The notes below the pieces were generated by a model. That model worked only from the letters and a program-made list of their open reading frames with translations, was not told where the DNA came from and searched no databases. From Candidatus Eremiobacterota bacterium (GTDB lineage: Bacteria > Vulcanimicrobiota > CADAWZ01 > Ess09-12): a DNA stretch of 56,919 nt. Position 1 is the stretch's first letter, and each line of letters starts with the position of its first letter. The position numbers and the translations under genes were made by a program. The DNA lies in the NCBI GenBank assembly GCA_031082125.1, contig JAVHLM010000026.1, positions 61,380 through 118,298 of the forward strand, read 5' to 3'. This document shows, one piece after another, positions 1-56,919 of the stretch.

Positions 1-2349
1 CTCCCTCGATGGATCCTCCGGCGTTGAGGGTTGCCGTAGTGCCTGCGGTGACGGCATCGTTGAGGGTCGCGTCGCCGTCCACATCGATTGCGACGCTGGT
101 GCCCGCGGTGACGGTATTGTCGATGGTGGCGTTTCCGCCCGCATTGAGTGAGGCCGAGGTGCCCGCGGTGAGGGCGGCGTTGATGTCAATATTGCCCGTG
201 CCTCCCGCGGTAAGTGATGCCGAGGTTCCTGCCGAGATGGCGCCGTCGGCGGTGATGTTCCCGTTGTTGCCCGTGGTGAGCACTATCGCGCCGTTGGTGC
301 CGTCGTTGGCGGTGATGCCGTTGATGGTGATGCCGTCGTTCTCGTTGATATAGACGCCGCCGGTGCCTGCCGTCGCGGTGAGTGAGGTCACATTGGTGTC
401 GATCTCGTTGCCTGATGCGCCGATGGCCCCGCCTGCGGAGAGCTGGACATCGTTGGCGGTGATGGCCGCTGCAGTGCCGTCGTCCACGATGGAGCCTGTG
501 CCTCCGGCGGTGAGGCTCACGGTGTTGCCGCTGGCGGTGACGGTGCCGACGGTGATGGTGCCATTTCCTGCGGCGACGGTTGAGATGGTGATGTCGCCGT
601 TCCCGCCTGCCACGACGTTGTTAAGGGTTACGTCATTTTCCTCGTTGATCCAGATGCCGCCGTTGGTGGTGGCGGCGTTGAGGGTGCCCACGCTGGTCTC
701 GAGCGGATTCACCGCGCCGATGGTGGTGCCTGCCGTGAGGTTGAGTGTCACGGCCGAGATGTCGGTGTCCGTCTCGTCATTGTCTCCCTCGATGGATCCT
801 CCGGCGTTGAGGGTTGCCGTAGTGCCTGCGGTGACGGCGGGTGTGCCGTTCGGGCCATTGAGGGCGATATTGCCGCCGGCGTCGATGGTAGCGGTGGTGC
901 CTGCGGTGACGGCATCGTTGAGGGTCGCGTCGCCGTCCACATCGATTGCGACGCTGGTGCCCGCGGTGACGGTATTGTCGATGGTGGCGTTTCCGCCCGC
1001 ATTGAGTGAGGCCGAGGTGCCCGCGGTGAGGGCGGCGTTGATGTCAATATTGCCCGTGCCTCCCGCGGTAAGTGATGCCGAGGTTCCTGCCGAGATGGCG
1101 CCGTCGGCGGTGATGTTCCCGTTGTTGCCCGTGGTGAGCACTATCGCGCCGTTGGTGCCGTCGTTGGCGGTGATGCCGTTGATGGTGATGCCGTCGTTCT
1201 CGTTGATATAGACGCCGCCGGTGCCTGCCGTCGCGGTGAGTGAGGTCACATTGGTGTCGATCTCGTTGCCTGATGCGCCGATGGCCCCGCCTGCGGAGAG
1301 CTGGACATCGTTGGCGGTGATGGCCGCTGCAGTGCCGTCGTCCACGATGGAGCCTGTGCCTCCGGCGGTGAGGCTCACGGTGTTGCCGCTGGCGGTGACG
1401 GTGCCGACGGTGATGGTGCCATTTCCTGCGGCGACGGTTGAGATGGTGATGTCGCCGTTCCCGCCTGCCACGACGTTGTTAAGGGTTACGTCATTTTCCT
1501 CGTTGATCCAGATGCCGCCGTTGGTGGTGGCGGCGTTGAGGGTGCCCACGCTGGTCTCGAGCGGATTCACCGCGCCGATGGTGGTGCCTGCCGTGAGGTT
1601 GAGTGTCACGGCCGAGATGTCGGTGTCCGTCTCGTCATTGTCTCCCTCGATGGATCCTCCGGCGTTGAGGGTTGCCGTAGTGCCTGCGGTGACGGCGGGT
1701 GTGCCGTTCGGGCCATTGAGGGCGATATTGCCGCCGGCGTCGATGGTAGCGGTGGTGCCTGCGGTGACGGCATCGTTGAGGGTCGCGTCGCCGTCCACAT
1801 CGATTGCGACGCTGGTGCCCGCGGTGACGGTATTGTCGATGGTGGCGTTTCCGCCCGCATTGAGTGAGGCCGAGGTGCCCGCGGTGAGGGCGGCGTTGAT
1901 GTCAATATTGCCCGTGCCTCCCGCGGTAAGTGATGCCGAGGTTCCTGCCGAGATGGCGCCGTCGGCGGTGATGTTCCCGTTGTTGCCCGTGGTGAGCACT
2001 ATCGCGCCGTTGGTGCCGTCGTTGGCGGTGATGCCGTTGATGGTGATGCCGTCGTTCTCGTTGATATAGACGCCGCCGGTGCCTGCCGTCGCGGTGAGTG
2101 AGGTCACATTGGTGTCGATCTCGTTGCCTGATGCGCCGATGGCCCCGCCTGCGGAGAGCTGGACATCGTTGGCGGTGATGGCCGCTGCAGTGCCGTCGTC
2201 CACGATGGAGCCTGTGCCTCCGGCGGTGAGGCTCACGGTGTTGCCGCTGGCGGTGACGGTGCCGACGGTGATGGTGCCATTTCCTGCGGCGACGGTTGAG
2301 ATGGTGATGTCGCCGTTCCCGCCTGCCACGACGTTGTTAAGGGTTACGT
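1..2349 (-). repeat. Near-identical 858-bp tandem repeats inside tpsA
   Basis: Three copies lie head to tail: 1-783, 784-1641 and 1642-2349. The last is partial and diverges at 2350. The period is 858 bp (286 codons), so the frame is kept. Copies 2 and 3 appear identical over all of the shared length. Copy 1 matches them except for one 75-bp (25-codon) deletion. That deletion lies between two 17-bp direct repeats that copy 2 still shows at 822-838 and 897-913. Identity at this level means recent duplication or gene conversion. Copy number could continue beyond the left edge, and a short-read assembly could have collapsed it. Confidence 0.93.
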
Positions 2350-5300
2350 TGTTTGCCTCGTTGATCCAGATGCTTCCATCGGTGGTGGCGGCGTTGAGGG
2401 TGCCCACGCTGGTCTCGAGGGCGTTGGTCTCACCGATGGTGGTGCCCGCCGTGAGAGTGGCCGTCGTGGCGACGATGTCGGGTTTATTGTCCGGTGCATC
2501 GTCATCTCCCACGATGGCGCCCGTGGTGGCGGTGAGTGTGGCGGTGCCTCCCGAGTGGATGGCTTCAGTGGTGCCGAGGCTCGCGCCGTTGAGGTTGAGG
2601 CTTCCCGGCGTCACGATGGTGACGTCGCCGGTGGCGTTGACGCCGACCACGTTCCCTGCGCCGCATGCGGCGGGGATGGAGTCGATGGTGAGGTCTCCCG
2701 TGAGGTCGGTGACATAGATGCCGCCTGCGGTGGCCGTTGCCGCCAGGTTAGCGGCGGTGATTTCTATGGTGTTGCCGGAAGCGCCGACAGACTGCGCATT
2801 GAAGGTGACGCTCGTGGCGGTGATGTTGTTGGTGTCGCCGTTCCCGTCGGTGATGGTGCCGTTCGCGGCGCCGAGGCTCACGGTATTCGCTCCGGCATCG
2901 ATGACCTGGTCAAGAGTGATATTGCCGCTTGTGGACTGCACGCAGACATTGCCTCCGGCGGTGATGCCCGCTCCCCCGATGCTCACGGTGTCGGCATCGG
3001 TGAGGAAGACTCCGCCGTTGGTGGCTCCTGCAGTGAGGGTGGTGGCGGCCGTCTCGATGGACTGGCCTGCGGCGCCGATGGCGTTGAGTGCCGTGAGGGT
3101 TACGGTGCTGCCGTAGATGTCGGTGTTGGTGTCGCCGCTCTCGTCAGAGATGGAGCCTGCCGTTGCCGTAATGCTCACCGTGTTGGTGGTGCCGGCATTG
3201 ATAGCCTGGTTGAGGGTGATGGAGCCTGCGTCGGCCGTGATCTCAACTGCACCGCCCGAGGTGATGGCATTGCCTGCCGTGGCGGGGCTCCCTATGGCGA
3301 GGGTGTTGGACTCGTTGACGTAGAACCCTGTGCCTGCGCTTCCGGTGAGGGTGGTGATGGTGGTGTCGATGGCTCCCGCTCCCGTTGCGCCGACGCTGCC
3401 GCCCGCGTTGAGTGCGGCGGTCCCTGCGGTGACGTTGACGGCTCCCGCGTTGGTGTCATTGATGTTCCCTGCGCCTCCCGCAGTGATGGTGACACTGTCT
3501 GCACCCGCCGAGACGGTGTCGAGGTTCACATTGCCGCTCGTGGTGGTGATGGAGACGTTGCCGTCGCCTGCGGCTGCCGTGCCCGCCGAGACGGTGGTGA
3601 TGTCGGCCTGCCCGGCTGACTGGAGAGTGATGTTGCCGCTCGCGGTGGTGACATCTGTTGCCGTCATCGTGCCGCCGGTGGAGGTGATTCCGATATTTGC
3701 GGTGCTGCCCTGGGTATAGACGTGGGTGGCCGTCATGTCGCCCGCCGACTGGAGGCTGATGTCGCTGTTGTTATTGGTGGTGTGGACATCGGTGGCGGTG
3801 ATTTTTCCGCCGCCGGTGATGGTGATGTCACTGTCGGCGCCAGTGGTGTGGACATCGGTGAGGGTCACGTCGGTGGCGCCCTGGTCGATGGTGATGCCTC
3901 CCGTGGCGGTCTGCGCCTCTATGGAGCTCACAGTGGTATTGAGGGCGTTGCCGCTTCCGATGCCCGTCGCTGCCGTGAGGTCTGCCGTGGCTGCCGTGAT
4001 GTTGGTGTCGGTGCCGGTTGAGGCGATGGCTCCCGCGGCGGTGACGGTGACGGTATCGCCTGCTGCGGTGAGCCCGCCGCCGAGGGTCACATCTGCGCCC
4101 GAAGTGACGGTGATGTCGCCGGTGCCCCCCGCGGTGACCGTATTACCTGCGGTGACGGAGATGTCGCCGCCGCTCGTGGTGAGCGTCACGTTGTTCCCCG
4201 CCGAGAGGTCGTCATTCACCGTGATGTCGCCATCATTCTGGTTGTCGAGGGTGAGGCTTCCCGCGGCTCCCGCCGTGACGGGGGCGTTGAAGACGAAGTC
4301 GCTCGGCGAGGTGCCGTTGAGCTGAAGGTTCACGTCGCCTGCGGCGGAAACGCCGTTCACTCCGCAGGGCGTGTTGACGACGACGAAGCCGTCATGGAGG
4401 CTGTCGATGTCGGTGATGAAGACTCCTCCCGCCGTGCTCTGGGCGCCGATGTTGGCCACGTCAACGATGAGGTGTGATCCGCTCGCTCCGATGCTGTCCT
4501 GGGTGGTGACACCCATCGTGGATGCCGTGACGGCGGCGCCGCCGTTGGCATTGGTGAGGCCTCCGTTCGAGGCGGTAAGGCACACGCCGTCACCGAGGGC
4601 TGAGATGAGGCCCGTGGCGCTGATGTTGATGTCGCCATTGGACGAGGTGACCGAGATGTCGCCGTCGCCTCCTGCCGTGAGGGTCGTGACATCAGCATCG
4701 CCCGAGGACTGGAGGGTAATATTTCCATTCCCGGTAGTCACCGTCGTGGCGGTCAATGCGCCGCCTGTCGAGGTGAGGGAGATATCGCTCCCGGTGCCTG
4801 CAGTGGTGTAGACGTGGGTGGCCGTCATGTTCCCAGAGGACTCGAGGCTGATGTCGCTGTTGTCGCCGGTGGTGGAGACATCGGTGGCGGTCATGGTGCC
4901 TGTTGCCGTGATGGCGATATTTCCTCCCGCGGCGCTCACGTTGTCCAGGGTTATATTGGTGGCATTGGCTGCATAGACGCCGCCGTTCCCTGCCGTTGCC
5001 GTCATGTTCGCCACGCTGGTCTCAAGCTCGTTCCCTATGCCGGTGGCGCCGATGTGGCCGCCGTTGGCAGTGAGGTGAAGATCCGATGCGGTGATGGCTG
5101 TCGCAGCGCTGTCGTCATTGATAGAGCCTGTGCCTCCGGCGGTGATGCTCACGGTGTTGCCGTCGGCGGTGATGGTGCCGACGGTGATGGTGCCGTCGCT
5201 TAAAGTCGTGGTGGCGATGGTGATGTCGCCGTTTCCGCCTGCGATGACGCTGTTGAGGGTTACGTCATTTGCCTCGTTGATCTTGATGCCTCCGGCGGTG

Positions 5301-8300
5301 GTAGAGGCGTTAAGGGTGGTGACGGAAGTCTCCAAGGTATCGGTGGCACCGATGGTGGTGCCTGCCGTGAGGTTCGCCGTCGCGGCTGAAATGTCAGGCT
5401 TCACGTCATCGCTGTCACCCTCGATTGAGCCTGTCGTCGCCGTGATGGTGGCCGTGGTGCCCGCGGAGACGGTGGGATCGGTGTCGTTGCCGTTGAGGGC
5501 CACATTCCCGCCTGCCACGACTGAAGCCGTGGTGCCCGCGCTCACGGGCGCGTCAATGGTGATGTTCCCGCCTCCGCTGAGCGAAGCTGAGGTTCCTGCA
5601 GTAAGCGAGGCGTTGACGTCGATGCTGCCCGTGCCTCCGGCGGTGAGCGATGCCGAGGTGCCTGCCGAGATGGCGCCGCTTGTGGTGATGTCGCCGTCGT
5701 TGCTGGTGGTGACATTCACCGCGCCGTTGGTGCCGTTGTTGGCGGTGATGGCGCTGATGGTGATGCCGTTGTTTTCGCTGATGTAGACGCCGCCGGTGGA
5801 TGCCGTGGCGGTGAGGGTGTCCACGTCGGTGCCTACTGCATTGGTGCCTCCCGAGGCGCCAATGCTTGTTCCGCTGAGGACGGCGTCCTGGGCGGTGATG
5901 TTGGTGCCTGCGCCGGGCGAGGTGATGGCGCCTGCTGCGGTGAGGGTTACCGTGTCGCCTGCGGCGGTGACCGATCCAAGGCTGATGTCGCCGCTCGTGG
6001 TGGTGATGGTGACGTCTCCTGCGCCGCCTGCCGTGACGGAAGTGGCCGTTGCCGCTCCTCCCGAGTTGAGGACTGCGTTGCCGCCGGCGGTCACCGAATT
6101 ATAAGTGATGCTGTCAGCCTCATTGATGTAAATGTTGCCGCTGTTCGCCGTGGCATTAAGGGTGGTCACGCTGGTGTCCACTGCATTGTCTGCCCCCGAG
6201 GCGCCGATGCTCCCGCCGGTGGCAGAGAGATTCGCCGTGGCCGCCGTGACCTGGTGGGTTGCATCGTCAGTGTCCACGATAGAGTTTGATGCCGTTATGT
6301 TTACCGTGTCGCCATTGGCTGTCACGTTTCCGCCGAGGTCTATGTTTCCACCGTTTGCTGTCATGGACACATCGCCTGCCCCGTTGTTCACCCCGGCCGT
6401 GACGGAGTTGTTGATATCCATGGAGGTGCCTGCGGTGAGGACCACGTGTCCGGCACCTGCCGCCGCGTTGCCGCCCGAAACCGCTTCATTCACCGTGAGG
6501 GAGCCGCCTGCGGTGACGGTGGCGTCAGTTGCGGCCGCCACGGCGGTGAGGGTGTGGTCGCCGCCGGGCACGCACGTGTCGAAGGCCACGGAGCCGATGA
6601 TGAGATCGTCCGTATCAGTGACGGCAAGAGTTGTTCCCAAAGTGCCCGTGGAGGCGGCCAGGGTGCCTATGGTGGTATCGAAGGCGCCGCCGGTCCCGTT
6701 CCCCGATATGGTTCCTGCCTGGAGGGCCGCCGAGCCGGCGACTATGGCCGCGCCTGCGACGCTCTCGCTGATGCTGTTCCCCGCAGCGGGGGATAAGGGA
6801 TCGCCGGCCACGAGGAACACCGTGTTGCCGCCGACGCCCGTGTTGGTCGTAATGGGGGTGGCGATGGTGATGTCACTCGTCGCTCCCGTGTTGTTCACGT
6901 AGAGGTTGGTGCCTGTTCCGGAGTCATTGGTGCCATTGGCCACAAGGGCCCCGGCATTCAGCGTGAGCTGGTTGGTGCCCGCCGCGGCGCCGTTGTTATC
7001 CCAGTTCACCGTGGCGGCGCCGTTGGGCGAAATCACCGAAAGGTTCGAGAGGCCGTCAGCCTCGTCGACATAGAGCGAGCCCGATGAGGAGGTTCCCTGG
7101 ACGGAGAGGCAGGTCACCTGTGTCTCGACGGGGTTGGCGCCGGTGCCGATGTTATTGGCCGTGAGGCTCGCCCAGCCTCCCGACACGTCGGTCCCGCCGT
7201 GGGTGTCATTGATGTCTTCCGCCGAGGTGATGGTGACGCCCTGGCCTGAGCCGTTTGCCGTGATGGCGGCGCCGATGGTGATATCGTCATTTCCTGCAGA
7301 GGCGCCCGAGGTGAGGGAGACGCTCCCGGTGGTGCCCCCCTGGGAGGCGGCGCCTGCCGTGATGTCTGAATTTACGATGATAGAGCCTGAAACTCCGGTC
7401 GCTGACGTGGTGATGGTGATGTTCCCTCCCGCCTGGATGCCCTCGCCGTAGCACACATTGTCGATGGTGATGCCGTTTCCGGCAGTGTCAATCTCGTTGA
7501 GGTACACATTGCCCGTGGCTTCAATTGAGATTTTCGTCACATCGGTCTGGTAAGGCTGTGCCTCGCTCCCGATGTTGATGCCCGTAAGGTAAAGATCGGG
7601 GGCGATGATGGCCTCGCCGGTCCCCGAGGTCACGTTGTCTATGATGGAGCCGTTGGTTGTCTCTACGAGGATATGAGATCCAGTGGAGATTGCAGCCTCG
7701 TTGAATGTGGCGTTGCCATTATCAACGATGAGGTGAATCGCCTGGTTGGCCTGGATGCCCACCACGTCGGAGCCTCCGCAGGCAGGGGTGAGGGAGTCGA
7801 TGGTGATGCCGTCTCCTCCCGCATCCAGCTCGTGGATGTTCACGACGCCATTGGATGACTGAGCGGCGATATTGGTCACTTCGGTATCAATAGCATCGCC
7901 ACCGGGAGGATCAGGGTGAGGATCGGTGCCGATGTTGCCATAGGCCGAGAGTGTCAGGTTGGTGGCGGTGATGTCGGCGCCCGCCGCCGCGTTTCCGTCA
8001 TAGATGTTTCCGTCACCGCCAAGACCGTCCAGGTTCAAAGCCCCGATGCTCACCGTGTGGTTTGAGAAGTTCAGCGTCGCATCTATTGGCTGGGAGATGG
8101 TGATGTCGCCCTCTTCCGCCTGGATGCATACGTCCCCGCCCGCCGAGATGCCGGTACCGCTCCCGCCTATGTTCAAGCCGTTGGACTCGTAAATATAGAT
8201 GCCGCCCGTCGAGGTCGAGGCGTTCAGGTTGTCCACGCTGGTTTCTATCTGGTTCATGCCGGGAGGCGCGGTGCCGATGGCATTCCCCGCCGTGAGGTTC

Positions 8301-11300
8301 GCTGTCGCAGCGGTGATATCGGTGCCGGCGTTGCTGTCGGTGATGCTCCCTGCAGCGTTGAGATTGACGGTCTGCCCCGCGGCGCTGATAGCGCCGTTGA
8401 AGTTGATGTCCCCTGAGGCGGTGGTGACACCCACCGTGTTTCCTGCAGTAATGCCGGTGATATTCAGGCCGCTGGTCTCGTCAACATAGACGGTGCCGTT
8501 GGCGGCATCGGTGGCCGTTACCTGGAGGTTTGCCAGGTTGGTGCTGAGGTGGTTGCCGCTTGTTCCCACGCTCCCGCCGGTGGCCGTGAGGTTCGCCGAG
8601 CTCCCTGCGACATCCACATTGTTGTTTAAAGCTACGCCGGCAATGGAGTTCGCGGCGGTGAGTGTCGCCGTACCGCTGGTGGCGGTCACCGCGGCGTTGG
8701 TGGCCGTCCCCGCAAGGTAGATGGTGCCGGGGCTGTTGACGGTGACGTTCTGCGCCGCGTTGATGCCCTGGATCGCAGTGGTGCCGTCGATGGCGCTCGT
8801 GATGCTCTGGATGGTGATGTCGCCCGCGGCGTCATCGACGTAGAAGCCGCTCCCTCCCGTGGCGGAGCCCGCGAGGTTCGTGGCGTCTATCTCTATCGCA
8901 TTCACCGTGGTGCCGTTGTAGCCGACATTCCCGCCCTGGAGCGACACGTTGTTGGCGGTAATGTTGTTTCCGCCGTCATAATTGTCAATGATATTTCCGC
9001 CCGCGTTGAGGCTCACTATCGAGGTGCCGCCTGCGTTGATGGCTCCCGAAAGGGTCATGTCGCCCGTGCCGCCCGCCGTGATCCCTACGTTTGCGCCAGA
9101 GCTCACGTTGTTGATGGTAAGAGCGTTCGCCTCGTTGATGAACACGCCTCCGCTCGTGGCAGTTGCATCAAGAGCGCTCACCGTGGTGTCAATGGCTCCC
9201 GACCCCACAGCGCCTATGGCGTTAGCTGCCGTGATGGTGAGGGTACCTGCGGTGATATCATTGCTCGCCGTGCTGTCGGTAACGGATCCTGCGGCGTTGA
9301 TGTTCACGGCGTTGGTGCCGGCGCTTATCCCTGCATTGACGGTGTTGAAGTTGACATTCCCGCTGTTGGCCGTCGTGAGGTTCACCGTGTTCCCCGCAGA
9401 GATGCCGCTGCCGGTGATGTTCACGCTGTTGTACTCGTCGATATAGACGGTGCCGTTGGCGGCGTTGTTGGCCGTCACCTGGAGGTTGGTCACCTGGGTC
9501 TCGATATGAGTCCCGCTTGTGCCCACGCTCCCGCTTGTGGCGGTAAGGGTCGCTGTCGTTCCCGCCACGATGTCAGGATTTGTGTTTCCATCATCGCCGA
9601 CAATACTTCCCGAAGCGTTGAGTGTCACCGCATTTCCTGATGAAGTGATTGCTGCGTGGGTTCCGAGATTGCTGCCGCTAAGGTTGATATTCCCGCCGGC
9701 ATTTGTATAAACAGTGGCGGCACCTGTAGTGTTAACGCCTTCAATTAATGTGGAGGGATTGAATGCAGTGTTGATACTGTCAAATGTAATGCCACCTGCG
9801 GTATCGGTAACATAGAGCGATGTGGCACTTGTAGCGAGGTTGGTGGCGTCTATCTCAATCCGGTTTCCGCTTGCTCCAATATTGGTGCCCTGGAGCGTCA
9901 CATTTGTGGCAACGATGTCATTGGTCCCGGCGGCATAGGCGTCGGTGATGGTGCCAGTAGAGTAAAGGCTTACCGTTGAAGCCCCTCCCGCCTGAATAAG
10001 ACCTGAGAGGGTCATGTTGCCTGATTGTATTCCCACATTGCCACCGGCCGTTATACCTGTTATCGAGAGGGGGTCGCTCTCGTAGATGAAGACCGTTCCA
10101 TTGGTCGCCGTCGCATTGAGTGTGGCGATGCTGGTGTCAATAGGCGCTGCCGATGTTCCTATATTTCCCCCCGTAGCCGTCAGCGTTGCCGTGCCGGCAG
10201 TCGTCGTGATGTCGGTCCCTGCGTGATTGTCCACGATGCTGTCGGCCGACGTCACCGTGATGGTGTTCCCCGCCGCCGAGTTGTCCACCGTGATTGACCC
10301 GCTGGCGCCGAAGGTGACATCGTCATTTCCTGCCGAGGAGCCTGCATTGATGGTCACGTTCCCGTTGTTCGTCGAGTTGACAGTGCTGTCGATGGTGATG
10401 GCGCCTATGGCACCCGCGCCCGTGGGGGTGGACGTGAGGCTTATTGCGCCTGTCGCCGAGATGCCTGTCACGTTGGTTCCTGTTATGGCGCTCGGTATCT
10501 GCGAGACGGTAATCCCGTTGTTTGTCGTGGTGTCAAGTTCCGTGAGGTTCACCTGGCCCGATGATGCTGCCGCGGCGATGCTGGTCACATCGGTCTCTAT
10601 TGCATCAACGGTGGTGCCGTTGTAGCCGACGTTTGCGCCCTGGAGGGTGGCGTTGGTGGCGGTGATGTTCACCGTGCCTGCGTTGCCGTCAACTATGTTT
10701 CCGCCCGTGGAGAGGCTCACCGTATTGCCCGGAGAGCTGACGGTGCCTACGGTGATGGTGCCGTTGCTCCCCGCCGTGATGCCCACGTTCCCGCCTGCGC
10801 TGACACTGCTTACCGTGAGGCCGTCGGAGTCATTCACAAAGACAGTGCCGCCTGAGGTGCTGCTGAGAGAGGGCACCTGCGTCTCTATGGGGAGGGCCTG
10901 GGTGCCCGCGTTCCCTGTCCCTGCATTAAGAGTCGCCGAGCCGCCTGCGTTGTTCACCTTCACGTCGGGGTTCGCTGTCTCGGCGTCTCCGACGATTGAC
11001 CCGGCGGCGCTTACCGTGGCGGTCATGTCGGCGGTGACGGCGGGCGTGGTGCCGAGGCTCGCCCCGTTCAGGTTGATGTCGCCCGACGAGGTGGAGATGG
11101 TGGCCGTACCTCCCGCTCCTGCGGCACTCACTGCCGTGAGGCTGTAAGCCGCGCCGAAGCACGGGTTGAAGTTGATCTTGTCTATCGTGATGGAGTCAGC
11201 ATCATTGATGTTAAGACTTCCTGCCGTTGTCGCCGTGGCAAGGTTCGTGACGGCCGTATCAAAGCTCCCGTCGTCGCCCGAGATGCCGGTACCTGCATTG

Positions 11301-14300
11301 AGGGCAGCATTTCCCGCCGTGAGGGCCGTTCCCGAGCCGTTATTGTCGGTGATGGATCCTGTCGCGACGAGGAACACCGTGCTGGTCCCGGCGTTAAGGG
11401 TGTGCCCTGCTCCCACGTTAATGTTGCCGTTGGTGTTCTGGAGGTACACGTTGGTTCCTACGGCGCCGTTATAGCTTCCTCCCACGGGGGTATTGAGGTC
11501 GGCGCTGGTGCCCGAGAAGGTGAGCTGGTTGTCAGGGGTTGCTCCACCGTTGTGCCACACCACGTTGGCGTCACCGTTCGCGGTGATTATGGTGATTCCC
11601 AGCAGGATTCCCACGTCTTCCACGTACATCGATCCTGCTGCCGTGTTCTGGAGGGCGAGGCAGTTCACGTTGGTCTCCACGGGATTCCCCGAAGCGCCGA
11701 TGTTCCCGCCCGCGGTAAGGTATGCATAGCCGTAGGTGCTGGTGTTGATTATGTCTACGGCGGCCCCGTTGTTGTCAATGATGTCCTCTTCAGCGGTGAT
11801 GATGACGCCCTGGTTGTCTCCCGTGGCGGTGAGGCTTCCCCCCGCGCCGAAGGTCACGTCAGCGGTGTTGCCCGACCCTGAGGCCGACTGGGCGGTGACA
11901 TTCACGCTTCCGCCGGTGGCCGTCACGGCGCCGTTGATGTTCACGTTGCTCGTCGTGCTCGCGTTCGACGTGGAAACGGTCACCGTGGTGCCTGTCGCAC
12001 CAGCCATGCTGATGGTGCCGTCACCGGCGTTGGTGGCGCTGCTGATGGTAACGGGGCCGTTGGGGGCGCTGATGGTTCCTGCCAGGCTTATTGTGCCGCT
12101 CTGTCCCGCGCCGTTAGGCGATGTACTGATCGCCACGTTTCCAAGGTCTGAAGTGATGGTGCCTGAAGCGTTTGACGAGATGTTGCCTGAGCCTGCATTG
12201 GGATCCGTCGTGATCGAAACATTCCCGCCGGCGCCTGTCGCGTGCACGGCGCCGTTGACGTCAACAGTGCCTCCATTGTTTGTGCTCGACGTGGTCATGG
12301 TGACCCCTGTGCCCGTCACACTGTTCGACACGGTGATATGGCCGTCGTCGGCATTTGACCCGGTGGTGAGTGACACGGCGCCGCCCGTGGCATTGACGGC
12401 CCCTGAGAGATCGATATAGCCGCTCTGCCCCGCGGCATTGGGCGACGTGGTAAGGGTGATGCTCCCGCTATTGGCGGTAATTGAGCCAGCCGCGGTGCTC
12501 GTGATGTTTCCCGGCCCCGCGTCGTTATTGGTCAGCAGGGTGACGCTGCCGGCGTTGGCGCCACCGCCGAAACCCGCCTCGACAGGCGCCTGGATGGAGA
12601 GGACCCCGCTCGTTCCCCCCGTGCCAGTCGTGGTGGTGATGAAGATGCTCTCGTTGGCATAGACGCCCGACTGCCCGCAGGGGAGGCCGCCGATGACAAG
12701 GCCGTTCCCCGCCGTGTCCTGCTCGGTGAGCCACACGGTGCCCGTGGCGTCAATGGCGAGGTTCTGGGTGTTGGTGATATAGGGATGATCGGCGTCGGCG
12801 CCGATGTTGTGGCCCGTGAGGTAGAGGTTCGTGGTGTTGATGGGAGAGGTCGCGGTAAAGAGGATGTCACCGCCGTTCGCATCAACGCACATTCCCGTCG
12901 AAGTTACGGGCTGCTCGAAATCGATGGTGGGATCATATCCCGGCGGCGGCGAGCCGGGAGGCGTGAGCTCGAGGTGGACCACTCCTCCTGTGGAGGTGAT
13001 GCCGTTGGTAGCGACGGCGCCGCAGGTGATTGAAGAGATGTTGAGGCCGTCAAGGGTCTGGGTGTCGGTCTCGTTGATCCAGATGTCGCTGCCGGCCGTG
13101 GCCGCGAGGTTGGTCACGTCGGTGTCGAGCTCCGACCCCGAGGCGCCGATGGTCGTGCCCGCCGTGAGCCCCAGGTTTTCAGAATGAAGCACGTCGCCGC
13201 CGTAGGAGTTGATGATCGCCCCGGTGTTGGCGAATATGCATATCTGGTCGTCGGAGGCGATGACGGGCTGGAGAAGGGTAACGGTGTCCTCAGCCTCGAG
13301 GCGGATATTGGCGCTGTCGCCCCCTGCCGTGATGCCGTTATATATCCCCACGGTTCCTACTGTGTAGCTGTTCTCGCTCTCGGTAAGGAACACGCTCCCG
13401 TTGGTGGTCTGGGCCGCCACGGTATCCGTGTTGATATCAAGGGCTCCCGCCGTCGTCGAGGGATGCTGGCCGATATTGTTGCCCGCAATGAGGAGCAGGT
13501 TCGATGCCGAAACGTCGGTAGCGGAGGATCCGTCGTTTTCGATGGAGCCGCCGGCGTTGAGGGTTATCTGGTGCCCCGCGGCTGAGGCGGTGATCTCTCC
13601 CGCCACGATGTCGCTGCCGTTCTCGGCGTTGATGGTGATGTCGCCCGCTGTCGATATGACATTAGTCGCGATGGCGGGGCCCTGGGAGGTGAGGACCATG
13701 TCGCCGCCCGCCTGGAGCGGGGCGGGCGAGGCGCCGCCGACGCCATAGGTGATGGCGCCGATCTGGTTGATATACATGTCACCGCCTGTCGTGCCCGTGA
13801 GTGTCGATACGCTCGTGTCGATTGCGTTCCCCGAGGTTCCCACGCTGCCGCTCGCATTGAGGGAGAGGCCCGAAGAGACAATGTCGGTGGGCGAGGAGTT
13901 GTTCTGGTCCACGATATTCCCCGCCGTGGCCGTGAGGGTGATGTCGTCGGTGACGGACTGAAGGTTCGCGCTCCCCGTGCTGTTGAGCACGATATTGCCC
14001 GTCGTTGCCGTGATGGCGATGTCTCCGTCATTGGCGGCCGAGGTCCCTGCCGTGACGCTGTTCACGGTGGCCGTGCCTCCCGAGCTGAGCGTCACGTTGG
14101 AGGCGGCGCCTGCCGTGTGGCCTGCCGTGATGCTGTTATAAGTCACGGCGTCGGCCTCGTTTATCGCGATGCCGCCGTTTGTTGCCGAGGCGTTGATGAC
14201 GCCCGTGTCGGTGCTTATGGCTCCGGCGGTGCCGATGCCGTTGTTTAGTCCCGAAGAGTTGCCGACACCGGCGTTCATCGTGAGGGTGCCGTCGGTCTGA

Positions 14301-17300
14301 GAACCGGCGGGGTTCCCCGTCGTGGTGATGGTGCCGCCTGCCGAGGTGATGGCGCCGTAAGCGTTGAGCGTGAGGTTCCCCGAAGTACTGTTCCCGATGG
14401 CGATGTTGCCGCCCGTGTTGTCCACCGTCACGTTGGTATTGGGAGCCCCCGACCCTGTCGTGGAGAGCACATCTGACGTATTGATATTCACCGTTGAGGC
14501 AACGCCGGGGTTGAGGTCCACCGTGGCCTGCCCGTTGTTGGTGATGATGTGGAGATTGTCGAGGTCGTCGGCCTCGGTGACGAAGATCTCCTGGTTATCG
14601 CCCTGGGTCTCCACCGTCATGTTGGTGACCGTCGTCTCGAGGGCGTTCTGCCCGTTGGTGGGGTCGTAGCCGATGCTCCCTGTCTCTGAGGTCGCCGTGA
14701 AGGTCTGGGCAACGATGTTGTTCGAGCCGGCATTGGCGTCGGTGATGTTCCCGTGGGCCTCGAGGGTCACGTAGTTGCTGCTCCCGTCGGTGATGACCTG
14801 GTTCACCTGGATATCGCCGCCTCCCCCTCCGGAAGGGTTGTTGTTCACCACGACGTTGGTGCCCACGGCGCCGAGATCAGTGACGCCGTCATAGGGGGTG
14901 TTGAGCGACACGCCGTCATAGGGCACCGTCACCTCGGTGAGGATGAGGCTGTTTGTTCCCGCAGTGCCTCCGCCGTTGTTGTCCCAGTAAATTCCCGCGG
15001 GGCCGTTGTTGGTGTTCACGGTAAGGGTGGTGATGGCGTTCGACTCGGAGATATAGATGCCCTCGTGGGCAGTCTGGGCGTTGGTGGTGAGGCTCCCGGT
15101 GCTTGTCTCGATGGCGCCCGCCGTTCCTGATGCGCCGATGCTTCCCGTCACCGCGGTGAGGGTGAGGGCTGTTGCTGTCACGTCGTTGCCGCTCCCCGCA
15201 TCATCGTCAAGGATGTCGCCCTGGGCCTGGATGGTGAGGGTGCCGCCGGTGACTTCCTGGATGGAGATATCGCCGCCGGTGGAATTGCCGCTGTTGATGA
15301 AGGTGAGGGTGGGCGTCACCTGTAACGCCCCCGGCGAGTTGAGATCCATCGTCGCGCCGCCCGTGAAGGTGAGGGTGCCGTTGGTGGTGATGTTGGTGAG
15401 GCCCACTTCGCCGTTATTAGTGGATACCGTGAGGTTGTTCACCGTGTTGGCTATCTCGAGAGGGTTGGCAATGGTACCGATATTGAAGGCAGCGGCGGGA
15501 TTGCTGCTGTCCACCGTGAGGGTCGCCGTCCCCGCAGTGATATTCACGGTGGTTTCGATGCTATCGTTGCCGTCCACCATGCTGCCCGCCGCCGTGAGAT
15601 TCAGCGTGCCGGTGCCCACGTTTACATCGTTCACCGTGATGCCGTCGGAGGTGTTCTCGAAGGTCACGTTGGTGTTGCCCCCCGATGCGGCAAGGGCATT
15701 GCTGGTGGTGCCGGCGAAGGTGAGGGACTGGTTGCCGCTGTTGTGCCAGATTATATTCGCGTTGCCGTCGTTGGTGGTGATATAAAGGTTCGAGAGGGCG
15801 TTGGTCTCGTTGATATTGATGGCCTGGGCCGCCGTGGGCGTGCTCACCGTGAGGTTGGTGACGGTGGTAAGAAGCGCGTTGGGGTTTGCGCCGCCCGTTT
15901 CAGCGCCGATGCTCCCCCCCTGGGCCTCGATATCGGCCCAGTAGGCTGAGAGCCCGGTAGCGCCCGCGTCGCTGGACATAAGCACATTCCCTGAGGCGGT
16001 GATGGTGGCCGTCGGAGAGGTGGAGGTGGCCGTGCCCGCCGATACAGTGCCTATGGTGAGATCATTGCCGTCAAAGGGATCTGGACCTGCTCCTGTTACG
16101 GTGATGGTGAGATTGTCTCCTGCAGAGACATTGGCTGCCGTCGTCGTACCGGCTGAGGTGAGACTCACGTTGTTGGTGGCGTTGTTCGCCGAGGCCGTCA
16201 CATTCTGGTAGGTGATGCCGTCAGCCTCGTTGACATAGATGCCGCCGTAGCCCGCCGTGGCCGTGAGGGTGTTCACCGCCGTCTCAAAATTGGTGCCGCT
16301 TGCGCCGATGGAGCCGTTCGTGGCCGTCATCGTGAGCGAGTCGGCCGTCACATTGTTGGAGGAGCCTGCGGCGTGGGTGATATTCCCCTGGGCGGTGAGG
16401 CTGACATCGTTAGTGTTTCCGGCATATACCTGGCTCACTGCGATATTGCCGCCTGTATTATTCACCGTCACGTCGGTGCCCGAAGCGCCCAGGCTCACGC
16501 CTCCGTCGTAAGGGGTGTTAAGGGTGATGCCTCCCGCGACGGTGCCTATGGCGAGGCTGTTGGTCCCCGCCGCGCCGCCGTTGTTGTCCCACGTGACTGA
16601 AGAGGTGCCGTTGTTGGCGGTGAGGTTCACCGAGGTGAGGGCGTTTGACCCGTTGTCCACGTTGATGGCCTGGGCTGCCGTGCTTGTGGTGGCCGTGAGG
16701 GAGTTCACGCTTGTCTCAAGGGCGCCGCCTGCGCCGGTGCCTATCCCCCCGGTGTCGGCCGTCATTGTGAGGTTCACGGCATTTATGTTGTTGGCGCCCG
16801 CGTTGTTGTCGGTGATTGAGCCTGCAGCGTGAAGGGTCACATTGGCATTCCCCACGCTCACCGTGTTGAGGGCAATGTTCCCCGGAGTTGAGGGGGGACC
16901 GGTATTGCCGGTGTTATGGAAATAAACATTGGAATTTATTGTGGTGGCTTCAAGCACTCCCGCGCCGCCGTGGCCGTCAATGCCAAAATAGAGGTTTCCG
17001 GAGAGTGTCGAGGTGATCTGCGCCTGGCCGTCTGCGGTGGTGACGCTGAAGGTGTCAAGGGTGCCGTCGTGGTTCACGAAGGTGTTGCCGGGGCCGGTGC
17101 TCGTCGTGGTGAGGCCCGTGCCCGCCGTCTGGATCTCGCTGCCGCTTGCCCCGATGTTACCCCCCGACGTGAGGGAGATAGCCCCCTGGGCGTTAATGTC
17201 GTAGGCTCCCCCGCTCGCATCATGATAAATATCATGACTTGCACCTGAAGCGGTGATGGACACGTTGTTCCCGGACACTTCACCGAGGTTCACATCATTG

Positions 17301-20170
17301 GCCGTCGTGGTGAAGCTCACGTCGGTGCCCGTGCCGAAGTCGGCGTTCAGGATCTGGGAGGCGTCGTAGCTGAGGTCATTTGGCCCGTCAGCCACGTATG
17401 CCTGCCCGCCTGAAGAGACTGAAATTGAGTTGGTCACGCCCTGGAGATCTATCGCGATGGGGTTGACGGTGAAGCCGTCGTAGCCGATGGCGCCCGAGGA
17501 GATGAGGCTTATAGCGTTCGCCGTGACATTGGTGACGCCTGTATTTCCAGTGATGGCCCCCGAGGCCTGGAGCGTCGCATCGCCGCCCCCCACATTCACC
17601 TGGTTTATCGTCATCGCCCCGCCGGTGTTGTTGAGCGATACATTGGTATCGGTCATATTTGAGTTCACCACGTCAGTGGCGTCGTTGGAGAGGGTGCCGG
17701 CATTGTTCACCACGTTCACGGCGCCGCTGTTGGTGGAGACGTTCACGTTCTGGAGGTGCGTCCCCGTGTCGGTCACGTTGATGGACTGATCAGCGGCGCC
17801 CGTGGTGGCCGTGAGGGTCCCCGGCGTGCCTGCCGTCCCCAGCACCGTGGCGAGAGGCGTTCCCGGTGCGCCGATGGTACCCGTGGTGGCCGTGAGGGTC
17901 GCCGAGTTTGCGGTGACGGTGGTTCCCGGCACGGCGTCATCAAGAATGGAGCCGTTGGCCGTGGCGTTGAGAGAGCTTACCGTGACGCTGTTCGTGCTGT
18001 TGCCCATCGTGAGGTTCGCGGCGGTCCCCGTGTTGGTGACGGTCAGGTTCATGTTCTGGGCGGCAGTGTTGCTCGTCGAGAGGCCGAGGCTCGTCGTGGC
18101 CGTGGGATCCAGATCGCTCAGCGTCACGAGGCTTGTGGCGCCCCCTCCCGAGGTGATGCCCGCCGTCGTGTTGTTGGTGGAGACTGTGAGGTTTGTCGGT
18201 GCCGCCGTGAAATCTGTCTGGATGGTGCTGTTCGCCCCCGTGGTGGTGATGGAGGCCGTATCGGCAGTGATGTTGCCCGTGGCGCCGGCGTTCTGGTTGA
18301 TGTTCCCGCCGGCCTGGAGCGTTACGCTCCCGGCATTATCCACCTGGAGCTTCCCGAGGGTGATATTGTTCCCCGCCTCAAGGGAGATGGTGCCTGTTCC
18401 CGATGTCGCGATGGCGTCGCTCCCGTCTGAGAAGACAATGTTTCCCGAGCCGGCCGACATCTCGAGGTTCACGTTGTTGTTGAGCTGTATCGTGTTGTCG
18501 GAGATATCGTTTATGGTGATGGAGTCGCTCGCCTCGAGGGTGAGCGTGCCGCCGCTGTAAGCTTCCAGCGTCGCCGTGTCAACGGTGCCCACGAGGCCCC
18601 CGTCGGGGGGAAGATCGGCGGCTAAAATGGGGGGCGTCATATTTCCACCGCCCGTTCCGTCAATAATCGTGAGGTACACGGGATCAATGAGAAAAGTCCC
18701 CTGCTCACCCTGAGGAGCCGACGTATCGACGGAGCCCCTGATGAAGGCGTTCTGCCCGCTCACCTCCACGAAGCCTCCGTTCCCCGACGCGCCGCCCATG
18801 GCCTGTATCGAGGCGCCCTGGGCGAAGATCGTGTTCCCCTGCGAGAGGACCTGCACGTTGCCTCCCGAGGAGTTCTGCCCCACGCCGTTGGCCTGGATGG
18901 AGCTTCCGGGGAGAAGCGCCGTCGTCTGCTGCGAATTGAGGAGAACCGACCCGGCGTTCTGGCCCGCAGCGCCGTTGGTCTGTATGGTGCCGGAATTCAT
19001 CAGGATTCCTGACCCATTTGCCACGATCACCTGGGTCCCCTGGCTGGAATTCTGCTGAGGCGCGGCCGTGGGGTAGGGGAGATCGGGGAGCGGGGGAGGC
19101 GTGAGCGCCGTCGGCTCGGTGACCTGCGCCACAGGAGCCTGGGTCACGGGAGCCTGGGCCTCGGGCGCTGTTGTCGTCACCACGGGCGCCTGCGTCTCGG
19201 GCGCCGTAGTCGTCGCCACGGGAGCCTGCGTGGTGACCTCCGGGGCCGATGGATTATCGGGGCGGGTGGGGCTTTCCACGGGGGGAGCCTGGGTGGTGGA
19301 CGCCGTATCGCCCGAGGGCGCCGTCTGCGGCACCTGCGCTGACGGGGTGCTCTGTGCTGAGGGCTGTGAGGGCGCCTGGGGCGTATTCTGCAGCGAGACC
19401 TGGCCGTTATTGCTGGACACCGACGTGGCCGGCGGCGTGGTGGGCTTCAGGACCTGGCTCATCAGGTCCGTCACCGACTCGCTGTCGATCACGACATTCC
19501 CCTGGGGGGTGTCGGTGCTCTGGGGGATCACGAAGTTCACGAGGCCCTGGCCGTCGATGTTGAGATAGGCTTCCGTCGAGGCGCCGAGGGCCACCTTGCC
19601 GAGGTTGGCGATAAGGACGCCTTCATTGTTCACGAGGGGAGCCACGAGGACGATGTAGCCGCCGTCCTTGGCCTTGATGGTACCCTGGTTCACTATGTAC
19701 GAGAGGGGCTTCGAGGGGTCCTGGACAAACTTGTAGTTGCCCTTGAGGAAGTCTTCGTTGCTGATGTTGAGGGTCGTTGCCACGAGGCCCGCCACGTCAA
19801 CGCGCGCCTGGGGCCCGAAGAAGATGCCGTTGGGGTTCACCAGGAATATCTGGCCGTTGGCCTGCAGCGATCCAAGGATGATGGAGGGGTCTATCCCTGT
19901 CACGCGGTTGAGGGCCACGGCGATATCGGAGGGCTGCATGAACTTCACGAGCTCGTTGATGTTGATGCCGAACTTCTGCCACTCGATGATGGCCTGGTTG
20001 GAGAGCTGCGTGATGCTCGTCACCCCTCCCGCCTGGTTGATGATGGCATTTCCTGAGACGACGTTGCCGCCCTGGGGCTCTGCAAAGACCATTAAGGGCG
20101 GCGCGATGAGGCAGAAGGTGAAATTGAAGAGCAGATAGAGTGCGACAATTCTCCTCAGATTGTAAGACAT
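1..20170 (-). CDS. Giant two-partner-secretion exoprotein (FHA-type TpsA), C-terminus outside window
   Basis: This is a very large secreted adhesin-like protein of at least 6,723 codons, exported through TpsB, which is encoded just upstream. The ATG at 20168-20170 has an AAGGAGG site 5 nt before it. Residues 1-30 form a signal peptide ending MVFA. Residues 31 to about 250 form the TPS secretion domain, with the hallmark NPNGI at 112-116. A Pro/Thr/Ala-rich linker lies around 257-360. The rest is beta-helix-type repetition with recurring phrases such as SLTAGG, GAIGASGNEI and GGVYINE. I checked the frame at both ends and near 4.4, 9.4, 12.7 and 16-19 kb; it is open everywhere I looked. The window cuts the protein before its stop, so total length and any C-terminal domain are unknown. 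The passenger is GC-rich, Gly/Ala/Thr/Asn-rich and poor in Cys. The role (adhesion, biofilm, contact with other cells) is inferred from the family only. Confidence 0.93.
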   Translation of the reverse strand, partial: MSYNLRRIVALYLLFNFTFCLIAPPLMVFAEPQGGNVVSGNAIINQAGGVTSITQLSNQAIIEWQKFGININELVKFMQPSDIAVALNRVTGIDPSIILGSLQANGQIFLVNPNGIFFGPQARVDVAGLVATTLNISNEDFLKGNYKFVQDPSKPLSYIVNQGTIKAKDGGYIVLVAPLVNNEGVLIANLGKVALGASTEAYLNIDGQGLVNFVIPQSTDTPQGNVVIDSESVTDLMSQVLKPTTPPATSVSSNNGQVSLQNTPQAPSQPSAQSTPSAQVPQTAPSGDTASTTQAPPVESPTRPDNPSAPEVTTQAPVATTTAPETQAPVVTTTAPEAQAPVTQAPVAQVTEPTALTPPPLPDLPYPTAAPQQNSSQGTQVIVANGSGILMNSGTIQTNGAAGQNAGSVLLNSQQTTALLPGSSIQANGVGQNSSGGNVQVLSQGNTIFAQGASIQAMGGASGNGGFVEVSGQNAFIRGSVDTSAPQGEQGTFLIDPVYLTIIDGTGGGNMTPPILAADLPPDGGLVGTVDTATLEAYSGGTLTLEASDSITINDISDNTIQLNNNVNLEMSAGSGNIVFSDGSDAIATSGTGTISLEAGNNITLGKLQVDNAGSVTLQAGGNINQNAGATGNITADTASITTTGANSTIQTDFTAAPTNLTVSTNNTTAGITSGGGATSLVTLSDLDPTATTSLGLSTSNTAAQNMNLTVTNTGTAANLTMGNSTNSVTVSSLNATANGSILDDAVPGTTVTANSATLTATTGTIGAPGTPLATVLGTAGTPGTLTATTGAADQSINVTDTGTHLQNVNVSTNSGAVNVVNNAGTLSNDATDVVNSNMTDTNVSLNNTGGAMTINQVNVGGGDATLQASGAITGNTGVTNVTANAISLISSGAIGYDGFTVNPIAIDLQGVTNSISVSSGGQAYVADGPNDLSYDASQILNADFGTGTDVSFTTTANDVNLGEVSGNNVSITASGASHDIYHDASGGAYDINAQGAISLTSGGNIGASGSEIQTAGTGLTTTSTGPGNTFVNHDGTLDTFSVTTADGQAQITSTLSGNLYFGIDGHGGAGVLEATTINSNVYFHNTGNTGPPSTPGNIALNTVSVGNANVTLHAAGSITDNNAGANNINAVNLTMTADTGGIGTGAGGALETSVNSLTATTSTAAQAINVDNGSNALTSVNLTANNGTSSVTWDNNGGAAGTNSLAIGTVAGGITLNTPYDGGVSLGASGTDVTVNNTGGNIAVSQVYAGNTNDVSLTAQGNITHAAGSSNNVTADSLTMTATNGSIGASGTNFETAVNTLTATAGYGGIYVNEADGITYQNVTASANNATNNVSLTSAGTTTAANVSAGDNLTITVTGAGPDPFDGNDLTIGTVSAGTATSTSPTATITASGNVLMSSDAGATGLSAYWADIEAQGGSIGAETGGANPNALLTTVTNLTVSTPTAAQAININETNALSNLYITTNDGNANIIWHNSGNQSLTFAGTTSNALAASGGNTNVTFENTSDGITVNDVNVGTGTLNLTAAGSMVDGNDSIETTVNITAGTATLTVDSSNPAAAFNIGTIANPLEIANTVNNLTVSTNNGEVGLTNITTNGTLTFTGGATMDLNSPGALQVTPTLTFINSGNSTGGDISIQEVTGGTLTIQAQGDILDDDAGSGNDVTATALTLTAVTGSIGASGTAGAIETSTGSLTTNAQTAHEGIYISESNAITTLTVNTNNGPAGIYWDNNGGGTAGTNSLILTEVTVPYDGVSLNTPYDGVTDLGAVGTNVVVNNNPSGGGGGDIQVNQVITDGSSNYVTLEAHGNITDANAGSNNIVAQTFTATSETGSIGYDPTNGQNALETTVTNMTVETQGDNQEIFVTEADDLDNLHIITNNGQATVDLNPGVASTVNINTSDVLSTTGSGAPNTNVTVDNTGGNIAIGNSTSGNLTLNAYGAITSAGGTITTTGNPAGSQTDGTLTMNAGVGNSSGLNNGIGTAGAISTDTGVINASATNGGIAINEADAVTYNSITAGHTAGAASNVTLSSGGTATVNSVTAGTSAANDGDIAITATTGNIVLNSTGSANLQSVTDDITLTATAGNIVDQNNSSPTDIVSSGLSLNASGSVGTSGNAIDTSVSTLTGTTGGDMYINQIGAITYGVGGASPAPLQAGGDMVLTSQGPAIATNVISTAGDITINAENGSDIVAGEITASAAGHQITLNAGGSIENDGSSATDVSASNLLLIAGNNIGQHPSTTAGALDINTDTVAAQTTNGSVFLTESENSYTVGTVGIYNGITAGGDSANIRLEAEDTVTLLQPVIASDDQICIFANTGAIINSYGGDVLHSENLGLTAGTTIGASGSELDTDVTNLAATAGSDIWINETDTQTLDGLNISSITCGAVATNGITSTGGVVHLELTPPGSPPPGYDPTIDFEQPVTSTGMCVDANGGDILFTATSPINTTNLYLTGHNIGADADHPYITNTQNLAIDATGTVWLTEQDTAGNGLVIGGLPCGQSGVYANESIFITTTTGTGGTSGVLSIQAPVEAGFGGGANAGSVTLLTNNDAGPGNITSTAAGSITANSGSITLTTSPNAAGQSGYIDLSGAVNATGGAVSLTTGSNADDGHITVSNSVTGTGVTMTTSSTNNGGTVDVNGAVHATGAGGNVSITTDPNAGSGNISSNASGTITSDLGNVAISTSPNGAGQSGTISLAGTISAPNGPVTISSATNAGDGTISMAGATGTTVTVSTSNASTTSNVNINGAVTATGGSVNVTAQSASGSGNTADVTFGAGGSLTATGDNQGVIITAEEDIIDNNGAAVDIINTSTYGYAYLTAGGNIGASGNPVETNVNCLALQNTAAGSMYVEDVGILLGITIITANGDANVVWHNGGATPDNQLTFSGTSADLNTPVGGSYNGAVGTNVYLQNTNGNINVGAGHTLNAGTSTVFLVATGSITDNNGSGTALTAGNAALNAGTGISGDDGSFDTAVTNLATATTAGSLNINDADSITIDKINFNPCFGAAYSLTAVSAAGAGGTATISTSSGDINLNGASLGTTPAVTADMTATVSAAGSIVGDAETANPDVKVNNAGGSATLNAGTGNAGTQALPIETQVPSLSSTSGGTVFVNDSDGLTVSSVSAGGNVGITAGSNGTITVGTVSSPGNTVSLSTGGNIVDGNAGTVNITATNATLQGANVGYNGTTVDAIETDVTSIAAAASSGQVNLTELDTTTNNGITVSQIPSAITGTNVTGISATGAISLTSTPTGAGAIGAITIDSTVNSTNNGNVTINAGSSAGNDDVTFGASGSITVDNSAAGNTITVTSADSIVDNHAGTDITTTAGTATLTATGGNIGTSAAPIDTSIATLNATATNGTVFIYESDPLSITGITAGGNVGIQSGNMTLSGLIQAGGASTVSLYSTGTITDAYAAGTNDIVATNVTLQGTNIGASGNRIEIDATNLATSATSLYVTDTAGGITFDSINTAFNPSTLIEGVNTTGAATVYTNAGGNINLSGSNLGTHAAITSSGNAVTLNASGSIVGDDGNTNPDIVAGTTATLTATSGSVGTSGTHIETQVTNLQVTANNAANGTVYIDEYNSVNITGSGISAGNTVNLTTANSGNVNFNTVNAGISAGTNAVNINAAGSVTDSTASNDITAGTLTITAANAIGAVGSGAIDTTVSALDATATSGGVFINEANALTINNVSSGANVGITAGGTGDMTLSGAINAGGTSIVSLNAGGNIIDNYDGGNNITANNVSLQGGNVGYNGTTVNAIEIDATNLAGSATGGSGFYVDDAAGDITIQSITSAIDGTTAIQGINAAQNVTVNSPGTIYLAGTATNAAVTATSGTATLTAANSIAGVALNNNVDVAGSSANLTATGGSVGTSGNHLSTNLANLQVTATDAANGTVYVDETSGLNITGITAGNTVGVTTASGDINFNGAISAAGQTVNLNAAGSITDSNAGTDITAATANLTAGNAIGTAPPGMNQIETSVDNLNASTSTGGIYIYESNGLNIGGSGTGISAGGDVCIQAEEGDITISQPIDATLNFSNHTVSIGALNLDGLGGDGNIYDGNAAAGADITATNLTLSAYGNIGTDPHPDPPGGDAIDTEVTNIAAQSSNGVVNIHELDAGGDGITIDSLTPACGGSDVVGIQANQAIHLIVDNGNATFNEAAISTGSHILVETTNGSIIDNVTSGTGEAIIAPDLYLTGINIGSEAQPYQTDVTKISIEATGNVYLNEIDTAGNGITIDNVCYGEGIQAGGNITITTSATGVSGSIIVNSDITAGAASQGGTTGSVSLTSGASAGNDDITIGAAITANGSGQGVTITSAEDINDTHGGTDVSGGWASLTANNIGTGANPVETQVTCLSVQGTSSSGSLYVDEADGLSNLSVISPNGAATVNWDNNGAAAGTNQLTLNAGALVANGTNDSGTGTNLYVNNTGATSDITIATPITTNTGVGGNTVFLVAGDPLSPAAGNSISESVAGAAIVAGSAALQAGTISGNGTGGAFDTTIGTLAASTGTLGTTLAVTDTDDLIIGSVAFDTCVPGGDHTLTAVAAATDATVTAGGSLTVNEAVSGGNAAAGAGHVVLTAGTSMDINNSVTAGVNNGAGDVSMTANGGNIDLGGNVTANGDTVNITASNSIVDTDDATHQVTAATANLSATGGSIGASGADNAVDTSVTTLNATANSGNIYINEADSITYNSVTAGGNAVLNSGGAATATSVTAGGAGDVTITTTSGDISLGSVTAAGDTVTLTAAGAITSPGAGTNITAQDAVLSGTSIGASGGTNAVGTDVDTLTATASTGGVYISENNGITISAITANNGTNGAVNVTTSNDGDITTSGAISAGTSASLTAGGTGSIDVNASLTAGTSASLSGGGNITIDAPVSAGTTASVVAGGNVALNGNDTDPTVSAGTTATITATTGSIEGDSDDVKPDISAATANLTAGTTIGATDTLETSVTTLNASTTAGGIKINEANDVTLNSVIAGGNGDITIATTTLSDGTITVGTITADGNTVSITAGGTGSINDDSAATAITASDLHLTANGGHIGATGIGNELETSVANMTATAGNGGVYAANATNITLDNVSAAGGNIAITATGTMTATDVSTTGDNSDISLESSGNMTATHVYTTAGTGSDISLTSTGGALTATTVTTGNGNITLQSSGDADVTTLTAGGDGDISVTSSNGDINISATGLISALGDGVCLTASNGGLTNANGGAAVTASTMGVTTQDSIGASGSHLIVDVANIGAQSTAGGVFITDIDSLHDGFVVVNTPCGVNGVSAAGDVNLQLNGTSPSDFVFNAPVTAGAAGSLTLDNQNDGDITVNDDLSAGNNVTLTTSGGDISVTAGNTVTAGGTGDITVTSGADVTLGGGLTAAGDTVTVTAAGAIASTGTDTNITAATADLTAATGIGSGNALNTTVSSIEAQTATGGITIDQGATDVTLTDVHTTGADSDITITGGGKITATDVHTTNNNSDISLQSAGDMTATHVYTQGSTANIGITSTGGTMTATDVTTASGNITLQSAGQADITTVSAGTAAAGDGNVSITTTSGNVNLDTVSAGADSVTITAGGAGNINDTNAGAVNVTAGTAALNAGGSVGATGAGAIDTTITTLTGSAGTGFYVNESNTLAIGSPATAGNAITSGGAVEITADAGSITLNQAINAGTTNTVSITATAGSISDESGDTNTDIYGSTVTLTALNAIGAAGQSIETAATTLTAGATNGGVFLTDADTVSIGGAGITAGGNVCVQSTSGNITLDQVIDAGANTVSLGAANGTITDGNGDTNNITATSVTFNAQSVGASGNTIEITAANLAATATAGGIYVTDLTGDLTIDSIPAACGAGNVVGVNATGDVTIVTPGSLNLNGASLGTTEAIHSGGTATLTATTGAIVGDDDAPDNKPDIVATTATLTAGTTIGETNALETSVGTLNAATTDGSIWINEANNVTLNNVVAGGNGDITISTVAAGNGTITVGTVTASGNTVSLTAGGTGSIVDDGTAAAITANDVQLSAGGAIGASGNEIDTNVTSLTATAGTGGVYINENDGITINGITANDGTNGAIVLTTGNNGNITADGAISAGTSASLTAGGTGNIDINAALTAGTSASLNAGGNATIDNTVTAGTSVAIDVDGDATLNDAVTAGTTATIDAGGNIALNGPNGTPAVTAGTTATLNAGGSIEGDNDETDTDISAVTLNLTAGTTIGAVNPLETSVGTLNAATTNGGIWINEENDVTLNNVVAGGNGDITISTVAAGNGTITVGTVTASGNTVSLTAGGTGSIVDDGTAAAITANDVQLSAGGAIGASGNEIDTNVTSLTATAGTGGVYINENDGITINGITANDGTNGAIVLTTGNNGNITADGAISAGTSASLTAGGTGNIDINAALTAGTSASLNAGGNATIDNTVTAGTSVAIDVDGDATLNDAVTAGTTATIDAGGNIALNGPNGTPAVTAGTTATLNAGGSIEGDNDETDTDISAVTLNLTAGTTIGAVNPLETSVGTLNAATTNGGIWINEENDVTLNNVVAGGNGDITISTVAAGNGTITVGTVTASGNTVSLTAGGTGSIVDDGTAAAITANDVQLSAGGAIGASGNEIDTNVTSLTATAGTGGVYINENDGITINGITANDGTNGAIVLTTGNNGNITADGAISAGTSASLTAGGTGNIDINAALTAGTSASLNAGGNATIDNTVTAGTSVAIDVDGDATLNDAVTAGTTATLNAGGSIEG
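5050..5870 (-). repeat. Diverged older copy of the tpsA 858-bp module
   Basis: The stretch encodes the same order of motifs as the 858-bp module (the GSIEGD-type phrase, then NEIDTN-like and VYI-NE phrases) but with many substitutions. It is an older member of the repeat family that produced the identical copies at 1-2349. Boundaries are approximate. Confidence 0.6.
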
Positions 20171-20298
20171 AAACCCCTCCTTAGTATGAGCAATGACTGA
20201 AAAAAAAAGATCAAACCGAGAAAATACCACCCGATTAAACAAAAAATCCGAGTTACAATGTTTCTATAGCTTCGCCAGGTTTTTGTGCGACTTATTAT

Positions 20299-20327
20299 AT
20301 TATAATAAATATTAGAGCTTTATTCAA
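20299..20327 (-). promoter_or_regulatory. Sigma70-type promoter for tpsA
   Basis: On the minus strand TTGAAT (-35, 20322-20327) and a perfect TATAAT (-10, 20299-20304) are separated by exactly 17 nt. Transcription would start near 20292, leaving a leader of about 120 nt before the tpsA ATG. The 255-bp spacer between tpsB and tpsA is strikingly AT-rich against the GC-rich genes. This suggests tpsA can be transcribed independently of tpsB. Confidence 0.65.
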
Positions 20328-20425
20328 TACGTAGCGAGAACTAGTTTTATTAATAAATAGAGGAGAATTTGCTCAATTTTTCTCTGGTTATAGAATCTTT
20401 TCCCGGTACCGGGGACCCATGGGGA

Positions 20426-22114
20426 TTATTTCACGTGGAAGCGGAAAGAGCACTGGGCGTAGAACATGGGGCTCCTGTTCACATTGTTCCTCACGGGGTT
20501 GAGGGGAACGCCCCAGTCGAGGTTTACCCAGCTCATCTCGCCGAAGTTGTAGCGGAGCCCCGCGCCTGCTCCCGTGAGGCTTCTCGTGCCGGCCTCTCCC
20601 GGCACGGGGTTCTTGAGGGACACCATGCCCTGATCGCAGAAAAAGGCGACCTGGAGGTTGTTGTTTTTCCTTGAAAGGGGAACGCGAAACTCGGCGCTCA
20701 CCGAGTAGCCGCTGTCGCCAAGGTACTCGGTCTGCTGGTAGCCTCTCACGGAGTCGGGGCCTCCCAGGGGATACTGCTCCGCCACCACGAGGGGCTCGAA
20801 GGCATACTGCCCTGACCCGCGGAAGAGGAAGAAGCACGACCCCGCCTTCTGAACCCTCAGGAAGTCCAGGTTGAGCCTCGTGTAATTGTCGTCGGCGCCT
20901 GATCCGGCACGACTTGAAAGGGCATAATCGTTCTTCATACCCCCGAAAGCTTCGCCGAGCCCCTGGGTGCCCGACAGGAAGAGGTAGTTCTTTCCCTGGC
21001 CCGACATCCAGCTCGTGTCATAGAGGAGGGAGAGTGCCCGTATCTCGTCATGGCTCGTGGGATAGCTCTGGAAATAGAAATTCCGCATGCTCTTGCTGGT
21101 ATAGCCGTAGGTAATATTGGAGCTGCGGGCAGGAGAGCGCAGAATGGGCTGGCGCACCATGGCCCCATAGATCCTTGCGCTTCCAAGGATATTGTACACC
21201 GAGAGGTCCTGGCCCATGCGCACGTCAGAGTTGGCGTAATATACCGTGCCCTTGAGGCCCCTGTTGTTAAGGGGCAGGTTATACATGGCCTGTGCGAGGG
21301 GCGTCGTCTGGTTGGAGGGGAAGAGCTCGAGAAAGCGCGCCGAGAACTGGTTTCCCCACCCCAGGAGGTCCCCTGCGGTGAGATTGAAGCCGGCCCTGTT
21401 CTCGCCTGAGTAAATGTTGCCGAAGTTGTTGTACTCAAGGCCCATGTAAAGGGGTTTCTCATCCTCTACCTTGATGATGACGTCGGCAAGGTCCTCGCGC
21501 TCGCCGGGCTGGAGGAATGCCTTCGCCTTGAGGCCGTCAAACTCATTGAGAAGCATCACGGCGCGCTGGAGCGTGTTCCCCTTGAGAAGCTTGTCTTTCC
21601 TGATTGGCTCCATGAACCATTTTACAAAACGCTCGCTGTAGTGCTTGTTCCCCTCGACACGGATGTTCCCGACCTTTCCTTCAATGACTGATATCTTTAC
21701 ATTGCCTTCATTGATGTCCTGGATAGGCACGTAGGCTCTCACCGCTATATAGCCTTTGTCGTTGTAGTACTTCTGGATCTTGAGGGCCGCCCGCTTGAGC
21801 TCCTCGAGGGAGACCTCTTTCCCTTCCAGGGGGGCCACGAAGGGCGAGAGGACACTGCTTCCGTAGACGGTGTTTCCCTCGAGGCTCACTTTCCTCACGG
21901 GGAATTTTTTTTCAGGAATGGCTGCCGGAGCAGGTTTTTCGGCACCGGCCCCGCAGACTTCAAAAAAATGCTGTTTTACGGCATTTTCATCGAGAGGGGC
22001 GAGATCCATTGAAGGCGCGGCCCATGCGATCCCTTCAAGCATAAAGAGCAGGAGCACAATGGCAAGGAGCGCCCCGCATCTTCGTGCACCAACGAATTCT
22101 CTGCCGTTTTTCAT
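20426..22114 (-). CDS. TpsB outer-membrane transporter (FhaC/ShlB family)
   Basis: This Omp85-superfamily pore exports the TpsA protein encoded immediately downstream. It has 562 residues, typical for the family. A signal peptide with a long hydrophobic run ends near AWA-AP. A POTRA domain follows at about residues 68-145 (FPVRKVSLEGNTVYG and on), then a second POTRA-like stretch (GNIRVEGNKHYSERFV). A 16-strand ShlB-type barrel fills about 200-562. The conserved loop-6 motif VRGY sits around residue 457 in GGPDSVRGY. The chain ends in a barrel-like strand (CSFRFHVK). I chose ATG at 22112-22114; a TTG one codon upstream is possible. Ribosome-binding sequence before either is weak. Gene order is tpsB then tpsA, with 255 bp between them. 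Confidence 0.93.
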   Translation of the reverse strand: MKNGREFVGARRCGALLAIVLLLFMLEGIAWAAPSMDLAPLDENAVKQHFFEVCGAGAEKPAPAAIPEKKFPVRKVSLEGNTVYGSSVLSPFVAPLEGKEVSLEELKRAALKIQKYYNDKGYIAVRAYVPIQDINEGNVKISVIEGKVGNIRVEGNKHYSERFVKWFMEPIRKDKLLKGNTLQRAVMLLNEFDGLKAKAFLQPGEREDLADVIIKVEDEKPLYMGLEYNNFGNIYSGENRAGFNLTAGDLLGWGNQFSARFLELFPSNQTTPLAQAMYNLPLNNRGLKGTVYYANSDVRMGQDLSVYNILGSARIYGAMVRQPILRSPARSSNITYGYTSKSMRNFYFQSYPTSHDEIRALSLLYDTSWMSGQGKNYLFLSGTQGLGEAFGGMKNDYALSSRAGSGADDNYTRLNLDFLRVQKAGSCFFLFRGSGQYAFEPLVVAEQYPLGGPDSVRGYQQTEYLGDSGYSVSAEFRVPLSRKNNNLQVAFFCDQGMVSLKNPVPGEAGTRSLTGAGAGLRYNFGEMSWVNLDWGVPLNPVRNNVNRSPMFYAQCSFRFHVK

Positions 22115-22313
22115 CAAAAGTCCATTCTTCCAAAATTAAGGAATTATTATTATCGATTGCCAGAAAGATTCCTGCCGGCATGAGAGGAAATAATCCTCTT
22201 CAGATAGGAAATCAAGAGAAGCCGGGGATTTCTGCTTCGCCAGTCCCATGAAAAAGGAGAACCTCCCTTTGTCAAGAAATGCTTATGATCATAAAACACA
22301 AAGGAGATCCATT

Positions 22314-22808
22314 ATGAAAAACTCATGTATTCTTGTCATTTTCCTCATTGCCGCCTTCCTTCTCTGCAATGCCGGCAGTGCATTTTCCCAGGCAAAAAAG
22401 CCTTCACCTGCGCCGACGGAAACAATGGCCCCCGTCGTAAAGCTCACCCCGCCCGCTGCTGCTACGCCTGCCGCCCAGGCAAGGATGAAGACCATTTTTG
22501 ACTTTGAAAAGGAACTGGGCCTTTCGGCTGACCAGACAAAGAAGCTCAAGGACCAGGTGAACTCCTTCAACAAGGAGATTGCTTCCAACAATGACAAGCT
22601 CAAGGCCGCCAACAAGGAGCTCGGCGACCTCATCAACGCCAACGCGGCACTTGACAAGATCAAGGAGAAGCTCCAGCAGATAGGCGCCATAGAGCTCGAT
22701 ATCCGTCTTGCCAACGTGAAGACCTCCAAGGTGGTCAACGAGACCCTCACGAAGGATCAGCTCGCCAAGTGGCGGGAGATACAGAAGAGGGAGCGCCAGG
22801 TGAAATAG
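22314..22808 (+). CDS. Small periplasmic Spy/CpxP-like helical protein
   Basis: A 164-residue exported protein. The start is the ATG at 22314, 7 nt after AAGGAG, rather than an upstream in-frame codon, because the signal peptide (NSCILVIFLIAAFLLC...SAFSQA) begins there. The mature part has a Pro/Ala-rich linker followed by amphipathic helices rich in Lys, Glu, Asn and Leu. Two LTxxQ-like phrases, LSADQTKKL and LTKDQLAKW, resemble the repeats of Spy/CpxP periplasmic chaperone-like proteins. It stands alone, divergent from tpsB and about 200 bp ahead of a HAD phosphatase gene. Function is inferred only: envelope stress sensing or periplasmic holdase. Confidence 0.6.
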   Translation: MKNSCILVIFLIAAFLLCNAGSAFSQAKKPSPAPTETMAPVVKLTPPAAATPAAQARMKTIFDFEKELGLSADQTKKLKDQVNSFNKEIASNNDKLKAANKELGDLINANAALDKIKEKLQQIGAIELDIRLANVKTSKVVNETLTKDQLAKWREIQKRERQVK

Positions 22809-23010
22809 GTCCCGCGAATCTCTCCGCTGCAGCGCGTGTTCAAGGGATTTTCCAGGGGCCGGTGAGTGTTTTTTCTCCACCGGAAGGATCGGTTTTCCCT
22901 TTATATCTTCCGATGCAGGGGAAGAAGAATCTTGACGCCACTCCCCGGGAGGCTGTTCCTGAAAAGCGCAGCCTCGTGGTGGCCAGGGAAAAGTGAAGGA
23001 GGACCTGCCG

Positions 23011-24021
23011 ATGCCTGCCCAGAGAAAAAGCATACCCATAGCCCCGGTGCTTCTTGTCCTGATGACAGCCTTGGTTTTTGCCCGGTGGGGAGAAGCAAGG
23101 GAGCGCACTGAACCCCTTCCCTCATGGAACGGCGGCGCTGCAAAGGCGGCGGTAATCTCATTCGTGGATTCCGTCACCTCGGGGCCGGGAGCCCTTCCCC
23201 CGGAGGAGAGAATTGTCGTCACCGACAACGACGGAACCCTCATCGTGGAGAAGCCCCGCTATGTCCAGTATTCCTTCGTGCTGGACAGGGTGAGGGAGCT
23301 TTCCTGGAACAGCCCTCCCTGGAGAAACAGCGAGCCGTACCGGGCCATAATCGACGGGAACAGGGAGATTATCGACTCCCTTTCGGGGAAAGATGCCGTT
23401 GCCATTGATGACACAATCCATGAGGGGATTACCGGTGAAGCTTACAGGGCCGCCGCGGCGAGGTGGCTGGGCACCGCCCGGCACCCCCGCTTCAGCAGGC
23501 CTTACCCGGCCCTTGTCTATCAGCCCATGAGAGAGCTTCTGCAGTACCTTGTATCGCGGGGGTTCAAGGTCTATATCTGCTCGGCGGGGAGCACAGAGTT
23601 CATAAGAGCCCTTGCGCCGTCAGCCTATGGTATTCCCTTTGAGCGGATTATCGGCTCCGAGGTCGTCACCAGGTTCACCATGGATGATGGCCGGCCTCTC
23701 ATCACCAGGACTTCACAGCACATGCCCTTTGTGGAAAGGGAGTACAAGCCCCTGTATATTCAGCAGCGCATTGGAAGGGTTCCTGTCATGGCCATCGGGA
23801 ACTCAAACGGCGATGTGGAGATGTTCCAGTATGTCAAGGGAAGGAAAGGCCCTTCAATGGCATTACTGCTCCATCATGATGACGGGGATCGCGAATACTG
23901 CTATGACGGCGGAGCCGAAAAAGCCCTTGAGCTCGCCGGGAAAAGCGGCTGGACCACCGTGTCGATGAAGAAGGACTTCAGAAAGATATTCCCCTTCGAG
24001 AAGCCGTCAGAGAGAAAGTAA
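23011..24021 (+). CDS. Exported HAD-superfamily phosphatase
   Basis: A 336-residue phosphatase with an N-terminal hydrophobic signal or anchor (IAPVLLVLMTALVFA). ATG at 23011 follows AAGGAGG by 8 nt; an upstream GTG is less likely. HAD motif I is TDNDGTL, with Asp72 as nucleophile and Asp74 as general acid. Motif II is the Ser in ICSAGSTEF. Motif IV is GNSNGDVEMF, with Asp268 a metal ligand. The large insertion between motifs I and II makes an all-helical C1-type cap, as in phosphoserine phosphatase-like enzymes (family knowledge). The substrate is unknown. It converges on a Spy-like gene only 5 nt downstream and lies between two Spy-like genes. Confidence 0.82.
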   Translation: MPAQRKSIPIAPVLLVLMTALVFARWGEARERTEPLPSWNGGAAKAAVISFVDSVTSGPGALPPEERIVVTDNDGTLIVEKPRYVQYSFVLDRVRELSWNSPPWRNSEPYRAIIDGNREIIDSLSGKDAVAIDDTIHEGITGEAYRAAAARWLGTARHPRFSRPYPALVYQPMRELLQYLVSRGFKVYICSAGSTEFIRALAPSAYGIPFERIIGSEVVTRFTMDDGRPLITRTSQHMPFVEREYKPLYIQQRIGRVPVMAIGNSNGDVEMFQYVKGRKGPSMALLLHHDDGDREYCYDGGAEKALELAGKSGWTTVSMKKDFRKIFPFEKPSERK

Positions 24022-24026
24022 GGCTC

Positions 24027-24665
24027 TTACTTCTCCTGCTCGGTCCCCTCCCCCGTCTTCTCCACGGGCTTCTCTTTCCCGCCCTCTTTCAGCTCCCGGC
24101 GCTCCTTCATCTTCTCCTTGAATTTTTCGCCTTGCTCCTTGAACTTTTCGGCCTTCTCCTTGAGCTCGGTGAACTTCTCGAACTGCTCGGGCTTCAGTAT
24201 CTCCTTCAGGCCGCCCATGTAGGCTTCACGGGATGCCTGGAGCTTGGCGCGCTCGTCTTTCAGAACGGTGACAATGGTGGATTTCTGGTTCTCGTCGATA
24301 TTGAGCTCCTTGAGCAGCCCCTTGAGGGCCCCCTTCTCTGCGCCCCCCTTCGCTGAAGTCTTTTTGTCCCAGATGGCCTGCTGGTCGGGCGTAAGGCAGT
24401 TTCTTATCTTGGTGGACATGCCGCTCATTATCTCTTTTGTGTCCTGGAGGTGCTTCTCGCGGAGCTGGATAAGCTGCTCGAGCTGCATATCGTCGAGCTT
24501 CAGGGCCTTCATCATGTCGCCCATCCTGCCCTGCTTCATTTTCTCAATCTTGGTCTTCTCAGTGCCTTCTGTTCCCTCTTTCTCCCTGTCCTGGGAATAT
24601 GCGCAGGGTGCGGCAAGGATCAGGGCACACAGAAGAGCAATAAGAAACGCAGAAATTTTTTTCAT
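24027..24665 (-). CDS. Larger periplasmic Spy/CpxP-like protein
   Basis: A 212-residue exported protein with a clear signal peptide (KKISAFLIALLCALILAAPCAYSQ). The mature part is highly charged and helical. It holds two LTxxQ-type motifs, LTPDQQAIW and LKPEQFEKF, plus an LTxxQ-like start (LKLDDMQLEQLIQL). The C-terminal 50 residues are a Lys/Glu repeat region likely to form coiled coil. This is longer than Spy or CpxP (about 160). It resembles the exported protein at 22,314 in style, but the two are not obviously close paralogs. It converges with the HAD gene. A role in envelope stress is inference. Confidence 0.6.
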   Translation of the reverse strand: MKKISAFLIALLCALILAAPCAYSQDREKEGTEGTEKTKIEKMKQGRMGDMMKALKLDDMQLEQLIQLREKHLQDTKEIMSGMSTKIRNCLTPDQQAIWDKKTSAKGGAEKGALKGLLKELNIDENQKSTIVTVLKDERAKLQASREAYMGGLKEILKPEQFEKFTELKEKAEKFKEQGEKFKEKMKERRELKEGGKEKPVEKTGEGTEQEK

Positions 24666-24742
24666 ATCGGGTTACTCCTCTCGGTTTTATCTTATAAAAG
24701 AGAAATACCGCGGCGCCTGGCCGTGTTCCTTCCCGAATGCGC

Positions 24743-25306
24743 CTATTTCGCGCCAAGGTCGCTGTATTCAAAGCAGTAGTCCTTACGCTGGCATTTTTCG
24801 CAGTGGGCGCCCATCCAGACGCTGTCAAACTGCTCCATTATCCGCTTCACCAGGGGGAGATCGGTGGTGACGATCCCCGATTCAAAATTTCTCTTGTTGT
24901 CGCCCTTGCTCCCCATCCCCGCGCCGGTGAGGTTGGCGCTTCCCGAGTAGGCAAAGCGCCCGTCAACAACGACGGTCTTGAAGTGGACCCTCGGGCAGAT
25001 AAGCTGCTCCACCCCTTCAATAAGGGAGGGGTACTTGTCGAAATCATACCGGAATGCGGGGCCAGGCTCCTTGGCATGGATGATTCTTATGGCCACGCCG
25101 TCTTTTACAAGGTCTGAAAGGATCTCCAGGAAGGGGACAAATTTTTTTCCTTTCTCCACGTAAAGGTCCTTCATGTCCGACGTGCCAATCCAGAGGAAGC
25201 TCCTGGCGGAAGGAACGGCATTCTGGATTACCTTCTCGTAGATCTCCCTGTCGGTGACAAACTCCATCTTCTCCATGGCATGTATAGTTCGAGAGTGGAA
25301 AAGCAT
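24743..25306 (-). CDS. Single-domain phospholipase D-like protein
   Basis: A 187-residue protein with one HKD motif (HFKTVVVDGRFAYSGSANLT), in which His, Lys and Asp have the HxKxxxxD spacing. The downstream NFESG matches the usual PLD-nuclease context. No signal peptide is visible. PLD enzymes need two HKD motifs, so this would work as a dimer like the Nuc-type nucleases. The tail has a Cys cluster, CEKCQRKDYC, that could hold metal. Start at ATG 25306 is uncertain; nearby in-frame ATGs also lack a strong ribosome-binding site. Nuclease, phospholipase or a non-catalytic role cannot be told apart from sequence. Confidence 0.75.
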   Translation of the reverse strand: MLFHSRTIHAMEKMEFVTDREIYEKVIQNAVPSARSFLWIGTSDMKDLYVEKGKKFVPFLEILSDLVKDGVAIRIIHAKEPGPAFRYDFDKYPSLIEGVEQLICPRVHFKTVVVDGRFAYSGSANLTGAGMGSKGDNKRNFESGIVTTDLPLVKRIMEQFDSVWMGAHCEKCQRKDYCFEYSDLGAK

Positions 25307-25717
25307 TCATCCTGCCAGCCGGGAGAATGGCCCCCGGCCCTGCCGTTCCGGTCTGCGGGAGAACCGGGCAATTCTCTGCAAAGCCTTTGATAACAAACTA
25401 TTATGGCAGTTCAACCTGTCATCTGGCGGCATCGGATCATAGTTTCCCCGGTATTTTTCTTCCCGGTGGTCACCCTGGATGGCCGCCCCGAAAGGTGTTC
25501 ATGAAGTATTTCTCCGCGAAAAATTCGTTGAAGAATTCTTTCGCCTGGCGGCAGACCATATATGAAACCCATGGAAACCGGCCTGGCACCTCGCTGGTTC
25601 GCACGCAATGGCCTTCAGGGTCATTTTTGACCTTTTCGCCCCTTTCAGGTCCTTTGGAGGGCACCTGGTGATGGCATCATATCGTTGTCGTGATGAGGTT
25701 TCAGAGGGGTGGCCTGT
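25307..25717. other. Intergenic stretch without a convincing gene
   Basis: About 410 bp between the divergent PLD-like and HNH genes. Short ORFs exist on both strands (for example 25,470-25,664 minus), but none has a ribosome-binding site, recognisable motif or codon bias I trust. No tRNA, repeat or clear terminator seen. Confidence 0.5.
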
Positions 25718-25746
25718 TTGATATTTTCTCATTGATATGATAAAAT
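25718..25746 (+). promoter_or_regulatory. Promoter for the HNH gene, placed for a leaderless mRNA
   Basis: TTGATA (25718-25723), a 17-nt spacer and TAAAAT (25741-25746) make a good sigma70-type promoter. The expected start point, about 7 nt downstream, falls on or next to the ATG at 25753. No Shine-Dalgarno sequence lies before that ATG. Both facts point to leaderless translation. Confidence 0.5.
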
Positions 25747-25752
25747 TACTCT

Positions 25753-28140
25753 ATGGATACATATGATACCCAAGCCGTTGATACCTTGTTCCTCCCCGAT
25801 GAAGAAGAGCTTCTTCACCTCGGTGATTCTTTCTCTTCAGAGGACTACGAGGATATGCTCCTCCTCCCCGAGCCCTATGAGCTTCCCGAGGGAACCCTGT
25901 ATAAACCGGAGCATATCGTGAAGATTACCAGGGAGGGCCTCATCCCCGAAGCGGAAAGGCTTGCGAATGACCTTACCTTTGGCCCCTCTCTCATCGACAG
26001 GGATGATAGGGCATCCCGCATAGATTTCACCCTCTGTGAGGCGATCCGCGGCCGCCTCGCCCTTGACCTCCACCTGGGCGGCCTTCTCGTGAATCTCAAG
26101 ACGAAAGGAGTTGATCATCTCGGTTATCGCTCCATGGCCACCTTCGCCGTGGAGCATCTCTCGATGTCGGGACGCACCGCTTCGGAGCTGATGCGCAACT
26201 TCGAGTTTCTCAGGCATCTGCCGCTCACCCGGGAGGCATATCTCCAGGGGAGGATCGCCAGGAGCGCCCTCAGGCATCTTTTGAGAGTGATAACGCCTGA
26301 GAACGAGGCAGAGTGGCTTGGCATAGCGCAGAAGCTCTCGATAAGCGCCCTGGAGCGCGAAGTAAAAAAGGCGCTTGCCGGGGGGAAGGAGCCTGTCGCT
26401 CCGGAGTCGCACGAGTGCGGCGGGAAGATTTCCTGGAGCGGGGAAGAGCCCGAAGAGAGTCATCAGCCCGATGCGGAAGGGATGATGATGCGCTTCAAAG
26501 TTACGCCCACGCTTGCCCTCACCTGGGACTTCGCCCTTTCCTTCTTCCGCGACAAGGAGCACTATGGCGGGCCTCTCGCGGGCTTCGTCGAGGAGCTCCT
26601 CGCGAACTTCCTGGCATCACGGAAGCCGGCTCCGGCGCCTCTCGATGACAGGGGAAGCCTTCCCATCTTTTACCGGGCGCCTTTCATGACCCGAGAGCAG
26701 AGAGCCCGTCTCATCAGCGATGAAGAGGAAGTAACGGAGAATGGCAGCGCTGGAAAGGGGGGTGCTGATGATCCCTGGGAATCGCCGTGGGATATCTTTT
26801 TCCCTTCCTGGCTCGATGGGGAGGCAGACGGGGAGCCGGTGAGAGCCCTTGCCGGGAGGCTCATCAGAGCCGCGGCGATCCGCCAGAGGCTTGACATGGC
26901 CGCAGGGATGCTTCTCAGGGCGATGCAGGTGAGATCGCTCTTCACCGGCTTCGGCTATGAATCAGTCGAGGAGTACGCCCAGGAGCGGTGCGGCTTCTCA
27001 AAGGCACAGGCCCGCCAGTTCATCACGCTTGCCAATGGATTCCGCCGCCACTCCCTCACCGAGAAGGCTTTCAGGAGCGGCACCATCACCAGGGAACAGG
27101 CCCGCCTCATTCTTCCCCTGGTGAATTCCAAAAACGAGGAAGCCTGGATAGCCTATGCCGCAGGCGTGCCCACCATAGATCTCAGGGAAGAGGCAGAGCG
27201 TATCGCCCGTATCATCGAATACGACAGCTTCGTGCCGATAAATTATACGCTCCTTCCCGGCTTCCGCTATATCAGCGATGAGCGGTATCATGAGCTTTCC
27301 TTTGAGGTAAGGGATATCATCAGGACCGGGTCCTGGTATGGCGGCCCGTCGCCTGTGTCAGCGTGGCCTCTCCCAGAGGATGACGAAGCCTCCCTGGAAA
27401 GTCGGGACAGGCGCTTTGATGCGCCCTGGAAATATTTCAGCGATGTCGATGAACTGCTCGCCTGCGAGGCCCAGATTAAAATTGAAAAAAATTCCGTGCT
27501 GTGTGCGGGGCATCTCGAAAAGGCACGGGAGATCTGTACCATCCCCCATGGCGCCAACCCCGAGGAAACCTTCCTCGTGGATATCCTCTCATCCAAAGCC
27601 TCCTCACAGGAAACGGGAGGCTCCTCACCGCTCGCAGGCAGGGGCTCCATGACGATCAGGTTCTTCCTCCCCCGGGAGCTTTACGAGGTCTGGAACATGG
27701 CGGCCCTGGTCTTTCTCCATTCCGCCTCTCAGCAAGACCCCACCCGGCCGGACGATGCGTTAATCCCTCCTGAAGAAAAATTCCTTGCTGCCCTCCTCGC
27801 TGACTACCTTGACACCGAGGGAACCTTGAAAAAAGCGGCACATCACCACAGGATCCTGAAGCGCGACCGGTTCCGCTGCCAGGCCCCCGGCTGCCGCTGC
27901 CGCAGGAACTTGCAGGTTCACCACATCATCAGGCGCTCCCAGGGCGGCAGCGATGACGAATGGAACCTCATCACCCTCTGCGAGGCCTGCCACCTCCACC
28001 TCCTCCACGGCCTCAGGACCCTCACCATAAAAGGCAGGGCACCCCATGATCTTACCTTCACCTTCGGCTCCCCCTCGGAGGGGACGCCTTTCCTGGTCTA
28101 TGAAAACGGGTGCCGCAGGACGATCTTTTCAAAAAGTTAA
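25753..28140 (+). CDS. Long HNH endonuclease with duplicated helical N-terminal modules
   Basis: A 795-residue protein ending in an HNH nuclease domain. The domain has CQAPGC and CRC zinc-binding cysteines, then VHHIIRRSQGG with His723-His724, then WNLITLCEACH. The HNH fold cuts DNA with one metal ion (family knowledge). The long N-terminal part holds two related helical modules at about residues 95-205 and 369-485. Each follows an AIRxRL... GY-S... pattern ending in an ExARLILPL/ARSALRHLL-like helix. This layout recalls the multi-copy DUF222/13E12 HNH proteins of actinobacteria, but I cannot confirm homology. A second family member lies inverted at the right edge of the window. Target and role (mobile element, defence, recombination) are unknown. 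Confidence 0.8.
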   Translation: MDTYDTQAVDTLFLPDEEELLHLGDSFSSEDYEDMLLLPEPYELPEGTLYKPEHIVKITREGLIPEAERLANDLTFGPSLIDRDDRASRIDFTLCEAIRGRLALDLHLGGLLVNLKTKGVDHLGYRSMATFAVEHLSMSGRTASELMRNFEFLRHLPLTREAYLQGRIARSALRHLLRVITPENEAEWLGIAQKLSISALEREVKKALAGGKEPVAPESHECGGKISWSGEEPEESHQPDAEGMMMRFKVTPTLALTWDFALSFFRDKEHYGGPLAGFVEELLANFLASRKPAPAPLDDRGSLPIFYRAPFMTREQRARLISDEEEVTENGSAGKGGADDPWESPWDIFFPSWLDGEADGEPVRALAGRLIRAAAIRQRLDMAAGMLLRAMQVRSLFTGFGYESVEEYAQERCGFSKAQARQFITLANGFRRHSLTEKAFRSGTITREQARLILPLVNSKNEEAWIAYAAGVPTIDLREEAERIARIIEYDSFVPINYTLLPGFRYISDERYHELSFEVRDIIRTGSWYGGPSPVSAWPLPEDDEASLESRDRRFDAPWKYFSDVDELLACEAQIKIEKNSVLCAGHLEKAREICTIPHGANPEETFLVDILSSKASSQETGGSSPLAGRGSMTIRFFLPRELYEVWNMAALVFLHSASQQDPTRPDDALIPPEEKFLAALLADYLDTEGTLKKAAHHHRILKRDRFRCQAPGCRCRRNLQVHHIIRRSQGGSDDEWNLITLCEACHLHLLHGLRTLTIKGRAPHDLTFTFGSPSEGTPFLVYENGCRRTIFSKS

Positions 28141-28151
28141 CAAGAAAGATC

Positions 28152-28181
28152 TTCCATGGGGGAGCCCTCATCGGGTATAAT
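28152..28181 (+). promoter_or_regulatory. Promoter for the subtilisin-like protease
   Basis: A perfect TATAAT at 28176-28181 lies just after the HNH stop. The -35 candidate, TTCCAT at 28152-28157 with an 18-nt spacer, is poor. The leader to the ATG would be about 52 nt. Confidence 0.45.
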
Positions 28182-28239
28182 AAAAATCGGGTCACCTTAC
28201 TCAAAATGCATGCACACAAACTATGCAAGGAGCACTGAA

Positions 28240-29709
28240 ATGGACGCAGCAAAAATTTCACCGCTGAATCAGCACACCGCCCATGTGAAAGGCGTCAAGG
28301 CCCCGCCGCCGGAGGCCGCAGGCCCCGCGGAGGCCCGCGACGAGGTGGCACTCACGGGGAAGGCCGGCGCGAAAGAGGAAATCCGCGTGAAGGAGTACGG
28401 CGAGCATGTGCCGGGCGAGCTTCTCGTCAGGTTCAAGGGGGCCGTGCCGTCATCGCTTGAATTCAGGGGGATCCGCCTCGAGGTGATAAAGAAGTATGAT
28501 CTCCCCGAGACCATGAAGAGCCAGGGAAACGGCGATATCTGCCATGTGAAAATCCTCTCCGACGTGCCCGTGAAGGATGCCGTCAAGAGCCTTGAGAAGG
28601 ACAGGAGAATCGCTTACGCGGAGCCGAATTTCGTGATAAGGCTCCCGAAGAATGAAGATGACGCCGGCCCTGCCGCAAAGGCAGAAGGCAACGGTGATAC
28701 TCCTCCCGCCACTCCCGGCGAGGGGCCCCAGGTGAAGCCCGATGATCTTGACAGGAAGCTCTGGGGCCTCGACAACACGGGGCAGACCGGCGGGAAGGCC
28801 GATGCCGACATCGATGCTCCCGAGGCATGGAACATCGCCACCGGTGCCGGCGGTCCTCTCATTGCCGTCATTGACACCGGCGTTGACTACACTCATCCCG
28901 ATCTGAAGAACAACATATGGACCAATCCCGGCGAAATAGCGGGTGACGGGATAGATAATGACGGAAACGGCTACGTGGATGATGTGCATGGCTACGACTT
29001 CGCCAACAAGGATGGCGATCCCATGGATGACCACAGCCACGGCACCCACTGCGCCGGCACCATTGCCGCCGAGGGCGACAACAAGACAGGTGTCGTGGGG
29101 GTAAACTGGCAGGCCAGCATCATGCCCCTCAAGTTCATCAAGGGGAGCGGCGGAGGCACGACGGCCGACGCCATCGAGGCCGTGATATACGCGACCAGGA
29201 TGGGCGCCCGCATCACCTCAAATTCGTGGGGCGGGGGAGAATTCTCCCAGGCTCTCAAGGATGCCATTGACGGGTTTCCGGGGCTCTTTGTGGCCGCCGC
29301 GGGCAACTCGTCAGCCGATAACGACAAGGAGGCCCATTATCCCTCGAGCTACGAATCGCCCAACATCCTGGCCGTCGCCTCGTCAGATCACAGAGACAGG
29401 CTCTCCAGCTTCAGCAATTACGGGAAGACCACGGTGGATCTGGCAGCCCCGGGCTCCAGCATATATTCCACGGTACCTGGCGGCGGTTACGGCTCAAAGA
29501 GCGGCACCTCGATGGCGACGCCCCACGTTGCCGGCGCCGCGGGGCTTGTTGCCTCCCATGAGCCCGACATCAGCGCGTCTCAGTTAAAAGAGCGCCTCAT
29601 GCAGACAACCGATGCAGTGCCGGAGTTCAATGAGAAAATGGTGACGGGCGGCAGGCTCAATGTGCACAAAGCGCTCCTCGCAGGCGGAGAAGCGCCGAAG
29701 GAGGAGTGA
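28240..29709 (+). CDS. Subtilisin-like serine protease (S8) with propeptide
   Basis: A 489-residue protease. ATG 28240 has AAGGAG 7 nt upstream; an upstream in-frame ATG at 28156 lacks a site. The catalytic triad is visible: Asp212 in VIDTGVDYTHPDL, His267 in HSHGTHCAGT and Ser424 in SGTSMATPHVAGA. Residues about 50-140 (PGELLVRFKG ... RIAYAEPNF) match the I9-like or fervidolysin-type inhibitory propeptide. A DGIDNDGNGYVDD stretch is a likely calcium loop. No signal peptide is seen: the first 45 residues are Ala/Pro/Lys/Glu-rich. The enzyme either leaves by a non-Sec route or acts inside the cell. A propeptide on a cytosolic protease would be unusual. Confidence 0.92.
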   Translation: MDAAKISPLNQHTAHVKGVKAPPPEAAGPAEARDEVALTGKAGAKEEIRVKEYGEHVPGELLVRFKGAVPSSLEFRGIRLEVIKKYDLPETMKSQGNGDICHVKILSDVPVKDAVKSLEKDRRIAYAEPNFVIRLPKNEDDAGPAAKAEGNGDTPPATPGEGPQVKPDDLDRKLWGLDNTGQTGGKADADIDAPEAWNIATGAGGPLIAVIDTGVDYTHPDLKNNIWTNPGEIAGDGIDNDGNGYVDDVHGYDFANKDGDPMDDHSHGTHCAGTIAAEGDNKTGVVGVNWQASIMPLKFIKGSGGGTTADAIEAVIYATRMGARITSNSWGGGEFSQALKDAIDGFPGLFVAAAGNSSADNDKEAHYPSSYESPNILAVASSDHRDRLSSFSNYGKTTVDLAAPGSSIYSTVPGGGYGSKSGTSMATPHVAGAAGLVASHEPDISASQLKERLMQTTDAVPEFNEKMVTGGRLNVHKALLAGGEAPKEE

Positions 29710-29845
29710 AAGCCTTTCATGGCCGTTTGAAGAGAATATGCGGGATCGCCGGAAGGTGGTCCCGCAAGTTTTTCGGCCTCTTTACGCCGTGACGCAAAGG
29801 ATATCCCGCGGTTTTGAAGAATTGTGACTCCATCAGGGAGGAGCC

Positions 29846-30184
29846 ATGAAAGAGAGAAAGGCAGGTCCCCTCAAGGACCCGAAGATAATAGACGGCATAG
29901 GGAAAAGAAAAGAAGGCGGCATCGATCTCTTTATCCTGGCGGCAGGGAAACTTGAGGCGGAGCACCAGTCCCTTCTGCTGGAGAAAGTGGAATGCTATCT
30001 CAAAGCCATCAACTCTGAAAAATTCAGGAACGACTTCAAGAACCCCTCGCCGGCAAGAACCCATATCGTGATAAAGTGCGCCATGGCTCCCGACGAGGTG
30101 ATGACAAGGTTCGTGAGGGCCATGAAAAAATACGTCCGTGATAACAATGCGCGCCTCAGACTGGAAGTCGTGGAAGTGCAATGA
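29846..30184 (+). CDS. Small cytosolic protein, resembles DUF6572, coupled to the kinase
   Basis: A 112-residue soluble alpha/beta protein with no signal peptide. ATG 29846 follows GGGAGGAG closely. The opening IIDGIGKRKEGGIDLFI, the middle KVECYLKAINSEKF and the final NNARLRLEVVEV match what I remember of the DUF6572 family; I could not search. The stop overlaps the kinase start as ATGA at 30181-30184. The two are thus translated in a coupled way, and a partner or regulator role for the kinase is a fair inference. Confidence 0.65.
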   Translation: MKERKAGPLKDPKIIDGIGKRKEGGIDLFILAAGKLEAEHQSLLLEKVECYLKAINSEKFRNDFKNPSPARTHIVIKCAMAPDEVMTRFVRAMKKYVRDNNARLRLEVVEVQ

Positions 30185-31695
30185 GCGGCCCCCTCCTTGA
30201 TAACAGGTACCAGGTGCTCTCAACGGTGAAAAAGGGAGGAATGGGCTGCATTTACAGAGCCTGCGATCAGCGTCTCGGCACTGTCGTTGCCCTCAAGAAG
30301 ATGCTCGCTCCCCTTACGGATGATGCCGAGCTTGCCTACGCGGAATCGCGGTTCAAGGAGGAAGCCCTTATTCTCTCCCGCCTTCACCATGGAGGGATCC
30401 CCAAGGTTTCGGACTTTTTCACCGCCCATGACGAAGACTCGGGAAAGCCCGCTCACTTTCTCGTAATGACTTTCGTCGAGGGGATGGATCTTGAATCGGT
30501 GATGAAGGAACGGTCATGGCGGGCCCTCCCGCCCGCTGACGGCCTGGATATCATGCGGCAGATGCTCCTGATACTTGAGTACCTTCACATGCAGACGCCC
30601 CCTATAATTTACAGGGATCTCAATGCACGGAACACCATGCTCTCGGCCGGCAAGGTCTTCATAGTGGATTTTGGCATTGCCCGCCTTTTTTCCCCCCAGG
30701 AGAAGGCTACCGTCATCGGCACGCCGGGATACGCGGCACCCGAGCAATACAGGGGTATGGCGGAGCCAAGAAGCGATATCTACTCTCTCGGCGTGCTCAT
30801 GCACTTCCTGCTCACCGGGAAAAACCCTGAGGAGAGCGAATTACCCCTCTTCACCTTTGAAATCCCTCACTCCCTTAATTCCGGAGTCCCCCCGGAGCTT
30901 TCGGACCTTATCATGGCGATGCTGGACCTGATCCCCGCGAAACGGCCCTCCTCTGCAAAGGAGATACTTCTTATGCTTGACGGGAAAGCCTCAGTCACCC
31001 CCGCGGCAGTCACCAATTCACTCAATGAAGGGAGTGGCGGCCTTTCTCCCTCACCCCATGGCTTTGCCAGGTCTGCGAAGCAGTATGGATCGATCTTCGA
31101 AGCCATAGAAAAGAATGATTTTGACGCGGTGAAATCCTTTGTTGACGGGGGCGCAGAGGTGAACTCCAGGGATGGGAGCGGCTGGCGCCCTCTTCATACG
31201 GCGGCGTTTCACGGCCACAGGGATATTGCCGGATATCTCACAGCCCATGGAGCCGACCTTGAGGCGCGCAGGGGAGATGGTTGGACAGCCCTCCACCTTG
31301 CGGCGCTCCATGGACATCTTGACCTCGTAGAGCTGCTGCTCAACAAGGAAGCAAAGCTGAATGCAGAGAAGGATGACGGGGGGACAGCCCTTCACATGGC
31401 TTCCCAGGGAGGGCACAGGGATGTGGCAGCCCTCCTGGTCAAACGGGGGGCCCAGGTGAACGCTAAAAATGCCGACGGCTCCACGCCTCTTCACCTTGCG
31501 GCCTATTATGACCACGCCGATGCGGCGGCTCTGCTCCTGGAAAAGGGCGCCGATGCCTCCATGAGGGACAGGTCAGGCCAGACTCCCCTGCAGGTTGCAA
31601 AGTCCTACGGCCACAAGGCCACGGCTGATGCGATAAAACGCCTCTCGGGCGGCGGATGGTGGAAACCTAAAAAGCAGGGTAACGGCGGGGACTGA
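30181..31695 (+). CDS. Ser/Thr protein kinase with C-terminal ankyrin repeats
   Basis: A 504-residue cytosolic protein. Kinase domain is about residues 9-270: Gly loop KKGGMGCIY (18-25), ATP Lys39 in VVALKK, catalytic Asp146 in YRDLNARN, DFG Asp163, and activation-segment end GYAAPEQYRG. A low-complexity linker follows. Then come about six ankyrin repeats (300-490) of the form DGGTALHMASQGGHRDVAALL. The usual HRDxK lysine is Asn148 here, whereas the second kinase in the window keeps Lys. The loop YRDLNARN resembles the tyrosine-kinase form (RDLAARN), so activity may be altered but cannot be ruled out. The start overlaps the upstream small gene. No transmembrane segment or PASTA domain is seen, so the ankyrin part probably picks the target. 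Confidence 0.92.
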   Translation: MSGPLLDNRYQVLSTVKKGGMGCIYRACDQRLGTVVALKKMLAPLTDDAELAYAESRFKEEALILSRLHHGGIPKVSDFFTAHDEDSGKPAHFLVMTFVEGMDLESVMKERSWRALPPADGLDIMRQMLLILEYLHMQTPPIIYRDLNARNTMLSAGKVFIVDFGIARLFSPQEKATVIGTPGYAAPEQYRGMAEPRSDIYSLGVLMHFLLTGKNPEESELPLFTFEIPHSLNSGVPPELSDLIMAMLDLIPAKRPSSAKEILLMLDGKASVTPAAVTNSLNEGSGGLSPSPHGFARSAKQYGSIFEAIEKNDFDAVKSFVDGGAEVNSRDGSGWRPLHTAAFHGHRDIAGYLTAHGADLEARRGDGWTALHLAALHGHLDLVELLLNKEAKLNAEKDDGGTALHMASQGGHRDVAALLVKRGAQVNAKNADGSTPLHLAAYYDHADAAALLLEKGADASMRDRSGQTPLQVAKSYGHKATADAIKRLSGGGWWKPKKQGNGGD

Positions 31696-31733
31696 AGAAT
31701 CAGTGAAGAAGAGATATATCGAGGAGGGACACT

Positions 31734-32864
31734 ATGGCAATTGTGACGGGGTTATCGGGAAACGAGATGTACTGTCTCGCAAGCAAGGGGCTCACGGTGG
31801 GGGATCTGGTCATCGGGAACAGCGTGTTCTCACTGGGCTTCATCGGTGGAATCGCATCAGGCTTCAAAACCCTCTTGGGGGGAGAGGTGACGCAGGTCAC
31901 CAGTATAGTCCGTGAAGGCCGGCAGAAGGCACTTGAGCGCATGGTGGCCGAGGCCGAGAGGCATGGGGGAACGGGGATATCGGGCGTCACCAACGAGCTG
32001 ATTCAGCATATCGGCAACGTGGAGTTTCTCTCCGTGGGCTCCTGCCTTCACCGCGAGGGCCAGCGCGATGAGAAGCTCAGCTTCTCATCGTCAGCCGACG
32101 GGCAGGAGCTTTACTGCCAGATGGACGCAGGATTCCGGCCCATAAAGTTTGTCTTCGGCAACGTTGCCTACTCCATAGGCATCGGAGGCGGCATTCTCGG
32201 ATCGCTCCGGAGCCTCGCCCGCGGAGAGATCATAGAGTTCTCAGAGATATTCAACAAGACCCGCCACCTTGCCCTCCAGCGCATTGCCGGCGAGGCCCGT
32301 GAAGCAGGCGCCAATACCGTCGTGGGTATCAAGACATCAATCATTCCCTTCCAGGGCATGCAGGAGATGGTGATGATCGGCACGGCGTCGATGCATGAAG
32401 GCCTTCCGCCCCAGTATGCCAAGAGCCCCATCACGAGCGACCTCACCAACGAGGAAATGTGGAACATCATCCGCATAGGCTACATGCCTATCCAGCTCGT
32501 GCTGGGAGTATCAGTGTACTCGCTGGGATTCGTGGGGAGCATCACCTCGGCCTTCAAAGCCCTGATGCGCGGTGAGATCAACGAGCTCACGACGCTCGTA
32601 TACGACGCCCGCGAGAATGCCATCAGCAAGATCAAGAAGGACGCCGAGGCCTGCGGAGCCGATGACGTGCTGGGTGTCAAGGTCTACGTGTATGAGTTCG
32701 GGAACGGGATCATAGAGTTCATGGCAATAGGCACGGCCGTGAAAAGGATGGAGGGCCTCAAGACCCAGTCTGATCAGCTCCCGCCCCAGGCCGTGATGAA
32801 GGATAAGGACACCTTCATCAACGTGGCGGAGTTCACCCTGGGCACAAACCTTAACAGGCTCTGA
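31734..32864 (+). CDS. Triple YbjQ-type (UPF0145) domain protein
   Basis: A 376-residue soluble protein built of three copies of a roughly 100-residue domain at about 10-105, 120-220 and 235-350. Each copy runs through a GNxVxSLGFxG start, a GEIxEFSxI-like strand, a helix with ARExAxxRI and GA-xVVGxK, and an end with VMIGTAxM. This matches the YbjQ_1 family, described as putative heavy-metal binding and normally found as a single domain forming a pentamer (family knowledge). The copies have diverged well from one another. Ribosome-binding GGAGG precedes ATG 31734. It lies 38 bp after the kinase gene in the same direction, so it is likely in that operon. Function unknown. Confidence 0.72.
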   Translation: MAIVTGLSGNEMYCLASKGLTVGDLVIGNSVFSLGFIGGIASGFKTLLGGEVTQVTSIVREGRQKALERMVAEAERHGGTGISGVTNELIQHIGNVEFLSVGSCLHREGQRDEKLSFSSSADGQELYCQMDAGFRPIKFVFGNVAYSIGIGGGILGSLRSLARGEIIEFSEIFNKTRHLALQRIAGEAREAGANTVVGIKTSIIPFQGMQEMVMIGTASMHEGLPPQYAKSPITSDLTNEEMWNIIRIGYMPIQLVLGVSVYSLGFVGSITSAFKALMRGEINELTTLVYDARENAISKIKKDAEACGADDVLGVKVYVYEFGNGIIEFMAIGTAVKRMEGLKTQSDQLPPQAVMKDKDTFINVAEFTLGTNLNRL

Positions 32865-32910
32865 CCGGGGATTGCCTCTTTCAGTGAGGAGGGAATTGTA
32901 CCCGATTTAC

Positions 32911-32940
32911 TTGAAGAGGATCCTCTCTTTCGTATATAAT
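32911..32940 (+). promoter_or_regulatory. Promoter of the candidate selenoprotein gene
   Basis: TTGAAG (32911-32916) and a perfect TATAAT (32935-32940) are 18 nt apart. The ATG lies 36 nt further on, after AGGAGG at 32965-32970. With the strong terminator at 33446 this makes a one-gene transcript. Confidence 0.6.
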
Positions 32941-32976
32941 TAAGAGTGCTACACCGCTTGAGAAAGGAGGAGCACT

Positions 32977-33429
32977 ATGAGAAAAGGGGCTGCACTTATT
33001 CTTATCATCGCCTGTCTTCTGGGTCTGCCTTTCATGATCGCGTCGTGCGGCGGTTCGCGGGGGCCCATGTATGCCACGAGCCTCCCTGACCCTCCCACAA
33101 AGGACAGCACCCATGCCGTCAATGTTTATAACGATGCCTATACGCACAGGCAGCCGATCATGATGGTTTTCAGCCCGAGGAAATCGGGCTGAGGAGCACC
33201 GGCGCGGTTGGGGGCAATCGTGAAGGAGCTCGAGAAGGAATACGAGAAAAAGGTTGTCATCGTGACCCTGTACGGAGACAATCCGAGCCATGCCAAGGCA
33301 ATGAGATACCTCAAGATCAACGAGGTTCCCTCTTTCCGCTTCATCAACAAGCAGACAGAGATTGTATGCCAGATGGCGTCGCTCGACAAGAGCCGTATAA
33401 AGCAGGAGCTGGACAAGATAGCGAAATAG
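32977..33429 (+). CDS. Candidate selenoprotein: thioredoxin-like lipoprotein with in-frame TGA
   Basis: Read through one TGA (33190-33192), this is a 150-residue thioredoxin-fold lipoprotein. The signal ends in lipobox IASC, with Cys lipidation expected. PIMMVFSPRKSG leads into the TGA at codon 72, then GAPARLGAIVKELEKEY. The frame is unbroken on both sides. Alignment to thioredoxin (WCGPCKML) puts the TGA exactly on the first redox Cys; the second Cys is Pro. Later thioredoxin features are kept: a VVIVTLYGDN strand, cis-Pro in EVPSFRF, and a final helix. A hairpin starting 10 nt after the TGA fits a bacterial SECIS. The gene has its own promoter, good ribosome site and terminator. Alternative: a pseudogene by one nonsense change, or a sequencing error. 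Tools would call it as two ORFs or only a 71-residue stub. Confidence 0.65.
33203..33222 (+). promoter_or_regulatory. bSECIS-like hairpin after in-frame TGA
   Basis: CGCGGTTG (33203-33210) pairs with CAATCGTG (33215-33222) as an 8-bp stem with two G-U pairs, closing a GGGG loop. The loop begins 19 nt after the TGA (18 nt between). This fits the published general bSECIS layout: a short apical loop starting with G, about 16-37 nt from the UGA. The arms CGGTTG and CAATCG also recall those of the E. coli fdhF element, from memory. It lies within the coding frame, as bacterial SECIS elements do. Confidence 0.5.
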
Positions 33430-33445
33430 CGGGAATTTTATCATG

Positions 33446-33470
33446 GGCCCCGGGAACCCGGGGCCTTTTT
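33446..33470 (+). terminator. Intrinsic terminator after the thioredoxin-like gene
   Basis: A 9-bp GC-only stem (33446-33454 with 33457-33465) is followed at once by five T. It begins 16 nt after the stop codon and ends the transcript before the GAF gene. Confidence 0.9.
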
Positions 33471-33631
33471 CATTCCAGGGCGCCCCTCGAGGAAAAAAGG
33501 AGAGAAGCCCCTCGGGAAGAATACTATTATGAGAGAGTGACAGCAACGAACCCACTATCCTGAAATCCTCATATCACCTCTTCTGTTTTTTTTCTGCGGT
33601 GGGCGGAAGCCACTCACAAAAAGGAGGAACC

Positions 33632-35173
33632 ATGGCCAGACAATCAGCAAAGACCTGCACCTTATGCGACCTTACGGCGCAGATGCACCGCGTGGCATCA
33701 CTTGACAGCCTGCTTGAAGTGATAGTGAAGGGCGTGACTGCCATATTCGGCCTGAAGGGCGCCCTTGTGAGGGTGATGGACAGGAAATGCAGGACCATGG
33801 AGGTGGCGGCATCCCATGGCCTCAGTAACGAGTACCTTGCGAAAGGGCCCATCAATATCGACAAGAGCTCAATCGACCGGGAGGTCCTGGCGGGGAACAC
33901 CGTGGTGATAGAAGACATCTCAAAGGACTCCAGGGTCCTCTATCCCAGGCAGATCAAGCAGGAAGGAATCCGCTCCATCGCAAGCATCCCCCTGAAGACC
34001 GATAAGCATGTCGTGGGCATTCTGCGCATTTATTCCACGACGGGCAGGGATTTCTCGGCCCGCGTCATCGAAGACGTTGAAAAGCTCGCAGAGCTCTCGG
34101 TACAGGCAATAGAGGCCATCCTGATAAAGGAGAGGGACCTGAGGCTCAAGGATTTCTCCATGATGGTCAACTCGTCGCTCTCTCTCACGGAGGTCCTCGA
34201 GACGGCGGCGAAGCTCGCCACCGAGGCAATGAGGATGAAGGCCTGCACCATCAAGCTCTATGATGAACGCAGGCATGAGATGGTGGCAAAGGCAATTTAC
34301 GGGGTGAAAAAGTCCTTTATAGAGAGAAGTCCCTCGAAGATTGAAGAGCTCCCCATCGACCAGGAGCTCCTTGAGGGAAAGGTCGTGTACATACCCAATG
34401 TCACTGCCGACTCGAGGTTTGTCCTTCCTGAGCTTGCCCGTGAGGAGGGGCTGGTATCGGTGCTCTGCGTGCCCCTTACCGCCAAGGAGAGGGTGCTGGG
34501 CACCATGCGTCTTTACACTGCCACGGAGTATGAATTCAGTGAGGATGAAAAGAGCTTTGTCCATACCATTGCAAACCAGGTGGCCATTGCGGTGAGCAAT
34601 GCCCTTCTCTACGAGAGGCTCCACACCCTCTTTCTTGTGACAAGCTCCCTCAGCAAGAGCCTTAACAAGCACCAGACCTTCAAGGCTATCGTGGAGGGGG
34701 CGGCAAAAGCCCTGAATGCCCAGGGGGCCTCGCTTTTCATATGGGATCCCGAAGCCAGCCATTTCACGCTTGAGGAGGTCTCGGGGGTCACAAAAGGATG
34801 CATGGCCATCATCAGGGACGACTATGTTGAGCGTTCAGAGGATGCCACATGCGGGGATGTGGTCATCAGGCGGCACCTTGAAGCCGATCTTCCAAAGAAG
34901 TGCGCACAGGCGATGGCAAGAGAGGGGATCAACTCCGTCGTCACCACGCCAATGAAAGCCAAGGAGCACCTCACCGGCATCCTTCAGATCTATTTCACCA
35001 CCACGAGGAAGTTCACCCACGACGAGCTGGAATTCTGCTCCACCCTTGCGAGCGAGGCCGCCGTCGCCATCGAGAACGCAAAGCTTTACGAGGCCGTCAC
35101 CAAGAAGTATGACCATATGGTCGAGGATGTGTTCCTCTGGTACGACGGTGCCTCCAGGGCGATGGAAGACTAG
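33632..35173 (+). CDS. Triple-GAF sensor protein without an output domain
   Basis: A 513-residue soluble protein made of three GAF domains at about residues 18-165, 175-325 and 335-500. Each shows the family pattern of SLLEVIVKG-type helix, a VIEDISKDSR or VYIPNVTADSR segment, and a final LASEAAVAIENAKLYE-type helix. ATG 33632 follows AAGGAGG. No kinase, cyclase or DNA-binding part is present, so it must act through a partner. Cys8 and Cys11 (CTLC) at the N-terminus, and the domain III cysteines, could matter for metal or redox sensing, but this is speculative. The gene's TAG shares CTAG with the stop of glgX (overlap 35170-35173). Confidence 0.85.
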   Translation: MARQSAKTCTLCDLTAQMHRVASLDSLLEVIVKGVTAIFGLKGALVRVMDRKCRTMEVAASHGLSNEYLAKGPINIDKSSIDREVLAGNTVVIEDISKDSRVLYPRQIKQEGIRSIASIPLKTDKHVVGILRIYSTTGRDFSARVIEDVEKLAELSVQAIEAILIKERDLRLKDFSMMVNSSLSLTEVLETAAKLATEAMRMKACTIKLYDERRHEMVAKAIYGVKKSFIERSPSKIEELPIDQELLEGKVVYIPNVTADSRFVLPELAREEGLVSVLCVPLTAKERVLGTMRLYTATEYEFSEDEKSFVHTIANQVAIAVSNALLYERLHTLFLVTSSLSKSLNKHQTFKAIVEGAAKALNAQGASLFIWDPEASHFTLEEVSGVTKGCMAIIRDDYVERSEDATCGDVVIRRHLEADLPKKCAQAMAREGINSVVTTPMKAKEHLTGILQIYFTTTRKFTHDELEFCSTLASEAAVAIENAKLYEAVTKKYDHMVEDVFLWYDGASRAMED

Positions 35174-37320
35174 TCCTTCTTTTCCCGCTTCTCAAGGTTC
35201 AGTGCCACGAGGAGCACGATGCTCCTGGCGTTTACGAAGTAGTAATCAGCAGGAACTACCTCGGTCTCGCTGCCGCGGGGCAGGATATCCTCCCCGGCGG
35301 GGAAGCTCGTGTCAACCTTCCTGTGCCAGGTGAACGGCGAGGGGAGCTCGGGAAGCTCGAAGTACTGTGTGCGGTAGTCTGAGTTGAGAATATACATGAA
35401 GTAGTATTCGAAGCCGCTCTTTTCCCTTGCGTGGATCTGGAGGGCCACGGTCTTGCTTTCAGGGTCGTCCCACTCGGGAAAGCTCAGCTCCTTGTTGTAC
35501 CAGTTAATTTCGAAGACGTCCAGAACCCTGTCGTAATACCCCTTGAAGAATTTTCTCACCTGAAGCCCCTGGAAAGCCTTGGTGAGGGCGATCATCTCCC
35601 TGGTGAAGGTGAGAAAGTCGGCATTTTTTAACACGAGGGACCAGTCGAACCAGCTGATTTCATTATCCTGGCAGTACGCGTTGTTGTTTCCCCCCTGGCT
35701 TCTCAGGACCTCGTCGCCGCACTGGATCATGGGAGTCCCGAGTGAAGCGAGGAGGGTGACCATGAAGTTCTTGGCCTGCTGCTTCCTCAGGGTCAGGATC
35801 TCCTCGTTTTTCGTGGGGCCCTCTTCGCCGCAGTTCCAGGAGTTGTTGTCCGTCGAGCCGTCCCTGTTCTCCTCGAGGTTGGCCTCGTTATGCTTTTCAT
35901 TGTAGGAGACGAGGTCATGGAGGGTGAAGCCGTCGTGGCAGGTGATGAAATTAATGCTCTGGTAAGGGGTGCGGCCGTCATCGGCATAGATGTCAGCGGA
36001 GCCGGTGATGCGCTTTGCAAGCTCGCCGAGCTGCCCGTTGTCTCCTTTGGTGAAGCGGCGCAACGTGTCCCTGAATTTTCCGTTCCACTCGCACCAGTCC
36101 AGGGGAAAGTTTCCTACCTGGTAGGTGGCCACGTCCCAGGGCTCGGCGATGAGCTTCACCCCGCTGAGGACAGGGTCCTGTGATATGACGTCAAAGAACA
36201 CGGAGTGCGATGAGAAGCCCGAAGCGGTGCGACCCAGGACCGTGGCGAGGTCAAAGCGGAAGCCGTCAACGTGCATCTCCTGCACCCAGTAGCGCAGGGA
36301 GTCGGCGATAAGCCTTATCACCTGGTGGTTCTGGGCATTGATGGAGTTCCCGCAGCCGCTGTAGTTCATATAGTAGCGCCCTGGGTACTCTTCGTCGCCG
36401 GCAAGCGCGTAATAAGTATGGTTATCGATGCCTTTCAGGGAGAGTGTGGGGCCCAGCTCGTTTCCTTCGCCTGTATGGTTGTAGACCACGTCGAGGATCA
36501 CTTCAATACCCGCTTTGTGAAGCTCCCTCACAAGCGTCTTGAACTCGCCCACCTGGCAGCCCGGCGAGGACTTCGTGGAGTAGGAGGACTCAGGGGCGAA
36601 GAAGGCGATGGTATTGTAGCCCCAGTAATTGGTAAGGCCTTTTGCGCTGAGAAAATCCTCAACCTGGAACTCCTGGATGGGAAGGAGCTCCACGGCAGTG
36701 ATGCCGAGCTCCCTGAGATAAGGTATCTTTTCAATGAAGCCAAGGTAAGTGCCCCGGTGCTTCACTTTTGAAGAGCGGTGGGCCGTGAAGCCTTTCAGGT
36801 GCGTCTCGTAGATGATGAGCTTTTCAACAGGGATGTGGAGGGGCCTGTCTCCCTGCCAGTCAAAGCGGTCGTCTATGACAATGCTTTTTGGCATGACTTT
36901 CGCGTTGTCACGCTCGTCCATTGAGAGGTCCTTCAGGTCAGAACGGCTGTCATAGCTGAAGAGAAGATTATCGACGTTCTCTGCCTTGCCGCTCACGGCT
37001 TTTGCATAGGGATCTATGAGAAGCTTGTGTTCATTGCACCTGAAGCCCCTGGCGGGTTCGTACGGCCCCTTTACCCTGTAACCGTAGAGCTGGCCGGCGC
37101 CGATGTCATGCACAAGGGCGTGCCATATGTATTTTGTCCTGTGCTCGAGCTTGATGGAGGCCGTGGGCTTTTCCCCGGGCTCGTCAAAAAGCTCGAGAGT
37201 CACCTCTTCGGCATCACGGGAATAGAGGGCGAAGTTTACGCCGTCGTCAGTGAGCGTCGCACCCAGAGGGTACCAGCAGCCCTCGGTGACGGTAAGCTTT
37301 TTTTTCGTTTTTACCGCCAT
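35170..37320 (-). CDS. glgX: Glycogen debranching enzyme GlgX (isoamylase type)
   Basis: A 716-residue enzyme of the GH13 isoamylase/GlgX group that cuts alpha-1,6 branches of glycogen in the cytoplasm. It opens with a CBM48-like beta domain (WYPLGATLTDDGVNFALYS), followed by the catalytic barrel. Catalytic residues are visible: nucleophile Asp357 in DGFRFDLA, acid Glu393 in AEPWD, and Asp463 in CHDGFT. DVVYNHT and GNNNAYCQDNEISW are further family marks. Length fits the family (650-720). No other glycogen genes are in the window. A small membrane-protein gene lies 70 bp upstream in the same direction. Confidence 0.95.
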   Translation of the reverse strand: MAVKTKKKLTVTEGCWYPLGATLTDDGVNFALYSRDAEEVTLELFDEPGEKPTASIKLEHRTKYIWHALVHDIGAGQLYGYRVKGPYEPARGFRCNEHKLLIDPYAKAVSGKAENVDNLLFSYDSRSDLKDLSMDERDNAKVMPKSIVIDDRFDWQGDRPLHIPVEKLIIYETHLKGFTAHRSSKVKHRGTYLGFIEKIPYLRELGITAVELLPIQEFQVEDFLSAKGLTNYWGYNTIAFFAPESSYSTKSSPGCQVGEFKTLVRELHKAGIEVILDVVYNHTGEGNELGPTLSLKGIDNHTYYALAGDEEYPGRYYMNYSGCGNSINAQNHQVIRLIADSLRYWVQEMHVDGFRFDLATVLGRTASGFSSHSVFFDVISQDPVLSGVKLIAEPWDVATYQVGNFPLDWCEWNGKFRDTLRRFTKGDNGQLGELAKRITGSADIYADDGRTPYQSINFITCHDGFTLHDLVSYNEKHNEANLEENRDGSTDNNSWNCGEEGPTKNEEILTLRKQQAKNFMVTLLASLGTPMIQCGDEVLRSQGGNNNAYCQDNEISWFDWSLVLKNADFLTFTREMIALTKAFQGLQVRKFFKGYYDRVLDVFEINWYNKELSFPEWDDPESKTVALQIHAREKSGFEYYFMYILNSDYRTQYFELPELPSPFTWHRKVDTSFPAGEDILPRGSETEVVPADYYFVNARSIVLLVALNLEKREKKD

Positions 37321-37390
37321 GGTATCACCTCATTTCTTGCAGAATCGGGCAGAGAATTACCACAAAGTATAAGCCTTCGGGATTAAAATG

Positions 37391-37642
37391 TCAACTCTTT
37401 CTCATGAGCCTCAAGACAAGATCGCCTATGCCTGCGTACCTTCCCTCGACACCCGCATAGCGCTCCAGCACGTAAAAGAGAAAATAATAGAAGCGGCAGA
37501 AGGCCCAGATCCCCGTGACAAGGAGGAAGGCAATGAGCAGAGAGCGGGTAAGCCAGATAATATACAGAGAAGCCGTGAGGCCGATGAGAAGGAAAAGAAA
37601 ACCCTTGATGACTATGAGTTTCCTGCTTTTTATGTCACTCAT
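37391..37642 (-). CDS. Small two-helix membrane protein
   Basis: An 83-residue protein with two strongly hydrophobic stretches (LIVIKGFLFLLIGLTASLYI and a run from SLLIAFLLVTGIW to FLFYVL), so probably a hairpin in the inner membrane. GGAGGAG lies 10 nt before the ATG at 37642. A longer plus-strand reading frame runs antisense across it, but that region reads as low-complexity charged sequence and is judged a shadow. Upstream of glgX in the same direction. Function unknown. Confidence 0.6.
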   Translation of the reverse strand: MSDIKSRKLIVIKGFLFLLIGLTASLYIIWLTRSLLIAFLLVTGIWAFCRFYYFLFYVLERYAGVEGRYAGIGDLVLRLMRKS

Positions 37643-37729
37643 GGATCCGCCGCTCCTCCCGGGGAAAGCCCCCTTGAAGGCATACGACGCAAAGAAGGTT
37701 CCCCCCTCCCGGGATTGAATTATTATCTT

Positions 37730-38530
37730 ATGGCAAGAATGATCCTGTTACTGGTTTTTCTCTTCCTATCAAGTGCTCAAGGAGCATGTATGGCAAGTTT
37801 CCAGGCCCTCCCCCTCTCCTCGCTTCTCGCTGATTCAGACCTCGTGGTCTCGGGGACCCTGAAGGGACTGAAGGCGGTGAGCATGGAGGGAGATGCGCCT
37901 GTAAGGCGGTACGAGGGGGATCTTCATATCGACGGGGTCCTGGCCGGCGATGCCGCTCCGGGATCCACCTGCAGGCTTCGCTGGGATTATGTCGTGGGCC
38001 TCTCTTCCTCGCTTGACCCTTCCTTTCTGGCAGGACAGAAGGGAATATGGCTTCTCCAGGCAGTGCCTTCGGAGAAGGGAGGGAGCCTTTTTACCGTGAG
38101 CCACCCTTCCAGGTTTCTTGGGCAGGACAGGAAAAAGGAAGTAGAGTCCCTTCTCGCACAGCCTCTTTTCACCCTGGAGGTGGAGGAAGGGGATCACAGG
38201 CCAGGCACGCCGTTCTATGCGACATTCGTGGTATCAACATGGAAGGAAAAGCTGGAAATAGCGGATTATATCGAGGAATCCGGGGGAAAGCTCGTGCTCC
38301 ACGGAAGTGCGGTACTGCACATTGAGTGCGGCGTCACAAAGGCAGCCCCCGGGAGGAATGTCGTGAGGGGAAAAGGACGTCCAGCAGTCATCTCAAGGAA
38401 AAAGCCCCTCAGGGTGAAGGTCGATCTCGCCAGGTACTATACCTTCAGGGGGGAAGGTGCCTCAACGCTCTGGTGGGGGACGTCGGAAAAGCTCTCTTCG
38501 CCACGCTATACCTTTTATCAGATGAAGTAA
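37730..38530 (+). CDS. Exported protein of unknown function
   Basis: A 266-residue protein starting at ATG 37730, where a signal peptide begins (MARMILLLVFLFLSSAQG). The reading frame extends 114 codons further upstream, but those overlap the small membrane-protein gene and lack signal or domain character. The mature protein is beta-rich, with LLADSDLVVSGTLKGLKAV near its N-terminus and TLWWGTSEK near its end. I do not recognise the family. No strong ribosome-binding site precedes the start. It lies 12 bp before tatD and is probably in one transcript with it. Confidence 0.6.
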   Translation: MARMILLLVFLFLSSAQGACMASFQALPLSSLLADSDLVVSGTLKGLKAVSMEGDAPVRRYEGDLHIDGVLAGDAAPGSTCRLRWDYVVGLSSSLDPSFLAGQKGIWLLQAVPSEKGGSLFTVSHPSRFLGQDRKKEVESLLAQPLFTLEVEEGDHRPGTPFYATFVVSTWKEKLEIADYIEESGGKLVLHGSAVLHIECGVTKAAPGRNVVRGKGRPAVISRKKPLRVKVDLARYYTFRGEGASTLWWGTSEKLSSPRYTFYQMK

Positions 38531-38542
38531 CCTTTAAGAGCA

Positions 38543-39307
38543 ATGCATATTGACACCCATGCCCATCTTCAGTTCAAGTCCTTCAAAAAGGACCGTGTCC
38601 AGGTGATAGAGCGCGCCGCCTCACAGGGCGTTTCTGTAATAGTCACTGTCGGCATAAACATGGGCTCTTCGGAGCAGGCCCTGAAGCTTTCACTGGAACA
38701 CGGAGGCATCTATGGCGCTCTGGGTTTTCACCCCCACAATGCGGGCGAGATGGCCCCAGGCGACCTTGCGGCTCTTGAGGCGATGGCGCGTAATGAGAAG
38801 GTAGTGGCCGTCGGAGAGCTGGGACTTGACTACCATTACCACTTCAGCCCTCCCGAAGTGCAGGCGGAGGTTTTCAGGGAGCAGCTGAGGCTTGCCCACA
38901 GGGTGAAAAAGCCCCTGGTCATACATAGCAGGGAGGCATCGGAAGAGACCCTGGCGATCCTGAGAGAAGAAAAGGCTGAAGAGAGGGGAGGCGTGATCCA
39001 CTGCTTCTCCGACACGATGGAGTATGCCCGCCGCTTTCTCGAGATGGGCTTCTATCTCGGGTTCACAGGGATGATTGCCTACGGGAATGCCGGGGAGCTC
39101 AGGAAAGTGGTCGCTGCAGTCCCTGAGGACCGGATTGTCGCGGAAACTGACTGTCCCTACCTCGACCCTTCGAGGGGAAAAAGGAACGAGCCGTCGTCAA
39201 TCCCTCTCATAGTGGGGAAAATAGCCGAGCTGCGGGGGAAGGCTCCCGATGAAATGGCCTCCATCCTCCGGAGGAATGCCATGAGCCTCTTCTCTCTCAA
39301 ACTCTGA
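38543..39307 (+). CDS. tatD: TatD-family metal-dependent DNase
   Basis: A 254-residue cytosolic TIM-barrel hydrolase of the amidohydrolase fold. TatD enzymes are magnesium-dependent 3'-to-5' exonucleases linked to DNA repair (family knowledge). Signature motifs are all present in order: IDTHAHL, GFHPHNA, VGELGLDYHYHFSP, PLVIHSREA, GGVIHCFSDT and ETDCPYLDP. Length is normal (250-265). The ATG at 38543 lies 12 bp after the preceding stop with only a weak ribosome site, suggesting translation coupled to the upstream gene. The gene converges with the next one. Confidence 0.95.
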   Translation: MHIDTHAHLQFKSFKKDRVQVIERAASQGVSVIVTVGINMGSSEQALKLSLEHGGIYGALGFHPHNAGEMAPGDLAALEAMARNEKVVAVGELGLDYHYHFSPPEVQAEVFREQLRLAHRVKKPLVIHSREASEETLAILREEKAEERGGVIHCFSDTMEYARRFLEMGFYLGFTGMIAYGNAGELRKVVAAVPEDRIVAETDCPYLDPSRGKRNEPSSIPLIVGKIAELRGKAPDEMASILRRNAMSLFSLKL

Positions 39308-39328
39308 GGCGGCCCGCAGGGTCCCATG

Positions 39329-39988
39329 CTATGAATCCTGCCAGTCCTTTGAGGTTATCTTCTCCACCCTGTCGATATACCAGTCGGGCTCCCATTTCCC
39401 CTGGACAGTGATCACCTCGTATTTCAGGTAATTCCCGCTTCCTTTCACAAAGTAGTACTCATTGACGAGCACGAGCACCCCTGTGGAGTCATGGCCTATG
39501 ATCTTGGTGGCATAGACGGGAATGCTGTCCATGTTCTCCGTGAAAGAGATGCCTTGAAAGCCTTTCCTGAAGGACTCGTATGGCTGTTTTTTCCGCCAGG
39601 CGGGGCTCAGATTCTGATAGGCCTGCTTGAAGTTCCCTTCCTGCAGGCGGCGGTAGTGCCCCCTCACAAGATCGTCGGCAATCTGTATGAGCCTCTCAAA
39701 TTCACCGGTAAAAGTGATTGAGTCAAGCAAGAGATCGCCTGATTCGCCGTGGAACTGGAAAATGCAGCGCTCCCCGTAGCGGAACTGTCCGGTGAGGCCC
39801 GACATTTTTGTCGCGGAGTTGTTGTACCTCATTTTGTAGAGCTTTTTCCCCCCGTAGATATGGAGGGTGCCGCCGCCGGTACCGCCCTCGGCATAATAGA
39901 GCACTCCTTTTTGCTGGGCCGCGAAGAGGGGAGCTCCTGTCATTATTAAAAGCAGGGCCGATATCAGGGTAACTGCCGCCTTTTTCAT
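39329..39988 (-). CDS. Exported protein with NTF2-like C-terminal part
   Basis: A 219-residue protein with a clear signal peptide (KKAAVTLISALLLIMTGAPLFAA). Residues 25-90 are beta-rich and start with GVLYYAEGGTGGG. From about 105 on (LVRGHYRRLQEGNFKQAYQNLSP ... WYIDRVEKI) it has the helix-then-sheet pattern of NTF2/DUF4878-like domains, a weak call from pattern only. Function unknown; likely periplasmic or envelope. Confidence 0.6.
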   Translation of the reverse strand: MKKAAVTLISALLLIMTGAPLFAAQQKGVLYYAEGGTGGGTLHIYGGKKLYKMRYNNSATKMSGLTGQFRYGERCIFQFHGESGDLLLDSITFTGEFERLIQIADDLVRGHYRRLQEGNFKQAYQNLSPAWRKKQPYESFRKGFQGISFTENMDSIPVYATKIIGHDSTGVLVLVNEYYFVKGSGNYLKYEVITVQGKWEPDWYIDRVEKITSKDWQDS

Positions 39989-40091
39989 CTGAATGTTTCC
40001 TCCGTGCCGGGAAATTTATTCTCATGCCCTTTTTCACCTTTTTCTGCCCTTCCTCCTCTCTGGCAGGGAAGGAGCACACATTTCTTCCGTG

Positions 40092-40121
40092 GTGAAGGAA
40101 CACGGTATATCGGAGCATAAT
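40092..40121 (+). promoter_or_regulatory. Possible promoter for the DUF2330-like gene
   Basis: GTGAAG (40092-40097) and CATAAT (40116-40121), 18 nt apart, sit about 55 nt before the ATG at 40176. Both boxes deviate from consensus. Confidence 0.35.
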
Positions 40122-40175
40122 AGATAAAGAGGTTCACCCTTCGGAATTCAGCTTCAAAGGAGGTCGCAGGAGCCC

Positions 40176-41846
40176 ATGATAAGGACCGCGGTGCTTGCCT
40201 GTATCATGGTGCTGTGCTTTTTGGCTTCCTCGCCATCGGTCCTCGCTGACGGGTGCTATTACCCCGAGAAGGCCTATGCATCTCTTCCCGCGATCCCCTC
40301 GCAGAGAGCCATGGTGATATATCAGAAAGGCATTGAGCGGCTTGTCGTGGAATCAGCATTCAACGGGGAAGGGAAAAGCTTTGGATGGATCGTGCCGGTA
40401 CCCGGGAAGCCTCTCGAAGTGCGCGAAGTGTCTCCCGGCTTCCTGAAGACCCTCTCGATATGCGCCCAGCCCGAAATAGTCAATGATCTCACCAGGCAGA
40501 AGAGTTTCCCATTCCTCCTCGCCGTCCTTATCACTCTCTGGCTTGTCTTGATGGGGCTCCTCCGTCCCTCCCTCCCCGGGGCCATTCTGAGCCTGGTTGG
40601 CTTCGTGATAATCTTTGCCGTTATCGGCCCGAACTTCCTGAGGGGGCGCGGCGGCGGCCTGGCTCCTGCCTCAGTGACCATAGAAGGCGTCGCCGTCGAG
40701 CAGGAGGCCATCGTGGGGGGCTACCGGGTCTCTGTGCTTGATGCACAGAGCCTTGAGGCGCTGAACAGGTGGCTGAAGACCAATGGCTTCACAGAAGTGC
40801 CGCAGGAAGGAGCGGCCATGACCGAAGACTATATCAGGCAGCAGTGGCGTTTCGTTGCCGCCGTGCTCACCAGGGACCAGAACGGCCTCTCTGTCCCCCA
40901 TCCGCTCGAAATCAGCTTTGCTGCCGCATCTCCTGTCTATCCCATGAGGATGACAGCCCTGGGGAGATCGCCCGTATATCTCGAGCTTTTTGTCATCGCT
41001 GATCGAAGGGCCCAGGTAACTCCCCTCACCATGGAGCTCTGCGATGTCCTGAAGGAGAGGCCGGCCAATGAGACTCGCGATTCAAAGTGGGGCATATTCC
41101 AGGAAAAGCCTGAGGGAAAATTATACCGTATGGAAGCGACCTACCAGGAGGTCGGTCATCCCCAGGCTTCCTCGTACCTGTGGGATGGGGCGGTGCTGAC
41201 GCGGTGCGCCGGGAAGCTCGCCCCGAAAGAGATGAATCGGGACCTCTCCATTTCCTTTGAGCCTTATAAACCCTTTCAGAAAAAGTATTACAGCGTCCGG
41301 GGGGCTAAAGATACGGCCATGGTGCTCACTCTCTGGATCTGGTGTATCGCGGCCCCCCTGGTACTGTTCATTTTCTACGGGAAGATATGCAATGCGGGGA
41401 TTCCCATCCTGCACTTCGCAAAAGTGCTTGCCCCGCTCCTCGCGCTTTGCCTTGTCATCCCGCCCCTGGGGCCCCTTGTAATTCCTACTATCAAGACGGG
41501 GGACCTGGGAGGTGGTATCAGTCTTTATGGCTATTACAGGGATTTGAGCTATGCGGTAGAATTCGTGGCAGGCAGCAACAAGAAGGATCTCGAGATAATG
41601 CCGGAAGCTGCGATAGGGAAATGGTTTCTCCCGCGCCTCGGCGAGGCGTATAAAGATATGAACCGTGAAAAGAAGCCCCTTGTGAATATCATTACCGGCG
41701 GCGATGTCCGTGAAGAGGATTCCCCTGGAAACTTCACGATTTTCACCAGTGACCGTGGAGTGTTCTTCAGGCTGTACTCTCCTTCAGCAATTCCCTTTGA
41801 TATTCCGATCAGGGAGGTGAAAGGAGCAAATTCCCGTCGTGAGTGA
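40176..41846 (+). CDS. DUF2330-like exported membrane protein
   Basis: A 556-residue protein. Residues 1-24 are a signal peptide, followed by DGCYYPEKAYASLPAIPSQR and SFGWIVPVP, which I recall as the start of DUF2330. Hydrophobic stretches at about 109-150 and 376-430 look like transmembrane helices, so the central and final parts sit in the membrane, with a large soluble domain (150-370) between. It follows AGGAG closely. The next gene starts downstream in the same direction with an unknown product. Function of DUF2330 is not known. Confidence 0.6.
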   Translation: MIRTAVLACIMVLCFLASSPSVLADGCYYPEKAYASLPAIPSQRAMVIYQKGIERLVVESAFNGEGKSFGWIVPVPGKPLEVREVSPGFLKTLSICAQPEIVNDLTRQKSFPFLLAVLITLWLVLMGLLRPSLPGAILSLVGFVIIFAVIGPNFLRGRGGGLAPASVTIEGVAVEQEAIVGGYRVSVLDAQSLEALNRWLKTNGFTEVPQEGAAMTEDYIRQQWRFVAAVLTRDQNGLSVPHPLEISFAAASPVYPMRMTALGRSPVYLELFVIADRRAQVTPLTMELCDVLKERPANETRDSKWGIFQEKPEGKLYRMEATYQEVGHPQASSYLWDGAVLTRCAGKLAPKEMNRDLSISFEPYKPFQKKYYSVRGAKDTAMVLTLWIWCIAAPLVLFIFYGKICNAGIPILHFAKVLAPLLALCLVIPPLGPLVIPTIKTGDLGGGISLYGYYRDLSYAVEFVAGSNKKDLEIMPEAAIGKWFLPRLGEAYKDMNREKKPLVNIITGGDVREEDSPGNFTIFTSDRGVFFRLYSPSAIPFDIPIREVKGANSRRE

Positions 41847-41922
41847 CCTTACTGAAATATCGAAGCCTTATCGCTGGAAAAGATTGGTGCCGCTGGCAAC
41901 CGGGGCAGGGAGCAGAGACTTT

Positions 41923-42552
41923 ATGAGAGGTGTTTATTATCGGATTCCCAGGTGTTTTCTGCTGGCAGTTCTGCTGGCGCTTGCTCTTTATTCGCCCCTC
42001 CATGGAGGGGAGTGGCCCCCTGAAGCCGATACCTACCGAGCCCTGAAGTCCCTGGAGCGCCAGATTGTGAAGGTCGGAAGCCAGGTGGAGCCTGATTCAT
42101 ACACCTCCATCCTGGAAGCCATGGAGATGGAAGCCAGAAAGCTTCTCTATCTCATGGTGGACGGCAGGCCCTACCAGGCTTCGAAAATATTCTGGGGCAA
42201 GTATGTTGAGAAAGGCTTCATATGCAAGTTCCTTGCCCCCGACGACACCATCCACGTCACGGAGTTTCCCGACTTCGTCATTCCCGTGCCTCTCAGCACG
42301 GCCAGCAAGGTGAGCGTCACGGTTTTCCCCGCAAGAACAGAATCACCGCCGCGCTTTTATATCGGTGACCCTGAAGAGATGCATGCGAGCGGATATGATC
42401 AGGTGGTGCCCGTCACGGAGCGTGATGACGGAACCCTCGAGCTTGCTCCTCCCCCTGCCGGCAAGCAGTTTCTCCTCTTCACCATGGTGAAGAACTACGA
42501 TGAGCTTCTCCACCGGAAATACGTGTGGGTCATAGAAAGAGGAAAAGAGTGA
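41923..42552 (+). CDS. Exported protein of unknown function
   Basis: A 209-residue protein. I place the start at ATG 41923 because the signal peptide (YYRIPRCFLLAVLLALALYS) begins there; a GTG at 41839 overlapping the previous stop would add 28 residues of no clear character. The mature protein is mixed alpha/beta, with a helical first part (ALKSLERQIVKVG ... SILEAMEME) and a beta-rich rest. No motif recognised. Likely in one transcript with the DUF2330-like gene. Confidence 0.6.
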   Translation: MRGVYYRIPRCFLLAVLLALALYSPLHGGEWPPEADTYRALKSLERQIVKVGSQVEPDSYTSILEAMEMEARKLLYLMVDGRPYQASKIFWGKYVEKGFICKFLAPDDTIHVTEFPDFVIPVPLSTASKVSVTVFPARTESPPRFYIGDPEEMHASGYDQVVPVTERDDGTLELAPPPAGKQFLLFTMVKNYDELLHRKYVWVIERGKE

Positions 42553-42561
42553 GAGCGCCTG

Positions 42562-43032
42562 CTAGAGGCTCCCCATGTTGGTGATCTTCGGCGGGCCGCC
42601 GCTTGAGGGGAAGAAGACATGGAGGGGCGCAGGCCTTCCCGCCACTCCTGCCTTCTTGTTGATGAAATACTTGTCATTTCTTCCCTGTTCGGCGGTCTCT
42701 TTGAATCCTATGGTGAAGACATTTCCCTTGTGGACCTCATAGATGCTTGCAGGCTGCTGGTAGAACCTCACATTTTCGCAGGCCTTCCTGTAAGAGAAGT
42801 CCTTGACGTTTCTGTCCAGGTCGCCGTTTTTTGCAATAAGGCTTTTGTGCACCAGGGGCAGCACGGCCTTGAGCCTTTTTTCGTCGTCAGGAATTGAGAG
42901 GGCGGTGAGAAATTCATTCAGGAGCGCCACCGCTGCCGGGTCAGGCTTGATTTTCTCGATGGCCTGGGCCCTGGCGGCTCCCAGCATGAGGATCAGCCCA
43001 AGAGATATCGCTGCGATGAGTACCTTTCTCAT
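42562..43032 (-). CDS. Small exported protein of unknown function
   Basis: A 156-residue protein with a signal peptide ending ARAQA. The mature 130 residues contain a helical stretch (AAVALLNEFLTALSIPDDEKRL) and a beta-rich second half ending near PAPLHVFFPSSGGPP. The fold hints at a periplasmic NTF2-like domain but I do not recognise it. It converges with the previous gene, 9 bp apart. Confidence 0.6.
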   Translation of the reverse strand: MRKVLIAAISLGLILMLGAARAQAIEKIKPDPAAVALLNEFLTALSIPDDEKRLKAVLPLVHKSLIAKNGDLDRNVKDFSYRKACENVRFYQQPASIYEVHKGNVFTIGFKETAEQGRNDKYFINKKAGVAGRPAPLHVFFPSSGGPPKITNMGSL

Positions 43033-43088
43033 AAAATGCCCTCCCTTTTCATTGTCTTATACCGGCAGGACCGGCGATTTCCGCCATG

Positions 43089-43952
43089 CTACTTATCAAA
43101 GAGGTTCTCAGAAGGCCACGATGCCTTCAGGGGATCCTTCATTTTTTCAAGGGCGTCATTGAACTGGCCCGATGCAAAGGCCGCCTCGGCCTTCATCTTC
43201 TCGAGTTCCCTGGCGAATATCTGCGCCTCCATCTCCACCTCGGCCTTCAGCTTCGCTATCTCTGTCTTTGCCTCGAGAGCGGCCGTCTCGGCCTCTCTCC
43301 TTGCTATGGCGACAGACACGTTGATTTCTTCAAGGGTGCCGGCTTCGGCCCTGTCCATCGCTGCTGCAGGGGAATGATCGGCTGCCTCTCTCCTGCCGGT
43401 CGCCTTCACCTCCCTGACTGAAAAGGACTCAATGACAAGGCCCATCCTGGAAAGGCTCTCCAATGAGCTTTTTGTCACTTCTGCTGAGAACTTATCCCTC
43501 TCCTTCTGAAGGTCCTGGAAGGTGGTTTTTGCGACAAGGCTCATGACCAGGTCTTCCAGATGCTCTTTCACCATGGCGATAATCTCTTCAGGCTTCTTCA
43601 GAAGAAACCTCTCAGCGGCCTTCTTAATCATTGCTCCGTCAGAGGGTATCTTCACAAGCGAGGCGGCATGGAGTGTGACAGGCACACCGTCAAGGGTAAG
43701 TGACTCGGGAGCAGCAATGTCAACCTTCATGGCCTCCAGCGACAGGCGGTCAAGCTTCTGGATGAAAGGCCATACCATGATGCCGCCGCCGGTGACTATC
43801 TTTATCCCGCCGCCGCCCGAGACTATGAGGGCCTCATTGGGGCCCACCTTGTGAAAGAGCCTCGCCATCATTGAAAATTCTACATATATGACGATTACAA
43901 TCGCAAATAATGCTAATATGAGCAGAGGTGAAACACTCCCTCCCATGGACAT
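43089..43952 (-). CDS. SPFH/Band 7 (flotillin-type) membrane protein
   Basis: A 287-residue protein. ATG 43952 follows AAGGAGG; upstream in-frame ATGs have no site. One N-terminal membrane helix (SPLLILALFAIVIVIYVEF) is followed by the SPFH domain: VGPNEALIVSGGG, GGIMVWPFIQKLDRLSLE and DLVMSLVAKTTFQDLQKERD. A coiled-coil tail rich in Ala, Glu, Lys and Arg follows (SVAIARREAETAALEAKTEI). Flotillins organise membrane microdomains (family knowledge). It is shorter than FloT (about 500), lacking part of the coiled coil. Divergent from pilT. Confidence 0.82.
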   Translation of the reverse strand: MSMGGSVSPLLILALFAIVIVIYVEFSMMARLFHKVGPNEALIVSGGGGIKIVTGGGIMVWPFIQKLDRLSLEAMKVDIAAPESLTLDGVPVTLHAASLVKIPSDGAMIKKAAERFLLKKPEEIIAMVKEHLEDLVMSLVAKTTFQDLQKERDKFSAEVTKSSLESLSRMGLVIESFSVREVKATGRREAADHSPAAAMDRAEAGTLEEINVSVAIARREAETAALEAKTEIAKLKAEVEMEAQIFARELEKMKAEAAFASGQFNDALEKMKDPLKASWPSENLFDK

Positions 43953-44230
43953 GGCCCTCCTTTCCTTCAGCCTGATGCTGAAATACCCTTGCCGCGCCAT
44001 CATGTGATATTGCTCTATGGACTGACGATTATCCTGAAAGCCGCGCGGGCGGGTGACAAATATTCTCATTGGATATTTCATCGGCACCGGTAGCCATTCC
44101 TTTAAGCGCGAAAGAAATTATCAGATCGGGTGGCAGAGGAAGCCCGGAGGATTAAGGTTCATTGAAGTCGAAGCATGGGAGGGTTCCTAGAAAGAAGTCA
44201 CCTGTAGTATACGAGGGGAGGCGGTGCTCT

Positions 44231-45298
44231 ATGGTCCGTGAGGCAATTGACGAGGTCCTTGAGGTAGCAGTCAAGAAAAACGCCAGTGATATCCACTTCA
44301 TGGCAGGTCACAGCCCCAGCATCAGGGTAAACGGCGAGATACAGAAGCTTGATGAGATTCAGCCCCTTTCGCCAGAAAGGATAAATGCCATGATGGAGAG
44401 CCTGCTCTCAGAGGAGCAGGTGAACCGTTTCAGGAAAAGCAATGAGCTGGACTGCTCATATAACATCCCCGGCATCTCCCGTTTCAGGGCTAACTTCCAC
44501 CAGTCCCGCGAAGGGATAGGGATGTCCTTCAGGATTATCTCCTCCACCATTCCCACCCCTGAGGAGCTGGGACTCACTGAATCCATGACGGCCCTCGCCT
44601 CCCTCCATAACGGCCTAGTGCTTGTCACGGGGCCCACGGGATGCGGAAAGACGACCACGATCGCCTGTCTCCTGGAGCTGATCAACCAGCAGCTCAAGGG
44701 CCATATTCTCACCGTGGAGGACCCCATAGAGTTCATCTTTGAGCCTAAAAAATGCATCATCACGCAGCGTGAGGTGGGCATCCACACCCAGACATTTGCA
44801 AACGCAATAAAATACGGCATGCGCCAGGACCCCGACGTAATCCTCATAGGAGAGATGAGGGACCTCGAGACCATCTCAATGGCCCTTACGGCGGCAGAGA
44901 CAGGGCACCTTGTATTTGCCACGCTCCACACGAATGACGCCGCCAAGACCATTGACAGGATTGTTGACGTATTCCCACCATACCAGCAGCAGCAGATAAG
45001 GATACAGCTTGCCACCACGCTTCGCGTGGTTATCTGCCAGGTCCTCATCCCGAAACTCGACGGGAAAGGAAGGATTGCTTCCAGGGAGCTCCTTATCGTC
45101 AACAACCCCGTATCAGCCCTTATCAGGGAGGGGAAGACCCACCAGATTTACAATGCCATCGAAATGGGCCTCCGGGCCGGCATGATGCCCATGGACCGCT
45201 CTCTTGCGAATCTGGTGCGCAAGGGAGAGGTGAGCATGGAGGAGGCCATGGCCAAGTCCAACAATCTGCAGCAGTTTGAGAGCTATCTTCGCGTGTGA
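44231..45298 (+). CDS. pilT: Type IV pilus retraction ATPase PilT
   Basis: A 355-residue hexameric ATPase that pulls back type IV pili. Start at ATG 44231 (MVREAIDEVLEVAVKKNASDIHF), 9 nt after GGGAGG; an in-frame ATG at 44162 is a weak alternative. Walker A is GPTGCGKTTT, with Lys140. Walker B is ILIGEMRD and the His box is TGHLVFATLHTNDA. The PilT-specific region near the end is NPVSALIREGKTHQI. Length matches PilT (345-370). No other pilus gene is nearby. The next gene, a cNMP-binding/GAF protein, follows after 7 nt, so the two are co-transcribed. Confidence 0.95.
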   Translation: MVREAIDEVLEVAVKKNASDIHFMAGHSPSIRVNGEIQKLDEIQPLSPERINAMMESLLSEEQVNRFRKSNELDCSYNIPGISRFRANFHQSREGIGMSFRIISSTIPTPEELGLTESMTALASLHNGLVLVTGPTGCGKTTTIACLLELINQQLKGHILTVEDPIEFIFEPKKCIITQREVGIHTQTFANAIKYGMRQDPDVILIGEMRDLETISMALTAAETGHLVFATLHTNDAAKTIDRIVDVFPPYQQQQIRIQLATTLRVVICQVLIPKLDGKGRIASRELLIVNNPVSALIREGKTHQIYNAIEMGLRAGMMPMDRSLANLVRKGEVSMEEAMAKSNNLQQFESYLRV

Positions 45299-45305
45299 GG
45301 TGCCC

Positions 45306-46259
45306 ATGAATGATCAGATGAGAGATAAGCTCAAAAACCTCGGGTTTTTCAAAAGCTTTTCCGAAGAGACGCTTTACAGGCTCTCCCTTATCTCGAAGGA
45401 GGCGGCTTTCCGCTGCGGAGAGGTGATAATTGAAGAGGGGAACGAGGAGAATGCCCTTTACTTCATGGTTTCAGGCGAGGTTTCCCTCCAGAAGAGGCTC
45501 GGGGGAGATGGCGGAGAGTTCAGCTCTGTAGGAATCATGGGGCGGGGAGATATATTCGGCGCAATAGAGACAGACCCTCACCGCAGGAGTTTTATCAGGG
45601 CTCAGGCCATTTCCGACGGTGAGCTGATTGTCCTTAAAAGCGATGAGCTCAGGACCCTTATCATGGATGACAGCTGCACCTCTTCCCTGTTTTTCCCGCA
45701 CCTTGTGGAGGCCATCTCCAGGCGGCTCCTGGAAACCACACAGGAGCTGTCAGCTCTCTCCGAGATGAGCCTTCTTATCGCGTCCGGAAAGGATGTGACA
45801 GATCTCCTTGAAGGAGCCTGCTCAATCGTCGGCAGATCCATACCTTCCGTTGACGGGTGGCTCGTAGCCCTCTACAACCCTTACAGTGATGATTACGAGG
45901 TCGCCTGCCACCATGGCGTTACCTTTGAAGACCGCGTAATTTCCGCCCAGGACCCTCTCGTAAAGCATCTCAGGGCCCATGGCGGCTATTTCGAAGGAAA
46001 TCCCGGCAAAGAGACGGAGACGTGGGGAGCAAGGTTTACAGGGATTTCCCGCGCTTTTATGACCTTCATGGGCGCAGGGACCGAAAACCTCGCTTTCATG
46101 GCCATGCTCTCCCGCTTGGAGGAGCCGCCCTTTACCGGCGCCCAGAAGAACCTCCTCCTCTCCCTTGCAAGGCAGCTCGCCGCCGCGCTGGAGCATGCCG
46201 CTGTCTGCCGCGAGGACTGTAACAGGGAGCGCCTTTCCAGGCATCAATTTCAGCCATGA
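45306..46259 (+). CDS. Cyclic-nucleotide-binding/GAF sensor protein
   Basis: A 317-residue cytosolic protein. ATG 45306 follows AGGTG just after the pilT stop. Residues 5-130 form a cNMP-binding domain: LGFFKSFSEETLYRLS, the GEVIIEEGNEENALYFMVSGEVSL core, and GRGDIFGAIE, where the usual phosphate-binding GExxGE...RxA is degenerate. Residues about 145-310 form a GAF domain ending in LLLSLARQLAAALEHA. No DNA-binding helix-turn-helix is seen, so it is not a CRP-type regulator. Tight linkage to pilT suggests it tunes pilus retraction; this is inference. Confidence 0.78.
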   Translation: MNDQMRDKLKNLGFFKSFSEETLYRLSLISKEAAFRCGEVIIEEGNEENALYFMVSGEVSLQKRLGGDGGEFSSVGIMGRGDIFGAIETDPHRRSFIRAQAISDGELIVLKSDELRTLIMDDSCTSSLFFPHLVEAISRRLLETTQELSALSEMSLLIASGKDVTDLLEGACSIVGRSIPSVDGWLVALYNPYSDDYEVACHHGVTFEDRVISAQDPLVKHLRAHGGYFEGNPGKETETWGARFTGISRAFMTFMGAGTENLAFMAMLSRLEEPPFTGAQKNLLLSLARQLAAALEHAAVCREDCNRERLSRHQFQP

Positions 46260-46292
46260 TTCCAATATCATACACAGTGAAAGGATACCATC

Positions 46293-46991
46293 ATGCAGGA
46301 GCCTCAGCAGATAAAGCTTGAATACAGGCCCGTGGCCGGAGCCAGATGCCGTTTCCAGGTCACCACGAAGCTCCAGCAGGGAGTGGGAAATATCAATGTC
46401 ACGACGGATCAGAGCTATGCCGTCGAGATGGTAATAGCCCAGGAGATACTGGAAGTGCGCGGTGATCGCACCTTCAGGGCGCGCTACACGATAGAATCAG
46501 CGGTCATGAAGATGGGAGGCCTCTCAAGTCCGGTCCCCCATCAGGGCCGGGAGGTCGTGGTGACCATGAAACCCAACGGCGAGATTCTGGAATCCTCAAG
46601 GGAATTTCCCTTTTCAAACCCCACGTTCCCTGAGGGCCCTCTTGCCATAAATGCCGCCTGGAAGGGGAAAAGCGAGATCATAATCCCCATCACGGAGCGG
46701 ATTCCCCAGGCCACTCCCCAAGGAACCCTGGAGCTGGAGTATCATTACACCCTTGAGAGCATTCAGACTTTTGCCGGCACCGAGTGCGCTGTCATAAGGA
46801 CCTTTCTGCCTGATACCCATGTCTCGGTCCCCCCCGATCTTGAGCAGGACCTGAAAGCCCAGGGCAAGGTATATTTTGCCTTTCAGCAGGGGAGGCTCAT
46901 GGGCTTTTCAAACGAGAGCCGGAGCCTCATAAGAAAGGGAGATACCGAGGCAAGCTCAATATTCTCGACAAGGATGAATCTCCTCCCGTAG
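46293..46991 (+). CDS. Soluble protein of unknown function
   Basis: A 232-residue protein with no signal peptide. It is beta-rich, with repeated strand pattern (RCRFQVTTKLQQGVGNINV, EVVVTMKPNGEILES, GKVYFAFQQGRLMGF). This looks like a lipocalin- or LolA-like barrel of the kind seen in DUF6263-type proteins, but those are normally exported; I do not trust the match. It follows the cNMP/GAF gene by 33 bp and is likely in the pilT unit. Confidence 0.6.
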   Translation: MQEPQQIKLEYRPVAGARCRFQVTTKLQQGVGNINVTTDQSYAVEMVIAQEILEVRGDRTFRARYTIESAVMKMGGLSSPVPHQGREVVVTMKPNGEILESSREFPFSNPTFPEGPLAINAAWKGKSEIIIPITERIPQATPQGTLELEYHYTLESIQTFAGTECAVIRTFLPDTHVSVPPDLEQDLKAQGKVYFAFQQGRLMGFSNESRSLIRKGDTEASSIFSTRMNLLP

Positions 46992-47297
46992 GCCCCTTCC
47001 TCCTGTACTATCCATGCTGTTCATCTTCTGTTAACAGGATAGCAACAGTTCGGCAATGTCCATGAGGCATAATGGGAGTAAGGACGCCGCATGTCCTTTC
47101 AAGCCACGGCCCCCACTGTACAGGTTCCAGATTCCCTTTCCCCGGCAAGGTTACGTTCTTTATCATGCCATCAGAGGAAAAGGAGGCCGTGCGCACTTTC
47201 AAAGCCCTTCCTGCGCTCATGAGGAGGTGATGCCCCTGTAAAAGCTCCGGATCGCCAGATTTTCCATAGTACTGACCATTGAAAGGAGATACCTTTT
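46992..47297. other. Intergenic stretch without a gene
   Basis: About 306 bp with only short frames on either strand and no ribosome site except the AAAGGAG at 47283-47289 that serves the next gene. No terminator or strong promoter recognised. Confidence 0.5.
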
Positions 47298-48353
47298 ATG
47301 GCTAATGAGACCAAGATTCTTGAGAACAGTGACGGTCCCGTGCTCTGCTCGAACCGCTGCCCATGGAGCCGGGAAAGCTTGAGGCATTCGGAGAAAGTCT
47401 CCCGCTTTATGATGAGGCTTCTAATTGTAGCCTTCATCATTCAGGTCATAGTGCAGTATCTGCCAGGTCAATCTTATATCCCTGTTTACCGCAATGCCTG
47501 CCTTGATTGTTATTCTCTCAATGCGGCGAGGGAAGTTCTGAAAGAGAGTCGTATAGACTTTATTGTGAACGATGAAGGCACCATGGTGAGAGTCCCACCT
47601 GCGAAGCTGAAGCAGGCCAGGAGTCTCCTTGCCAGCCAGGGCATTGAAAAGAGGATTGTGAGGCAGGGGTATTATGTTCTGCAGCAGGCGGCCTCCCCCA
47701 GGGAGGAGCGCATTCTCACCCTCGAACGCGACCTGGAGGAGAGCATTGAGTGCGTGGAAGGCATCGAGCGCGTATCAGTTAAGATTGATCTCCCCGCCAG
47801 ACCGTGGGATCAGATCATCTGCGGGCCATCAGCGGTTGTCATGCTGATCTGCCGCGAAGGATGTACTCTGAGCAGCAACAAAGTGAGGGGAATCATCCAT
47901 CTTGTGGCCTATTCCGTAGAGGATATGAAGCCCGAAAATGTGAAAATCGTAAACGCAGAGGGCTGCGATCTGATGTTCCCCTCGGGATGCAGGGCGGTGT
48001 CGGGCTCTTCATGCGTGGCGGCGATTAAGATCCCTCATCAGGACAGCGCGGCTTCATTGAAGAGCTCGCAGGGCGCTTTGCCCGGAGTGGCTTCCCCTTC
48101 AGGCGAGGAGGCTTCCAGTGAAAATTCTTCGGGCAATTACCGCAATATCAAGATTGCCGGGAAGGCCGATCTGAAGACCGGCCTCATCTTCTTGAAGACC
48201 AGCTACGAAACGTGGTCAAAGGACAGGCCTGCCATCGAGAGGAAGCTCCTGCTGGGCCTTTTCTTACTGGTGTCAGTGGTTTTCTCCTACTGGCTTGGAC
48301 GCAGGGGAAGCCTTTCAAGGAACGGAGCCTCTCACGATTTTGAGCGATCCTGA
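47298..48353 (+). CDS. Orphan FliF/SctJ-like ring protein
   Basis: A 351-residue membrane protein. It has one transmembrane helix near the N-terminus (about 38-55, MRLLIVAFIIQVIVQYL) and one near the C-terminus (about 313-331, LLLGLFLLVSVVFSYWLG). Between them lies a ring-building domain in FliF/YscJ order: YRNACLDCYSLNAAREVLK, DEGTMVRVPPAKLKQARSLL, RILTLERDLEESIECVEGIE and VRGIIHLVAYSVEDMKPENV. FliF is about 550 residues and has a cytoplasmic tail binding FliG; that tail is missing here, leaving only 20 residues. A Ser/Ala-rich linker precedes the second helix. No flagellar or type III secretion gene is near. AAAGGAG precedes ATG 47298 by 8 nt. Role unknown. Confidence 0.75.
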   Translation: MANETKILENSDGPVLCSNRCPWSRESLRHSEKVSRFMMRLLIVAFIIQVIVQYLPGQSYIPVYRNACLDCYSLNAAREVLKESRIDFIVNDEGTMVRVPPAKLKQARSLLASQGIEKRIVRQGYYVLQQAASPREERILTLERDLEESIECVEGIERVSVKIDLPARPWDQIICGPSAVVMLICREGCTLSSNKVRGIIHLVAYSVEDMKPENVKIVNAEGCDLMFPSGCRAVSGSSCVAAIKIPHQDSAASLKSSQGALPGVASPSGEEASSENSSGNYRNIKIAGKADLKTGLIFLKTSYETWSKDRPAIERKLLLGLFLLVSVVFSYWLGRRGSLSRNGASHDFERS

Positions 48354-49201
48354 AGGCGCCCCCCGTATTCTCCCATCCATTCAAAGGGCGGGTTGCTGCC
48401 CGTGACAATGATATCATAGAGAATTGCCACGATGTTTCTTTTTCCCAGCGCTTCTTTCCTCAGCAGGTGCTCTTTCTTTTCATGCTCAAAGAACCCCTGG
48501 GCCGACGATTCCCTGAGCAGTCTCGCCTTGAGTTCCTTCTCAAGCGCATTTCTCCTTTCCAGGTGAGCATTGAAAAGCTCACCGGGGGATGCCGGCGGGA
48601 GGCTCACCCACAGTGACCGGGGGCGGCGCATCGCATAGGTGACGCCGTCGGGCTTCCTGTCGGTCGTGGAAAAACTGAATCCGTCGGTCATGAAGGAGAC
48701 AAGAACGCATTTGACCTCAGTCGGATTGCGGCCAGGGGGAAAATTCTGGTTGCACTCGGCAAATATGAACTGCCGGTCATGGGAGAAGAGGCGGCCTATC
48801 CCTTTTATTCCCTGCATTTCCATCTCGGGAGAATGGTAATCAATGAGCCTTTTGAATCCGAGGGACTCAAAGGCTTCGGTGTACCGCTCAAAAGCTTCAT
48901 GGTCAAAGGCAGGGTACTCGTCCGGTGAAGCCTCGGTAAAGGTGACTTTTTCCGGGAAAGCCTTCATTATGGCCGATTTCACCCAGGCGAGGAAGAGAGC
49001 CGCGGGAAGGGCGATAAAGACAACGGCCTTTCCCGCCAGCGCCAGGCCGGGGGTGATGCCGCGGGACGCCAGCCACTCCGCCATGGTGTTCCACAGAGCT
49101 GCAAGCCTTTCCCACTGCGTGAAGATGAGAAAGAAGATGACGAATGTGATAATTCCTGCTGCCGGTGAAGGCTCCTTGGCTTTTACCTTTCCATCACTCA
49201 A
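48332..49201 (-). CDS. Membrane protein of unknown function
   Basis: A 289-residue protein with two transmembrane helices in the first 90 residues (IITFVIFFLIFTQWERLAAL and LAGKAVVFIALPAALFLAWV). A soluble domain of about 200 residues follows. It holds a strand-rich core (FIFAECNQNFPP, VKCVLVSFMTDGFSFSTTD) and a helical end rich in Glu, Lys and Arg. Family not recognised. Its last 22 nt overlap the end of the FliF-like gene on the other strand. It lies 59 bp after the ankyrin-TPR gene in the same direction, likely one transcript. Confidence 0.6.
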   Translation of the reverse strand: MSDGKVKAKEPSPAAGIITFVIFFLIFTQWERLAALWNTMAEWLASRGITPGLALAGKAVVFIALPAALFLAWVKSAIMKAFPEKVTFTEASPDEYPAFDHEAFERYTEAFESLGFKRLIDYHSPEMEMQGIKGIGRLFSHDRQFIFAECNQNFPPGRNPTEVKCVLVSFMTDGFSFSTTDRKPDGVTYAMRRPRSLWVSLPPASPGELFNAHLERRNALEKELKARLLRESSAQGFFEHEKKEHLLRKEALGKRNIVAILYDIIVTGSNPPFEWMGEYGGRLQDRSKS

Positions 49202-49260
49202 GAAGGATCCTCCTCCCTTCAGGCAGCCTTCATGCTCCTGCCCTGCCCGGATTCCTTGAT

Positions 49261-50484
49261 TCAGTTCACATTGAGGCCTGCCAGCGATTTTCTCGCGTCC
49301 ATGGCGTCGTCGCAGTTGGGGCCGAAGTGCTGCTCTGCCAGGAAAAGCGCCTCGTTATAGACGTCGCGTGCTTCCTGCACACGGGCGGCATCTCTGTAAA
49401 GGTCGCCCAGGTTGAGAAGGAGCTTCGGATGGATGGGATCATTGCTCTGATGGGCGGCAGTCCTTATTGCCTCAAGGAGTCCCTGCGCCTTGTCCGCCTG
49501 GCCCTGCCTCGCATACATGTGGGCGACGTTATTGAGAGTGAGCTGCGAATCGGGATGAAGGCGCCCAAGGATTTCAGCCCTCAGGTTCAGGGCCTGCACG
49601 AGGTGCTTATTGGCTTCTTCCATGGCGTTGAGCTCGATGCAGATCTGCCCATAGACATTGAGGCTCTGTGCAAGCTGCAGAACTCTCTCATCGCCCACGG
49701 CCTGAGCCATCCTTATTGAAAGGCCTTTTGAGCAGTACTCAAGGGCTTTTTCGTACTCCCTGCGCTCCAGGCAGACACCGCAGAGGTCATGATAGCAGGT
49801 GCCTATCCGGTGGTCATCAGGTGACAGTGCCGCCCGGTAGTCCTCGAGGACCTGCAGATACACTGCCTCTGCCTCCCTGATGCGCCCAGAATCCCTGAGG
49901 ATATCGGCATGATAGTGCCGGAGCTCGGCGGTGCTGAAATCATGGGGACCGAGCTCGGCTCCTGCCCTGGCGATGGCTTCGTGATAAAGTCTCTCCGCGA
50001 GGGCAAGGTCGCCGCTCATATGGACTTTGTAGGCCTCCTGGCCTTTCTTCATAATCTCGAAGCGCAGCATTTCCCTGGGATCTGCGCCTGAGGAGAGGAG
50101 GAGCTCCACCATCGCGCCATGGTTTTTTCTCAGGGCATAGTAAAGGACCGATTCTTTCTGGCCGGTAGTACGGGAGTTGACGTCGGCGCCTTTTTCAATG
50201 AGCAGCTTTGCGCATTCAATATTCCCCGTATTGGCGCATGCATGAAGGGGTGCAACGCCCCTCTGCCCCGCTTCGTTGGGGTCGGCTCCATGGTCAAGCA
50301 GGGCCTTTATGATATGGGGATCGCCATGCATTGATGCCAGAATAAGGACTGTGGTTCCGTCTGAAGCCCTCTCTGCGGTGTCGAAGTTCCCGCTGTCCAC
50401 AATCCTGCGGGCAGTCTTCAAATCGTTCTTCTGGAGGGCTTCCAGGAGCGTCTGTTTTCCGAAGTATTTTTCAAAGAGACTCAT
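49261..50484 (-). CDS. Ankyrin-repeat and TPR protein
   Basis: A 407-residue cytosolic scaffold protein. Residues about 10-140 hold four ankyrin repeats (DGTTVLILASMHGDPHIIKALLDHGADPN is the clearest). Residues about 145-405 hold TPR repeats of the kinesin-light-chain type (ALEYCSKGLSIRM, ALNLRAEILGRLHPDSQLTL, YNEALFLAEQHFG). Such proteins mediate protein contacts; no enzyme part is present. Third ankyrin protein in the window, and the only one without a kinase. Starts at ATG 50484. Confidence 0.88.
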   Translation of the reverse strand: MSLFEKYFGKQTLLEALQKNDLKTARRIVDSGNFDTAERASDGTTVLILASMHGDPHIIKALLDHGADPNEAGQRGVAPLHACANTGNIECAKLLIEKGADVNSRTTGQKESVLYYALRKNHGAMVELLLSSGADPREMLRFEIMKKGQEAYKVHMSGDLALAERLYHEAIARAGAELGPHDFSTAELRHYHADILRDSGRIREAEAVYLQVLEDYRAALSPDDHRIGTCYHDLCGVCLERREYEKALEYCSKGLSIRMAQAVGDERVLQLAQSLNVYGQICIELNAMEEANKHLVQALNLRAEILGRLHPDSQLTLNNVAHMYARQGQADKAQGLLEAIRTAAHQSNDPIHPKLLLNLGDLYRDAARVQEARDVYNEALFLAEQHFGPNCDDAMDARKSLAGLNVN

Positions 50485-50980
50485 AAGGCGCCTCGGTCAA
50501 GTGACCTGTCATGAAAGCTGTTTTTAAGGCCCGGGCCGGGCACTGCGAAACTGCCCGGGAGAGCCAGGTTCATCATTGCGGTGGGCATGAACCATGAGTT
50601 TCTCCCTGCCGCTCTCTTATCCTGCCATATTCACTTCAATGTCTCCCAGGCCTTTCCCATCAGCCATGCGATGAGGTGAAACAGGGTGAAATATCTGCTG
50701 TTATGGGAAATAATTTTTTAAGATGCAGGAAACATTATAAATAAAGAGAATAAACGGATTCCTTATAGGGGTATTCGAGTGCTGGAATTTCCATCAAAAG
50801 CACCGGTGATTTCCTTATCTTGATGGGGATTAACTGCATAGATAGCTGACAGAACCAATATATAAAAGCAATCAGTGTGGGGGCATGCTTTTTAACCCCT
50901 TCGCAAAAGGCTTAAAGTGAAATCAGTGTAGATATTCACATCTATGTAACAACTTTGAGTGGATTGTTAAAGAGACTCTA
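50485..50980. other. Intergenic stretch, no gene seen
   Basis: About 500 bp between divergent genes. It becomes AT-rich after 50,660. A GC-only inverted repeat (CCGGGCA at 50536-50542 with TGCCCGG at 50552-50558) could form a stem in the leader of the ankyrin-TPR gene. A short phrase, AATCAGTGT, occurs twice near 50,870 and 50,923. No ORF, tRNA or clear terminator. Confidence 0.45.
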
Positions 50981-50989
50981 TGATATGAT
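50981..50989 (+). promoter_or_regulatory. Extended -10 promoter for the nuclease-like gene
   Basis: TGATATGAT at 50981-50989 fits an extended -10 (TGnTATGAT). No good -35 lies at the right distance, as is allowed for this class. Leader to the ATG at 51026 would be about 30 nt. Confidence 0.4.
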
Positions 50990-51025
50990 TGAATCAAGCA
51001 AAACAACCGAAAGGCGGGAAATGAA

Positions 51026-51976
51026 ATGAAAAAGGTAACAATCCTCACAATAACCCTCCTGGTCCTGATGGCGGCCTCAGTGTTCGCTGAGTCCTTCACA
51101 GGCGTTGTCGTCTCGATAGAGGACGGCAACAACATCCTTGTGAAAAACGGATCAGGAATCTCCAAGGTGAAAATTGACGGTGTCGTATGCCCGGAGCTTG
51201 AGCAGGAATACGGCCAGGAAACCAAGCTCTTCATGGAAGAGCAGCTCTGGGGAAAAGAAGTCTGGGTTGACGTGAAGAGCAAGGATCATTACGGCCGCTA
51301 CGTGGCAAATGTGAAGTCGGGGAACGAGGATGTGGCTCTCACCCTGGCAAAGAATGGTATGGCCTGGTACAATCAGAAGGCATTCTCACCGGCTGTCGCC
51401 GCTGCGGAGAAAGAGTCAAGAGCCAGCAGAACCGGCCTCTGGGCCTCTGAGAATCCCGTGTCTCCCTGGGCATTCCGCCAGGCGAAACTGGGTATCATTC
51501 CTGACAGAACAGGCAAGCCCGTAGGGATAAGCAAAGGCGGCTTCGGCTTCTCCGGTGTGACCGGCGGCTATGGCTACGCTCCCTGCGCGAAAGCCAGCTT
51601 CGGTGACAAGCCTATCGCCGGCGGGTATTTCGGCAGCAGCAAGGGTTATTATGGAAACGGCTCAGGTTATTACGCAGGAAGGGCACAGAGCTTCGGCGAC
51701 AGCGGAGTCAAAAGAGGTTATTACGATAACGGCGGCAGAGGTTATAACGGCATCAGCAGGGGCTACGGCTTCAATCATAACGAAAAAGGTTACGGGTTCC
51801 CTCCCGTGAGCACTCCCCCCAAAGGATGGAGGAGCGTTGTCTCCACCACAACTCCCGGCTGTGGCGGACCCGCAGCTACCACCAGCCCGGGCTGCGGAAA
51901 CTTCAAATTCGGCGACCCGCCCCTCAGCAGCAGTCCCGCAGCAGGCGGACCCGGCGGGAGCCGCTGGGACAGATAG
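51026..51976 (+). CDS. Exported staphylococcal-nuclease-like protein with Gly/Tyr-rich tail
   Basis: A 316-residue exported protein. The signal peptide ends SVFA-ES. Residues 22-150 form an SNase-like OB fold (FTGVVVSIEDGNNILVK, KVKIDGVVCPELEQEYGQE, DHYGRYVANV, LAKNGMAWYN, RASRTGLWA). In active nucleases a calcium-binding DGDT, an Arg and a Glu, and a second Arg are used. Here DGDT is DGNN, the first Arg is Lys, and Glu and the YGR Arg are kept, so activity may be weak or lost. The last 150 residues are low-complexity and rich in Gly, Tyr, Ser and Lys, with repeated GYY or GYG units, ending in paired GCG motifs (PGCGGP, PGCGNF). The tail could bind surfaces or polymer. It has its own promoter and terminator. 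Confidence 0.75.
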   Translation: MKKVTILTITLLVLMAASVFAESFTGVVVSIEDGNNILVKNGSGISKVKIDGVVCPELEQEYGQETKLFMEEQLWGKEVWVDVKSKDHYGRYVANVKSGNEDVALTLAKNGMAWYNQKAFSPAVAAAEKESRASRTGLWASENPVSPWAFRQAKLGIIPDRTGKPVGISKGGFGFSGVTGGYGYAPCAKASFGDKPIAGGYFGSSKGYYGNGSGYYAGRAQSFGDSGVKRGYYDNGGRGYNGISRGYGFNHNEKGYGFPPVSTPPKGWRSVVSTTTPGCGGPAATTSPGCGNFKFGDPPLSSSPAAGGPGGSRWDR

Positions 51977-52009
51977 GACCGGCAGACTGTAAGGACAATA
52001 AGAGAAACG

Positions 52010-52042
52010 TCGAGGCCTTGAAAAAGGCCTCGATTATTTTTT
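52010..52042 (+). terminator. Strong intrinsic terminator after the SNase-like gene
   Basis: A perfect 10-bp stem (52010-52019 with 52024-52033) with a GAAA tetraloop is followed by TTATTTTTT. It begins 34 nt after the stop. Confidence 0.92.
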
Positions 52043-52172
52043 CCCCGACGCTCTCTGCGAAGTGCAGCCGGCGATCATTGTTCCATGAGCCCCTTGAGGC
52101 CGAGCCAGATTATCTGCTGGTGGTTTTCAGCCTTGTCGGGAAAATGTTAAAATTTAGTTAACAACAAGGCTC

Positions 52173-52201
52173 TTGTCTTCTCCCCGGGAGAGGGCTATAA
52201 T
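52173..52201 (+). promoter_or_regulatory. Promoter for the pentein deiminase gene
   Basis: TTGTCT (52173-52178), a 17-nt spacer and a perfect TATAAT (52196-52201). Leader to the ATG at 52249 is about 40 nt; AAGGAG lies 7 nt before it. Confidence 0.65.
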
Positions 52202-52248
52202 AAAATGAGAGAAAAACCAACATAACCTGGTTTATAAGGAGCTGCGCC

Positions 52249-53781
52249 ATGATTGAAAGCATTGGTCCGCGTTTTACCCTGCCTGAGGACAAGACGGTAA
52301 GGGCGGGGGCACTGCCGGAAAAGCCATCCGGAAGCGAAATCCTAGAGCAGGAGACTGCCTCCATCTCCGCTGACGCCCTGAAAGCCCATAAGGCTGTCAA
52401 GGGCGGGAAATCCCGAAAATCAGCGGGGGCGGAAAAACCCCACTCCTCAAAGGTGGACTATCCGCAGCCCAACAAGCAGAACGGTGTGTTCTCCGACTGT
52501 TTCGGCAAGATATCCCACCTGGCACTCCAGCTTGACGCGCAGTCAACGGAATTCCCGGCGCTCAGGGAGAACGTGCTCAATGCCTGGACCACTGTATTCA
52601 AGAACATGGACCCTGACGTGAAGTTCACCATCGCCGTGGAAAGCCAGGCAGACAAAAAAGAGATCGAGGGCCTCATCAAGGATAATAACATACCCAACCC
52701 CGAGCGCTTCAATTTCGTAATGTGTGATGACATCAACATCACCATGTGGGCCCGCGACCAGATGCTGGGCCTCTTCACCCCCACCGATGACACGGCGATC
52801 CTGAACCAGACCACCATGCGGCCCCATGGCGATGATCCGAAGGTCCCGCCCAGGCTTGTTGCCGCCAACGAGGGGATCATCCTGGATGCCGACAAGAGGC
52901 TTGTCACCGACGGCGGCGACGAGGTCTCAAACAGCAGGGAGACTTTCCTGGGGTACAACTCCCTTTACCTTACCGCCAAGAACCTTTTCGAGCGCGAGCA
53001 TGCCCCCATGGGGATCGCAAGACTGGAAACCTCGCCTTTCAAGAAAAACCTGGTGATGGAGTATCCCGAGGGCGCCGAGCAGTATCATGTCCCTGATTTT
53101 CACTACGAGAAGAATGCAAAGGCAAAGAGGGGAAATTTTGACGAGGCCCTCTGGATGGACAAGGCCAAGAAGGTCTTCGAGGACAAGTACGGCAAGCCCG
53201 TCACCATTATCGGTGCCGATGATCCTGCCACTACCGAGCAGGAGGTGCCTGCCACGTTCCATATCGACATGGGCTTTACTCCCATTGATGACAAGACTAT
53301 CCTCGTGGGTGATCCCAGCGTCGCCATCGATATCATAAAGAATCTGCCCAAGGAAGAGTATGATGCTTACAACCAGAAGCTCAGCGAGGTATTCGGGGAG
53401 AAAACCGATTACCTTCAGCAGCTTGTTGACGCCAACACCAAGGACGATCCCGGCCTCCAGCACCAGTTTGACTACAACGCGCAGCATGCCGAGAAAAAGG
53501 GCTACGACGTGAAGCGCCTGCCCTATCTCCAGGGCCCTCCGGGACTGCCATGGGTCACCTACAACAACTGCATCCAGGAGACTTTCACAAGGGAGGACGG
53601 CACCGAGGTGAGGCGCGTGTTCCTTCCCACCTTCGGCCTCCCGGCACTTGACAGGAAGGCGACGGAAGTCTATGAATCCCAGGGATTCCAGGTCATCCCC
53701 CTGGTGCTCCCGGCGCTCACCTCATGGCGCGGAGCCATCAGGTGCATAAGCAATGTCCTCGGCAGGCAGCCCGAGGCTTAG
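52249..53781 (+). CDS. Pentein-fold deiminase (agmatine/peptidyl-arginine deiminase-like)
   Basis: A 510-residue protein of the guanidino-modifying (pentein) superfamily. The three catalytic regions are present in order: WARDQ (Trp167-Arg169-Asp170), FHIDMGF with His338 and Asp340, and GAIRCIS with the nucleophile Cys499 near the C-terminus. TDGGDEVSNSRETFLGY is a further family mark. This matches agmatine deiminase and PPAD-type enzymes, about 350-370 residues long, with an extra N-terminal region of about 80 residues (Ser/Lys/Ala-rich, no signal peptide) and an insertion around 280-330. Substrate could be agmatine, arginine or protein arginine. It has its own promoter and is followed by an intrinsic terminator. 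Confidence 0.78.
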   Translation: MIESIGPRFTLPEDKTVRAGALPEKPSGSEILEQETASISADALKAHKAVKGGKSRKSAGAEKPHSSKVDYPQPNKQNGVFSDCFGKISHLALQLDAQSTEFPALRENVLNAWTTVFKNMDPDVKFTIAVESQADKKEIEGLIKDNNIPNPERFNFVMCDDINITMWARDQMLGLFTPTDDTAILNQTTMRPHGDDPKVPPRLVAANEGIILDADKRLVTDGGDEVSNSRETFLGYNSLYLTAKNLFEREHAPMGIARLETSPFKKNLVMEYPEGAEQYHVPDFHYEKNAKAKRGNFDEALWMDKAKKVFEDKYGKPVTIIGADDPATTEQEVPATFHIDMGFTPIDDKTILVGDPSVAIDIIKNLPKEEYDAYNQKLSEVFGEKTDYLQQLVDANTKDDPGLQHQFDYNAQHAEKKGYDVKRLPYLQGPPGLPWVTYNNCIQETFTREDGTEVRRVFLPTFGLPALDRKATEVYESQGFQVIPLVLPALTSWRGAIRCISNVLGRQPEA

Positions 53782-53806
53782 AGGGTGGTAACCTGCTGAA
53801 ACCAAG

Positions 53807-53835
53807 GGCAGTATCCCCGTGGGTGCTGCCTTTTT
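53807..53835 (+). terminator. Intrinsic terminator between deiminase and kinase genes
   Basis: A hairpin of about 10 bp (53807-53817 with 53821-53830, one bulged T) is followed by TTTTT. The next gene starts only 37 nt later, so it needs its own promoter or read-through. Confidence 0.75.
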
Positions 53836-53871
53836 GGTTGTAACCGAGAGAGAAACGGAGAGTTCTCCGAT

Positions 53872-55740
53872 ATGCCAAAGTTTTGCCCCCAATGCGGCAG
53901 TGCTGTTGAAGATAAGGCGAGGTTCTGCATGCAATGCGGCGAGAGGCTCGCGGCAGAGTCTGCTTCCCTTCTTCTGGACAACCGCTACGAGATTCTTGCC
54001 ACCGTCAAGTCAGGCGGGATGGGGTGCCTCTACAAGGCCCGCGATATAAGGCTTAACAACGTGGTGGCAGTCAAGCAGATGAAGAGCGCCTTCACTTCCG
54101 AGGATGACGACGCCTATGCGGAGGGGCGCTTCTGGGAGGAGGCACGGCTCCTCTCGACGCTTCACCATGGCGGCCTGCCGAAAGTCATTGATTTCTTCTG
54201 CGGGAAAGATCCCTCTACGGCAAGGCCCGCGAGATACCTTGTGATGACCTTCATCGAGGGGAAAGACCTGGAGGCCCTGAGGGCCGAAAGAGGGCAGGCC
54301 CCCTTTCCTGTCGAGGAGGTGCTGGATTACTTCAGGCAGATTCTCTCGATTCTCAACTACCTTCATACCCAGTGCCCTCCCATTGTATACCGGGATATGA
54401 AGCTCTCGAATATCATGCTCTCCGAGAAGAGGATATTCCTCGTGGACTTTGGAATAGCCCGCCTTTTTGTCCCGGAAAAGGGAGGGGGGACTCAGGCGGG
54501 CACGCCAGGATTCGCGGCGCCCGAGCAGTACAAAGGATTCGCTGAGCCCAGGAGCGACCTTTACGCCCTGGGGACTGTCCTGTATTCACTCCTCACCGGG
54601 CTGGATCCCGGGGGGGACCCCACCAAGGCCCCCCATGCCTGTGAAAAGGTGAGAGCCCTCAACGCTGCCGTTCCTGCCTACCTCGAAGAGATCATAGGCG
54701 AGATGATGGAATATGAATGTGAAAAGCGCCCGCCTTCTGCGGCGGCCATTATAAAGAGGCTTAATGACACCCTTGCCCCGCCTGCCGCTCCTGCCCCGCC
54801 TGCCGCTTCTGCAGCGCCTTCCGCGCCTCCGGCGAGGGTTATGGCCCGGGAGCCCGTGGAGCCTCCCCCTCCCCTTGCAGATGTCCTCAATGCCATAAGG
54901 TACAGGGATATGGCCACCATTAAAAAATATATCAACGGGGGCGGCGATATGAACGCCCTCTCCTACCGGGGCCTCACCCCTCTCCATTTCGCCACGGAGA
55001 AAGGAATCCCCGAGGCCGTGGAGCTGCTGTTGAAAGGCGGCTGCGATATCAATCACACCGGCAAGGTGGGCTGGACCTCCCTCCACCTGACTGCCATTAC
55101 CGGTGACGTGGTTATTGCGAAGATACTTCTCGCCAATGGAGCAAATATCAATGCAATGAATGAGGAGGGGGTCACGCCCCTCCACAGGGCTGTCCACTGG
55201 GGCCACGAGGAGTTCCTCCGGTATCTTGTGGGGGAAAGGGCAGACCTTAACAGCGCCGATAAATATGGAGTGACGCCTCTTATCTATGCCGTGATAAAAA
55301 AGCGGGTACACATGGTGAAGATCCTTGTCGCCAATGGCGCCGATATGAACTGCCTGGACAAGAGCGGCTCCAATGCCCTTCATCTCGCGGCAGCCAACGA
55401 CGATCACGAGATCATGAAGCTTCTCATCCTGGGCGGGGCCGATGTCAATATCAAGAACAGCCTGGGGCAGGCGGCGCTCCATATACTGGCCCAGCAGAGC
55501 TATGGCATCGTGGCCGATCTCCTTATCGCCAAGGGTGCTGAGGTCAATGCCAAGGATGGCAAGGGGCAGACGCCTCTCCACTGGGCCTCCCAGACAGACT
55601 TTTCCATGGTGTCGTTCCTCCTTTCCCACGGCGCAGAGGTGAATGCCAAGGACCAGCGAGGCACAACTCCCCTCCAGAAGGCCATTGCGGCGGGGAGAAG
55701 GGAGAATGTGGCGATCCTGCGCAAGTACGGCGCGGGGTAA
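53872..55740 (+). CDS. Zinc-ribbon Ser/Thr kinase with ankyrin repeats
   Basis: A 622-residue cytosolic protein. Residues 3-25 form a zinc ribbon with paired CPQC (Cys5, Cys8) and CMQC (Cys19, Cys22). The kinase domain is about 37-300: Gly loop SGGMGCLY, Lys68 in VVAVKQ, catalytic Asp175 and Lys177 in YRDMKLSN, DFG Asp192, and PGFAAPEQYKG. A Pro/Ala-rich linker follows (about 303-345). Eight to nine ankyrin repeats fill 345-620. Kinase and linker closely match the kinase at 30,181, but here the catalytic lysine is intact. The Shine-Dalgarno GGAG lies in a small inverted repeat (CGGAG 53856-53860, CTCCG 53865-53869) next to the ATG, which could hide it. A terminator lies just upstream. Confidence 0.92.
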   Translation: MPKFCPQCGSAVEDKARFCMQCGERLAAESASLLLDNRYEILATVKSGGMGCLYKARDIRLNNVVAVKQMKSAFTSEDDDAYAEGRFWEEARLLSTLHHGGLPKVIDFFCGKDPSTARPARYLVMTFIEGKDLEALRAERGQAPFPVEEVLDYFRQILSILNYLHTQCPPIVYRDMKLSNIMLSEKRIFLVDFGIARLFVPEKGGGTQAGTPGFAAPEQYKGFAEPRSDLYALGTVLYSLLTGLDPGGDPTKAPHACEKVRALNAAVPAYLEEIIGEMMEYECEKRPPSAAAIIKRLNDTLAPPAAPAPPAASAAPSAPPARVMAREPVEPPPPLADVLNAIRYRDMATIKKYINGGGDMNALSYRGLTPLHFATEKGIPEAVELLLKGGCDINHTGKVGWTSLHLTAITGDVVIAKILLANGANINAMNEEGVTPLHRAVHWGHEEFLRYLVGERADLNSADKYGVTPLIYAVIKKRVHMVKILVANGADMNCLDKSGSNALHLAAANDDHEIMKLLILGGADVNIKNSLGQAALHILAQQSYGIVADLLIAKGAEVNAKDGKGQTPLHWASQTDFSMVSFLLSHGAEVNAKDQRGTTPLQKAIAAGRRENVAILRKYGAG

Positions 55741-55752
55741 CAATCCACCCTG

Positions 55753-55781
55753 GTGCAATTATTTCCAGGATAGGGTATAAT
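55753..55781 (+). promoter_or_regulatory. Promoter-like site before the small ORF
   Basis: A perfect TATAAT (55776-55781) with a poor GTGCAA -35 candidate (55753-55758) and a 17-nt spacer. The leader to the ORF at 55945 would be about 157 nt. Confidence 0.4.
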
Positions 55782-55944
55782 AGGAGAAAGGAAGAGAACT
55801 TTTCCAAAGAATAACACTACACTCCCAGGCCACAGCTCCTGCCACGTTTCAGCTTCCTATGGCGCTTAATCCCTGTAAATGAAATTTTCCTGCGCATGAG
55901 TGCCATGAAAAAAGAAGAGGTGGATTCATAAGGGGGAAACGATA

Positions 55945-56139
55945 ATGGAGAGTGAAGAAAAAAACCGTTTTCTGAAGGAAAAAAAGAAACAGAGGCTCCC
56001 CATGCTCATCATCGGGGGGAAAGACCTGAAGTTGTATACCTTCCAGGAATGCCCTGCCGGCAAAGAGTGTGAAAGTGAGATAACGGCATCCGTCAGCAGG
56101 CCTGCCTGCCGCGAAGAACGCAGCATCGCCCAGAGATAG
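55945..56139 (+). CDS. Possible small Cys-containing protein
   Basis: A 64-residue frame preceded by AGGGGG 8 nt upstream and by a TATAAT box. The first 20 residues are strongly charged (KNRFLKEKKKQRL). LPMLIIGGKDLKLYTF follows, then a Cys pair CPAGKEC and another Cys at PAC. It might be a real small protein, but it has no recognised family and the sequence after residue 45 looks like chance coding. Confidence 0.4.
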   Translation: MESEEKNRFLKEKKKQRLPMLIIGGKDLKLYTFQECPAGKECESEITASVSRPACREERSIAQR

Positions 56140-56228
56140 ATACTGTTGCTTTTACGGGGACCCGGATATCGCTGAAGGATCCCTGGATATTTCCTCACCT
56201 CATCCTCTCTTACTATCCGGGCCGGGCT

Positions 56229-56531
56229 TCACCGGTTTGAAGGGAAACTGCCTGGCCCCAGTATGGCTGGTCTGGTTCCTCCCCCTTCCGAGCCTGCTCC
56301 TGTCTGCGCCCTGTTTCCCTGGCTGTCGGTGGCGGTCACGCGGATAGTTCCCGCATTGATCGAGCCGACGACGAGCGAGGAAGTGGAGGACGGCGTGCCT
56401 CCCTGTACCCTTGTGGAAAGAGATACCTTGTCACTGATGGAGCAGTTGCTGGAGGAAGGGCTCAGGCTCACCGAGAGCGGCCTGCTCCGCTGAGTCTGGG
56501 GCGCGGAAGAGGTTTCCTGCGCCGCTATCAT
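56229..56531 (-). pseudogene. Possible remnant of an Ig-like (PKD-type) surface domain
   Basis: A 100-residue minus-strand frame. Phrases such as PLSVSLSPSSSNCSISDKVS, VQGGTP and IRVTATDSQGN follow the strand pattern of bacterial Ig-like/PKD domains. The middle strands seem missing, there is no signal peptide, and no ribosome site is clear. I read it as a decayed fragment; a chance frame is possible. A plus-strand frame overlaps it with no support. Confidence 0.3.
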
Positions 56532-56647
56532 CCAGCTGAGGCAGCCCGGCCTTCCCTCAGAAAAAGAAATCCACCCGGCAGCAATTTCTGCGCACTCCTT
56601 GCACGCTATATGTCAATATTAACCTGACAAATGGTATGCTTTTTTGC

Positions 56648-56919
56648 TCAGAGCCGCTTTTTTGAGCCGTTCCCGTCAACCAGAAAAGGCTCCCCGTCTT
56701 CAGAGGAGCCGAAGATGAAGGTGAGATCGTAAGGCGCCCTGCCGCTCACGGTGAGGGTCCGGAGCCCGTGGAGGAGGTGGAGGTGGCAGGCCTCGCAGAG
56801 CACGATAAGGTTCCAGGGGTCGTCGGTGCCGCCCTGGGAGCGCCTGATGATGTGGTGGACGTGGAGGTTTCTGCGGCAGCGGCAGCCCGGAGTCTGGCAG
56901 CGGAACCGGTCGCGCTTCA
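56648..56919 (-). CDS. C-terminal part of a second HNH endonuclease
   Basis: The last 90 codons of a gene running off the right edge, stop TGA at 56648-56650. It encodes KRDRFRCQTPGCRCRRNL, then VHHIIRRSQGG, WNLIVLCEACHLHLLHG and a tail ending SKKRL. It is clearly the same family as the HNH protein at 25,753-28,140, with few differences in the first 70 residues and more in the tail. The two copies are in opposite orientation about 29 kb apart. Its N-terminal part is outside the window. Confidence 0.92.
   Translation of the reverse strand, partial: KRDRFRCQTPGCRCRRNLHVHHIIRRSQGGTDDPWNLIVLCEACHLHLLHGLRTLTVSGRAPYDLTFIFGSSEDGEPFLVDGNGSKKRL

Follow-up and report, generated by a model that had tools for sequence, protein, structure and literature searches.

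We examined a reading frame on the forward strand of a 56,919-nucleotide stretch of a Candidatus Eremiobacterota genome, referred to here as the window, which an initial annotation made from the letters alone had proposed as a selenoprotein gene. Translation bore out the frame described there, 150 codons that are continuous except for a single in-frame TGA at codon 72. Standard annotation would end the gene at that TGA. The N terminus of the predicted protein is a hydrophobic stretch followed by a lipobox (LPFMIAS before C24), which we recognized by eye on the translation and which agrees with the lipoprotein signal claimed earlier. The gene also has the signals of a transcription unit of its own, with a promoter-like site that is a consensus match only, a ribosome-binding site (AAAGGAGG), and a strong terminator (Table 1).

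Table 1. Features of the candidate selenoprotein gene, in window coordinates
Feature	Position	Strand	Basis
Promoter-like site, TTGAAG-18-TATAAT	32911..32940	+	Consensus scan; consensus match only
Ribosome-binding site AAAGGAGG, just 5' of ATG	32963..32970	+	Sequence
Candidate selenoprotein gene, 150-residue thioredoxin-like lipoprotein, TGA very probably read as Sec	32977..33429	+	Frame translation, homology, coding signal
Signal peptide, codons 1 to 23, lipobox I-A-S before Cys24 (33046-33048)	32977..33045	+	Translation; lipobox by eye
TGA for putative Sec72, first residue of UGAP, on the first Cys of CGPC	33190..33192	+	Alignments
CCG, Pro75, at the place of the second (resolving) Cys	33199..33201	+	Sequence, alignments
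bSECIS-type hairpin with an 8-bp stem (33203-33210 paired to 33215-33222) and a GGGG loop (33211-33214) that starts 18 nt after the TGA	33203..33222	+	
Pro118, cis-Pro of the thioredoxin fold	33328..33330	+	Alignments
Cys131, the sole other mature-domain Cys besides lipidated Cys24	33367..33369	+	Alignment
Intrinsic terminator, 9 pairs, then a T run	33445..33466	+	Scan

Codon usage downstream of the TGA was coding-like. It scored 0.244, where true frames have a median of 0.268 and 1.6% of wrong frames reach 0.244. The signal was weaker upstream, over the signal peptide and linker, where the score was 0.108 and 13% of wrong frames reached that value. The neighboring genes encode a kinase with ankyrin repeats, a YbjQ-type protein, a GAF protein, and a member of the alpha-amylase family; they are unrelated to the gene studied here, so gene context says nothing about its function. 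The kinase gene (30181-31695, + strand) fuses a protein kinase domain to the ankyrin repeats. Elsewhere in the window, a single repetitive open frame of 6754 codons on the minus strand (2-20263) runs off the window start and has an N terminus that resembles, by eye, those of filamentous-hemagglutinin-type exported proteins. An 858-base repeat unit is present in three copies within positions 15-2030.

Thioredoxin fold and the UGAP site

Pfam and PDB sequence searches returned thioredoxin matches that were weak but consistent. The Thioredoxin family (PF00085) scored 17.9 bits, below its curated cutoff of 23.5, and TIGR01068 scored 16.4 bits, below its cutoff of 96.8. In a phmmer alignment to solved thioredoxins, the first Cys of CGPC is matched by residue 72 and the second by P75, the same register that the initial annotation had reached, and the PDB sequence search aligned P118 with the cis-Pro. 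An AlphaFold2 model, built from two sequences with the loci from the phylum genome searches left out, had moderate confidence (pLDDT 66) and the thioredoxin order of elements. The top Foldseek matches of this model were thioredoxins (best E value, 8e-7; TM score by query length, about 0.57 to 0.67). Alignment and moderate-confidence model together thus gave the strand-helix order, an active site at the N terminus of a helix, and the cis-Pro, in keeping with the strands and cis-Pro noted earlier.

The Pro75 codon has no base in common with TGC, so this proline does not stem from a single read error. The earlier statement that the protein lacks a resolving Cys stands for the motif and does not extend to the whole mature domain, which still has C131 besides the lipidated C24. 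By the phmmer alignment, C131 lies near residue 88 of Escherichia coli thioredoxin. This strand is remote from the active site, and C131 would not be an obvious partner for Sec72.

Selenocysteine machinery and the downstream hairpin

The host genome assembly (7.4 Mb, 98% complete, 69 contigs) contains tRNA-Sec (70 bits, anticodon TCA, G000:C6:172326-172413), with selB close to it (TIGR00475, 383 bits), selA (557 bits), and a selD gene that itself carries TGA in frame at its customary Sec site, as does fdhA (context ARTUHAP). The loci for selB near tRNA-Sec, fdhA, and selD are L013:5361-7259, L054, and L015. With selA, selB, selC, and selD all found, the bacterial Sec system is complete and the host cell is able to insert Sec. 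A changed genetic code with TGA reassigned was ruled out, since TGA is a normal stop that terminates five of eight neighboring reading frames. At least 15 of the phylum's genomes have a thioredoxin gene immediately next to selA and in the same orientation (for example, G069:C476:186-500 and 551-1897, G067:C72:38999-39277 and 39328-40674, and G035:C59:23167-23454 and 21743-23089), which suggests a thioredoxin-selA operon.

Published bSECIS elements have a loop of 3 to 9 nt with G in the first two positions, a stem of 4 to 16 bp, a distance of 16 to 37 nt from the TGA, and a minimum free energy (MFE) of at most -7.5 (PMC13188914). The hairpin downstream of codon 72 falls within every one of these ranges, with a GGGG loop, 8 bp, a distance of 18 nt, and -8.8 kcal/mol, and this confirms the layout that had been read from the sequence by the initial annotation. 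The 48 nt 3' of the TGA fold with an MFE of -21.2 kcal/mol (z = -4.5 versus dinucleotide shuffles). Taken alone, the hairpin is suggestive, not unique or decisive: a hairpin that obeys the rules and is at least as good follows 2.6% of ordinary coding positions in the window. An Rfam search near the gene gave no meaningful match.

Demanding that the hairpin lie inside the overall MFE structure was too strict, and this rule missed fdhA and selD of the same genome. We therefore used a local-hairpin rule, with ordinary codons from eight frames as the null and Cys homologues as a control. A rule-meeting hairpin of -7.5 kcal/mol or lower followed 15 of 22 distinct Sec sites, which include related genes and are not fully independent, compared with 3 of 25 Cys homologues and 4.6% of ordinary codons; hairpin energies differed between Sec sites and Cys homologues in a rank test (p about 1e-5). 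The distance of 18 nt in the window gene compares with 17 and 18 nt for the loops after the selD and fdhA TGAs of the same genome, versus the 25 to 35 nt usual among related thioredoxin-like Sec genes. Four family members have a common hairpin at 26 to 27 nt, in which two pairs are changed on both sides.

TGA-bearing thioredoxin-fold genes in the phylum

A plain protein search gave matches that were only 21 to 24% identical to the window protein, with no close orthologue. A search with the protein, over 58 and later 149 genomes of the phylum, turned up a tandem pair of genes in a genome from another family; each has TGA at the Sec72 column (UGAC and UGGC). Profiles built from this pair brought in more. 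Homologues had either Cys or TGA at exactly the Sec72 column, the comparison that the initial annotation had proposed. The 149 genomes, together with an actinobacterial contig, yielded 24 thioredoxin-fold genes with an in-frame TGA (22 distinct sequence contexts, with L080 and L085 each repeating that of another gene), and in all 24 the TGA fell exactly at the first Cys of CxxC. Two of them come from the host genome and one from the actinobacterial contig; the remaining 21 are spread over ten further genomes of the phylum. The fourth motif position is Cys in 22 of them, Sec in one (UAPU, L084), and Pro in the window gene only, which bears out the earlier remark that a UGAP site without a resolving Cys would be unusual. 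Two further loci, L045 and L049, were dropped because their TGA lies upstream of the start.

The host genome's second gene of this kind has the site HPTUKNC (L065:1333-1884, + strand; G000:C29 near 94268-94618). The actinobacterial gene (L017) encodes a rhodanese-thioredoxin lipoprotein with UPAC and was the only find when genome contigs, viral contigs, and plasmids were searched with the protein or a three-sequence alignment. The UAPU gene (minus strand, G028:C526:9121-9381) encodes a thioredoxin-like lipoprotein and has two TGAs in frame, separated by nine bases. Both share a single strong hairpin, at distances of 18 and 27 nt. An alignment of eight sequences left only the Sec column and the cis-Pro invariant, and the window protein has a two-residue insertion before Sec. 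The window gene is, on the evidence of these alignments, one of a phylum-wide set of predicted exported thioredoxin-like selenoproteins.

The genes L020, L047, L048, L075-L083, and L085-L090, all exported or lipoprotein thioredoxin-like with TGA at the first Cys, come from one class of the phylum, and several have a near-identical hairpin (CTCAGTTTGAG type) 34 to 35 nt after the TGA. This seems to be a selenoprotein expansion.

Interpretation and relation to known selenoproteins

Three other accounts of the TGA were weighed. That it is a sequencing or assembly error in what is really a Cys or Trp codon is the least probable, even in an assembly of 69 contigs, because the error would have had to strike the very column where 23 other genes, almost all of them in separate assemblies, have TGA, and to do so beside a bSECIS-type hairpin in a genome that possesses Sec machinery. 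Hardly more credible is a true stop, which would leave a 71-residue lipoprotein and a remnant frame, a pseudogene that arose when a Cys codon mutated to a stop. In this genome TGA does serve as a normal stop, and TGC needs one base change to become TGA, but TGA occupies the same column in homologues from 10 further genomes within the phylum and from one outside it, the Sec machinery is present, the hairpin is in place, and the coding signal continues.

A decaying selenoprotein gene, in which Sec is or was inserted and the second Cys and the function have been lost, is unlikely but deserves more weight than either of these, and it is the chief reservation about a UGAP site known from one member. 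The window gene is the sole family member with Pro for the second Cys, its identity to relatives is low (24%), it has the insertion before Sec, and it had no orthologue in four genomes of the same order. Against decay, the frame is otherwise free of stops and frameshifts; promoter, ribosome site, lipobox, hairpin, cis-Pro, and terminator are all intact, as is the coding signal 3' of the TGA; and the three base changes between TGC and CCG go beyond one point mutation.

Selenocysteine is thus very probably inserted at codon 72, as first proposed, a reading that the sel genes, the homologues with TGA in the Sec column, and the hairpin of bSECIS layout all support. The best explanation of the locus, to which we give a probability of about 0.82, is a monocistronic gene for an exported lipoprotein of thioredoxin fold, with Sec72 inserted through SelB and the hairpin and serving a one-selenol redox enzyme. 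In this scheme, the hairpin that follows codon 72 would direct SelB and tRNA-Sec to read the TGA there as selenocysteine, and Sec72 would be the catalytic residue at the N terminus of the active-site helix. With Pro in place of the usual second Cys, no internal Se-S bond can close within the motif. Export, membrane anchoring, and the lack of a second Cys or Sec in the motif point to a one-selenol redox enzyme at the outward-facing side of the membrane as the most likely mode. The selenol would attack an oxidized substrate (a disulfide, a mixed disulfide, or a peroxide), and the Se-S or Se-O intermediate would be reset by an external thiol, for example, of another extracytoplasmic thioredoxin-like protein. 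We infer Sec incorporation, membrane anchoring, substrate, and resetting partner, and the mono-selenol mechanism along with them. Beside a thioredoxin-like gene, the host genome encodes a membrane conduit of the CcdA/DsbD type that could deliver electrons to the extracytoplasmic side; a tie to the window protein is a guess. In another genome (G006), a CcdA-like membrane protein, recognized by eye, is encoded immediately after the nearest Cys homologue.

Published lists hold UxxC, CxxU, UxxU, UxxS, UxxT, and UxxV sites in thioredoxin-fold families (PMC13188914, PMC9312934, PMC2398784); a thioredoxin-type UxxP is absent from these three lists, which may be incomplete. Literature searches, mainly of open-access papers, turned up no UxxP thioredoxin selenoprotein. 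Thioredoxin-like UxxC selenoproteins are already known, and the UGAP member adds an unlisted site type. The window protein is likely a membrane-anchored thioredoxin-fold enzyme with a single Sec and no resolving Cys in its UGAP motif, a new motif class relative to those lists, in a phylum rich in exported thioredoxin-like selenoproteins, UAPU included. If confirmed, it would be a natural thioredoxin-type enzyme with Sec and without a resolving Cys, and would show what selenium allows without a second thiol.

Among known systems, CoA-disulfide reductase (UGxP) and HesB-like proteins (UxGP) (PMC13188914) share only similar letters around Sec, and their folds are unrelated. DsbA 3 with UxxV (PMC2398784) and GPX-like proteins with UxxT (PMC13188914) are alike in Sec, a thioredoxin-type fold, and a non-Cys fourth residue, presumably with one-selenol chemistry; they belong to other families of the fold, and neither is listed as a thioredoxin with UxxP. 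The UxxC selenoproteins of the Thioredoxin family itself (PF00085, PMC13188914 Table 1; Trx-like 1, PMC2398784) have the same fold, Sec at the first Cys, the cis-Pro, and a downstream bacterial SECIS, whereas the window protein has Pro instead of Cys in fourth place, is a predicted exported lipoprotein, and scores below the Pfam cutoff. Also close are the exported relatives in the phylum (L011, two genes; L020; L047; L048; L065; L075-L090), which share its fold and Sec column and, like it, in many cases have a signal peptide or lipobox (by eye) and in most a bSECIS-type hairpin. They differ in keeping the second Cys, or in the UAPU protein a second Sec, and in a hairpin usually 25 to 35 nt from the TGA instead of 18. 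Within a single fold and a single phylum, the Cys-Cys, Sec-Cys, Sec-Sec, and Sec-Pro sites would form a natural series for asking why exported redox proteins use Sec instead of Cys.
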